Source: Phycisphaerae bacterium (lineage in GTDB: Bacteria > Planctomycetota > Phycisphaerae > UBA1845 > CAIVHJ01). From it: a DNA stretch of 64,000 bases. The stretch covers positions 87,807 to 151,806 of the forward strand of contig JAJVHX010000012.1 in assembly GCA_022072405.1 (NCBI GenBank), read 5' to 3'. Of the stretch, positions 1-64,000 are shown piece by piece. Positions within the stretch are counted from its first letter, which is position 1; every line of letters starts with the position of its first letter. The position numbers and the translations under genes were made by a program. The notes beneath the pieces were generated by a model. That model was not told the DNA's origin. It saw only the letters and a list, made by a program, of their open reading frames with translations, and ran no database searches.

Positions 1-1614
1 AATGTCCTGGTCGCCTTCATGACCTTCGACGGCTACAACTTCGAGGACGCGATCCTGGTCAGCCAGCGACTGGTCCGAGATGACGCCTACACCAGCATCC
101 ACATTGACGAACACGAGGTGGAAATCCGCGAGACCAAGCTGGGCCGCGAAGAATTCACCCGCGACATTCCCAATGTCTCCGAAAAAGCCCTGCGTAATCT
201 CGATGAATATGGCATCGTGCAGATCGGGACGCGCGTCGGACCCGGTGACATTCTGGTCGGCAAGGTCAGCCCCAAAAGCAAAAGCGAGCTGACTCCCGAA
301 GAAAAACTGCTCCATGCCATTTTCGGGCGGGCGGGCGAAGATGTGAAAAATGATTCGCTCGAGCTGCCCGCCGGTGAAGAAGGCATCGTGATCGGGGCGA
401 AGCGTTTCAGCCGCCGTATGCACATGACGGATGATCAGAAGAAAGAACTGGCCCGTCATATCAAGGAATATGAGGCGCAGTGCAATCTCCGCATGATCGA
501 AATCTTCCGCAACCTTGCTGCCGAAGCCGAGCGCCAGGTGGATGAGCCGCTGGTCGATCCCAACACTCGTCAACGCATCGGCAAGAGCGAGGATGAGGAA
601 GTGATCATCGAGCAGATCAGCTCGCTGGAAGAAATGCTCAAGACCCGGCAGATACGCTGGGTGAAAAACGTCGCCAGCCGCGACAAGGTTCTGGCGGTGG
701 TGGATAAATACTGGCCGCTGGTCAAAGAGGAAAAGGAAGAGAAGGCCCGCAAAGTGGCCCAGATGAAGCGCGGCGACGAACTGCCCTCCGGTGTGCTGGA
801 AATGGTCAAGGTCTACATCGCCACCAAGCGCCAGCTGTCGGTGGGTGACAAGATGGCCGGACGTCACGGTAACAAGGGCGTCATCGCCCGCATACTTCCC
901 GAAGAGGATATGCCGTTTCTCGAAGATGGCACACCGGTCGATATCGTGCTGAATCCGCTGGGCGTCCCCAGCCGTATGAACGTCGGCCAGATTCTGGAAA
1001 CGCATCTGGGCTGGGCGGCGGCGGTGCTGGGCTTCCAGGCGGTGACACCGGTCTTCGACGGGGCCACTGAAGATGAAATTCACGACCTGGTGCAGCAAGC
1101 CAATACTCATGTCCGCAAACGTCGCGAACAGCGGGAGGTCGTGCAGGAAGCGGGCCTGTCCCGCGAGCTGCTGGCCGAAATGCCCCGCGGCGGCAAGGTC
1201 ACGCTCTATGATGGCCGGACCGGCGAACCGCTCGATCAGCGGGTCACGGTCGGCTACATCTATATGATGAAACTGCATCACCTGGTGGATGACAAGATTC
1301 ACGCCCGCTCCACCGGCCCCTACAGCCTCATCACCCAGCAACCACTGGGCGGCAAGGCTCGGACCGGCGGGCAGCGTTTCGGCGAGATGGAAGTGTGGGG
1401 CCTGGAAGCTTATGGCGCCGCTTACATCCTGCAGGAACTGCTCACCGTCAAGAGCGACGATGTCGAAGGCCGCACCAAGATTTATGAGTCGATGGTTAAG
1501 GGCATGAATTCCCTCGAAGCCGGTACTCCGGTTTCCTTCGATGTGTTATGTAACGAAATCAAGGGGCTGGGTCTGAACATTCAGCTGGAGAAAAAACGCG
1601 TCGCCAGTTTCTAA
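1..1614 (+). CDS. rpoB: DNA-directed RNA polymerase subunit beta, C-terminal part (5' end outside window)
   Basis: Conserved RpoB motifs: [52 protein letters not shown], and [38 protein letters not shown]. Confidence 0.98.
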
Positions 1615-1639
1615 GCGGCTGCGCGATGGGAGATGGACC

Positions 1640-2143
1640 ATGGCCGACACAACCAACATCGAATATGCAGTGGTCGATTCGATCGATGCTCAGGAGCTGC
1701 TCGATTTCTATTCACGGCAGAACCATCCGACGCGGGCCACCGGCTCGAACATCAGCCGCATGCTGAAAAACAGCCACTGTTTTGTCACCGCCCGCTGCAA
1801 CAAGAAACTGATCGGCGTGGGCCGCGGCGTGACGGACGGCGTGATCGGCTATCTGACCGAATGCAAGCTCGATCCCGATTACCAGGGTCCGGCGGCCATC
1901 ACCCGCCAGGACGGACGCATCGAACATGATGAGCATGGCATCGCCCGCGAAATCGCCCTGCGGATACTGAAATCGCTGATGGACTACGGCGTGGAGCGGA
2001 TCGACGTGGTGGCTTATGGCACGGAGGTCGATTTCTGCGAGGAACTGGGTTTTCGGCGCACACCCGGGCTGGTCACGTTGCAGATGAATCCTTCCAAACT
2101 GCTCGAAGTACTGGAGGGGTATCCGCTGATTACCGGCCGTTAA
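1640..2143 (+). CDS. GNAT-like N-acetyltransferase-type protein located between rpoB and rpoC
   Basis: 167 aa ORF; GNAT-like C-terminal pattern (AREIALRILKSLMDYGVERIDVVAYGTEVDFCEELGFRRTPGLVTLQM); same strand and spacing as the rpo genes. Confidence 0.6.
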   Translation: MADTTNIEYAVVDSIDAQELLDFYSRQNHPTRATGSNISRMLKNSHCFVTARCNKKLIGVGRGVTDGVIGYLTECKLDPDYQGPAAITRQDGRIEHDEHGIAREIALRILKSLMDYGVERIDVVAYGTEVDFCEELGFRRTPGLVTLQMNPSKLLEVLEGYPLITGR

Positions 2144-2213
2144 ACGGCGGATGGACAGAATTGGATTTGGCGCCGGTTGCCTGAACCAGCGTTTTTGAAA
2201 AAAGGACGGATAC

Positions 2214-5200
2214 ATGGCGGAAAGCATTTACGATCGGATCAATGACTACGGCAGCGTGAAGATTCTGCTGGCTTCGCCTAATGACATTCGCAGCTGGTCC
2301 TTCGGCGAAGTGAAAAAGCCGGAGACGATCAACTACCGGACCTATCGGCCGGAAAAAGATGGCCTGTTCTGCGAACGCATCTTCGGCCCGGAACGCGACT
2401 GGGAATGTGCCTGCGGCAAATATAAAGGCACGAAGCACAAGGGCATCATCTGCGATCGTTGCCAGGTGAAAGTGACCCACTCCCGCGTCCGTCGCAAGCG
2501 CATGGGTCATATCAATCTTGCGGCACCGGTGGTCCATATCTGGTTTTTCAAGTCCATGCCCAGCCGCCTGGGCAACCTGCTCGATATGAAAACCAGCGAC
2601 CTGGAAAAGATCATTTATTTCCAGGATTACGCGGTGATCGATCCGGGTGATACGCCGCTCAAACCCAAGCAGGTGCTGACCGAAGAAGAATATCGCGCCG
2701 CCCTTGATAAATACGGCGGTCGGTTCAAGGCCGGCATGGGCGCCGAAGCCGTCCGCGAATTGTTGCGCACGCTCAATCTGGAAACGCTTTCGGTGGACCT
2801 GCGCGAAGCGATCAACAAGACCAACAGCAAGCAGAAAGCCAAGGATCTGATCAAGCGGCTGAAGATCGTCGAAGCGCTCCGCACCAGTGAGAACCAGTCG
2901 GAATGGATGGTGATGGAAGTGGTGCCGGTCATACCGCCCGACCTGCGGCCGCTCGTGCTGCTGGAAAGCGGCAATTTCGCCACCAGCGACCTGAACGATC
3001 TCTACCGCCGCATCATCAACCGCAATAACCGATTGAAGAAACTGGTCGATCTCAATGCTCCGGAAGTGATCATCCGCAACGAAAAGCGCATGCTGCAGCA
3101 GGCGGTCGACGCCCTGTTTGATAATGGTCGCTGCCGCCGGCCGGTGCTGGGTTCGTCGAATCGGCCGCTCAAGTCGCTGACCGATATGATCAAGGGTAAA
3201 CAGGGGCGTTTCCGCGAAAACCTGCTAGGTAAGCGCGTCGATTATTCCGCCCGTTCGGTGATCGTGGTCGGCCCGGAACTGAAGCTCTGGCAATGCGGTC
3301 TGCCCAAGAAAATCGCCCTGGAATTGTTCCAGCCTTTCATTATCCGCAAGCTGCGCGAACGCGGTCTGGCGGACACCATCAAAAGCGCCAAAAAAATGCT
3401 GGAACGCCGCGACCAGGAGATCTGGGACATTCTCGAAGAAGTGATCTATCAGCATCCGGTACTGCTCAATCGCGCCCCCACGCTGCATCGCATGGGTATC
3501 CAGGCGTTTGAGCCGGTGCTGGTCGAAGGCAACGCCATCAAAATTCATCCGCTGGTATGCAAGGGTTTCAACGCGGATTTCGACGGCGATCAGATGGCGG
3601 TCCACCTGCCGCTTTCGGTTGAAGCCCAGGTCGAGGCCCACACACTGATGATGGCGACGAACAACATTTTCGGGCCGGCCAACGGCAACCCGATCATGTC
3701 GCCTTCGCAGGATATCGTTCTGGGTATTTATTACCTGACTTTCGAGCGGTTGGGCCAGGATAAGGATCCGAAGAAGCTCAAGGCCTTCCATCATCTGCAC
3801 GAAGCGATCATGGCCTATAACCTGGGTCGCATCAACGTTCACGAATTCATTCGCGTACGTGTGTCCCGCAAGATGATGGTCAACGCTCACAAGGATGAAG
3901 CGATTTCCACACCCAAGAATGGCGTCATTGTCACCACGGTCGGACGGTTGATGTTCAATGACATCCTCCACCCGGAGATGCCTTTCTATAATTATCCGCT
4001 CTCCAGCAAGGGGGCTTCGCGGGTGATTGCGGATTGCCACGGCTTGCTCGGTCGGGCGGAAACGATCGACCTGCTGGATCGCATCAAGGAGACCGGCTTC
4101 AAGCACAGCACGCTGGCGGGATTGTCCTTCGGGGTGCGCGACATGCGCGTGCCCGCCGCCAAGGGCAAGATCATCGACTCCGCTCAGAAAAAGGTTGATC
4201 GCATCGAACGGGATTACCAGCAGGGAGCGTTGACCGAACTGGAACGCTACAACCAGCTCATCGACGTCTGGATTCATGCCCGCGAACTGGTCACCGAAGA
4301 AATGCTCAAGGAGCTGAAGAACGACTTCCGCGATGATCATGGCAACTATATCACCATCGATCAGTCCAAGGGTTCACACTATATCAATCCAATTTTCCTG
4401 ATGGTCGATTCCGGTGCTCGTGGCTCGGTCGATCAGATTCGTCAGCTCGCCGGCATGCGGGCTTTGATGGCCAAGCCCTCCGGCGAGATCATCGAAACAC
4501 CGATCAAGTCCAACTTCCGCGAAGGGCTGAGTGTGCTGGAATATTTCAGCTCGACCCACGGCGCTCGTAAAGGTCTCGCCGATACCGCCTTGAAAACCGC
4601 CGACTCCGGTTATCTGACGCGAAAGCTGGCCGATGTGGCCCAGAACGTGATCGTCAGCGAACTGGAATGCGGCACGATCCAGGGCATTACCAAGAGCGCC
4701 ATCTATAAAGGCGAGCAGATCGAAATTCCGTTGCGTGATCAGGTCATTGGTCGAACGGCCCGCGATCCGATTCGTAATCCGATCACCGATGAGCTGATCG
4801 TTGCTGAGAATCAGATCATTAACCGCGAAATCGCCATGAAGATTGAAGCACTCGGGCTCGATGTCATTCGCATCCGCAGCCCGCTGACCTGCGAATCGGC
4901 CATGGGCGTATGTGGCCGTTGTTACGGGCTGGATATGTCCACCGGCCAGATGGTCGAAGAAGGTCTGGCGGTCGGCATCATGGCGGCCCAGTCGATCGGC
5001 GAACCCGGCACGCAGCTGACCATGCGAACCTTCCATACCGGTGGTGTGGCTTCGCACGCCGTTCTCGAAAATCAGATTTTCTGCGCGCAGGGTGGTGTCG
5101 TCGCCTTCCACAACCTCAACGTGGTGGAAGTGCCCGATCCGCAGGGCGGAAAAGCCCGGCTGGTAGCACTCAAGCGTAACGGTGAAATCGCCATCAATGA

Positions 5201-6692
5201 CGACAAAGGTCGAGAACTGGAACGTTACAAGGTGCCTTATGGCAGTGAAGTACTCGCCGGGCCCGGCGACCGGGTCGGACCGCGTACCGCCATCTGTCAG
5301 TGGGATCCGCACCTTACCCCGATCCTCGCAGAAGTCGGCGGTTTCGTCCGTTTCCAGGATATCGTGGAAGGTGAAACCGTCCGACTGGAACAGGAACGGG
5401 CCAGCGCCAAATATGTGGTCATCGAACACAAAGGCGAGCGCCATCCGCAGATCATCATCGAGGATAAGAACGGCGCGGTGCTCGACTATCACTACCTACC
5501 GGCCAAGGCCCGCGTCGAAGTGCAGGAAGGTGACGAGATCGTGCCCGGCTCACTGCTGGCCCGCCAGCCTCGTGCCATGACCGGTACCCAGGACATCACC
5601 GGCGGTTTGCCGCGCGTGACGGAAATCTTCGAAGCCCGCAAACCGCGCGAGCCTGCCGTCATGGCGGAAATCTCCGGTACGGTTGAAATCCGCTCCGACA
5701 AACGCCGCAACAAGATGACCATCGTCATCCGCAGCGAATCGGGTATCGAGAAGGAACACCATGTCCCGCAGGATAAGCAGCTACTGGTGCACGCCGGCGA
5801 TTATGTCGCTGCGGGTGATCCGCTCATTGAAGGTCCGCTGATTCCGCATGATATTCTGCGGATCAAAGGTGAGGACGCACTCTTCAATTATCTGCTGGCT
5901 GAAGTGCAGGCGGTCTATCGGGCCCAGAATGTGACCATCAACGATAAACATATCGAGACCATTCTGGCCCAGATGCTCCGCAAGGTGCGCGTGGAGAATC
6001 CCGGCGATTCGCGCTTTCTGCCCGGGGAAGTGGTCGATAAAAATCACTTTAAGGAAGAGAACAATCGCCTCACCCGTAGCATTAAGATTGCCGATGTGGG
6101 GGATACGGAACTGAGATTGGGCGACGTGCTCTCCAAGTCGGAACTGTCGGAAGTCAATGAGAAGGTAGAGGAAGAAGGCGGTGCGCCAGCCAAGGGCAAG
6201 AAACCCAAACCGGCTGCCGCGCGCACGCTGCTGCTGGGGATTACCAAGGCCAGCCTGCAGAGTGAATCGTTCCTCAGTGCGGCTTCCTTCCAGGAGACCA
6301 CCAAGGTACTGACCGAGGCGGCGCTTGCGGGAGCGATTGATAATCTCCGTGGCCTGAAGGAAAACGTCACGCTCGGTCACCTCATCCCGGCGGGCACCGG
6401 CTTCAAACCCTATCTGGATCTGAGGATCAAGTGTGTGGGTGAACCGATGCCGGAGAAAAAGGAAATTCCCACCACCGTGGAGTTTGAAGAAGTGGAAGCG
6501 CCGACTGCCGCCTCACCGTTTGCCATGGTGCCGGCAGATAATCTGCAGGGTGCTGCAGTAGACATGCGCTCCAATTCGGAACTCTCCGCGGCGGTCTCGT
6601 CTCTGCTACCGCTCGACAACCTGAGTCGCCGGCGAGAGCAGGCGCAATCCATGATGAAGCCGCTCGAAGAGAATGATGCAGAAGACGAATAA
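2214..6692 (+). CDS. rpoC: DNA-directed RNA polymerase subunit beta'
   Basis: [16 protein letters not shown] catalytic motif, [19 protein letters not shown] zinc finger, [21 protein letters not shown] trigger-loop region. Confidence 0.99.
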
Positions 6693-6722
6693 TTCATTCG
6701 TTGATCATCTGATTACCCTACT

Positions 6723-6754
6723 GCGACCGACAGCGATTGTCGGTCGCTTTTTTT
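6723..6754 (+). terminator. Rho-independent terminator after rpoC
   Basis: Perfect stem GCGACCGACA/TGTCGGTCGC with a 5-nt loop followed by a T7 run. Confidence 0.9.
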
Positions 6755-6778
6755 ATGATTTTTTTCAGCACATTCAGA

Positions 6779-6796
6779 GTGACATATATATGTCAC
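6779..6796. promoter_or_regulatory. Perfect 18-bp palindrome GTGACATATATATGTCAC, candidate operator
   Basis: Exact self-complementarity in the AT-rich region upstream of the ORF at 6962. Confidence 0.45.
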
Positions 6797-6961
6797 CGGT
6801 TCGTAACTATGTACTCGCTCAGTGATAATGGCTGATTGAAAATCAGGTAACCACAATTAGTAGTATGGCTCATGGAATAAGTACAATATTAGGTATATGT
6901 TCGTATTGTTATGTCGCGGGTAAATTGGCATTAACATTAAGAACCACAATCGGATATAAAA

Positions 6962-8461
6962 ATGAAATCGCGATCCAAACATGATGTTGAAATAGATCGC
7001 CGCCGCCGGCGTAAAACGAATCATTCACCGGCTAACGCTAATCCGGGAAGACTGGATGCGGAGAACCGTGACACCGAGCCGATCCATGATCCTCATCATC
7101 CTGATAACCGAGGGCACGCTGCATTGCTTTCGGTCATGCATCAACCGGCACCCCGACGGATGACGCAGCGTGTGTCGGAAGTGTGCCAGTTATTTGGAAT
7201 ATTGCCGGACGCCCAGCCGGTTCCGGTCATTGAAAATCTCGCCCTGCAACTTCAGCCCGGAACGCTCACGCTGCTGACCGGACCATCGGGATGCGGAAAA
7301 TCTTCGGTGCTCACGGCGCTGCAGCAGCGATTTCCGCAAGCTCGCGCGGTACATCTCGCGCAACTGCCGCGCCAGCGCTCGATTGTTGATATGGTGGGGG
7401 CACGACGCCCGCTGGCGGAAACTCTGAAGCTGCTCACCGCCTGTGCGCTGGGTGAACCGCGCCTGTGGTTGCGTCACATTGATGAACTTTCCTCCGGTGA
7501 GCAGTTTCGGGCCACGTTGGCCTGGTGTATCGATCAGCAGCAGCGCGACGGTCAGCAGGGTTTATTACTGGCCGATGAATTCGGTGCCATTCTGCATCGC
7601 CGCGCCGCCCAAGCCATCGCCTACAATCTGCGAAAACTGGTGACCGATTGGCAGCTGACGGTGGTGCTGGCGACGACCCATTCCGACCTGGTGACGGATC
7701 TGCAGCCTGATTATCACATTGAACTGAATGAACCAATCGGCCACTCCGCACCGCGCCGTCCGATTGTCCGCAAGCCGATCAGTTTCCTTCGACGGCTGGA
7801 GATTGTACCCGGCGGCAAGGCGGATTACCTCGATTTCGCCGCCATGCATTATCGCCGTACCGATGAACTGGGCTTCGTCGACTGTGTTTTTGTGCTCCGT
7901 GAAAAAAGCAGCGGTGAAAAACTGGGAATCGTCGTTTATTCCCATCCGCCGCTGGAGCTGTATCTGCGCAATAAAGCAACCAACGATCGCTTCAAACGCC
8001 AGCCACAACTGCTTAACCGCGAGATGCGGATTTTGCGGCGGCTGGTAGTGCATCCAGATGTACGCGGTTGTGGTTTGGGCCATTACCTGGTGCGGAAAAC
8101 CCTGCCGCGGGTTGGCACGCCCTTTATTGAATGTCTGGCGGGGATGGGGGCGGTCAACCCGGTGTTTGAGCGGGACGGTATGAAATTGATCGGAGCATGT
8201 CCCACGCCAGCTAATCGGCGGAAACATCTGGAAGCATTGCAGACGCTGGGAGTTGACCCCTGGGGACCGGATTTCGTCGCCCAGACGATCCGCCGGCCGC
8301 GCGTCCGCCGCATCGTCGCCCGGCTGGTATATGACTGGTATCAAGCCACCACCGGCCACGGCGAGCAACGCGTTGCCCGTCAAAGCCCTGAATTTCTCGC
8401 ACAGACTTTTCGCGGATTAATCGGCAACCGCCCCCTCTATTATCTCTGGCAAGGCGCCTAA
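6962..8461 (+). CDS. ABC-type ATPase fused to a GNAT acetyltransferase domain (COG2401-like architecture)
   Basis: Walker A LLTGPSGCGKSS, ABC signature LSSGEQ, Walker B LLLADEF, then GNAT acetyl-CoA loop LRRLVVHPDVRGCGLGHYLV; no TM segments evident. Confidence 0.75.
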   Translation: MKSRSKHDVEIDRRRRRKTNHSPANANPGRLDAENRDTEPIHDPHHPDNRGHAALLSVMHQPAPRRMTQRVSEVCQLFGILPDAQPVPVIENLALQLQPGTLTLLTGPSGCGKSSVLTALQQRFPQARAVHLAQLPRQRSIVDMVGARRPLAETLKLLTACALGEPRLWLRHIDELSSGEQFRATLAWCIDQQQRDGQQGLLLADEFGAILHRRAAQAIAYNLRKLVTDWQLTVVLATTHSDLVTDLQPDYHIELNEPIGHSAPRRPIVRKPISFLRRLEIVPGGKADYLDFAAMHYRRTDELGFVDCVFVLREKSSGEKLGIVVYSHPPLELYLRNKATNDRFKRQPQLLNREMRILRRLVVHPDVRGCGLGHYLVRKTLPRVGTPFIECLAGMGAVNPVFERDGMKLIGACPTPANRRKHLEALQTLGVDPWGPDFVAQTIRRPRVRRIVARLVYDWYQATTGHGEQRVARQSPEFLAQTFRGLIGNRPLYYLWQGA

Positions 8462-8474
8462 ACTCACTTCTGTA

Positions 8475-8512
8475 TTTACGGCATTTTTACGTGGTTATTG
8501 CCTGAATTTACA
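8475..8512 (+). promoter_or_regulatory. Candidate KdpE-type operator: TTTACG-N5-TTTACG plus a third TTTACA
   Basis: Direct repeats at 8475, 8486 and 8507 (spacing 11 and 21 bp, about one and two helical turns), just upstream of the kdp genes. Confidence 0.45.
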
Positions 8513-8571
8513 GCAATCATACGTCCACTACGCTATGCTTCTCTAAACGCCATTCATTGGAATTATTGCAC

Positions 8572-8652
8572 ATGGATATGGTCTATTTATTAATCGTGAT
8601 TGGATTCCTGGTGGTTTCGAATCTGATCGTGATCCACGCATTCAGGAAGTAG
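8572..8652 (+). CDS. Small single-TM peptide (26 aa) upstream of kdpF
   Basis: Manual translation MDMVYLLIVIGFLVVSNLIVIHAFRK*; hydrophobic; 3 nt before the kdpF start. Confidence 0.45.
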   Translation: MDMVYLLIVIGFLVVSNLIVIHAFRK

Positions 8653-8655
8653 GTA

Positions 8656-8745
8656 ATGAGTCCCATTTACGCTATCTGCGGTGTGGTTGCTGTACTGCTA
8701 CTAATTTATCTGTTTATCGCCATGCTCAGGCCGGAGTGGTTTTAA
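8656..8745 (+). CDS. kdpF: KdpF-like potassium-transporting ATPase small subunit (29 aa)
   Basis: Manual translation MSPIYAICGVVAVLLLIYLFIAMLRPEWF*; KdpF-like size and C-terminus; directly abuts kdpA. Confidence 0.8.
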   Translation: MSPIYAICGVVAVLLLIYLFIAMLRPEWF

Positions 8746-10533
8746 ATGACCAGTTGGACGATCATTCAATTTCTGATTTACCTGGCGGTATTGCTCCTGT
8801 GTGTAAAACCGTTGGGTAGTTATATGGCCGGCGTGTATGAAGGGCGGCTGTCGCGGCTGGGAAAACTATTCCACCCCCTTGAAAAACTGATCTATCGGTT
8901 GGGGGGTATCAAAGCCGATCTCGAGATGAACTGGAAGCAGTACGCGACTGCCATGCTGATGTTTCACGTGGCTGGCTTTGTCGTGCTTTACCTGATCCAG
9001 CGTTTTCAGGGTATGCTGCCATTAAACCCCGCACAACTGGGGGCGGTGACGCCGGACTGTTCGTTCAATACTGCGATCAGTTTCATTACCAATACCAACT
9101 GGCAGGGTTATGGTGGTGAAACCACCATGAGCTATTTCACGCAAATGAGTGGTCTGACGGTGCAGAATTTTGTTTCGGCGGCATCGGGTATGGCCATTCT
9201 GGTGGCCTTGATTCGAGGATTCGCCCGTAAACAAGCGAACAGCATTGGTAATTTCTGGGTCGATCTGACCCGCTCGACGGTTTATATCCTGCTGCCGTTG
9301 TCTATTGTTTTGACGCTGGGGCTGGTTTCACAGGGCGTGGTCCAAACCATGAAGCCCTATGTGTCGGTCGCGCTCCTCCAGCCGGTCACCATGGATCAGC
9401 CCAAACTCGATGATCAGGGACATCCGGTCAAGGATACCGATGATCAGCCGGTCATGGAACAAGTGACCATCAAAGAACAGACCTTGGCGGTCGGTCCGGC
9501 TGCGTCGCAGATCGCCATCAAAGAACTGGGCACGAATGGTGGAGGATATTTCAACGTCAACTCCGCTCATCCGTTTGAAAATGCCACGCCGTTATGTAAT
9601 TTTCTGGAAATGCTCTCCATTCTGTTGATCCCGGCGGCGCTCTGTTACACCTTCGGAAAGATGGTCGGTGATACGCGGCAGGGATGGGCGCTGCTCATCA
9701 CCATGGTGGTTGTATTTGTAGCCGCCTGGGTGGGTTGTCAAATGGCCGAACAAAACACTCATCCACAACTGGCTAGTCTGGGTGTCGATACGGCCGTCGG
9801 CAACATGGAAGGCAAAGAGGCGCGCTTCGGCGTAGCCAATTCCACGATCTGGGCCACGGCGACCACCTGTGCGTCGAATGGATCGGTCAACTCGATGCAC
9901 GATTCATATACCCCGCTGGGCGGGTTGATTCCCATGCTACTTATGCAACTTGGAGAAGTGATCTTTGGAGGTGTCGGTTCCGGATTATATGGTTTGCTGG
10001 TGTTCGTCCTGATCACGGTATTTATCGCCGGCTTGATGGTGGGTCGAACGCCGGAATATCTGGGCAAGAAAGTTGAAGCCTTTGAAATGAAAATGTCTTC
10101 GCTGGCGGTTCTGGCCCCGGCTCTTGCCGTATTGGTCGGAACAGCCATCGCGGTGATGACAACCCAGATCAACGCTTCAATATGCAATCCGTTGCCGCAT
10201 GGTTTTTCGCAGGCGCTTTACGCGTTTTCTTCAGCCTCCAATAACAACGGCAGCGCATTTGCCGGATTCGGCGCCAACAATCCCACGATGAACCTGCTCC
10301 TGGGACTGGTCATGCTGCTGGGCCGCTTCTGGGTCAAGATTCCGGTGATCGCCCTGGCAGGGGCACTGGCGTCCAAGAAATATGTCCCCACGACAGACGG
10401 CACGTTGCCGACGCATACGCCGCTGTTTATTGGGTTACTCATCAGTATGGTACTGATTGTGGGCGCGTTGATTTTTATTCCGGCGCTGGCGCTGGGGCCA
10501 ATCGCCGAGCACATGGAAGTGTTTGCAGGATAA
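8746..10533 (+). CDS. kdpA: Potassium-transporting ATPase subunit A
   Basis: Selectivity-filter-like segments and KdpA signatures (KPLGSYMAGVYEG, LGTNGGGYFNVNSAHPFENATPL). Confidence 0.97.
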   Translation: MTSWTIIQFLIYLAVLLLCVKPLGSYMAGVYEGRLSRLGKLFHPLEKLIYRLGGIKADLEMNWKQYATAMLMFHVAGFVVLYLIQRFQGMLPLNPAQLGAVTPDCSFNTAISFITNTNWQGYGGETTMSYFTQMSGLTVQNFVSAASGMAILVALIRGFARKQANSIGNFWVDLTRSTVYILLPLSIVLTLGLVSQGVVQTMKPYVSVALLQPVTMDQPKLDDQGHPVKDTDDQPVMEQVTIKEQTLAVGPAASQIAIKELGTNGGGYFNVNSAHPFENATPLCNFLEMLSILLIPAALCYTFGKMVGDTRQGWALLITMVVVFVAAWVGCQMAEQNTHPQLASLGVDTAVGNMEGKEARFGVANSTIWATATTCASNGSVNSMHDSYTPLGGLIPMLLMQLGEVIFGGVGSGLYGLLVFVLITVFIAGLMVGRTPEYLGKKVEAFEMKMSSLAVLAPALAVLVGTAIAVMTTQINASICNPLPHGFSQALYAFSSASNNNGSAFAGFGANNPTMNLLLGLVMLLGRFWVKIPVIALAGALASKKYVPTTDGTLPTHTPLFIGLLISMVLIVGALIFIPALALGPIAEHMEVFAG

Positions 10534-10545
10534 GGTAAGTGATTT

Positions 10546-12657
10546 ATGACGTCACAGGCCAAAACCAGACCCTTATTTGATCCGCCACTGGTCAAGCAGG
10601 CGGTAATTGATTCCTTACGCAAGCTTGATCCTCGCCACCAGATACGCAACCCCGTTATGTTCACGGTGCTGGTGGGCGCGGTGATGACGTTGTTGCTATT
10701 TGTTCAAGCGGTGGCTGGTCAGGGTGAAGCACCCGCAGGTTTTATCCTGGCCATATCGCTGTGGCTGTGGTTTACCGTTATTTTTGCCAATTTTGCAGAA
10801 GCCATGGCCGAAGGGCGCGGCAAAGCTCAGGCGGATACATTACGTAAAAGCCGACAGTCCACTTTTGCGAAAGTCCTGGTGGATCAGAAATATGTTCCAG
10901 GAAAAACCAAACGCCCCTCCGGCGTGGTGGCCGATGGCCAGGTAGAGCCATATATCAGCGACGACCTGAAAAAAGAGATGATCGTTCTGGTCGAATCCGG
11001 CGAGATCATCCCGCTGGATGGTGAAGTGATTGAGGGCGTCGCCTCAGTGGATGAAAGTGCCATTACCGGCGAGAGCGCACCCGTGATCCGTGAAAGCGGC
11101 GGGGATCGCAGTGCCGTTACCGGTGGAACGCGTGTTTTATCCGATTGGATCATCATCCGTATCACCGCCAACCCGGGTGAAACGTTTCTCGACCGGATGA
11201 TCAGTCTGGTGGAAGGTGCCAAGCGTCAGAAGACGCCCAACGAAATTGCGCTCAATATACTTTTGGCCGTGATGACCATCGTATTTCTGATTGTTACGGC
11301 TACGCTGCTTCCTTATTCGCTCTTTACCGTTACCACCCTGGGACGGGGCTCAGTCGTTACCCTTACGGTTCTGGCGGCCTTGTTTGTCTGTCTGGCACCC
11401 ACCACCATCGGTGGTTTGCTCTCCGCCATCGGCATCGCCGGTATGGATCGCATGATTCAGGCCAACGTGATCGCCATGTCCGGCCGGGCGGTGGAAGCGG
11501 CTGGCGATGTGGATGTTCTGCTGCTGGATAAAACGGGCACGATTACGCTGGGCAATCGCCAGGCAACGGAATTTATTCCCGCACCCGGAGTGCGTCAGGA
11601 AGAGCTGGCCGATGCGGCCCAGCTTTCTTCACTGGCCGACGAAACGCCCGAAGGCCGCAGTATCGTGGCGCTCGCCAAGACCAAGTATGGATTGCGCGGC
11701 CGGGAAATTCATGACCGCAATCCGCAATTCATTCCCTTTTCGGCTCAGACGCGCATGAGCGGCGTTGATCTGGATCACCTGCAAATTCGCAAGGGAGCCA
11801 TGGACACCATCGAGCGGTTTGTAATCAGCCATCGAGGTCACTTGCCAGCTGAAGTGCGCGACCATGTTTTTCATATCGCCAAACAGGGCGGTACGCCGCT
11901 GGTGGTCGCCAGAAACGAAAAAGTACTCGGCACGATATTTCTAAAGGATATTGTCAAAGGAGGCATCCGCGAAAGATTCGCGCAGCTCCGCAATATGGGG
12001 ATCAAAACGGTGATGATCACCGGTGATAATCCCCTGACGGCGGCCAGCATCGCCGCGGAGGCCGGTGTGGATGATTTTCTGGCCGAGGCTACGCCCGAAG
12101 CCAAGCTTAAACTGATTCGCCAACATCAGGAAGGCGGGCGGCTGGTGGCGATGTGCGGTGACGGGACCAATGACGCACCGGCTCTGGCCCAGGCCGATGT
12201 GGCCGTGGCCATGAACACGGGTACACAGGCGGCCAAAGAGGCGGGCAACATGGTCGATCTGGATTCCAACCCCACCAAGTTGATTGAAGTGGTGGAAATC
12301 GGCAAACAACTGCTCATGACCCGCGGTTCGCTGACCACGTTCAGCATCGCCAACGACGTGTCCAAATATTTTGCGATCATTCCGGCTGCTTTTGTGGGCA
12401 CGTATCCGGCGTTGAGCAACCTCAATATCATGGGATTGACCACACCGCAGAGCGCGATTCTATCAGCCGTCATCTTTAATGCCGTCGTCATTATTTTTCT
12501 GATCCCGCTCGCGCTGCGCGGGGTTCACTATCGACCAGCCAAAGCACAGAACCTGTTAGTACGCAATCTCCTGGTTTACGGTCTGGGCGGGTTGATCGCG
12601 CCATTTATTGGCATCAAGTTGATTGACATGTTATTAGCGGCGCTGCACCTGGTGTGA
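10546..12657 (+). CDS. kdpB: Potassium-transporting ATPase subunit B (P-type)
   Basis: [13 protein letters not shown] phosphorylation motif, [55 protein letters not shown]. Confidence 0.98.
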
Positions 12658-12668
12658 GGAATTGGCCC

Positions 12669-13289
12669 ATGTTTCGTGAATTGATTATCTCCATACGAGC
12701 ATTGCTGGTTTTGACGGTTTTGACCGGAATATTGTATCCGCTGAGTATGACCCTGATCGCGCAGGTGATATTCCCCCACCAGGCTAATGGCAGCCTGGTG
12801 AACCGTGCGGGCCAGAATCTGTCATCGCCCGACGGATCGCAGGCGGGTTCGGCGCTGATTGGTCAGGCGTTTGACAGTCCCCAATATTTCTGGAGCCGCC
12901 CCTCGGCGACCGCGCCGCTCGCCTATAATGCGGCAGCGTCTACCGGCAGCAATCTGGCCATTGGCAATCCTGCTCAACTTGAAGCTGTCAAACAACGAAT
13001 AACAAAGCTGCGCGAAGCTGACCCCGGTAATAATCAACCGGTTCCGATTGATCTGATCACTGCCTCCGCCAGTGGTCTGGACCCGCACATCAGCCTCGCA
13101 GCCGCTGAGTATCAGGTTGCGCGCGTCGCACGTGTGCGCGGAATATCAGAAGAACAAATCCGAAAATTGGTTCGAGAAAATACCACGCCCCGGCAATGGG
13201 GAATCCTGGGTGAGCCGGTCGTGAATGTACTCCGGCTCAATCTGGCTTTGGATAAAGCATCTTCTGTTGAACACTCCGATGGTGCATGA
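12669..13289 (+). CDS. kdpC: Potassium-transporting ATPase subunit C
   Basis: MFRELIISIRALLVLTVLTGILYPL and SASGLDPHISLAAAEYQVARVARVRG; start reassigned from ORF 12654 to the ATG at 12669. Confidence 0.95.
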   Translation: MFRELIISIRALLVLTVLTGILYPLSMTLIAQVIFPHQANGSLVNRAGQNLSSPDGSQAGSALIGQAFDSPQYFWSRPSATAPLAYNAAASTGSNLAIGNPAQLEAVKQRITKLREADPGNNQPVPIDLITASASGLDPHISLAAAEYQVARVARVRGISEEQIRKLVRENTTPRQWGILGEPVVNVLRLNLALDKASSVEHSDGA

Positions 13290-13314
13290 TTTAAAAGATA
13301 AGGTATAGCCGCCC

Positions 13315-13497
13315 ATGTGGTATGCGGCATTATTCATTGTCGGGTTTGTTTCCATTTCCTATTTATGGGTTTGGCTGCTGGCCTATGTCCTGACCGGTCA
13401 AACACCGCGCCTGAGAAAGAAAGAAGTTAGAAACCTCTGTGCTCTCTGTTTGTGCTGTCTGGCGCTTTGGGGATTGGGGGTGATGTGCCACCGATAA
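13315..13497 (+). CDS. Small membrane protein (60 aa) in the kdp island
   Basis: ORF with two hydrophobic segments, same strand, directly after kdpC. Confidence 0.4.
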   Translation: MWYAALFIVGFVSISYLWVWLLAYVLTGQTPRLRKKEVRNLCALCLCCLALWGLGVMCHR

Positions 13498-13735
13498 AGG
13501 TGTGCATGGTTTCCAGTGTAAACTGCATTCAGATCGCACAAGGGCGGGTATGGATGACTTACATCTCAATTCCGATCAGCGGCTATCCCACCTCAAAGCT
13601 CGGCAACCTCGCCCGGAAGCACATGAGATAATGCATTCAAGTATCGTATCTCACCCAAAAAAATATTCAGATGACCTTGCTGGTTGATTCGTTCTTATCG
13701 CACCGGTGGTTATAACCGATTAGCTGGATGCAATT

Positions 13736-13972
13736 ATGGATGATCTGACTCTATTCGGACTTCTGGCAGTGTCGGCCATGTTGATCTGTTATGCTTTTGA
13801 GAAGCGTAGCCATTGGTTTATATTCGGCTTTGCCTGTTCGTGTATACTCGCATCTTTGTATGGCTTTCTTCAAGGGGCCTGGCCATTTGGCCTGGTTGAG
13901 GCGGTATGGTCTCTCGTCGCCGGTCATCGCTGGATTACATTCCGCAAACGCCAGGACACAAAAAAAGGGTAG
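13736..13972 (+). CDS. Small membrane protein (78 aa) in the kdp island
   Basis: MDDLTLFGLLAVSAMLICYAFEKRSHWFIFGFACSCILASLYGFLQGAWPFGLVEAVWSLVAGHRW; coherent TM pattern. Confidence 0.6.
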   Translation: MDDLTLFGLLAVSAMLICYAFEKRSHWFIFGFACSCILASLYGFLQGAWPFGLVEAVWSLVAGHRWITFRKRQDTKKG

Positions 13973-14043
13973 TTGGAAAGCACTTCATAGCAGTGCTTCA
14001 CGGAGCAATTCCTGAAGGATGTGGGCAGCCCCCGATGGCCCAT

Positions 14044-14066
14044 ATTACAAAACGATATTTTGTAAT
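14044..14066. promoter_or_regulatory. Inverted repeat ATTACAAAA-N5-TTTTGTAAT upstream of the GT20 gene
   Basis: 9-bp perfect arms about 90 bp upstream of the ORF at 14153. Confidence 0.4.
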
Positions 14067-14152
14067 AACATACGCACTATACGATGATGGTTCCGGGTGA
14101 CTATTTTAGTCTGCGGTTATGACGATCATACTATATCATCCATGAGCAACTG

Positions 14153-15679
14153 ATGCCCACCATGCCTCTCAATTCAGATCAATTACCGGCAGGGCGAATA
14201 CTTGTTGTTTCGAACCGCGGGCCGCACGATTTTGTGTGGCGCGACGAACAATGGACCGCAACTAGAGCAGCCGGCGGCCTGGTGAGCATGATTGAGCCAC
14301 TGGCGCGGCGACCCGATGTCTCCTGGTATTGCTGCGTGTCTGAACCCCCCGATGCGGTGGAAGCCCGCGATTCGATTTACACTTTGGCTACGGACCAGAT
14401 CGACCCGGAACTCGGGGTCGTGCCGATCCCGGTGCCGGCCCGCGTATATAGGCAATACTACGGAGTGATCAGTAACGAGGTCCTCTGGATGTTGCAGCAT
14501 CATCTGGTCGGGCAGTTCGGTTATCAATATCTCGACGAGCGACGTCACCGGGCCTGGTTCGAGGGCTATCTGGAGGCGAATCGGCGGATAGCCGACGCCA
14601 TCATCGTGGCCCACGAACCGATACGCGCCCTGTTGATCCAGGATTATCACCTTTACCCGCTGCCTCAACTCCTGCGGCCACACTTTCCGCGAACACCGAT
14701 CCTGCACTTCACCCACATTCCTTTTCCCGATCCGCCCACGCTGCGACTGATACCCAGAGCGTGGCGTCAGGTCATTCTGGAAGGGCTCCTGGGTGCCGAC
14801 GTGGTCGGGATGCAGACCCAATCCGATGTGCGCAACTTCCGACTGGCGTGCGAGGAATTTCTGGGAGCAGTGGTGGACGGTGCGCGATCGAACGTTTTGG
14901 CCGCAGATGGCCGATGGGTCCGGGTCCGGGTATTTCCGGCGAGTACCGATCCAGCCGCTTTGCAGGAGATCATGCAATCTGCTGAGGTCCGTGAAGCAGC
15001 AGCGCGATTGCGCAGGGATGCTTCGGTTATGACGGTGGTCCGAGTGGATCGGGTGGATCCCAGTAAAAATCAGATTATCGGATTTATGGCTTATGAGCGG
15101 CTGCTTGAGTTGCGGCCGGAGCTGGTTGGTCGTGTGCAATTCCGCGCCTTTCTCATTCCCTCGCGAACGGACATGAGCGTATATCGCGAATATCATGAAG
15201 CGGTGAATGGCGTCATCGATCGAATCAACCAGCGCTTTGGCAGGAATGATACGACCGGGCGAGCAGCAGTGGAGGTTTTCTATACCAACAATCGCGAGCA
15301 GGCTTTGGCCGCTCTGGCCGACTGTGATATTCTACTGGCGAACTCGCGGGAAGACGGCATGAACCTGGTCGTCAAGGAATGGGCCGTTGTTTCGCAGCGT
15401 CCCGGAGTCGTTATTGTCTCCGAAACGGCAGGAGTAGCTGCTGAAACCGGCAACGACGCTTTATTGATTTCGCCTCTGGATGTGGAAGGAACCGCCCGGG
15501 CGATGGCCGCCGCTCTGGACATGCCGAATGCGGAACGTGCCGTTCGGCTCCAGCGGATTCGATCCGGTGTGCTGGATTGGACCGCCGAGCGCTGGCTATC
15601 CGCACAACTGACCGAACTATTGCCCGGAGAGAATATGGTATCATCTGGTACAGATCGACGGCGTATAGCAATCGAGTAG
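14153..15679 (+). CDS. GT20 family glycosyltransferase, trehalose-6-phosphate synthase-like
   Basis: ILVVSNRGPHDF, QDYHLYPLPQLLR, FTHIPFPDPPTLRLIP, VVRVDRVDPSKN, NSREDGMNLVVKEW motifs; exact sugar specificity not determinable. Confidence 0.85.
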   Translation: MPTMPLNSDQLPAGRILVVSNRGPHDFVWRDEQWTATRAAGGLVSMIEPLARRPDVSWYCCVSEPPDAVEARDSIYTLATDQIDPELGVVPIPVPARVYRQYYGVISNEVLWMLQHHLVGQFGYQYLDERRHRAWFEGYLEANRRIADAIIVAHEPIRALLIQDYHLYPLPQLLRPHFPRTPILHFTHIPFPDPPTLRLIPRAWRQVILEGLLGADVVGMQTQSDVRNFRLACEEFLGAVVDGARSNVLAADGRWVRVRVFPASTDPAALQEIMQSAEVREAAARLRRDASVMTVVRVDRVDPSKNQIIGFMAYERLLELRPELVGRVQFRAFLIPSRTDMSVYREYHEAVNGVIDRINQRFGRNDTTGRAAVEVFYTNNREQALAALADCDILLANSREDGMNLVVKEWAVVSQRPGVVIVSETAGVAAETGNDALLISPLDVEGTARAMAAALDMPNAERAVRLQRIRSGVLDWTAERWLSAQLTELLPGENMVSSGTDRRRIAIE

Positions 15680-15682
15680 CTC

Positions 15683-18376
15683 ATGTCAGAAGACCGCCCC
15701 AATCCGGACCAATTACTATCACACCTGCAGGCGCAGGAGCCCAACGCGCCGCGGGGAAGACTGAAAGTATTTCTGGGCATGTGCGCCGGTGTCGGTAAAA
15801 CCTACGCCATGCTTCTGGAAGCACACGAGAAAATGCGTTCGGGCATGGATGTTGTGGCGGGATATGTCGAAACCCACCGCCGTGTTGAGACGCAAGCCTT
15901 GCTGAAAGACCTGGAGCAATTGCCGCGGTTGGAGATCAGTTATCGCGGCGTGCAGCTGCAGGAGTTCAATCTCGATGCCGCTCTGTTGCGTAAACCGCGT
16001 TTGATTCTCGTTGATGAGCTGGCTCACACTAACGCCGAAGGCTCCCGGCATTCCAAGCGCTGGCAGGATGTGGTCGAGCTTCTTGAAGCGGGCATCGATG
16101 TGGTGACCACGTTAAACGTGCAGCACATTGAATCGCTCAATGACGTCATTGCCAAGATCACCGGTATCATCATCCGCGAGACGGTACCGGACTCTATTAT
16201 CGAACGGGCAGACGAAATTGAATTGGTGGATCTGCCGCCCGATGATCTGCTGCAGCGTCTGAAGGAAGGCAAAGTATATCTGCCTCAACAGGTGGAGCGG
16301 GCGGTCGATCATTTTTTTAAACGTGAGAGCCTGGTTGCTCTGCGGGAACTGGCCCTGCGAACTACCGCCCAGCAGGTTAACCGCCAGGTGCAAATGGAAC
16401 GTGCCGTCTCCGGGACCACAAAGACCTGGCCGACAGATGAACGACTGCTCGTCTGTGTCGGGCCCAGCCCGCTCTCGGCCCGGGTGATTCGTACCGCCCG
16501 GCGTATGGCTTCGGCGATGCAAGCGACATGGCTGGCGGTAGCGGTCGAAAGCCCGACGCTGACCGGACCGCCGCTGGATCATCTGCGAAGAAACCTGCGT
16601 TTAGCGGAGCGACTCGGAGCGCAAGTTCATACGCTGGTCGGGGAGCAGGTAGCCGACGAGATTGTGGCCTTTGCCAAATCCAACAACATCACCAAAATCA
16701 TGATCGGTAAACCTGCGGGGCCTATCTGGCGGGAGTGGTTACGCGGTTCAGTGATTGAAACCGTCATCCGCAATAGCGGTGATATCGATGTGCTCGTGGT
16801 GAAAGGTGAGGCGGAGGGCAATGGATCACCAGACGCACCGATCAATTTGAAAATATCAACCCCGCCGTACTTGTGGGTTCTGCTGGTCCTGGGGGTGTGC
16901 ACCGCGATCGCTAAATTAATGTCCCCCTTTTTTTCACCGGTTAATCTTACCATGATCTACATGGCCGGTGTGGTGTTTGCTTCGATCCGATTGGGTATCG
17001 GGCCGGCCATAATGGCCTCGGTTCTGTCGCCGCTGCTCTTCAATTTTTTCTTTACCGAACCCTACCACTCGTTTGTCGTCCGGGATACGCAATATATTTT
17101 TACATTAATAGTCATGCTGGTCATTGGCTTGATTATCAGCGGTTTGACCCAGCGCGTTCAACGTCAGACTCAGGCGTTACGCTCCCGATATCTGCGAACT
17201 ATTTCGCTTTATTTCATGAGCCGACAACTGGCCGGGGCGGCTGATCGAGACACGCTGATTAAAATATCCACCCGGCATGTCGGCGATGTATTCCAATGTG
17301 AGACGGTCATTTTTGAGGCCGAACCAAACAGTCAGCTGGAACCGCGACATGCCGCTCCGAGCAGCTTCGCCCATATTCCTTCCGAACAGGCCACCGCGCA
17401 CTGGGTCTTCGAACACCAGCAATGGGCCGGATGCCATACGGATACGCTGCGAAGTGCCCAGGCTCTTTATATCCCGCTCACCACTTCAGCCCGAAAGCTG
17501 GGAGTGGTGGCCCTGCGTCCGCGACAGGCGACCTTTACACTCGATCCGGAACAACGCCACTTACTGGAAAGTTTTATAGCGCAACTGGCCATCGCCCTCG
17601 AACGCACACTGCTGGTCCAGGAAGCACAGAAAGCCCAGGTCCAGGCTGAATCTGAGCAACTGCGCAGCGCCTTGCTCAGTTGCGTGTCCCATGACCTGCG
17701 GACGCCGCTGGCCTCGATTACCGGCGCTGCCAGCACGTTATTGGAAAGCCCGCAACCCATATCAGAACAGACCCGCAACGAATTGCTGCGCTCCATCAGC
17801 GAAGAAGGGGCGCGGTTGAATCACCTGGTGGGCAAGCTGCTGGATATGACCCGCCTCGAATCCGGTTCACTGGTCCTGCAGCAGGATTGGTATCCGCTGG
17901 ATGAAATCGTCGGTTCCGCACTGGAGCGATTACGGGATATAACTTCTCATCATCGCATCCAAATTGAGCTGCCGCCAGATTTACCGCTGCTGTTTGTTGA
18001 CGGGGTTTTGCTGGGTGAAGTGTTTATCAATCTGCTGGAAAACGGCGTCAAGTATACGCCCCCGGGTAGTACCATCACGATTCGGTCAGAAATGTTGGCG
18101 GGCATGATACGCATCGTCGTGGAAGACGATGGGCCAGGTCTCCAGCCCGGAACAGAAGAAGCCATATTTCATCGTTTTGTGCGTGCCCCGGCCGACCATT
18201 CACCAACGGGTACGGGCTTGGGTTTAGCCATCTGCAAGGCGATCGTTCGACTTCACGGCGGGCAGATCGGTGCTGAAAATCGACCCGCCGGAGGAGCCCG
18301 ATTCTGGCTGACGCTTCCCCAACGCTCGCAGCCGGATTTCATGGCCACTCTGGATCATGCGGAGGCGCTGCGGTGA
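15683..18376 (+). CDS. kdpD: Osmosensitive K+ channel sensor histidine kinase
   Basis: N-terminal KdpD domain (GRLKVFLGMCAGVGKTYAMLLEAHEK), USP-like segment, DUF4118-like TM region, HK motifs SHDLRTPLASI and GTGLGLAICKAIV. Confidence 0.96.
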   Translation: MSEDRPNPDQLLSHLQAQEPNAPRGRLKVFLGMCAGVGKTYAMLLEAHEKMRSGMDVVAGYVETHRRVETQALLKDLEQLPRLEISYRGVQLQEFNLDAALLRKPRLILVDELAHTNAEGSRHSKRWQDVVELLEAGIDVVTTLNVQHIESLNDVIAKITGIIIRETVPDSIIERADEIELVDLPPDDLLQRLKEGKVYLPQQVERAVDHFFKRESLVALRELALRTTAQQVNRQVQMERAVSGTTKTWPTDERLLVCVGPSPLSARVIRTARRMASAMQATWLAVAVESPTLTGPPLDHLRRNLRLAERLGAQVHTLVGEQVADEIVAFAKSNNITKIMIGKPAGPIWREWLRGSVIETVIRNSGDIDVLVVKGEAEGNGSPDAPINLKISTPPYLWVLLVLGVCTAIAKLMSPFFSPVNLTMIYMAGVVFASIRLGIGPAIMASVLSPLLFNFFFTEPYHSFVVRDTQYIFTLIVMLVIGLIISGLTQRVQRQTQALRSRYLRTISLYFMSRQLAGAADRDTLIKISTRHVGDVFQCETVIFEAEPNSQLEPRHAAPSSFAHIPSEQATAHWVFEHQQWAGCHTDTLRSAQALYIPLTTSARKLGVVALRPRQATFTLDPEQRHLLESFIAQLAIALERTLLVQEAQKAQVQAESEQLRSALLSCVSHDLRTPLASITGAASTLLESPQPISEQTRNELLRSISEEGARLNHLVGKLLDMTRLESGSLVLQQDWYPLDEIVGSALERLRDITSHHRIQIELPPDLPLLFVDGVLLGEVFINLLENGVKYTPPGSTITIRSEMLAGMIRIVVEDDGPGLQPGTEEAIFHRFVRAPADHSPTGTGLGLAICKAIVRLHGGQIGAENRPAGGARFWLTLPQRSQPDFMATLDHAEALR

Positions 18377-19071
18377 ATTCCTCGCCCATGACCATCCTGG
18401 TGATCGAGGATGAAGTTCCGATTCGGCGTTTTTTACGACCTGCCATCGAAGCCGCCGGTTATCGTCTGGTGGAATGTGGCACGGGCAAAGACGGCATTTT
18501 GCAGGCTTCGCAGGCCCATCCCGGTCTGGTGATTCTGGATCTGGGTTTGCCGGATATCGATGGCCTGGAGGTGATCAAACAAATTCGTGAATGGTCGAAA
18601 ATCCCCATCATCATTCTTTCTGCGAGAGGCATCGAAACGCAGAAAGTCGCCGCCCTGGATGCAGGGGCCGATGATTATATTCAAAAGCCGTTTGGCGTGG
18701 CGGAGCTGATGGCGCGTATTCGCGTAGCCTTGCGGCATTATCATTCCGTGCAGCAGACGGAGTCCGCTCCCATCATCCAGGCCGGTCAGATCAGTATTGA
18801 TTTAACTCGTCGGGAAGTTCGTCGAAACGGGGCTTTGGTCCACCTGACACCATTGGAATATCAACTTCTGACCACCCTGGTCAAACACTCCGGGTTAGTC
18901 ATGACCCAGCGACAGCTTTTACACGATGTCTGGGGCCCCGGTCATGCCGATGAATCACATTATTTACGGATTTATATGCGCCAGCTGCGCCAAAAATTGG
19001 AAGATAATCCCGCCAATCCCCAACACCTGATCACCGAGGCCGGAGTTGGGTATCGTTTTCGTGTCGAATAA
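18373..19071 (+). CDS. kdpE: OmpR-family response regulator
   Basis: Receiver and winged-helix domains; overlaps the kdpD stop by 4 nt; GTG start (or ATG at 18388). Confidence 0.95.
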   Translation: MNSSPMTILVIEDEVPIRRFLRPAIEAAGYRLVECGTGKDGILQASQAHPGLVILDLGLPDIDGLEVIKQIREWSKIPIIILSARGIETQKVAALDAGADDYIQKPFGVAELMARIRVALRHYHSVQQTESAPIIQAGQISIDLTRREVRRNGALVHLTPLEYQLLTTLVKHSGLVMTQRQLLHDVWGPGHADESHYLRIYMRQLRQKLEDNPANPQHLITEAGVGYRFRVE

Positions 19072-19111
19072 CTTCCCTAACGGCCATTCTCCCATCATAA
19101 TCGATCAAAAA

Positions 19112-19164
19112 ATCATGAAGACCGCTCTCTGACGGTCACGCTCGGTGAAACTTTACCAGTACCC
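19112..19164. repeat. Family B palindromic element (copy 1, partial; left arm not recognised)
   Basis: GAAGACCGCTCTCTGACGGTCACGCTCGGTGAAACTTTACCAGTACCC shares core and right arm with the copy at 53482..53584. Confidence 0.75.
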
Positions 19165-19175
19165 GATGGTCTTCG

Positions 19176-20390
19176 TCACGCCTTCAAATCCAGATCGGGG
19201 ATTTGGCTGAAGGCGATTTTCACCGGGGCCATTTCCTGAACATGAATCGCCCCGCCCAGAAACGCGGCCATGGTTCCATAACGCCGGTTGATCTGATCGA
19301 CGGCTTGCCAGAGCCGGGTCCGCTTCTGGTCCGACTCCATGAGTGGAATCGTTGCCGACGCTTCGGCTACCAGATCGAACAAGGCCATGCCGACCTGTAA
19401 GGGCTTATGGTGGGTAGGGCAAGTGGGCCACAGGCGATTGATCGCCTCCACGATCGTCGTGGTATCCTGTGAGGGGCCCAAGTGGGTCTGGTCCTGCCAG
19501 GAACCACCGTCCAGAAAGCGCACGAATACCGATAGCTGTTGAGCCCAGTAACGGTAGTGGCGCAGTCGGGCGGCGGCTTTGTGGGTCAGCCGGATCAGAA
19601 TATCATGGGCCAGCGGCAGAGTCCGGAATTTGGGCGCCAGTACCCGCGTATGGCCGACCTGCCGCTTATGAACCGGCAGCTCCGGCAGGGAGTCACCGCG
19701 CAGGTTGTGATACCACACCGTGCCCAGCAATGATTGCCAGATTTCCCGCATTCGTTCCTCAGCTTGTCCACATAGCTGGGCAACCGTAAATATCCCGGCC
19801 TTATTCAATCGCCGGGTCATGCGCTTGGCGATACCGGGCAGGTCATCCAGTTTCAAAGAATATAGTTTATGAGGTAGTTCCTCCTTGCGGATGATGGTCA
19901 ACCCATCCGGCTTCTGCATATCGCTGGCTACCTTCGCTAAGAACCGATTGGGAGCCAGTCCCACTGAACAGCGGAGAGATTGACCTACCCGTTCATAGAC
20001 GGTGTTCTTTACCTTCTGAGCCAGACGTACCGCCTGATCCAGTTCCCGCTCCGGTCCCATCAGCTTGCAACTCATTTCGTCGATGGAGTGGATGGCGTCC
20101 ACATGCAGGCAGGACTCAACCGCTTCGACGATCTGGTGATGCAGGCGGACGTAGAGTTCCGGTCGGCCTTCCACCACGATCAGGCCGGGGCACATCCGGC
20201 GGGCTTCGCGGATGCCGGTCCCGGTCTTGATTCCGAATCCTTTGGCTTCATAGCTGGCTGCGATGCAGCAGGTGGAATCGGTATCCATGGGGGCGATGAC
20301 TACCGGCTTGTTTCGTAACTCAGGCCGTAATTGCTGCTCGCAACTGGCGAAGTAGGCATTCATGTCCAGGAATAGGAAATTCAGACTCAT
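19176..20390 (-). CDS. Y-family DNA polymerase (ImpB/MucB/SamB-like subgroup)
   Basis: FLDMNAYFASCEQQLRPELRNKPVVIAP, SIDEMSCKL, CSVGLAPNRFLAKVASDMQKPDGL, LPGIAKRMTRRLNKAGI; likely start MSLNF at 20390. Confidence 0.88.
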   Translation of the reverse strand: MSLNFLFLDMNAYFASCEQQLRPELRNKPVVIAPMDTDSTCCIAASYEAKGFGIKTGTGIREARRMCPGLIVVEGRPELYVRLHHQIVEAVESCLHVDAIHSIDEMSCKLMGPERELDQAVRLAQKVKNTVYERVGQSLRCSVGLAPNRFLAKVASDMQKPDGLTIIRKEELPHKLYSLKLDDLPGIAKRMTRRLNKAGIFTVAQLCGQAEERMREIWQSLLGTVWYHNLRGDSLPELPVHKRQVGHTRVLAPKFRTLPLAHDILIRLTHKAAARLRHYRYWAQQLSVFVRFLDGGSWQDQTHLGPSQDTTTIVEAINRLWPTCPTHHKPLQVGMALFDLVAEASATIPLMESDQKRTRLWQAVDQINRRYGTMAAFLGGAIHVQEMAPVKIAFSQIPDLDLKA

Positions 20391-20649
20391 GGCTCGCCCC
20401 GATCGAATACCTAACATATCCCGAACAATGGTCGGGGTCAAGGCGAGTTCATAGCATATGGATTGGGATGGGGTTACGTAGATGTCGTGTTAACAGAACT
20501 GCTGAAGTTCGCTTAGTTCATGCGAAGTGTGCAATGGTAGAGTGGTGATGAAGAGGGTTAAATTCGGGGAGGAGCTATTCTTACGAAGATCATTTTCAGG
20601 TGCACTATCAGGCAAGGCGCTGAGAGGACCAATTAACCCCCCAAGCCAA

Positions 20650-20671
20650 CGGCTGGCAGAGACGCCAGCCG
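20650..20671. repeat. Family C hairpin CGGCTGGC-N6-GCCAGCCG
   Basis: Perfect 8-bp arms in the intergenic region downstream of pgk. Confidence 0.6.
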
Positions 20672-20727
20672 CTACGAATTTAATTTTGCTGACTGCTACA
20701 CGCTGCCCACTGATAGCTGACCGCTTA

Positions 20728-21954
20728 TCAGGAGTTATCGAGGAGTTCAACGGCTTCGAAGGGTTTGCCTTCGAGGAACTCAAGCGAAGCTCCGCCACCG
20801 GTGGAGATGTGGCTGATGCGGTTCTCCAGGCCGCTGGCGATGATGGCGGCTGCGCTATCTCCGCCACCGACAATGCTGGTCGCGCCGTTATCCGTCACTT
20901 TGGCGATGGCTTCGGCCATGGCGAAAGTACCCGCGTTGAAGGGCGGGGTTTCAAAAACTCCCATCGGACCGTTCCAGACGATGGTCTTGGCTGAACCGAT
21001 CACATCGCGGAAACCGGCGATCGTTTTAGGCCCAATGTCAAGCCCCTTCATTCCGGCAGGAATATTTCCGCTGCAGACCTGTGTCGTTGCACTGCTGCTG
21101 ATCTCGGTGGCGCAGACGCTATCGATCGGAAGTTTGAGTTTGTCGCCGGCCATCTGCATCAACCGGCGGGCTTCTTCGACCTTATCGGGTTCAGCCAGGC
21201 TGGCGCCAACCTGCTCGCCCCGGGCCAGCAGGAAGGTATAGGTCATGGCCCCGCCGATCAGAATCGTGTCGCATTTGGGCAGCAGATTGGAAATCACCCC
21301 GATCTTGTCGGAGACTTTGGCCCCACCCAGCACGCAGACGAAAGGCCGAGCGGGCGACTTGAGCGTTTCTCCGAGAAATTTCAACTCCTTCTGCACCAGG
21401 AAACCGACCACCTTGGGCCGATCACCCATCAATAGCGGCACCGTGTGCATAGAAGCATTATCGCGATGGCAGGTGCCGAAGGCGTCATTCACATAGACCT
21501 CGGCCAGATCGACCAGCTTGCGGGCAAACTGCCGCTTCTTGATATCGAGGGCGGGGTCTTTCTTCGCGTCCTTGCCCTTGATCTCTTCTTCGGGGTAGTA
21601 GCGGACGTTCTCCAGCAGCACGGCATGGCCTTTGCGCAGCTTGGTGACCGCTTCGGGTTTGTGATCGCCCAGATAATCCGGCACCAGCAGTACTTCGTGG
21701 CCCAAGAGTTCGCTGAGGCGTTTAGCCACCGGAGCCAGTGAATATTTGGGCACGATCTGACCGTCAGGCCGGCCGAGATGGCTCATCAGAATCAGACGAC
21801 CGTCGTGCTCGAGGATATATTTGATCGTGGGCAGAGCTTCGACGATACGGCGATCGTCGGTGATGTGCAGTTGCTTGTCGAGCGGAACGTTGAAATCGGC
21901 CCGCATCAACACAAACTTGCCTTCGACATTGACCTGATCAATCGATTTTTTCAT
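20728..21954 (-). CDS. pgk: Phosphoglycerate kinase
   Basis: RADFNVPLD, SHLGRPDG, FVCVLGGAKVSDKIGVISNLL, IVGGGDSAAAI. Confidence 0.98.
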   Translation of the reverse strand: MKKSIDQVNVEGKFVLMRADFNVPLDKQLHITDDRRIVEALPTIKYILEHDGRLILMSHLGRPDGQIVPKYSLAPVAKRLSELLGHEVLLVPDYLGDHKPEAVTKLRKGHAVLLENVRYYPEEEIKGKDAKKDPALDIKKRQFARKLVDLAEVYVNDAFGTCHRDNASMHTVPLLMGDRPKVVGFLVQKELKFLGETLKSPARPFVCVLGGAKVSDKIGVISNLLPKCDTILIGGAMTYTFLLARGEQVGASLAEPDKVEEARRLMQMAGDKLKLPIDSVCATEISSSATTQVCSGNIPAGMKGLDIGPKTIAGFRDVIGSAKTIVWNGPMGVFETPPFNAGTFAMAEAIAKVTDNGATSIVGGGDSAAAIIASGLENRISHISTGGGASLEFLEGKPFEAVELLDNS

Positions 21955-22112
21955 GGTGCGATTACCTGAATGGTTTGGAAATTACGACTGAAAATCAACT
22001 CCGCGCGGAATGTAATCCGCAGCGCTTTAAGTTCTATTCAATACCCGCTCGCCGGCGTTTGCGGCGCTACTTTCTGCAATCCCCTGTCCCCTAAAACCCT
22101 TTTACCCTTTCT

Positions 22113-23141
22113 TTACAAAGTCGCCATCTTGGCGATGACATCCGCGGTGCGCATCGAATAGCCCCACTCATTATCATACCAGCTGATCACCTTGAGCATT
22201 TTGCCGCCGCTGCCGGGCATGGTCATGGTGCTGAGGGCATCAAAGATGCTGCTGGCGGGGTGGCCGATGATATCGCTGCTGACGATCGGGTCTTCGGTGT
22301 ATTCCAGGATGCCTTTCAGTTTGCCGTGGGACGCTTCCTTGATGGCGGTGTTAACCTCCTCTTTGGTGACGCTGCGTTTCATCGTCGCGGTCAGATCAAC
22401 CAGCGAACCGGTGATGGTCGGCACGCGGATGGCAAAACCGTTAAGCTTGCCGTTCAGCGCCGGGATCACCTTACCGACCGCTTTAGCAGCACCGGTGGTG
22501 GTCGGGATCATGTTAACTCCGGCTGCCCGGGCGCGGCGCAGATCTTTGTGGATCGCATCGGCCACCACCTGATCGTTGGTGTAGGCGTGGATAGTGGTCA
22601 TCAGTCCTTCTTCGATGCCGAAGCTTTCATGGAGCACTTTGGCGACTGGTGCGAGGCAGTTGGTCGTGCAGCTGGCGTTGGATACGCACAGATGTTTGCT
22701 GGTCAGTTCGCCGTCATTGACGCCCATGACCACGGTGAAATCGGGTTCATCCTTGGCGGGAGCGCTCAGCACCACTTTGCGGGCACCGGCTTTGAGATGA
22801 TCGCCATAGCCGCCTTTCGGACTTTCACGGGCGGTAAAGACGCCGGTACTTTCCAAAGCCACATCGACGTGCAGATCTTTCCACGGCAGCTTGGTCGGGT
22901 CTTTTTCACTCAATACGCGAATCTCCATGCCATCCACCAGCAGGATGTTGTCACCCTTGATGCTCACCTCGCCCGGGTAACGGCCCTGGGCACTGTCATA
23001 TTTAAACAACGTCGCCAGCGACTTGGCATCGGATAGATCGTTGACTGCCACGACCTGGAATTTACCCTTCTGAGCGAGCATCGCCCGCAGCGCCAGCCGA
23101 CCGATCCGACCAAATCCGTTGATTGCCACTTTGACCGCCAT
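22113..23141 (-). CDS. gap: Glyceraldehyde-3-phosphate dehydrogenase, type I
   Basis: [49 protein letters not shown]. Confidence 0.98.
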
Positions 23142-23284
23142 GATGGATCTCCATATTGAGAGGATTACTCGTTGCAGTCAGGTATTTTCCTACGAAACGC
23201 GACTACTGACAACTGCGGCCGCAGAGAAACTGCTCCAAGGTCGTCCGAGAATCAATAATTATATAGTGTGAAATACTTTAGGGG

Positions 23285-24484
23285 CTATAACTTTGGGTGT
23301 CCGTCAGTTTTCCACGGCAAATAGGTGAAATCCGCCTGCACTGGAAATTCGCGGCCCGGGGCGCACTTGCGCAGATCGTAAGCGCAGCGACCATGCATCA
23401 ATTGTTCCGCGATTATTTCTGCGGTGATGGGTGCGAGTACCATGCCGGTCCGGTAGTGACCCGTGGCAACCCACAAATTTTCGCTACCCGGCACGCGACC
23501 CATGTAGGGCCGGCGATCCGGTGTGCCCGGGCGCAGACCGACCCAGCTCTGTAATATCTTCGCTTCAGCGAGCAGGGGAATGTGTTGCAACGCCTGGCGA
23601 GTCAGCTTGTGCCAGCCGGTGACGGTCGGCTTGGTGTGATAGCCCAGTTGCGGTTCGAGTGTCGAACCGATCAGCAGCAAACCATCGCGCCTGGGGATGG
23701 AGTAAAAACGATCTTCCACCACTGCGACCATATGCTTGATCAGACGGTTTGGCTGTTCGATCAGTAAGATCTGACCGGCTGCCGGATACACCGGCGTATG
23801 CTGCTGCAACAATGGATCGATTTGCCACGACCAGGCTCCCGCGCAGACGATTACCGTGCCCGACCGAATTTCGCCTGCCGTAGTTAACACTCCCTGGACG
23901 GTGAATGGTGCATCGTGTTGATCCCGGATCAGTTCTTGAACCGTGAGGCCTTCACGAATTTCCACGCCACGCTTACGACAACATTCCACCAGCGCAGCCA
24001 TCAATCGCGGCGGGCGGACCTGGGCGGTGAGGCGGCAAAGCTGCGCTCCGAAATCGGTCGGGGTTACATGGGGTTCAAGTTCACGCGCCTGCGGCGTATC
24101 CAGTGTGGTTACCCATGCGGGATCGGCCGGATGACGCTGATGGGCCGTCTCGCTTTCGCGCCGGGCCATCTGCCGGCGATTTTCATCGAGCAGCGGTTTG
24201 AACGCTCCGCAACGCCAATACTCCGGATCGATTCCGCTGCGTTCGTGCAGATCATTGGCCCAGGCTTCGTAACGCCACAACGCGTCAAAGTGCATCCGGG
24301 CGAGCGGATCGGTGCGGTGCCAACTGCACGGCGTGAGTACGCCCGCACTGGCCCACGACGCCTGCTGCCCGCAACGGTCGCGCTCCACCACCACGACACG
24401 CAAACCCTCACCCGCCAGCCGGTCGGCGATCGACAAGCCAATGACACCACCACCTACAACCAGAACATCAGTCGCCATATGCAA
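23285..24484 (-). CDS. thiO: Glycine oxidase ThiO-like FAD-dependent oxidoreductase
   Basis: VLVVGGGVIGLSIADRLAGEGLRVVVVERDRCGQQASWASAGVL; C-terminal GLRPGTPDRRPYMGRVPGSENLWVATGHYRTGMVLAPITAEIIAE. Confidence 0.9.
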   Translation of the reverse strand: MHMATDVLVVGGGVIGLSIADRLAGEGLRVVVVERDRCGQQASWASAGVLTPCSWHRTDPLARMHFDALWRYEAWANDLHERSGIDPEYWRCGAFKPLLDENRRQMARRESETAHQRHPADPAWVTTLDTPQARELEPHVTPTDFGAQLCRLTAQVRPPRLMAALVECCRKRGVEIREGLTVQELIRDQHDAPFTVQGVLTTAGEIRSGTVIVCAGAWSWQIDPLLQQHTPVYPAAGQILLIEQPNRLIKHMVAVVEDRFYSIPRRDGLLLIGSTLEPQLGYHTKPTVTGWHKLTRQALQHIPLLAEAKILQSWVGLRPGTPDRRPYMGRVPGSENLWVATGHYRTGMVLAPITAEIIAEQLMHGRCAYDLRKCAPGREFPVQADFTYLPWKTDGHPKL

Positions 24485-24498
24485 TTAATCTGTATGGT

Positions 24499-24603
24499 GA
24501 ATTCAGGTACGGTATCGTATGAACCCAAATTCAAACCCACCCTGTTGAAGACCGCTCCCTTACGGTCGCGGCTCGGTGAAATGATACCCGTACTGAATCA
24601 GGA
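24499..24603. repeat. Family B palindromic element (copy 2)
   Basis: Core GAAGACCGCTCCCTTACGGTCGCGGCTCGGTGAAA flanked by imperfect inverted arms ATTCAGGTACGGTATC / GATACCCGTACTGAAT. Confidence 0.75.
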
Positions 24604-24666
24604 ATAGAGTATGGAGAATTGAAGGAATACGATTTCTCTTTCATTCTCCATTCTAAATTCGCTATT

Positions 24667-26676
24667 CTACATTCCTTCCTGGGTCATATACATGCGGGTG
24701 GGCAGAATCATCCGCGTAATACGCAGCAGCGTGAAGAGCCGTTCACGCCGGGCACGATAGCGTTCCATCAGGGGAGTCAGCTGCACCGGGCAAATCTGAA
24801 TTTCGACCGGTTGCTTAAAATCATGTTGCCCCTCGGCCCAGAAGAATATCTCGCAGACTGGAGCATCACGCGTAAACAGGAAAAAGCGAAATCCGCTACC
24901 CGCCAGCGGTCGATGAAAAGTGAATTTCAATTTTCGCACCCCCACCTCGTCGCGGGACATGATTTCGGTATCAAACCATTCGCCCGGTATGGTTTCATTC
25001 TGCGATAATTCGCCGCCGCGATGCATGGTGCGCAATAAAAACTCACCGAGCAACCCTTTGAAGTAGCGATTTTCCTCCAGAGTCACAGTAAAGGTGTGGA
25101 CATCGATCTGCACGATCTGTGTGGCTGCCGGTCCCATGAGCAGGTGGGGGGCGAAGGTCAACACCTGGCCATGGATCGATCCGGGCGATGCATTCCACGG
25201 TTGCTCCATGCTCAGCGGCAGGTAGATGTTGACCAGCGGTTGATTGATGAAGAACAATTGCTCATCCGGATCAGCCGGTTGCATGGTGCTCAGCTGCGCG
25301 AGGGTCCATTGCTCGGCGCTGGTGATTGCCACCCACACCTGTCGGTATAGCACCAAGGCGAAGAGCGACAATCCGACAAAGAACCAGCAGACTCCGCGAC
25401 TGATGCGTGTCTGACCTGCCGAGGCGGTGGCGGGTTTGAGTACCAAGGCGATCGCCCAGGCGGCAGCAGCCATATACGCCGTGTGCGGCGTGGGCAGGAT
25501 CGGTACAGCGGGCCAGATGGCCAGAGTGATCCACAATGGCCAAATCCACCAGCCCCGTACCTTCCGCCAACAGGCGATAATATATAACGTCGCCCAGAAC
25601 AGCAGTACGCCGGTCATCAGCAGCATATCGCCCGTCGCATAAAGCCACGGATTGCCCGCTTCCTGCGTACCGATAAACATCGGACAGATCCACACCACCG
25701 CCACGAGGTAATAGACCAGTTTGCCCAGATACCACAGGAGGTAACCCGCATCGGCTGCACCATCGGGTCGGCGACAGTAAACCTCGGCGATCTCACCGGA
25801 AAACCGCGTCATCCGCCAGTAGAGGAATATCGCCGCCACCAGCCACAATAAACCATGCACCCACCATCTGCCCCGCAACCACCGCCAGCCTCCATAAACA
25901 ATATCCAGGCTCATGGTGATCACCGGCAGAACAATCATGTTCTCGCGACAGAACAGACCCGCCACGAAAAATACCAGCACCGCAAGAAATAAACCGGGGT
26001 GAATAGATGGAACGGGAGAATCGGAAGAGAGGTTACTGGCTTCAGACTTCAGGCTATCGGTTAATGCATGGGAAGTTCCTCCGGCAGTCTGTAGCCGATA
26101 GCCGGTAGTTCCCACTTGCTTGATTCCCGAGGCATATAGATACGCGAGCACCGCGGCGAGGAAGAAAGTCGTCTGCATCAGCACATTCAGCGCGGCGATC
26201 CAGCTGACTACAAAAACACTGATGGGATAGATTACGAACAGGATGCCGGCCAGTGCGCTCCAGCCGACCCGTCCGGTGAGCCGCCGAGCCAGCAGGAACG
26301 TGAGCACCGCCGCCGCCCAGTGCCAGAACAGATTCTGCAGATGCATCAGCGGCAGGTTCTGTCCCGACCCGTCCTGGGCCGCCTTCATAAAGATCATGGC
26401 CAGTGGCCGGCTGTACTGCCAGCGCAGCGGTTGATCCTGCCACCAGGCCGTCAAAAACTTCGCCGGCTCAATTTCGGTACTCTCGGTGAGCGTCTGCCAG
26501 TTCCAGCCACCCAGCCGCAGGGTCCGCAGGTGCCAATGATCATCCAGATAGATACCGTCATGCACGCACCAGCCATGCACCGCCACCACCAGCACTCCCA
26601 GCAGCACAATCACCAATCCCACCTGCTGGGCAGGGTCCATCCGCGACCAGTGCGTATTTGACGTTCTTTCCGCCAA
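24667..26676 (-). CDS. Polytopic membrane protein, glycosyltransferase-like (PMT/GT-C style), function unknown
   Basis: 669 aa with many TM segments and an extracytoplasmic C-terminal region. Confidence 0.75.
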   Translation of the reverse strand: MAERTSNTHWSRMDPAQQVGLVIVLLGVLVVAVHGWCVHDGIYLDDHWHLRTLRLGGWNWQTLTESTEIEPAKFLTAWWQDQPLRWQYSRPLAMIFMKAAQDGSGQNLPLMHLQNLFWHWAAAVLTFLLARRLTGRVGWSALAGILFVIYPISVFVVSWIAALNVLMQTTFFLAAVLAYLYASGIKQVGTTGYRLQTAGGTSHALTDSLKSEASNLSSDSPVPSIHPGLFLAVLVFFVAGLFCRENMIVLPVITMSLDIVYGGWRWLRGRWWVHGLLWLVAAIFLYWRMTRFSGEIAEVYCRRPDGAADAGYLLWYLGKLVYYLVAVVWICPMFIGTQEAGNPWLYATGDMLLMTGVLLFWATLYIIACWRKVRGWWIWPLWITLAIWPAVPILPTPHTAYMAAAAWAIALVLKPATASAGQTRISRGVCWFFVGLSLFALVLYRQVWVAITSAEQWTLAQLSTMQPADPDEQLFFINQPLVNIYLPLSMEQPWNASPGSIHGQVLTFAPHLLMGPAATQIVQIDVHTFTVTLEENRYFKGLLGEFLLRTMHRGGELSQNETIPGEWFDTEIMSRDEVGVRKLKFTFHRPLAGSGFRFFLFTRDAPVCEIFFWAEGQHDFKQPVEIQICPVQLTPLMERYRARRERLFTLLRITRMILPTRMYMTQEGM
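26026..26115. repeat. Palindromic insert inside CDS 24667..26676
   Basis: GGCTATCGG/CCGATAGCC arms plus CTTCAGACTTCAG, which also occurs near 40155; encodes low-complexity GYRLQTAGGTSHALTDSLKSEASNLSSDS. Confidence 0.5.
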
Positions 26677-26780
26677 TTCCTATGATTCTCCAACGGTTTC
26701 GTCGTTCGCGGCGGTGATAACCCGCACGGCGCGGATCATTCAAACTCGATATTTTCTGTTTCGCCTGGAACGGCGCCGTT

Positions 26781-28148
26781 ATGCCGAAGAGACTATTTTA
26801 TCTACAGTTGTGGGTTCTGCCGATGGCCAGTCTGCTGGGGTGTTTTAACGAACGTTCTTTTCCGGTCGGGAGGGCGGAATTGATCCGTATCGCCCCTTCC
26901 GCGTCCCAGTTGCCGCCGCGGGACTGGCTGGTGCAGGCTCATGGCCAGTTGCAGCAGCTTTTGCCGGGCGAAAACCGCCCGACGCTGCTCACCGGCGACC
27001 TGACCACGCCCGCCGGCCAGCCGGTCGATGTTTTCAAAATTTACCACTCCCGTTTCGAGGATATGGATTCGCTGCTGGTCAATGCGGTGGGCATTACCCA
27101 CACCGCCCAGGTGGCGTCGCGCGGCTTGGGGCTGGATCAACCCCTGCCCGACTGGCCTGGGTTTGCGGATCTCACTATTACCGTTGATGAATCGTTGCGC
27201 CTCAGCGGGCGCATCGGTTGGGCGGTGGATGAGGCCGGACAGAGAATCGACGCACCCTGTATCGTGATCCTGCCGGGATTGTTCGGCGGTAATGCGGTCT
27301 GGCGAACGCGCGATCTGGCGGTCGGTCTGCGAACCTGCGGATTTCATGTGCTGGCTTTGGAATTACGGGCTTGCGGCCAGACCGAGAAAAATTTTCCGCA
27401 ATATTACACCACCTGGGGATTGCTCGAGTCCAATGACCTGCTGCGGGTTTCGAAATGGCTCGAAGAACAGCCGCAGGTACAATCGACCGGCTTGGTCGCC
27501 ACCTGCTGGGGCTCGAACATCGCGCTCGCGACCGTGTGGGCGGAGGGTCGTCCAGCCGACGATCCCAAAGTACCCGTCAAAGTAGCCCCGCATGTTCCGC
27601 GCGCCACCGATCGCCCAGCCTTCACCGCCGGCGTGCTTTTGTTTTCTCCGGCATTGAATTACGAGGAAATGTCGGTGGCTCTCGAAAAGCCCCAGTCCGC
27701 CCTGCGGGCCCCGATATTGAAGGCCTTTCAGGATGTGGTGCGCGAGCGCAAAAAACTCAAAAATCATCAGCCGATCGACGGCCGGCTGGAAACTCTGGTC
27801 GGTGCGGAAGTCCGCCAGTACCCCTTCTTCAATTATCCCGGCAGCGACTGGGACGCCCGCCAGTATATGCGTTTCCGCACCTTTCGGGACAAGCCCTATG
27901 ACGACAAGCTGCAACACACGCGGATGCCGCTATTGATCGTGCATGCTTACAATGATCCGATGGTGCCCAGCCAATGCATCGCCGATCTGCTGGCTGCGAC
28001 GCACAATCCCAACGTCGCGGCCGTCATCCTGCCCGGCGGCGGCCATGTCGGCTTTCCCGCCTACAGCAAGGAATATTACTTCAGCCTGATTGTCAATTTC
28101 TTCGATCCCGCCACCCGGCCGCAGGCCTGCAAAATCACTGCTGACTGA
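26781..28148 (+). CDS. Alpha/beta hydrolase, YheT-like
   Basis: IVILPGLFGGNAVWRTRDLAVGLRTCGFHVLALELRACG, VATCWGSNIALA nucleophile elbow, GGGHVGFP. Confidence 0.75.
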   Translation: MPKRLFYLQLWVLPMASLLGCFNERSFPVGRAELIRIAPSASQLPPRDWLVQAHGQLQQLLPGENRPTLLTGDLTTPAGQPVDVFKIYHSRFEDMDSLLVNAVGITHTAQVASRGLGLDQPLPDWPGFADLTITVDESLRLSGRIGWAVDEAGQRIDAPCIVILPGLFGGNAVWRTRDLAVGLRTCGFHVLALELRACGQTEKNFPQYYTTWGLLESNDLLRVSKWLEEQPQVQSTGLVATCWGSNIALATVWAEGRPADDPKVPVKVAPHVPRATDRPAFTAGVLLFSPALNYEEMSVALEKPQSALRAPILKAFQDVVRERKKLKNHQPIDGRLETLVGAEVRQYPFFNYPGSDWDARQYMRFRTFRDKPYDDKLQHTRMPLLIVHAYNDPMVPSQCIADLLAATHNPNVAAVILPGGGHVGFPAYSKEYYFSLIVNFFDPATRPQACKITAD

Positions 28149-28266
28149 TGACCTGAGCGAATCCAGCCGTATCCTGCTCCGATAATAGCAGGGCCGGGTT
28201 TTCAGCAACGCAAAATTATGGGCATTACAACTCAGGTGCTGGTCTGCCGATATTATCGACAACCGC

Positions 28267-28881
28267 TTGGAGTGGATCATGTATCTGAAACCACGGCTTT
28301 ATCGGCTGGTACAGACCATCGTGCATGGTGATTACAGCAATTCGCTGCCGCGCGTTCAGCGGATGCTGCAGATTCAGCCTGGCGAAGTCGTGGTCGAACT
28401 GGGCTGCGGCGATGGCGGATTTGCCGATTATTTTATGCGACAGGGATGCGAATATTGGGGCGTGGATGTGGACCCAGCCCGGATCGACGCGGCCCGTCGG
28501 CGCTTCCCGCAGGCCAACTACCTGCTCGCCGATGCGGTGCAGTTACGACTCGATCAGTTGCCCCGCAGCCGGAATTTCTTCGGCCACCTGTTTCTGCATC
28601 ATATTGATGATCAAGCCTGCCGGAACCTGCTGCAACTACTTTTTGCACAACATCCCGAAGCCACTTTTGTCAGCGTCGATCCGATCCGGCCGGACCCCTG
28701 GTTTGCTAATCCCTTCGGCACAATTCTTTCCAATATGGATGACGGCCGCTTTATCCGCACACTGAAGGACTGGCGATCTCTGCTGCAACCCTGGAAGTGC
28801 GAAGAGGAAATTGTCAGCTACTGGCCGCGCTGCCCCATCTCCGCCTACTTCGCCCGCCTGACCAGCTCCCCTGTTGTATAA
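28267..28881 (+). CDS. Class I SAM-dependent methyltransferase
   Basis: VVELGCGDGGFADYFMRQGCEYWGVDVDPARIDAARRRFPQANYLLADAVQL. Confidence 0.85.
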   Translation: MEWIMYLKPRLYRLVQTIVHGDYSNSLPRVQRMLQIQPGEVVVELGCGDGGFADYFMRQGCEYWGVDVDPARIDAARRRFPQANYLLADAVQLRLDQLPRSRNFFGHLFLHHIDDQACRNLLQLLFAQHPEATFVSVDPIRPDPWFANPFGTILSNMDDGRFIRTLKDWRSLLQPWKCEEEIVSYWPRCPISAYFARLTSSPVV

Positions 28882-28936
28882 AATGTGAATGCCTGCTCCT
28901 CTGCAAAATAATGAGCAAATGCATCCTGCTTGGCGG

Positions 28937-28955
28937 CACGGTTCATGGAACCGTG
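28937..28955. repeat. Short hairpin CACGGTTC-ATG-GAACCGTG
   Basis: Perfect 8-bp arms in an intergenic region; resembles half of the element at 41350..41441. Confidence 0.5.
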
Positions 28956-29084
28956 GCACACTAATCCACAATATACGATCTATCCCCGTCGCAGGTGCTC
29001 CGGGCTTTGACAGGATACTTTGTGGTTCTTGCCTACGAATTGATCTGCTGCGAATGGGGGGTAGGGGTGATATAATAGGCAGAT

Positions 29085-29789
29085 ATGGTGGGTACGGATT
29101 TGAAATCGGCGAAGATACGGATCGCGCCGTCGCTGTTGTCGGCGGATTTCGGGCAACTGCGCGAGGAGATCGCCCGGGTGGAAGCAGCGGGGGCGGACCT
29201 GCTGCACTGGGATGTGATGGATGGCCACTTTGTGCCCAACCTCAGCCTCGGCGTACCTGTGATTGAAAAGGTGCGGGCCTGTACCAGTCTTTTCTTCGAT
29301 ACCCATGTGATGATCACCGATCCGCTGAAATATGCGGAACCCTTCATTAAAGCCGGCAGCGACCATTACACCTTCCACATCGAAGCCACGGCTGAGCCGC
29401 GACGGGTCATCGCCCGGGTGCGCGAGCTGGGGGCCAGCGTGGGTATCTGCCTGAATCCCAGCACGCCGGCAGAAGCGATCGAACCGCTGCTGAAGGAGGT
29501 GGACCTGATACTGGTGATGAGCGTCTGGCCTGGATTTGGCGGGCAGAAATTCATCGCCGACGTATTGCCCAAGGTGCAGGAAATCGCCCGGCGTCTGCGA
29601 CCCGATCAACGGCTGGAGATCGACGGCGGTATCGGGCTGGGAACGGCCGGTCAGGCGGTGGCGGCGGGGGCCGATACGCTGGTGGCGGGCAACGCCATTT
29701 TCGGTGCCCCGGACCCAGCCGAAGCCCTGGAACGCATCCGCCAGGAAGCCGAAGAAGCGCGTGCCAATCGAACCCCTCATTTGCTATAA
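29085..29789 (+). CDS. rpe: Ribulose-phosphate 3-epimerase
   Basis: IAPSLLSADFGQLREEI, LHWDVMDGHFVPNLSLGVPVIEKVR, VMSVWPGFGGQKFI, LEIDGGIG. Confidence 0.97.
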   Translation: MVGTDLKSAKIRIAPSLLSADFGQLREEIARVEAAGADLLHWDVMDGHFVPNLSLGVPVIEKVRACTSLFFDTHVMITDPLKYAEPFIKAGSDHYTFHIEATAEPRRVIARVRELGASVGICLNPSTPAEAIEPLLKEVDLILVMSVWPGFGGQKFIADVLPKVQEIARRLRPDQRLEIDGGIGLGTAGQAVAAGADTLVAGNAIFGAPDPAEALERIRQEAEEARANRTPHLL

Positions 29790-29862
29790 TAAGCGGAATG
29801 TCTTAACCAGGGTGACGCTTCGCGCAGGCTAAATCCTGCGGCTCCATGCGAATGTATTTACA

Positions 29863-30711
29863 GTGACTGGTTCCGGAGGAAGACGCGTGCCGCTGCAACC
29901 CGCTCCGATCGAAAAAAAAACCGACATCCCCGAGGGTGTCTGGCTCCGCTGCGAAGGTTGCGGCGAGATGCTCTATACCCGGGAATTTGAGGAGATGTTG
30001 CGGGTATGCAAGGTCTGCCACCATCATCACCGCCTCGACGCCCGGACGCGTATTAAACAACTGGTGGATGAAGGGACTTTTGAGGAGTTTCTAGCCGATC
30101 TGGTCTCGACGGATCCATTGCAGTTCACCGATCGCATTCCTTATAAAGAGAGACTTCAACAAATTCAGGAACAATCGGGCGAGAAAGAAGCGATCCTCGT
30201 TGGGAAAGCCTACATCAAAGGTCGGGGGGTGATTCTTGGCGTGATGAACCCCGCCTTCATCATGGCCAGCATGGGTGCTGTCGTCGGTGAAAAAGTGACT
30301 ACCGCCGCAGAGCGTGCCGTGGAAGACAACCTGCCGCTGGTGCTGGTCACCGCTTCCGGCGGCGCCCGCATGCAGGAAGGGATGGTCTCGCTGGTACAGA
30401 TGGCCAAAACCTCCGCCGCTCTGGCCAAGCTGGATGATGCCGGCGGACTCTATATCACTGTCCTCACCGATCCCACCACCGCCGGTGTCGCCGCCAGTTT
30501 CGCCATGCTCGGTGATGTGATCATCTCCGAACCGAAAGCGATGGTTGGTTTCGCCGGTCCGCGCGTCATCGCCAACACCATTAAAGCAGAACTGCCGGAC
30601 GGATTCCAGACGGCAGAATTTCTACTCGAGCGCGGCTTCATCGATCGCATTGTTGAGCGGAAAGAACTGCGTTCCGAGATCGCGCGCCTCATCGACTACT
30701 GCGGGAAATAA
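29863..30711 (+). CDS. accD: Acetyl-CoA carboxylase carboxyltransferase subunit beta
   Basis: N-terminal zinc finger CEGCGEMLYTREFEEMLRVCKVC; VTASGGARMQEGMVSLVQMAKTSAAL; GFAGPRVI. Confidence 0.97.
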   Translation: MTGSGGRRVPLQPAPIEKKTDIPEGVWLRCEGCGEMLYTREFEEMLRVCKVCHHHHRLDARTRIKQLVDEGTFEEFLADLVSTDPLQFTDRIPYKERLQQIQEQSGEKEAILVGKAYIKGRGVILGVMNPAFIMASMGAVVGEKVTTAAERAVEDNLPLVLVTASGGARMQEGMVSLVQMAKTSAALAKLDDAGGLYITVLTDPTTAGVAASFAMLGDVIISEPKAMVGFAGPRVIANTIKAELPDGFQTAEFLLERGFIDRIVERKELRSEIARLIDYCGK

Positions 30712-30867
30712 TCAGCCCACTAATGGTGGTCGCTATATATTCAACACGTAATAGTAGTGGGTGTCTGGTGCGCGATAGCGACTCGATGTCGCGATCATGA
30801 AGTTATGCGAAAAAGTTGAATTATTCTTTGCAACGCACCGATAGATGTACTACAGTTAGCAACTGCT

Positions 30868-31479
30868 GTGGCGCGGAACGCAAGGAAGTTCAAACCAGCT
30901 CACCTCATGACGCAACGACACTCACGCATGATCAAAGTTCTGGCGGCGCTGATCACCAGCATGACCGGTGGAGCGGTGCTGCTCACACTGCTGGAGCCGG
31001 GCATCGGCCGGTTGTCCTCCCAATCACCACTACTGTTGCAAGCCAGCCGGCTGGTGGGACATCCTTCGGGCAACACGTCCGAGACGACCGCATCGCAGAC
31101 CCGACCGTTGCGCGAATGGCAGCAGATTCAATTTGAACTGGTCTCCGGCAGCCTTAATGACAAGGATGCCAAGGACTTATCGGCTTCGCCTGCCCATATT
31201 TACCTCGATCTTTTTGGTCAATTGATCGGCTCGCCTCAGTGGGATGAGCAATCTGAAATGAACGGCCGGCCTGGTGTTCTGGTCATTCGCGTCGAAGCCG
31301 ATCCTCAAGCAGAAAATCTTTCGGTAACCCAGCAGCAGACGTTGCATTTTCTGCTCGCCCGGCTGAAACAGAAGCTCGAGCTGCCACTGGATGAGATTGA
31401 AGTGATCAGCCACCATCCACGAATCACCAGCCTACAACTGCAGAGGATATTGGCTGATTCCCCTGCTTCCGCCAGTTGA
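30868..31479 (+). CDS. Hypothetical protein with N-terminal hydrophobic segment
   Basis: 203 aa ORF, no recognised family; start uncertain (possibly 30907). Confidence 0.5.
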   Translation: MARNARKFKPAHLMTQRHSRMIKVLAALITSMTGGAVLLTLLEPGIGRLSSQSPLLLQASRLVGHPSGNTSETTASQTRPLREWQQIQFELVSGSLNDKDAKDLSASPAHIYLDLFGQLIGSPQWDEQSEMNGRPGVLVIRVEADPQAENLSVTQQQTLHFLLARLKQKLELPLDEIEVISHHPRITSLQLQRILADSPASAS

Positions 31480-31634
31480 TCAACTTGTTGCTATTATCCT
31501 TTACTGATCCCCGTCTCGTTAGCCCACATCATTTTCACATAATTTCATACGGCTCATTTTGACGGTCAGTAGGTTTGCTGGGCGTTTGACCCTGCTTCCG
31601 ATTTTGCCATACAATTTTGACGTTGTGAATTTGG

Positions 31635-40461: not shown

Positions 40462-41328
40462 ATGGCCAATTTGATTGATGGTAAATTAATTGCTGAGGAG
40501 ATTCGCCGTAAAGTCCGCCGGCAGACGGCGGAGCTGCGACAGCACGGCTGGTCGGTGAAGCTGGTCTGCCTGATGGTGGGTGAATCGGCGGCGGGGCTGG
40601 TCTATTCCCGGTCGCAGGCCCAGCGTTGCAGTGAGGTGGGAATCGATTACGAACTGGTGATGTTACCCGATGGTGCGTCGCAACAGGAGGTTCACGCGGC
40701 CATCGATCGACTAAACAATGATCCAGCGGTGAACGGCATTATGCTCAATCAGCCGCTTCCGGATCATCTGGTGGCTTCGGAGGTGGAATACTACATCGAC
40801 CCCTTCAAAGATGTGGAGGGGGTCAATCCCGCCAATATCGGTTTTGTCTTCTATGGTCGGCCGATTCTCGCGCCCTGTACAGCGCTGGCCGTGCTCGAAA
40901 TACTGAAATTATCAGGTCAGAAACTGCAGGGGCTGGAGGTGGTCATTGTCGGCCAGGGGACGATCGTCGGCCGGCCGATCACCCTCTTTTTATTGCAGGA
41001 AGAAGCCACCGTCACCGCCTGCAACAAATACACGCGTGAACTGGCCAGCCGCACGCGCGCCGCCGATGTGCTGATCGTGGCCGTCGGCCATCCGGGTCTG
41101 ATCACCGGTGAGATGGTTAAACCGGGAGCCATGATAATTGACGTGGGGATCAACCGGCTTTCCTTGCCGGACGGCTCCTCGCGAACGGTGGGTGATGTCG
41201 ATTTTGATTCGGTGGCACCCGTCGCCGGCCAGCTCACGCCGGTTCCCGGCGGTGTCGGACCGGTGACGGTCGCTATTCTGCTCCGCAACACCATCGAAGC
41301 CGCCCGAAAGCAGGAAAAACGCCATTAG
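40462..41328 (+). CDS. folD: Methylenetetrahydrofolate dehydrogenase/cyclohydrolase
   Basis: Overall FolD pattern incl. LNNDPAVNGIMLNQPLPDHL, FKDVEGVNPANIG, PCTALAVLEIL, VVIVGQGTIVGRPITLFLLQEEATVTACNKYT, VAPVAGQLTPVPGGVGPVTVAIL. Confidence 0.95.
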   Translation: MANLIDGKLIAEEIRRKVRRQTAELRQHGWSVKLVCLMVGESAAGLVYSRSQAQRCSEVGIDYELVMLPDGASQQEVHAAIDRLNNDPAVNGIMLNQPLPDHLVASEVEYYIDPFKDVEGVNPANIGFVFYGRPILAPCTALAVLEILKLSGQKLQGLEVVIVGQGTIVGRPITLFLLQEEATVTACNKYTRELASRTRAADVLIVAVGHPGLITGEMVKPGAMIIDVGINRLSLPDGSSRTVGDVDFDSVAPVAGQLTPVPGGVGPVTVAILLRNTIEAARKQEKRH

Positions 41329-41349
41329 AGCGGATTCGTGTTAATTGTT

Positions 41350-41441
41350 CCGTGGTGTGAGAGTGGAGTGTGCCACGGCTGTACCAGCCGTGGTGGAGGA
41401 CCGATGTCCCGCACGGCTCACATAGCCGTGGCACACCACGG
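41350..41441. repeat. Twin-hairpin palindromic element
   Basis: Outer arms CCGTGGTGTG/CACACCACGG; inner GTGTGCCACGGCT/AGCCGTGGCACAC and CACGGCT/AGCCGTG hairpins. Confidence 0.75.
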
Positions 41442-41551
41442 GGTCTCGATCAGGCGGACCCATAAAAATGAAACCGCTCTTGGGAACTAAAAGCAGAAAA
41501 GTTGAAGTGAATTTCATATCAAGCCTGGCAATATTATTCCGTTTTCTTTTA

Positions 41552-42901
41552 TTAATTTGCAGGCATGCTGGTGGGATCGGGCAGGTATTCGATCAGGTTG
41601 AGCATGCGTTCGGCGTCGGGGTGGTCGGGCTGCATCTGCAACGTCAGTCGATACTGCACCGCTGCTTCCGCTCGCCGGCCGGCTTCATGCAGGGCGTTAC
41701 CCAGCTTGTAATGCAGCTCCACGCGCCGCGGCTCGAGATCCACCGCCCGCTCCAGATAGTCAATATACGGATCCATCGCTCCGCGCAGGCAGTAATATTC
41801 CGCCAGCCGCTGATACACTTCGACCATCTTCGGCCGGTAGCTGCCCGGGTCTTTCTGCACCGCCCGATCAAACTGCGTACCGGCTTCGTCGATCGCCTCG
41901 AGCTGCAGCAGGCTCATCCCGTAGCGATAATGGTAGCCCGCCTGCAACGGCCCCGGCACAACTTCCGCCAACAATTCGTATAGCTCACGGGCCCGGCGAT
42001 AATCTTCCGCCTGATACCAGATATCCGCCTGCAGCAGGTAGGCTTCCGGCTGATGCCAACCCAGTTCAAAGGCCCGCTGCAAATGATAGATCGCACAATT
42101 GCTGCCGCAGACCTGGTAGCGATTCGGTTCGTTGAGTTGCGGTTCGATGACATACCATAATCCCTGGGTCTGTTCCGGTATGGCATCCGTGAGCGGTACA
42201 ACAATGATTTTGCCCACGCCGCGACCGGCCTCATAATAGGCGCGGGCCAACCACCAGTGCAGTTCCGCTTCCTGCGGATGCAGCACCGTGCCTTTCTCCA
42301 GTGTTTCAATGGCTGACGCCGCCGTACCCCGTTTGATCTGCAGTTGGCTGAGGGCCAGATAAACGCTGACCGCCGGTTCGGGGAGTTGCAGCGCCCGTTC
42401 GTAGTACCAGGCTGCGTCGGTCTGCTGGCCGAGTTGTTCATAGGCCTGCGCCAACAGCTCGCAGAAGCGGGATCGGCTGGTCTGATCCGCGCGCAGTTTT
42501 AGCAGTTGGACCATCCCGCTCCAGTCCTGCAGCGCAGCATGTAATTCCGCCTGCTGAATCGCGAGCGGGTCATCCGCCGGCTGTAATTTCGTAGCCCGCT
42601 GCATAGTTGCTAGTGCTGCTGCAGTATCGCCCTGGAGTCGCTGCGCCTCCGCCAGCTCGCTGAGCCATTGGGTATTCTGCGGTTCACTGTCGCTGAGCAG
42701 GGTGAGCATTTGAATCGCCGTGTTGTAATCCTTGGCGGCGATAGCTGACTGGGCGGATTGATGAAGATGATCCTTGCTTTCCTGTGCGTCAGTCACCGCA
42801 CGATTACCAAGCATCATCACTACCCCCAGCAGTAATAAAGAGCGGCGGGCTTTAGCCCGCACGAAGCTACGAAGGGGGAAAATGATATAAGTACTGTTCA
42901 T
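41552..42901 (-). CDS. TPR-repeat protein with N-terminal signal/TM segment
   Basis: Multiple TPR-like units; RRSLLLLGVVMMLGNRAV hydrophobic N-terminus. Confidence 0.8.
   Translation of the reverse strand: MNSTYIIFPLRSFVRAKARRSLLLLGVVMMLGNRAVTDAQESKDHLHQSAQSAIAAKDYNTAIQMLTLLSDSEPQNTQWLSELAEAQRLQGDTAAALATMQRATKLQPADDPLAIQQAELHAALQDWSGMVQLLKLRADQTSRSRFCELLAQAYEQLGQQTDAAWYYERALQLPEPAVSVYLALSQLQIKRGTAASAIETLEKGTVLHPQEAELHWWLARAYYEAGRGVGKIIVVPLTDAIPEQTQGLWYVIEPQLNEPNRYQVCGSNCAIYHLQRAFELGWHQPEAYLLQADIWYQAEDYRRARELYELLAEVVPGPLQAGYHYRYGMSLLQLEAIDEAGTQFDRAVQKDPGSYRPKMVEVYQRLAEYYCLRGAMDPYIDYLERAVDLEPRRVELHYKLGNALHEAGRRAEAAVQYRLTLQMQPDHPDAERMLNLIEYLPDPTSMPAN
42840..42864. repeat. Family A palindromic element inside the TPR CDS
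   Basis: GAGCGGCGGGCTTTAGCCCGCACGA; read in frame as VRAKARRSL. Confidence 0.75.
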
Positions 42902-42907
42902 GAAATT

Positions 42908-43954
42908 TTACTTACCGGCAATCACCCGTCTAATCACGTTCAGGGCCTCATCGATCTGCGCGCCGGTCACATCCAGATGAGTCACCGCCCGCAGGCGCTG
43001 GGCCTTTTCGGTCAGCATCAACACTCCCGACTGTCGCAACCGCTCGCATAAGTCAGCCGCCGATCCCAGCCGTTCCTCGACATCCATAAAGAGAATATTG
43101 GTTTCCACTTCGTCGGGGTTAATGCGCAAACCGGGAATTTCTGCCAGACCCAGTGCCAGTCGCCGGGCATGGGCGTGATCTTCCGCCAGGCGTTCGACGT
43201 GATGATCCAGCGCATAGAGCGCTGCCGCTGCGAGGATGCCCGCCTGCCGCATTCCACCGCCGAACATTTTGCGATACCGATGCGCTGCTTTCATCGCTTC
43301 CCGCGAACCGGCCAGCACCGATCCCACCGGAGCGCCGAGTCCCTTGGAAAAGCACATGCTCACCGTGTCGACATATTGCGTGTAATCCTTGGGTTGGTGG
43401 CCGGCAGCGATGCAGGCGTTGAGCAGTCGCGCGCCATCCAGATGGATTTTCAAATCCGCTGCCCGCGCGGTGCGCGATACATCCGCCAGTTTATCCATCG
43501 ACCAGATCGACCCGCCGCCGCGATTATGCGTGTTTTCAACGATCACCAGCCGGGAGGGTGAGAAATGGGAATTGACCGGCCGGAGCACCGCCTGCACATC
43601 GCTGCCGCTGAACTGCCCGCGCGCCCCCTCCAGAAAACGCGAGCTGACTCCCGACAGCGCTGCCGGGGCGCCCGATTCATAATAGAAGGCGTGGCTGTCG
43701 CGATGGCAGATGACTTCATCACCGTGCTGGGTGTGCAGGCGGATGGCGATCTGATTGGCCATCGTGCCCGACGGGGTGAAAATCGCCGCTTCTTTACCCA
43801 GCAGCGCCGCCGCTCGTTCCTGCAGGGCCAATACGGTGGGATCATCCCCCAGCACGTCATCGCCCACTTCCGCCGCCGCCATCGCCGCGCGCATTGCGGC
43901 GGTCGGTCGGGTTACGGTGTCACTTCGCAAATCCGCCACGATCCGTTGGTTCAT
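42908..43954 (-). CDS. ltaE: Low-specificity L-threonine aldolase
   Basis: [68 protein letters not shown]; start MNQRIV at 43954. Confidence 0.93.
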
Positions 43955-43997
43955 GCCCGGCTCCTCAACTGAGTGATGGTCATTATTGTAGCACAGA

Positions 43998-45512
43998 TCA
44001 GCGGACGATTCGCCGGTAGAGGCGGGCGAGACCATCCTCATAGAGAAGTTGCCAATCTGGGTCAGCGGCGAGTTTCTGCTGCAGTTCGCGCAGTTCGGCG
44101 CGCGGCAGGATAATCACATCAACCCGATATTTTTCCAGGCGTTGTTTCCAGTTTTCAGCGGCTCGGCCGATCCGAGTGTAATCCTCGAATACCGCATCCG
44201 GAAAAAAATCCAGCCGGCCATCAATGAATACTTTTACTTGCCCACCGGTGACCCAGGTGATGTAAGCTCCCCATTCCACGGTGTTGAACGCCTGACCGGT
44301 GATCGAGTGATTCTGCAGATAGGCGGCGAGTTGGGACGGTTCATCGGCTGGGCGGGTAGCACGTTTGGCAGCGGGTAGCAGTACATTGTATGGCTTGGTC
44401 CAGGGTGTGGAGAAGATGACCAGCCCGCCAAGCAGAGTCGCCAGTATCAGATTCAGGGTCGATGATTCAGTCTTGGCGGCAACGGCTGGACGTTGGGCCA
44501 GGCATTGGGCTGCGGACCAGGCCAGTACAATACCGTACCACATCACCATACGGATCGACCCGCAGCCCAGATATCCGAAGCCCAGCAGCAGCAATATTTC
44601 CGTTAGATGCCTCTGTTGCCACAATCGCCGGATCACGAGCGCGCCGATCAGTAATCCGGCATAAAAAGAAAACCCGGTCAAGCTGGAGAGGTCCGGCGGC
44701 AGCCATTCTTCCACTTGTCGGGCCTGCGATGAACCGCTGACATGGCCCACATAATCGATCAATTTTCCGGTATGCGGAGTGATTGTGCTGCCTATAACAG
44801 CAACTAACGTCATCAAGCCATAGTGCCGTATGCGTGTATCAGTAATCAGCAGTTTTAACAAGGAGCCGCGGGCTTTAGCCCGTGCGGCGCGCAGTTCCCA
44901 TAAAACTCCAACTTGCTGCAGTATGGCTCCAGCCCAGAAAGCACCCGCCAGCACGATGCCCAGCATGAACGCACCATGCATATTGGCCCACAACATCTGC
45001 ACGACGCCGATCGCCGCCACACCCCACCAACGCTTGCTGCGTTCCACCAGCAGCCACAGGTTCTGAATAAAAAAGAACATGGAAAAGACCTGCGGGCGCA
45101 GACCCAGATTTTCAACGCTCATCAGTACCGCGATCCCGGCGGCAGCAGCAGCCCATTTTCGATGGTGGGTGACTCGCCACATCATGCGGACGAGCACCGC
45201 CATCGCACCGGTATAGAACAAAGCCACCAGCATGGTCAGCAGTTCGCGACCACCCCGCATCATTAATTCATAAAACAAAATATCCGCCAGCCAGTTCTGG
45301 TTGAAAATGGTTTGACCGGCGAGGGTGTGAGCAAAGGGATCGGTGGTGAACAGCTCGCCGCTGCGCATCATTTCCCGCCCGCTGTTCAGATGATGCCACA
45401 GATCGAGATGGTGATGGGAACCGGTATTGACCTGCAGATAGACCGCCAGCAGGGGCAGTATCAGCCAGATATGATCTAGCCGGATGCGTCGGAGCCAGTT
45501 GAATTGGGACAT
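43998..45512 (-). CDS. Polytopic membrane protein of unknown function
   Basis: 504 aa, many TM segments, C-terminal [22 protein letters not shown]. Confidence 0.75.
44863..44888. repeat. Family A palindromic element inside the membrane-protein CDS
   Basis: GAGCCGCGGGCTTTAGCCCGTGCGGC; read in frame as ARAKARGSL. Confidence 0.8.
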
Positions 45513-45567
45513 GGCCTATATATCGGTCAGACGAGTCGCCAATCACCACAGGAGTGGTCCGGGAGCA

Positions 45568-46122
45568 TCAGCTCAGTCGTGCTCCACGGAAGAGGTAGTC
45601 CATGCCGACCATCGTGGGCAGTTGGCGGGCCCAGTTGAGAGCTTGTTGCGAGTAGGCGGGTTTGATGGAGGCCAATTCACGATACCAGACCAGCTTGACC
45701 AGCCAGATCATGAAAATGCCCACATGCATGCCATATTCGTCGGGCAGTTCCAGTCGGGCGTGGCGGGACCAGAAATGTTCCGGTTCCACCTTGGTCAGTC
45801 GCCGGCCTTTTTCGCTCAATATAAATGCCCGGCCCCACTGGCTTGCGGGACGCAGGTCCAGCATTTTTCCGTCATAGTGAATCTTGAAATGGTGGGCCAT
45901 CGGACAGAGACGATTGGCTCGCGCCAACACGCGATCTTCCGATTCCAGTCGAAAACTGTCCTGGTGATGAATCTGCTGATATACCTCGAAGTCGATCAGA
46001 TCGATGCAGAGGGTGGCGGTATCGTGGATGGGTGAGGGACAGACGGTCGCGACGATGCGTTCGCCCTGGAACACATCAAACTCCGAAGAGGACAGCCGCT
46101 TTGTAACAGCACGGAGCTGCAT
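45568..46122 (-). CDS. Conserved-looking hypothetical protein
   Basis: 184 aa ORF without overlapping alternative; no recognised family. Confidence 0.6.
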   Translation of the reverse strand: MQLRAVTKRLSSSEFDVFQGERIVATVCPSPIHDTATLCIDLIDFEVYQQIHHQDSFRLESEDRVLARANRLCPMAHHFKIHYDGKMLDLRPASQWGRAFILSEKGRRLTKVEPEHFWSRHARLELPDEYGMHVGIFMIWLVKLVWYRELASIKPAYSQQALNWARQLPTMVGMDYLFRGARLS

Positions 46123-46290
46123 GGATTCACATTACAATATGAACCAGCGGCTCACCAGCACCGCTTTAATAAACGAGATCGAACCGTGCTGGAGTCCAAT
46201 CAGCCGCGTGATTAGCGCCATTCAACTGGGTAATCTGCAGAATTTGAGAAAGGCCCGTAAGCTGTATCGCCGCCTGGTAATCTGGAAGAT

Positions 46291-47013
46291 TCAATCTTTG
46301 CTGATCAGCGTGCCGACGGTTTCACCGCGAATGACCCGCAACAGGTTACCTGGTTGCATCAGGTTGAAGACCAGAATCGGCAGGCTGCTCTGCTGGCAGA
46401 GGTCGATGGCGCTCACATCCATCACCTTGAGTCGCTGGTCAATCACCTGATTGTAATTGAGACGGGGATAAAACTGGGCCTGGGGATCGGTTTTCGGATC
46501 GGTGGAATAGACGCCATCCACCTTGGTGGCTTTCATCACCACGTCGACGCCGAGTTCGATACCCCGCAGGGCGGCACACGAATCGGTGGTGACAAATGGA
46601 TTGCCCGTCCCCCCCGCCAGAACCACGATTCGGCCTTTTTCGAGATGGCGGATGGCCCGGCGGCGAATGAATTTTTCGCAGACGCGATCAACCGCCACGG
46701 CGCTCTGCAGCCGGGTGACCATGCCCAGATGTTCCAGCGTATCCTGCACGGCGAGTCCGTTGATCACCGTGCCGAGCATGCCCATGTAGTGGGCGGTGGC
46801 CGCGTGGATCGGGGTCGTTTTGGAGAGCTTTTCGCCGCGGATAAAGTTTCCGCCGCCGACCACCAGGGCGATCTGCACGCCGGTATCGGCAACCTGTTTG
46901 ATCTCCTGGCCGATTTTAGAAAGCTGCTCGCCATCGATGCCAAAACCGCCTTCGCGGCAGAGTCCCTCTCCGCTGATCTTGAGTAATACCCGCTGATATC
47001 TGGATTGACTCAT
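46291..47013 (-). CDS. pyrH: UMP kinase
   Basis: RVLLKISGEGLCREGGFGID, VVGGGNFIRGEKLS, DHYMGMLGT-like ATAHYMGMLGTVINGLAVQDTLE, VLAGGTGNPFVTTDSCAALRGIEL. Confidence 0.97.
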   Translation of the reverse strand: MSQSRYQRVLLKISGEGLCREGGFGIDGEQLSKIGQEIKQVADTGVQIALVVGGGNFIRGEKLSKTTPIHAATAHYMGMLGTVINGLAVQDTLEHLGMVTRLQSAVAVDRVCEKFIRRRAIRHLEKGRIVVLAGGTGNPFVTTDSCAALRGIELGVDVVMKATKVDGVYSTDPKTDPQAQFYPRLNYNQVIDQRLKVMDVSAIDLCQQSSLPILVFNLMQPGNLLRVIRGETVGTLISKD

Positions 47014-47125
47014 GGTCGGCGCAGCTTATCACGAAAATCAAAGGGTGTAAATTCAAACGACCGGCTGGATAACACCAGACGGTCGTGCAGATTTGATAAT
47101 TACTTCGTGGTCATCGGGCGGCCGG

Positions 47126-47941
47126 CTATTTTTTCACGCCCAGTTCAAATTTGAGATAACCGGTCACCGTCATGCCGGCGTCTTTGGCCATCTGCCCGAT
47201 GGTGATTTTATCATCCAGGGCGAAAGGCTGCTCCAGCAGGACGCGCTCGGCATACCACTTGTTCAGTTTACCCTCAACCATTTTTTCGGCGATGTTGGCC
47301 GGTTTGCCTTTGGCTTCTTCCATCATGAAGCTGCGGGCTTCGGCGACGGCCTGGGGGTCTACTGCTTCGCGATTCAAGCCATCGATGGTCTGTTGTGCGG
47401 CAATATGCATGCAGATCTGCTTGGCGACTTCGGGATTCGGCTGGCTGGCGGCCACCACGCTGCCGATTTTGCCATTGTGATGGACGTAGAAGGCGACCCC
47501 ATGCTCGATGGTGGCGACGCGGGCGATGACCAGTTTTTCCTGAAATTTTCCATAGGTCTCGGTGATGATGTCCTTACCGCTGTGGCCATCGGCACCCTTG
47601 GCTTCCAGCACGGCATTGGGATCGCTCAGACGATGCTGCGCCGCAATCGCCGCCAGGGCGTTGGCACTTTTGGCGAATTCCGAATTGGCGGAAACGAAAT
47701 CGGTTTCACAGCGCAGTTCAACCAGTGCGCCGATCAAGCCGTTGACATAAGCGCCGATGCGGCCGTTGGCGGCTTCTTTGTCGGCGCGGGTGTCCAGCTT
47801 GCCGGCATATTTGCGTTTGAGCAGCTCCATGGCTTTGGTTTCATCGCCGCCGGCTTCGACCAGGGCGTTCTTGCAATCCCCCATGCTGACACCGGTTTTA
47901 TCGCGTAGGGCTTTCACCTGCGCTGCGCTGATCGTGGTCAT
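47126..47941 (-). CDS. tsf: Translation elongation factor Ts
   Basis: MTTISAAQVKALRDKTGVSMGDCKNALVEAGGDETKAMELLK; ELRCETDFVSANSEF; start reassigned to 47941. Confidence 0.96.
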   Translation of the reverse strand: MTTISAAQVKALRDKTGVSMGDCKNALVEAGGDETKAMELLKRKYAGKLDTRADKEAANGRIGAYVNGLIGALVELRCETDFVSANSEFAKSANALAAIAAQHRLSDPNAVLEAKGADGHSGKDIITETYGKFQEKLVIARVATIEHGVAFYVHHNGKIGSVVAASQPNPEVAKQICMHIAAQQTIDGLNREAVDPQAVAEARSFMMEEAKGKPANIAEKMVEGKLNKWYAERVLLEQPFALDDKITIGQMAKDAGMTVTGYLKFELGVKK

Positions 47942-48068
47942 CTTCAGGTCATCCTTCCAGAAATTGTGCGGGCGTGATAATCCAGCCCGAGTAAAGGTTC
48001 GATGGTGGCGGCGTTCTGCACCGCTGGGGTAACCGGGCCGCCGGGAATAGGTTCGCCGTAACAACCGC

Positions 48069-48998
48069 TCAACTGGTGCGGCTGGCTTCGACCGGAGTCG
48101 GTACCACTTCGCGGGCCAGAGGCATTTCGCTCTCCGCCGCGCTGCTCATCACTACGGTATGGTCGCCATTAGGACCGGCGCCGGTGGTCATGGAGTCAGC
48201 GGTATCCGCACCCGTGGATTGATCCGCCAATTGCGTAGTCGTCGGACGGCGGGAACGTTTGCGTTGCAGAGCACCGGCAGCACTGGCCGCGGAAGTGGGT
48301 TCACTTTCAGTGGAGCGCGTTCGCTTACCCAGTTCCACCGCTTCAGCCAGCGTCTGGATCACGATTTCGATGGCCCGGATGGCATCGTCATTACCCGGAA
48401 TGGCAATATCCACCAGGTCCGGATCGGAATCCGTGTCGATCAGGCAGATGGTGGGAATATGCAGCTTGCGGGCTTCATGAATGGCGTTTACTTCGTGGCG
48501 GGCGTCGACAATCACCAGCGCTCCGGGCAGCTTCGACATCTTGCGGATACCTTCGAGGTTGCGGAGGATTTTCCGCTTTTCACGCGAGAGTCGTGAGATT
48601 GTTTTCTTGCTTTCTTCGAATAATTGGCCGGTTTCTTCGAGTTTTTCCAGTTCTTCCAGGCGGGAGAGTCGTGAGCGGATGGTGCGGAAGTTGGTCAGCG
48701 TACCGCCCAGCCAGCGTTCGATCACATAATGCATCCCGCATTTATCCGCCGCCGTGCGGATCGCCAGGCGGGCCTGGCGTTTCGTGCCGACAAACAGAAT
48801 ATCCTGTCCCTGCGACACCACCTGGGCGATGAACTTGTTCGCCTGCAGCAGGCCGCGCACGGTCTCTTTGATATTGACAATATGAACCGTATTCCGCTTG
48901 CCCAGGATGTAGGGTTGCATCTTGGGATTCCAGCGGCTGGCCTTATGGCCGAAATGAACTCCGCTTTCGATCAGATCCTTCACCAGCTGCGATGCCAA
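48069..48998 (-). CDS. rpsB: 30S ribosomal protein S2 with long C-terminal extension
   Basis: [34 protein letters not shown] start preceded by GGAGG on the minus strand. Confidence 0.97.
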
Positions 48999-49022
48999 AG
49001 CACACCTCCAGATGTTAATCTA

Positions 49023-49140
49023 CTTCGATCGGTTCAGTAACATCGACGAGTGATCGAAGCCAATGTTGACCCTCGGCCACCCGCATCCCGCTTTTGCAGG
49101 ACACCGCTGGCGCGGTTATGGGTTGACGGTATAACCGTCA
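49023..49140 (-). promoter_or_regulatory. Candidate structured 5' leader of rpsB
   Basis: Hairpins CTTCGATC/GATCGAAG (49023-49059) and TGACGGT-ATA-ACCGTCA (49124-49140) upstream of the rpsB start. Confidence 0.35.
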
Positions 49141-49308
49141 GGGACCCGATGGTCACACCCTGCTCATCGATGCTTAATATACAACAATTCGGATCCCGGT
49201 GGGGTAGGCCCGACCGGTTCAGCGCCGCTCGATCGCCAACTCCGAATCTTTACTTGAGCACAGCCCAGATCATACCATTTAGCAGCCAGAAACGCTATCA
49301 TCTGCTAC

Positions 49309-50511
49309 ATGGTTGACCAGCATTCACCAATGCGTGTTTTTATCAGTGCTGCCGAACCCAGTGCCGATCTGCATGCATCGGCCTTGATCCGGGCCATTCA
49401 TCAATTGGATTGGCGGATCGACTTTTGCGGTATCGCCGGCCCTAAAATGCGTGAAGCCGGCTGCCGTGGCATCTTCGATATGACTGCCCACTCCGCCATG
49501 CTGACCGCTGTCATTCGTCATCTGCATCATGGCATAAAAATGTTACTATCGTCATATCAAGAGCTTAAGTCAAAAAAATATCATGCCGCTGTTGTAGTTG
49601 ATTCGCCGATTTTGAATATCTGGATTGCCGGTATCGCTAAACACTTTGGAGTAAATACTTTATATTACATTGCCCCACAGCGGTGGGCTTGGTCCGGTAG
49701 CGTAAGCATATCGCTGCTAAAAGCTTGGGTAGAACGTATCGCCTGCATCTGGCCTTTCGAGGAACCCTATTATCGGTCCTATGGCATGGTGGCCAATTAT
49801 GTGGGGCATCCGCTATTTGCACAGCTGGCTCAACGTGAACCGGAGCAGATTGTTATCGAGCGACTGAAGTCGAAGGGTTGGCCGGTCATTGCTATTTTCC
49901 CGGGTTCACGTCGTCATGTCGCCCAGGAAAATTTTCCCGCCCAGCTGAAAATCTGCGGCAAGTTATCCCTGCGTTTTCCGGAATTGCGGGTTCTGGTGTC
50001 CATCGCCAATAACCAGGTACGGGAAGTGGTGGAACAGGTTTTACGACAGACCCCTGCACCCGTGGAGTTGCTGGAAAATCAGAATCCGGAAATTCTGCGC
50101 GCGGCGGATCTGGCTCTGGTGGTTTCCGGCACCGCCACGCTGGAGGTAGCTTTTCACCGCACGCCGATGATCGTGATGTATAACGCCACCCGGTTGTATC
50201 AACTGATCCGCTGGATCATCAATGTGCGATATTTTTCCCTACCGAATATTCTGGCGGGTCGAGAGCTGGTGCCCGAATTCATGCCCTATTACCGCTCGAT
50301 CCGGCCGATTGTTCAGCGGGCCACTGAATTGCTCGATGACCCGCTCGCCAGGTCGCGCATGTCGGATGATCTGGGCCGCCTGGTTGAGCCGTTCGTCAGT
50401 ACCAGCGCCAGCGAAAACACCGCCAAGTTACTGATTGATATGCTGGAGAATGCTCGTGGACTGAATGCGGTCGATATGACCGCATCAGTGACGGTCGGTT
50501 CCGTTGCTTGA
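49309..50511 (+). CDS. lpxB: Lipid-A-disaccharide synthase
   Basis: VFISAAEPSADLHASALIRAI, YYIAPQRWAW, FPGSRRHV, SGTATLEVAFHRTPMIVMY. Confidence 0.93.
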   Translation: MVDQHSPMRVFISAAEPSADLHASALIRAIHQLDWRIDFCGIAGPKMREAGCRGIFDMTAHSAMLTAVIRHLHHGIKMLLSSYQELKSKKYHAAVVVDSPILNIWIAGIAKHFGVNTLYYIAPQRWAWSGSVSISLLKAWVERIACIWPFEEPYYRSYGMVANYVGHPLFAQLAQREPEQIVIERLKSKGWPVIAIFPGSRRHVAQENFPAQLKICGKLSLRFPELRVLVSIANNQVREVVEQVLRQTPAPVELLENQNPEILRAADLALVVSGTATLEVAFHRTPMIVMYNATRLYQLIRWIINVRYFSLPNILAGRELVPEFMPYYRSIRPIVQRATELLDDPLARSRMSDDLGRLVEPFVSTSASENTAKLLIDMLENARGLNAVDMTASVTVGSVA

Positions 50512-50908
50512 GTTGTCGGTAATGATTTATTCTGACGCCCACTCTGCATGAAATGACTTCTAATATTCAGCATTTTGGACGACAAATGCTGCCTCCTGCT
50601 CATTTCTGCTTTGATATTTCGGTGTAAGTGGTCCTACAATCAGTTTTTGTATGGCAGGTGTGATTATTCATTCCCGCTGGTGCTCAATTTTATCACTGAT
50701 TAATTAAATAGAACTTCACGGGGGCAATAATCACCTGTATAGGAGTGAGGCAATCGTCGGTTTGATCGATTTATTGACGGGCTGGTAAATCAGTTGGAAT
50801 AATTAGGCATCAGTTCACGGGGTTTGCCGGAAGCTGACGGAACAGTACGGGGCTTGGATATCCAGCCGGGTATCCCATTTGTTAATCAGATGTGATGGGA
50901 GAGTGGTC

Positions 50909-53017
50909 ATGTCGGGGTGGAAGATCCGCAGATTAAGCTGTGTACCCTTCACTATTTTCGCCGTGCTCGTGTGGAGCGGCTGTCAATCCGAACCGCCGCA
51001 ACACGAGGAATCGGAAGCACCTACAGCAGTTCAGCAATCGACGGATGTGCCGCCGGATACGGAACCGGTTGCTACCCCCGGTAGTGCCGCTGAAGTAACG
51101 ATTGAACCGGCTGATCCGCTGGCACCGGTTGCGCTGGCCGGTGATGATTTTCAGGTCTATGCCAAAGAACAGGTCACGCTGGATGGTTCCGGCAGTTATC
51201 ATCCGCTGGGGAAACAGCTCAGTTACAGCTGGTCGAAAAAATCAGGCCCGGTGGTAGCGCTGGTGGGTTCACAAACCGCCGAGGTGCATTTCACTGCCCC
51301 TGCTGTGCAGAAAAAAACCACGCTGGTGGTGCGACTGCAGGTCTCCGATGGTCAGTTGGTCGATGACGACGAAATCAATATCGTGATTATGCCGCTGGTG
51401 TCAGATAACGATGATGATTCTAGTACGACGCCCGGTGATCAGCAGCCGCCGGTCGATATTTTTCCGGTGGAAAATCAGAATTCATCACCGACGAATGGCA
51501 ATGATAACAGCGCTGTTCCGGGCAGCGGAGGCGGGCCACCAAGCAGCGGATCAGACAACACCAACAGCAATCTGAACAGCAATAGTAATGACAACGGTAA
51601 CAGCAATGACAATTCCGGCGGTACCGATCCGGAAGCTTTCGTCTTTCAACCTTCGACGGCCAATAATGTTCTAAACTGGGAACAATTTCCGGAGTTTCAT
51701 CTGCCCGCCAAGTTTCGGGTGATCTGGGGCGGGCCTTTTTTTGACGGTGCGGATGCAGTCGCTCCAGCGCTCAGCCACGGATTCAGTCATCTGGCTTCTG
51801 CGACTTCTCAGCAGTTGGCCAATACGACCCCGCAGCAGCGGGCTTTGATGTGGTATAGTGTATCAGTCACCCCGAATCCACAGCCCTGGCTGGATCGGGT
51901 GCCCTGGGGTAATGATCTGGCCTATTATGAAACCCAGTGGCTGAATAAATTCGCCGCGTTCGCCGACAAATATCCCACCGCTGATGATGATCCCTATTTG
52001 CCCAACGTTGATCTGATCTGTCTGGATGTCGAATCGCACTATATCAGTGATGCGGATATTCTCTCCACGCGTAATCATCCTGCCGTCCCGCCGGAGATCA
52101 AGGCCTTGCCCAATGCGGAATATATTGACGCCTATAAGCGAGCGATGGCGGAGCTGCATACCATGGCGCATGAATTTGTGATTGAACTGGGGTTCAGTGG
52201 TCCGCTGGGAATTTATGGTGAGCCACCGGTACGGCGCACGGTATCGGCCATTCCGCAGAAGAGTTGGCTGGAATGGACGACGCAGCCACTGGTGTTGAAT
52301 TTCATGTCTAAAGATTACACGGTGCCGGACAGCAGTTGGCTGTCCACGTTCCCGGGTCCGATGTATGAAGCCACCAGCGGACAGTTTCCCTCGACTTATT
52401 ATTTCTATGAATACCCGGAATCACCCGCCGCCAATCCGGGGGCCTGGAGCGGTGCGGGAGGTTTCTTATCCTACATGCTGTTCAATATCGAAGTGAATGA
52501 TGCCTGGGTCAAGTCGATCGCGGATGATGATCCGGTGATCGTTTTTCAGTGGATGCGATTTCACTGCAACGGACCCTGCGGTGATGAACCCAAGGATCTG
52601 CAACCGATTCGCCCGCACATGGCGGAAGCGAGTGCGATTTTTCCGATCTTTGGCGGGGCGAAGGGCATGTGGTTGTGGGATTACTATGGGGGGCAGGGCA
52701 GCGATCCGAACATGAATTTTGCGATGTATGAATATTATGTTTACGGTTTATACCGCCTGTCGCAATACAACGATATTCTGGAAGGTGACTATACGTTGTA
52801 CCGGCCTGCCAATGCCCGGGATACCTATACCAACAGCGCGCCGGTATGGCGGGGGATAGTCAGTGAGGATGGGCACACACTGCTGGTGGCCGCTCATGAT
52901 CCGTATGCGGTGCCCGGCGAAGTGACTCAGTATACAATTGATTACAACGGCCAGGTGCTGGGTACGATCACCACCACCGGCTGGGAAATCGCTCTGCAGA
53001 CCTTTACTATTCCGTGA
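50909..53017 (+). CDS. Secreted lipoprotein: PKD-like domain, Ser/Asn-rich linker, C-terminal glycoside-hydrolase-like domain of unknown family
   Basis: Lipobox-like LVWSGC; LDGSGSYHPLGKQLSYSWSKKSG PKD signature; linker NSNLNSNSNDNGNSNDNSGG; start M at 50909 within ORF 50879. Confidence 0.75.
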   Translation: MSGWKIRRLSCVPFTIFAVLVWSGCQSEPPQHEESEAPTAVQQSTDVPPDTEPVATPGSAAEVTIEPADPLAPVALAGDDFQVYAKEQVTLDGSGSYHPLGKQLSYSWSKKSGPVVALVGSQTAEVHFTAPAVQKKTTLVVRLQVSDGQLVDDDEINIVIMPLVSDNDDDSSTTPGDQQPPVDIFPVENQNSSPTNGNDNSAVPGSGGGPPSSGSDNTNSNLNSNSNDNGNSNDNSGGTDPEAFVFQPSTANNVLNWEQFPEFHLPAKFRVIWGGPFFDGADAVAPALSHGFSHLASATSQQLANTTPQQRALMWYSVSVTPNPQPWLDRVPWGNDLAYYETQWLNKFAAFADKYPTADDDPYLPNVDLICLDVESHYISDADILSTRNHPAVPPEIKALPNAEYIDAYKRAMAELHTMAHEFVIELGFSGPLGIYGEPPVRRTVSAIPQKSWLEWTTQPLVLNFMSKDYTVPDSSWLSTFPGPMYEATSGQFPSTYYFYEYPESPAANPGAWSGAGGFLSYMLFNIEVNDAWVKSIADDDPVIVFQWMRFHCNGPCGDEPKDLQPIRPHMAEASAIFPIFGGAKGMWLWDYYGGQGSDPNMNFAMYEYYVYGLYRLSQYNDILEGDYTLYRPANARDTYTNSAPVWRGIVSEDGHTLLVAAHDPYAVPGEVTQYTIDYNGQVLGTITTTGWEIALQTFTIP

Positions 53018-53026
53018 GGGCGGCGT

Positions 53027-53410
53027 TTAACTGATTTTGCTGCCCGGTTCGATGGGTTGATCGGGCGTCAGCACGATGACTCGGGTATGGTCGCTGTTGC
53101 TGGCTGCCAGCAGCATGCCCTGGCTCACTTCGCCGCGCATTTTGCGCGGGGCCAGGTTGGCGACCACGACGATGTTTTTCCCCACCAGTTGTTCCGGCGT
53201 GTAGTGGCCGACGATGCCGGCGCAGATCTGCCGCTGCTCGAACCCCAGATCGATTTTCAGGACCAGCAGCTTGTCGGCATTGGGATGGGGTTGGGCGTGG
53301 AGCACTTTCGCCACGCGCAGATCAATTTTCGCGAAATCATCATAGGTGATCACCGCCGGAGCGGCGGGTGCAGTCGGTTCTGACGGCGGAGGAGTGGGTA
53401 TCTCGCTCAT
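53027..53410 (-). CDS. tRNA-binding-domain protein (CsaA / MetG C-terminal-like)
   Basis: IDLRVAKVLHAQPHPNADKLLVLKIDLGFEQRQICAGIVGHYTPEQLVGKNIVVVANLAPRKMRGEVSQGMLLAA. Confidence 0.9.
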   Translation of the reverse strand: MSEIPTPPPSEPTAPAAPAVITYDDFAKIDLRVAKVLHAQPHPNADKLLVLKIDLGFEQRQICAGIVGHYTPEQLVGKNIVVVANLAPRKMRGEVSQGMLLAASNSDHTRVIVLTPDQPIEPGSKIS

Positions 53411-53481
53411 GGCTGATCCTTCCCGAATATTGGGCTTGCATCCTGTTTGATCCACGGAACAATTAAGGTGGAACTGGTTTC

Positions 53482-53584
53482 AATATTCGGTACTGGTAAA
53501 GTTTGAATCTTATTCAATCGCAAAACCATGAAGACCGCTCCCTGACGGTCGCGGCTCGGTGAAACTTTACCAGTACCCAATATT
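53482..53584. repeat. Family B palindromic/MITE-like element (copy 3, complete)
   Basis: 23-bp terminal inverted repeats AATATTCGGTACTGGTAAAGTTT / AAACTTTACCAGTACCCAATATT (1 mismatch) around the core GAAGACCGCTCCCTGACGGTCGCGGCTCGGTG. Confidence 0.85.
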
Positions 53585-53588
53585 CAAA

Positions 53589-53614
53589 GAGCCGCGGGCT
53601 TTAGTCCGCGCGGA
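53589..53614. repeat. Family A palindromic element (intergenic copy)
   Basis: GAGCCGCGGGCTTTAGTCCGCGCGGA. Confidence 0.8.
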
Positions 53615-53683
53615 ACTCTTATTTGCGATTTTGAAACCGCTTCCAGACTATTATACAGTGGTCACCAGAGCAGATGTAGCGGT

Positions 53684-54808
53684 ATGTTAATGGAGAGGAT
53701 GAGTATCGCCATGCAGGTCTGTCCCTTGAAATTCCAGCCGATCTACAAACCACGCCTGTGGGGGGGTAATCGTCTGCGCAGCCACTTTCATCGACCGGTA
53801 GCCGGTGACTCGCCCACCGGTGAATCCTGGGAAGTGTGTGATCTGGCGAATGAGGTATCAGTCGTCGCCGAGGGGCCGATGCAGGGGCGGCGAATTGACG
53901 AGTTGATTCGGGAGTGGGGGGCGGCGCTCATGGGCCGAGTCGCGCTGGTAAATGGCCGCTTTCCGCTGCTGATCAAATGGCTCGACACCGCTGCCGACCT
54001 GAGTGTGCAGGTCCATCCCGATGATTCCGCTGCTCAGGCATTGGGAATTCCGGGTCTAGCCAAGTATGAAGCCTGGTATATCGCCCACGCCGAACCGGGG
54101 GCGGTGATTTATAAAGGGCTGCGAGCGGGAGTCAGCGCTACAGATTATCTACAAGCCGGCGGCGACGAATTGCTGAGCCAGTTAAATCGCGTGCCGGTCC
54201 GGGCGGGTGACCATCATTATCTGCCGGGCGGAATCGTCCATGCCCTGGGTCGCGGCATACTGGCGGCTGAAGTGCAGACGCCCTCTGACGTGACTTATCG
54301 AATCTACGACTGGAACCGGATTGATACCGTCACCGGACAGCCGCGCGAACTGCATCGGGCGCAAGCAGCGAAATGTATTCGTGAATGGCCGATGCATTCC
54401 GCAGCGGAGCAACGCAGCCACGTTGCCAGCCACTGGACCACGGTGACTCGTTTAATTACTTCGGCGCATTTCATGGTGGAAAAAGTTCGCATGGTGGGCG
54501 GCATGGATCAGGCTATTCCTTACGCTGAACCCGTCATCTGGATGATACTGCAGGGTAGCGGCCGCATCATGTATGATCGCGGGCGGGCATCATTACCCTT
54601 TCAGCCCGGTGATACCTTGCTGCTGCCCGCTGCTCTGGGTGATGGGCGGGTCGTGTTGCAGGAGGACGCCGTCTGGCTGGAAGTGACCATGCCCGCCGGC
54701 AGCGACCTGGTTGATTTCGAGCGCCCGGCGCGGGACAGTTTAATGGATCAACCAAGCGGCTCTGGCGGCGTGGTGCAGATCAACCTGCCGCCGCGCCCGG
54801 TGAAATAA
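53684..54808 (+). CDS. manA: Mannose-6-phosphate isomerase, class I-like
   Basis: FQPIYKPRLWGGNRL, LSVQVHPDDSAAQALG, HHYLPGGIVHALGRGILAAEVQTPSDVTYRIYDWNR. Confidence 0.93.
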   Translation: MLMERMSIAMQVCPLKFQPIYKPRLWGGNRLRSHFHRPVAGDSPTGESWEVCDLANEVSVVAEGPMQGRRIDELIREWGAALMGRVALVNGRFPLLIKWLDTAADLSVQVHPDDSAAQALGIPGLAKYEAWYIAHAEPGAVIYKGLRAGVSATDYLQAGGDELLSQLNRVPVRAGDHHYLPGGIVHALGRGILAAEVQTPSDVTYRIYDWNRIDTVTGQPRELHRAQAAKCIREWPMHSAAEQRSHVASHWTTVTRLITSAHFMVEKVRMVGGMDQAIPYAEPVIWMILQGSGRIMYDRGRASLPFQPGDTLLLPAALGDGRVVLQEDAVWLEVTMPAGSDLVDFERPARDSLMDQPSGSGGVVQINLPPRPVK

Positions 54809-54817
54809 AGGACGGAT

Positions 54818-56311
54818 TTGATGAGCATGAAAGTAATACTCTGCATCATGACTGGCTGGTTATCAGGTAGTTTGCAGTTTGCTGCCCCCGAAGCTCCGTC
54901 GCCGGAGACGGCTCCCGTAGCCACGCAACCGGCGCGGTCCGGTAACGGGTCGATGACTGCCGACCAGCAACGTGAAGATCTGAACCAGCTACAGCAGTGG
55001 TTGCAGCAATATTATGCCCGTGTTGACCAGCCGGGCTATGACTGGGCAGCAGCCTTGCAGCAGTGGCAGCAGTCAATCACTACCGAACAGCCGATTGATC
55101 AATTTATCAGGCAGGCAGTCGAATTTCTGGGCGGATTTGGTGATCGGACGCTCAAAGTGGGTAACATACGTGAGTTGCTGCCGCCGGGCTATCTGCCGGC
55201 CAACCTGCAGAAAATGGATGGTCGGTGGGTGGGCCTGAAGCTCGATTTTACGAATCTGCTGCTCAATGAATATCCCTATGTGACGCGTATCGATGGCCGG
55301 CCGATCGATGAGTGGATTGTCGCCGCGCAGGCCCAGGGGGCGGGTTCGGGTACGGCGGCGGAGGCATGGTTGGCGGATCGGTTGCGCTGGAGTGCAGCCA
55401 TCCGTCAAAGTCTTGGACTGGAGCCCAAAAACTGGATCACTCTGGAATTATCCAACGGATCGGATCCGCCGCAGTCCGAAGGAATCACGTTGACTCTGCT
55501 GAATCGTTTTGCCAGCGGTGATCAGTTTCGACCGCCGGGGCTGCGGGCCAAATCACAACGCCGACCGGACAACATCGGCTATGTGCGCTGGAATGATCTC
55601 GCCACAGCCAGTAATAGCAAGGTGCTTGATGAAATCATGCATCAAATGCAGGGAACGACGGGGCTGATCCTGGATCTGCGGGGTTCGGCGGATCAGCAGA
55701 TTGAACGCGTACCGCACCTGCTCAGTTATTTTCAACCGACCGAGGAGCCGTTGCGGATTGTGGCGGTGATGAATTATCGTTTGGCCGATCCCGCCGCACC
55801 GCATAGCACCGAAGGATATCTGTCCGCCTGGGGTTGCTATCCGCTCACTTCGACTCGATGGAATAGTGCGGAACGGGCGATGCTCGAAGCTCATGCACGA
55901 ACCTTTAAGCCCACCTGGTCAGCTGCGGCGGAACAGTTCAGTGCGCCGCATTATCTGGCGGTACGGCCGGGATTGACAACTGCCGTGTACCACTATCCCG
56001 CACCTGTCATCGTGCTGGTCGACGAGCGAACCAAAGGTGCTGCTGAACTGGTGGCCATGGGTCTGCAGGGTCGGCCGCGCGTCATGCTGGCAGGTGCGAC
56101 CACCGCCGGTGAAATCTGCTGGCGGCGGACGTTCCAATTGCCCCATAGCGGTCTAACCATTCAACTGCCGGCTGTGAATACTTATTTTCCCGCCGGCCGC
56201 TTGTTCGATGAGACCGGAATCACCCCGGATCTGCAGATGATGCCGACCTTGACTGATCTGACCGGCAAAACAGATTCCCGTTACGACTGGGCGGTTAAGC
56301 AACTGAAGTAG
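54818..56311 (+). CDS. S41 (C-terminal processing) peptidase-like secreted protein, catalytic residues apparently lost
   Basis: GLILDLRGSADQQ, VIVLVDERTKGAAELVAMGLQGRPRVMLAGATTAGE; Ser/Lys positions replaced. Confidence 0.7.
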   Translation: MMSMKVILCIMTGWLSGSLQFAAPEAPSPETAPVATQPARSGNGSMTADQQREDLNQLQQWLQQYYARVDQPGYDWAAALQQWQQSITTEQPIDQFIRQAVEFLGGFGDRTLKVGNIRELLPPGYLPANLQKMDGRWVGLKLDFTNLLLNEYPYVTRIDGRPIDEWIVAAQAQGAGSGTAAEAWLADRLRWSAAIRQSLGLEPKNWITLELSNGSDPPQSEGITLTLLNRFASGDQFRPPGLRAKSQRRPDNIGYVRWNDLATASNSKVLDEIMHQMQGTTGLILDLRGSADQQIERVPHLLSYFQPTEEPLRIVAVMNYRLADPAAPHSTEGYLSAWGCYPLTSTRWNSAERAMLEAHARTFKPTWSAAAEQFSAPHYLAVRPGLTTAVYHYPAPVIVLVDERTKGAAELVAMGLQGRPRVMLAGATTAGEICWRRTFQLPHSGLTIQLPAVNTYFPAGRLFDETGITPDLQMMPTLTDLTGKTDSRYDWAVKQLK

Positions 56312-56409
56312 TTGAAGTAATCGCATCGCGCGAGTTTCTAACCACAGAAATGAATAACACCGCTCAACAGATGCGCTCTCGAGCGGTGTTGTCCATATTC
56401 GAGCAGCAG

Positions 56410-56619
56410 CTAATTGATAGAGAGCATAAAGCACATCCAATATTCATTGCTATGATGCAACAGTTTATGAATCGGGTTGTCCGGTTGGACGGGCTGCTGA
56501 CAATACTCACTGTGACAGGATCGGCTGATATCGGCGCATTCTGGGCAGCCGCTGCCCATGCAAGTGCCGGTGCCCGCTCCGGCGATCCATGCCAAATCCG
56601 GATCACTGAGATTCCGCAT
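56410..56619 (-). CDS. Cys-rich small peptide with double-glycine-style leader (RiPP-precursor-like)
   Basis: Internal Met of ORF 56410..56703: MRNLSDPDLAWIAGAGTGTCMGSGCPECADISRSCHSEYCQQPVQPDNPIHKLLHHSNEYWMCFMLSIN. Confidence 0.45.
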   Translation of the reverse strand: MRNLSDPDLAWIAGAGTGTCMGSGCPECADISRSCHSEYCQQPVQPDNPIHKLLHHSNEYWMCFMLSIN

Positions 56620-56759
56620 GGTCTCTTTGCCTAAATGTAATCGAGAGGTTGTTTTACGGCTCAAAGCAGGTCTCCATATAAAGGTGAATAAAATACATGA
56701 CATGTCTGCATATAGTATCGAACCGAATCGCCGCTAAAGCAAATATATTAGAATGGTTC

Positions 56760-59522
56760 TTATCTTTCGGCTGGCTTGACTGAGGCAATTTCGTTAACAG
56801 GCCAGGGCAGATCGGGCATATAGACGCCGGTGCGATGAATGTCGATGGCGACGACTTTGGCGACGTCAGGGTCGGTTGAATCGAAATAAATGTTGTAGGT
56901 ATAGGGCAGTTCCCGGAAGCTGAGCACGCTCCAGCCGGAGTCCGGCGGCGGAAAATCCTGCGGAAAATCAGATTGTTCGCGGAGCTTCTGTCGGGCCAGA
57001 ATCTGGCGGACCTCGTTATAAGGCTGGCCGCGCTCCACACCCAATAACTGCTGCTCAAAGTTCCCGCGCACCCGGCACCAGTCAATCTGATCATTCTCAC
57101 GATCAAGCCGATAATGCAGTTGGGCACCATCGCCCAGATACCAGACATCCGACCATTTGCCGAAATCCAGTTGATAGGTGGGCTGCCCCAGCAGATGATT
57201 CAATCGCGCCAGCCGACTGCCGGCTTGTTCATTTTCACCCGCCTGGGCAGCCAACTGCGGATCGAGCAACAGCGTGCTGGGATAAAATATTTCGCGGTAA
57301 TCCAGACCGGCTTCACCCCAGGAGCGATGCTGTTGATAAACGGTTCGCCGGATCAGACCTCGGCGGTTGATATGAATGCAGGCGGGACCTTCGATCCCGA
57401 AGGCTTCCAGCAGGGGTTGTTCGATCCGTTTTTTGGCAATCAGGCGGTCGGCAATGGGATCAGGTTTGAGCTGCACTTCGTAATAAAAGTGGCCGCGCTT
57501 TTCCCAGGCTGCCCGTTCCTGGCGATATTCTTCCAGGTAGACCGAATCCGGAATGAAATTGAGCAGGATTTCCCGGCCGGCGAGCGTATCCTGGGTCACC
57601 GACATTTTGTCCGACAGCAGCAGCGTGAAATGAGGAGTCGGCTGGCCGACGATCACATTATTGAAGGGATTGTCCACCAGGCGCAGCTGCGTGATACCGA
57701 AGGTCACATTCAACTGATTTCGGCGGGCCACCTGCCCCACCAGTGGACCGATCTTCACCAGTTCGGTGAGAAACGCATTGCGACGGGCCGGATTCTCCTG
57801 GTCTTTCCAGCAATCCAGCAGTGCCATAATCGCCGCGTCATCCTGAGAAGTCACCATGCTGCACAGGGCAATGAACGCCTGGGTCTGCAGCGCCGTCGAT
57901 TCAGAGTTGAGCAGCGGTAATAGAGTCGGAATCGCATCGCGGCCCTCCGTTCCCAGTCGCGCCAGGATCTGCAGTAATTCCATTTTTCCATTGATCTCTT
58001 CGGGAGGCAGTGCCTGGAGATTATTGATCAGTACCGGCACCACCTGTCGAACTCGAGGCCCCAGCGACCAGATCGCCTCCCACTGTCGATCATCAACCAA
58101 TTGTTTCAGATCGACCCCTTGTGGTACATCACCGGCAGAATCACCGCCCTGCTGCACGATCAGCCAATCCTGTAATACCGCCTGTTCGGAGTAGACCAGA
58201 TCCATCTGCAGCCAGTTCAACTGCTGCTCCTGATCGGCCACCTGCGGATCATTCAGGTACTCCGGTTTCAGGGGCATTTTCCCACTGCCATCAAACAGTA
58301 TGGTTTCGGTTTGCGGGCTGACATAGGCAACCAAGCCGCTGTCAAACGCCAGATAAGCATCACCCAGCTTGAGCAGCGGGGCGGCGTAGCTGAAGATGCG
58401 ATCCTCGAGCGAATATTGCAATTGACCGAATTTTATCCGCTGGTCGCGCGGGACGCGGTTCCAGTCGAGCATCGGTACGCCCAGCTTCTGTGAATTCTGG
58501 AAACACACTCCCAGATACTCGAGTTTCCATTTCAAAGCTTGTAATTGGCGTTGATAATCAGTGGTAGGCTGTTGTTGCGGTTCAAGCCCGACACGGTTAC
58601 CGCCCTGCAACCCCAGCGTCAGCCGATCCTGGATCAGCTTCAGTACCTCGCCCCGCCAATGCTCCCGTCGACTGTCGAGTATTGCGTCACGGCTGGCCTG
58701 CGCCGGCGAAGCCATCGGCCCGCCCGGGTGATGTTTCAGTATCAAATCCAGCATCAATAAGCGGCGTCCCGGCGGTTCGATCTGATCGACCTGTTGCCAT
58801 TGCTTGTCCAGCTCTGATTGGGCTTCATCAACGTGCAGGCCACTGGGGAACTGCTGCAGATAACTCCCCAGTTGATCCAGGTAGATCAGGGGAGCCTGGC
58901 TCTGAACAGTCTGAACTTTCTGCCACGCCGCCTGATCAGCTGCCTGCTGCTGCTCTGCCATTTCCCGGGCGATATCGATATGGCTGCCGCGAGGATGCAG
59001 TTCCAGGTAGTCATGGACCAGATCGCTCTGGGTCGTACCGCTGCTCTGAGTGACCGCGGCCCACAGTTGTTGCTCGTCGGCGCGTTGCCGTGATCCCCGC
59101 CACAAATAGCCAATGGTTAACCCACTGCCCAGTAGCAACAGGCCCGCGCCAATCAACAGCAGTCGCTTTTGCTGAGGTTTGAGCGGTTTACGGACCCGGC
59201 GGGTTTTTTCCGATCGAGGAAATTTGGTGCGTGGTAGATCATAAGCCATGACCACCAGGCTGGGGGTGGTTCGGCCGCTGCGGGTGTCATATCCGCAACG
59301 CACGCAGATGATGGCTTCTTCCGGAAGGGGTTGACGACATTGCGGACAGTTCGGACCCATCTCAGGTACGACCGGACCGGCTTGTGCTTCTTCGAATGTG
59401 GGGATGATGAAACGGTGACCGGAATATTTGCAGCGGGCGTTTTTTCCGGCGTAGTGGGGGCTGAACTCATGGGTTCTGCCGCAGCGGCAACGCACCAGGA
59501 TGTGGCCATTGGATTGTGACAT
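56760..59522 (-). CDS. Large protein: N-terminal zinc ribbons, TM segment, HEAT-like repeats, degenerate redoxin-like region
   Basis: CPQCRQPLPEEAIICVRCGYDTRSG; TM LLLIGAGLLLLGSGLTIGYLW; HEAT-like LLQILARLGTEGRDAIPTLLPLL; VGQPTPHFTLLLSDKMSVTQDTLAGREILLNFIPDS. Confidence 0.7.
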   Translation of the reverse strand: MSQSNGHILVRCRCGRTHEFSPHYAGKNARCKYSGHRFIIPTFEEAQAGPVVPEMGPNCPQCRQPLPEEAIICVRCGYDTRSGRTTPSLVVMAYDLPRTKFPRSEKTRRVRKPLKPQQKRLLLIGAGLLLLGSGLTIGYLWRGSRQRADEQQLWAAVTQSSGTTQSDLVHDYLELHPRGSHIDIAREMAEQQQAADQAAWQKVQTVQSQAPLIYLDQLGSYLQQFPSGLHVDEAQSELDKQWQQVDQIEPPGRRLLMLDLILKHHPGGPMASPAQASRDAILDSRREHWRGEVLKLIQDRLTLGLQGGNRVGLEPQQQPTTDYQRQLQALKWKLEYLGVCFQNSQKLGVPMLDWNRVPRDQRIKFGQLQYSLEDRIFSYAAPLLKLGDAYLAFDSGLVAYVSPQTETILFDGSGKMPLKPEYLNDPQVADQEQQLNWLQMDLVYSEQAVLQDWLIVQQGGDSAGDVPQGVDLKQLVDDRQWEAIWSLGPRVRQVVPVLINNLQALPPEEINGKMELLQILARLGTEGRDAIPTLLPLLNSESTALQTQAFIALCSMVTSQDDAAIMALLDCWKDQENPARRNAFLTELVKIGPLVGQVARRNQLNVTFGITQLRLVDNPFNNVIVGQPTPHFTLLLSDKMSVTQDTLAGREILLNFIPDSVYLEEYRQERAAWEKRGHFYYEVQLKPDPIADRLIAKKRIEQPLLEAFGIEGPACIHINRRGLIRRTVYQQHRSWGEAGLDYREIFYPSTLLLDPQLAAQAGENEQAGSRLARLNHLLGQPTYQLDFGKWSDVWYLGDGAQLHYRLDRENDQIDWCRVRGNFEQQLLGVERGQPYNEVRQILARQKLREQSDFPQDFPPPDSGWSVLSFRELPYTYNIYFDSTDPDVAKVVAIDIHRTGVYMPDLPWPVNEIASVKPAER

Positions 59523-59827
59523 ATTGTTTCCGCATCCAGCCGTGGTGCAAATAGTACTCTGTCATCTGCCCTTATCGCTAACGGCAGTAAACACTACGGG
59601 CGCCGGCGATCCACAAACTGAAATCCAGAAACCCTGATCCACAGAAATGCTTTACTGAACAGGCGGTATTACTGCTGCCGCTGCCAGCATTGGGGGTGGA
59701 TCAGTAATTCACCGTACAGAGTTGCGACACGGGCGCCACGCTCGTGCATTTCGATACAGCTGACATTTTTCGATTTTGGCTATACCATGTCAAGAGTGAA
59801 AACATAGTCGGACATGTAATTAGGGCA

Positions 59828-64000: not shown

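Follow-up and report, generated by a model that had tools for sequence, protein, structure and literature searches.

A predicted class I lanthipeptide precursor among 23 scattered genes that may share one LanB/LanC/C39 set in a Phycisphaerae bacterium

A short gene on the minus strand of a 64,000-nucleotide stretch of DNA from a Phycisphaerae bacterium (hereafter the window; C2:87807-151806 of its genome) is predicted to encode a class I lanthipeptide precursor whose processing would take place in trans, by a LanB/LanC/C39 set that it shares with other precursors; to this reading we give a probability of about 0.8. The gene belongs to a scattered family with a common leader, the genome holds a single enzyme set of this kind, and in other genomes similar leaders are linked to LanB. 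Binding of the leader, dehydration and ring closure of the core, export of the product and any biological activity it may have are inferred.

The precursor gene and its surroundings

The first-pass annotation placed a Cys-rich peptide at 56619..56410 (minus strand), which is indeed encoded there with 5 Cys within 21 residues. Translation probably does not begin at the ATG at 56619, which would be Met16 of a leader starting 15 codons upstream, and the AAAGAGA cited as an element ahead of that ATG actually encodes leader residues K13-E14-T15. In the alignment of the window DNA with a paralogue on contig C5, similarity extends upstream beyond this ATG; the C5 gene starts with an ATG 15 codons upstream of the equivalent position, preceded by AAGGAG, and the window has at the same place a TTG (56664-56662) with GGAG (56675-56672) ahead of it. 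The upstream similarity, the C5 start and the TTG preceded by GGAG make 56664 to 56410 (minus strand) the most likely extent of the gene, and the peptide is most likely MSRKTTSRLHLGKETMRNLSDPDLAWIAGA|GTGTCMGSGCPECADISRSCHSEYCQQ..., of 84 amino acids. The features of this region are as follows.

54818..56311, plus: gene for a peptidase S41 protein, convergent to the precursor gene
56356..56391: stable hairpin (fold z = -5.1 on one strand and -5.2 on the other)
56410..56664, minus: probable precursor gene of 84 codons and a stop, beginning with TTG (from the frame, the paralogue alignment and the leader model)
56413..56499, minus: C-terminal core part, Ser/Thr-poor, non-conserved, of uncertain status
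56500..56574, minus: Cys-rich core part GTGTCMGSGCPECADISRSCHSEYC, residues 31-55, candidate ring region (GTGTCxGSGCxxCA common to the C5 paralogue)
56575..56664, minus: predicted leader peptide MSRKTTSRLHLGKETMRNLSDPDLAWIAGA, residues 1-30, GA cleavage site at its end (conserved in 23 paralogues; GA end in other members too)
56672..56675, minus: GGAG, probable ribosome-binding site, 7 bases before the TTG, matching the place of AAGGAG in the C5 paralogue
56760-59522, minus: gene for a 920-aa protein with weak zinc-ribbon-like and HEAT-like matches, upstream of the precursor gene

The leader carries the motif SRLHLGKETMRNLSDPDLAWIAGA, and the core contains 6 Ser, 2 Thr and 6 Cys, with T32, T34, S38, S47, S49 and S52 together with C35, C40, C43, C50 and C55 as candidate modification residues. 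The previously described hairpin AACACCGCTC/GAGCGGTGTT at 56356..56391 is present (RNA fold z = -5.1); situated between the converging precursor and S41 peptidase genes, it may do no more than terminate transcription of one or the other. Neither the S41 peptidase nor the 920-aa neighbour resembles RiPP machinery. Scans of the 69-aa peptide against Pfam and NCBIfam, and of the 97-aa frame against Pfam, gave no matches; the window member does not match the class I lanthipeptide leader model NF038153, and the Nif11-type leader family is absent from the NCBIfam and Pfam matches of both the window member and its C5 sister.

A family of 23 precursors with a common leader

The gene had been taken for an orphan and the absence of homologues named as grounds for doubting it, whereas a paralogue search of the source genome (G000; 28 contigs totalling 3.57 Mb, completeness 93.7%) revealed 22 paralogues, giving a family of 23 members. 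An initial search retrieved the C5 gene (E 3.4e-5; residues 1-38 are 51% identical); a third match, on C10 (E 0.47), was set aside, no leader-bearing frame being seen there. The C5 paralogue passes NF038153 (25 bits, cut-off 22), a model that matches 20 places in the genome, five of them at or over the cut-off (the C5 sister and four more). A leader model made from 20 members of this genome recovers 23 precursors (E 2.6e-15 to 1e-5), which occupy ~15 sites spread over nine contigs (C1, C2, C3, C5, C6, C8, C12, C14 and C16), some in tandem pairs or triplets. A start codon is present in 22 of the 23, and a purine-rich GGAG-type site precedes nearly all. The exception, at C6:237664-237750 (plus strand), has no in-frame ATG, GTG or TTG near its leader; this would be explained by the gain or loss of one base within a run of G, through assembly error or decay.

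The leader consensus of the family is ..KLxLxRETVRxLxxxxLxxxxGG or GA, and the cores that follow are unlike in length and pattern, with 17.8% Ser, 9.1% Thr, 5.0% Cys and few charged residues. Leader residues shared between members are encoded by different codons in 62% of such pairs, and the window gene and its closest paralogue give dN 0.33 and dS 1.66 over the leader and first 14 core codons, from which it follows that what is conserved is the protein and not just its DNA.

One LanB, one LanC and one C39 exporter

The genome has one LanC-domain protein, one LanB and one C39 peptidase, all at one locus on contig C2, the sole matches to PF05147, PF04738 and PF03412 lying at C2:360-367 kb. The locus comprises the following genes.

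C2:359011-360000: HlyD-type protein
C2:359993-362209: C39-ABC exporter
C2:362372-363307 (L014 3373-4308, plus): aldo/keto-reductase-like protein, between the C39 exporter and LanC
C2:363325-364635: LanC, 436-aa stand-alone (PF05147, 130 bits)
C2:364687-368043: LanB, 1118 aa (PF04738, 523 bits; PF14028, 207 bits)
C2:368040-368732: peptidase S51 protein

LanB carries both dehydratase domains, for glutamylation and elimination, in one protein and matches the MibB and NisB structures, and LanC keeps the WCYGD and CHG motifs that provide zinc ligands. A class II LanM synthetase is absent, the only LanC-domain protein of the genome being the stand-alone LanC of 436 aa. For lanthipeptide enzymes and the C39 exporter, the earlier statement that the window holds no maturase or peptidase-ABC transporter is confirmed, all domain matches falling outside it. 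The proposal of a leader-bearing RiPP precursor is well supported, with a revised start, without its orphan status, and with maturase and exporter located elsewhere in the genome and pointing to class I.

The 40 kb of sequence read around the LanB/LanC genes contains no leader-bearing frame; the nearest precursor is ~35 kb away and the window gene 215 kb. Enzymes at this distance, serving 23 precursors at ~15 sites, would have to act in trans. In class I chemistry, LanB binds the leader, glutamylates Ser and Thr via glutamyl-tRNA and eliminates the glutamate to give dehydro residues, LanC adds Cys to these to form thioether rings, and a C39 domain cuts after GA or GG as the exporter secretes the product. 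By analogy, the sole LanB of this genome would recognise the leader and dehydrate core Ser and Thr, the sole LanC would join the dehydrated residues to Cys in (methyl)lanthionine rings, and the sole C39-peptidase ABC exporter, with its HlyD-type partner, would cut after GA or GG and export the product.

The aldo/keto-reductase-like neighbour of LanC has no Pfam match and weak matches to aldo/keto reductases, and its AlphaFold model is too poor for use (mean pLDDT 39.9). Another planctomycete (L116) encodes a 54% identical protein immediately ahead of its LanB gene, and a LanB contig of a third (L117) contains a partial match; the neighbour of LanC is a possible tailoring enzyme. The C-terminal tail of LanB, KKLTLKKAEAVEGGASS (L014 ~8993-9041), resembles the precursor leader and is absent from the LanB of a relative (G001).

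Linkage of the leader to LanB in other genomes

The leader model applied to other genomes was built from sequences of the window's genome only. From other named genomes, 39 LanB loci were fetched with a two-sequence LanB alignment, LanB alone as query having returned none, and 22 of the 39 contain a short frame that the leader model picks up at E up to 0.05, in many cases close to LanB or LanC. They include Archangium (4.5e-13), Paenibacillus (3.2e-11 and 2.1e-11), Acidobacteriota (5.7e-10) and Streptosporangiaceae (2.3e-9); roughly half of the 22 matches are weak, with E between 1e-5 and 0.04, and among the loci that lack a match several are short contigs.

Across the sampled planctomycetes, such leaders occur only where LanB does. 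At the level of the order, leaders and LanB were found in the same 2 of 61 genomes, and at the level of the phylum, leaders were found in 3 of 294 genomes, each of them one of the 7 that carry LanB (in 6 of these above the cut-off), these counts resting on few positive genomes and being uncorrected for kinship; the other 4 of the 7 yielded no leader at E 0.001. Two planctomycetes have precursors near LanB, namely G263 (two, ~0.7-1.0 kb away) and G351 (one, ~2 kb away). G001, which belongs to the same family as the bacterium studied here, encodes five precursors, of which four surround the genes for its C39 exporter and HlyD (63% and 45% identical). Its LanC and LanB form one open frame of 1540 aa (L070 4195-8817, minus strand) on contig C145, away from the C39/HlyD contig; C145 matches CAIVHJ010000145.1 of an uncultured Phycisphaerales bacterium. 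None of the other named LanB loci retrieved showed this LanC-LanB fusion, though several of them are truncated.

Alternative explanations

That the window ORF is a chance frame with some Cys residues appears extremely improbable. Such Cys richness is no rarity here: of the window's 472 frames of at least 60 codons, 15 have at least 5 Cys in 21 residues, and Cys richness was for this reason rejected as evidence. The leader, unlike Cys density, exceeds chance: with a model built without the window gene and without its closest paralogue, the gene scores 21.7 bits, whereas the next window frame reaches 6.1 and none of 12 shuffles exceeds 8.3; the gene has E 4.1e-11 with the 20-member model and 5.9e-7 in a leave-one-out version. 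A chance frame would also not be expected to have a homologue differing from it by many silent codon changes. A GG/GA leader and a C39 exporter in the genome would likewise fit an unmodified double-glycine peptide, either class II bacteriocin-like or a signal, that merely uses the exporter. We regard this as very unlikely, since the leaders track LanB across other genomes and phyla, the C39 exporter belongs to the LanB/LanC locus, and the C5 sister matches the lanthipeptide leader model NF038153.

More weight, though still modest, attaches to the view that the window copy is a decaying family member, which is no longer made or modified or is frameshifted in its second half. Decay or a frameshift is suggested by the TTG in place of an ATG start, the GA site, and a Ser/Thr-poor second half whose +1 frame after CHSEYC is richer in Ser, Thr and Cys; the Ser/Thr share of the core is the lowest but one among the 23, and its net charge is -3. 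However, all 84 codons are open, GGAG stands ahead of the TTG, and the protein-level constraint over the leader and first core codons speaks against decay, so that a precursor processed in trans remains the preferred reading and a decaying copy an unlikely one.

Comparison with known systems

Class I precursors normally adjoin LanB and LanC. The present system resembles class I lanthipeptides (nisin, the MibB system; leader model NF038153) in its full-length LanB, its LanC with zinc-site motifs, its Ser/Thr/Cys cores and a leader of the KLxLxKETxxxL..GG type, but it differs in having 23 scattered precursors, none of them in the enzyme locus. The LanB loci of Myxococcota, Paenibacillus, Acidobacteriota and Streptosporangiaceae (L074-L112) encode LanB proteins that are mostly 40-53% identical and homologous LanC proteins, in many cases with a similar C39 exporter, and their leaders match the same model; within the DNA fetched, however, they have one to a few precursors near LanB. 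With double-glycine class II bacteriocins the family shares the GG/GA leader end and the C39-peptidase exporter, whereas here the genome also encodes lanthipeptide enzymes, to which such leaders are linked.

Natural lanthipeptide systems in which one enzyme yields many products are known for class II enzymes. Scattered precursors sharing one such enzyme have been described as the prochlorosins and synechococsins of marine cyanobacteria, in which a single class II LanM (ProcM or SyncM) serves precursors with Nif11-type leaders (PMC10783134). The present family is similar in its many scattered precursors, common leader, unlike cores, and one modifying system with a peptidase exporter, and differs in its separate class I LanB and LanC and in its leader family. 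It seems reasonably likely, with less confidence than for the processing of the window gene itself, that we are dealing with a class I counterpart of the prochlorosins, in which one substrate-tolerant LanB/LanC pair processes 23 precursors that are scattered and differ in their cores, in a Phycisphaerae-related bacterium, a relative of which has a LanC-LanB fusion. We found no description in the open-access literature of scattered class I precursors with shared enzymes, in planctomycetes or Phycisphaerae or with a fused LanB-LanC, which does not prove that there is none. If the proposal holds, precursor mining restricted to the surroundings of the enzymes would miss such systems, and a class I example would permit a direct test of the tolerance of a tRNA-dependent dehydratase for widely different cores and would supply promiscuous class I enzymes for peptide libraries.

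Cores with a single cysteine

Eight of the 23 cores (L035, L036, L037, L039, L040, L042, L049 and L051) have one Cys and 9 to 26 Ser, and with a single Cys they cannot be mostly lanthionine-bridged; their main change may be extensive dehydration or dehydroalanine reduction. Several of them begin with VLWSxFWC or LLWSLDGSYIYC and end with SYxISTI.
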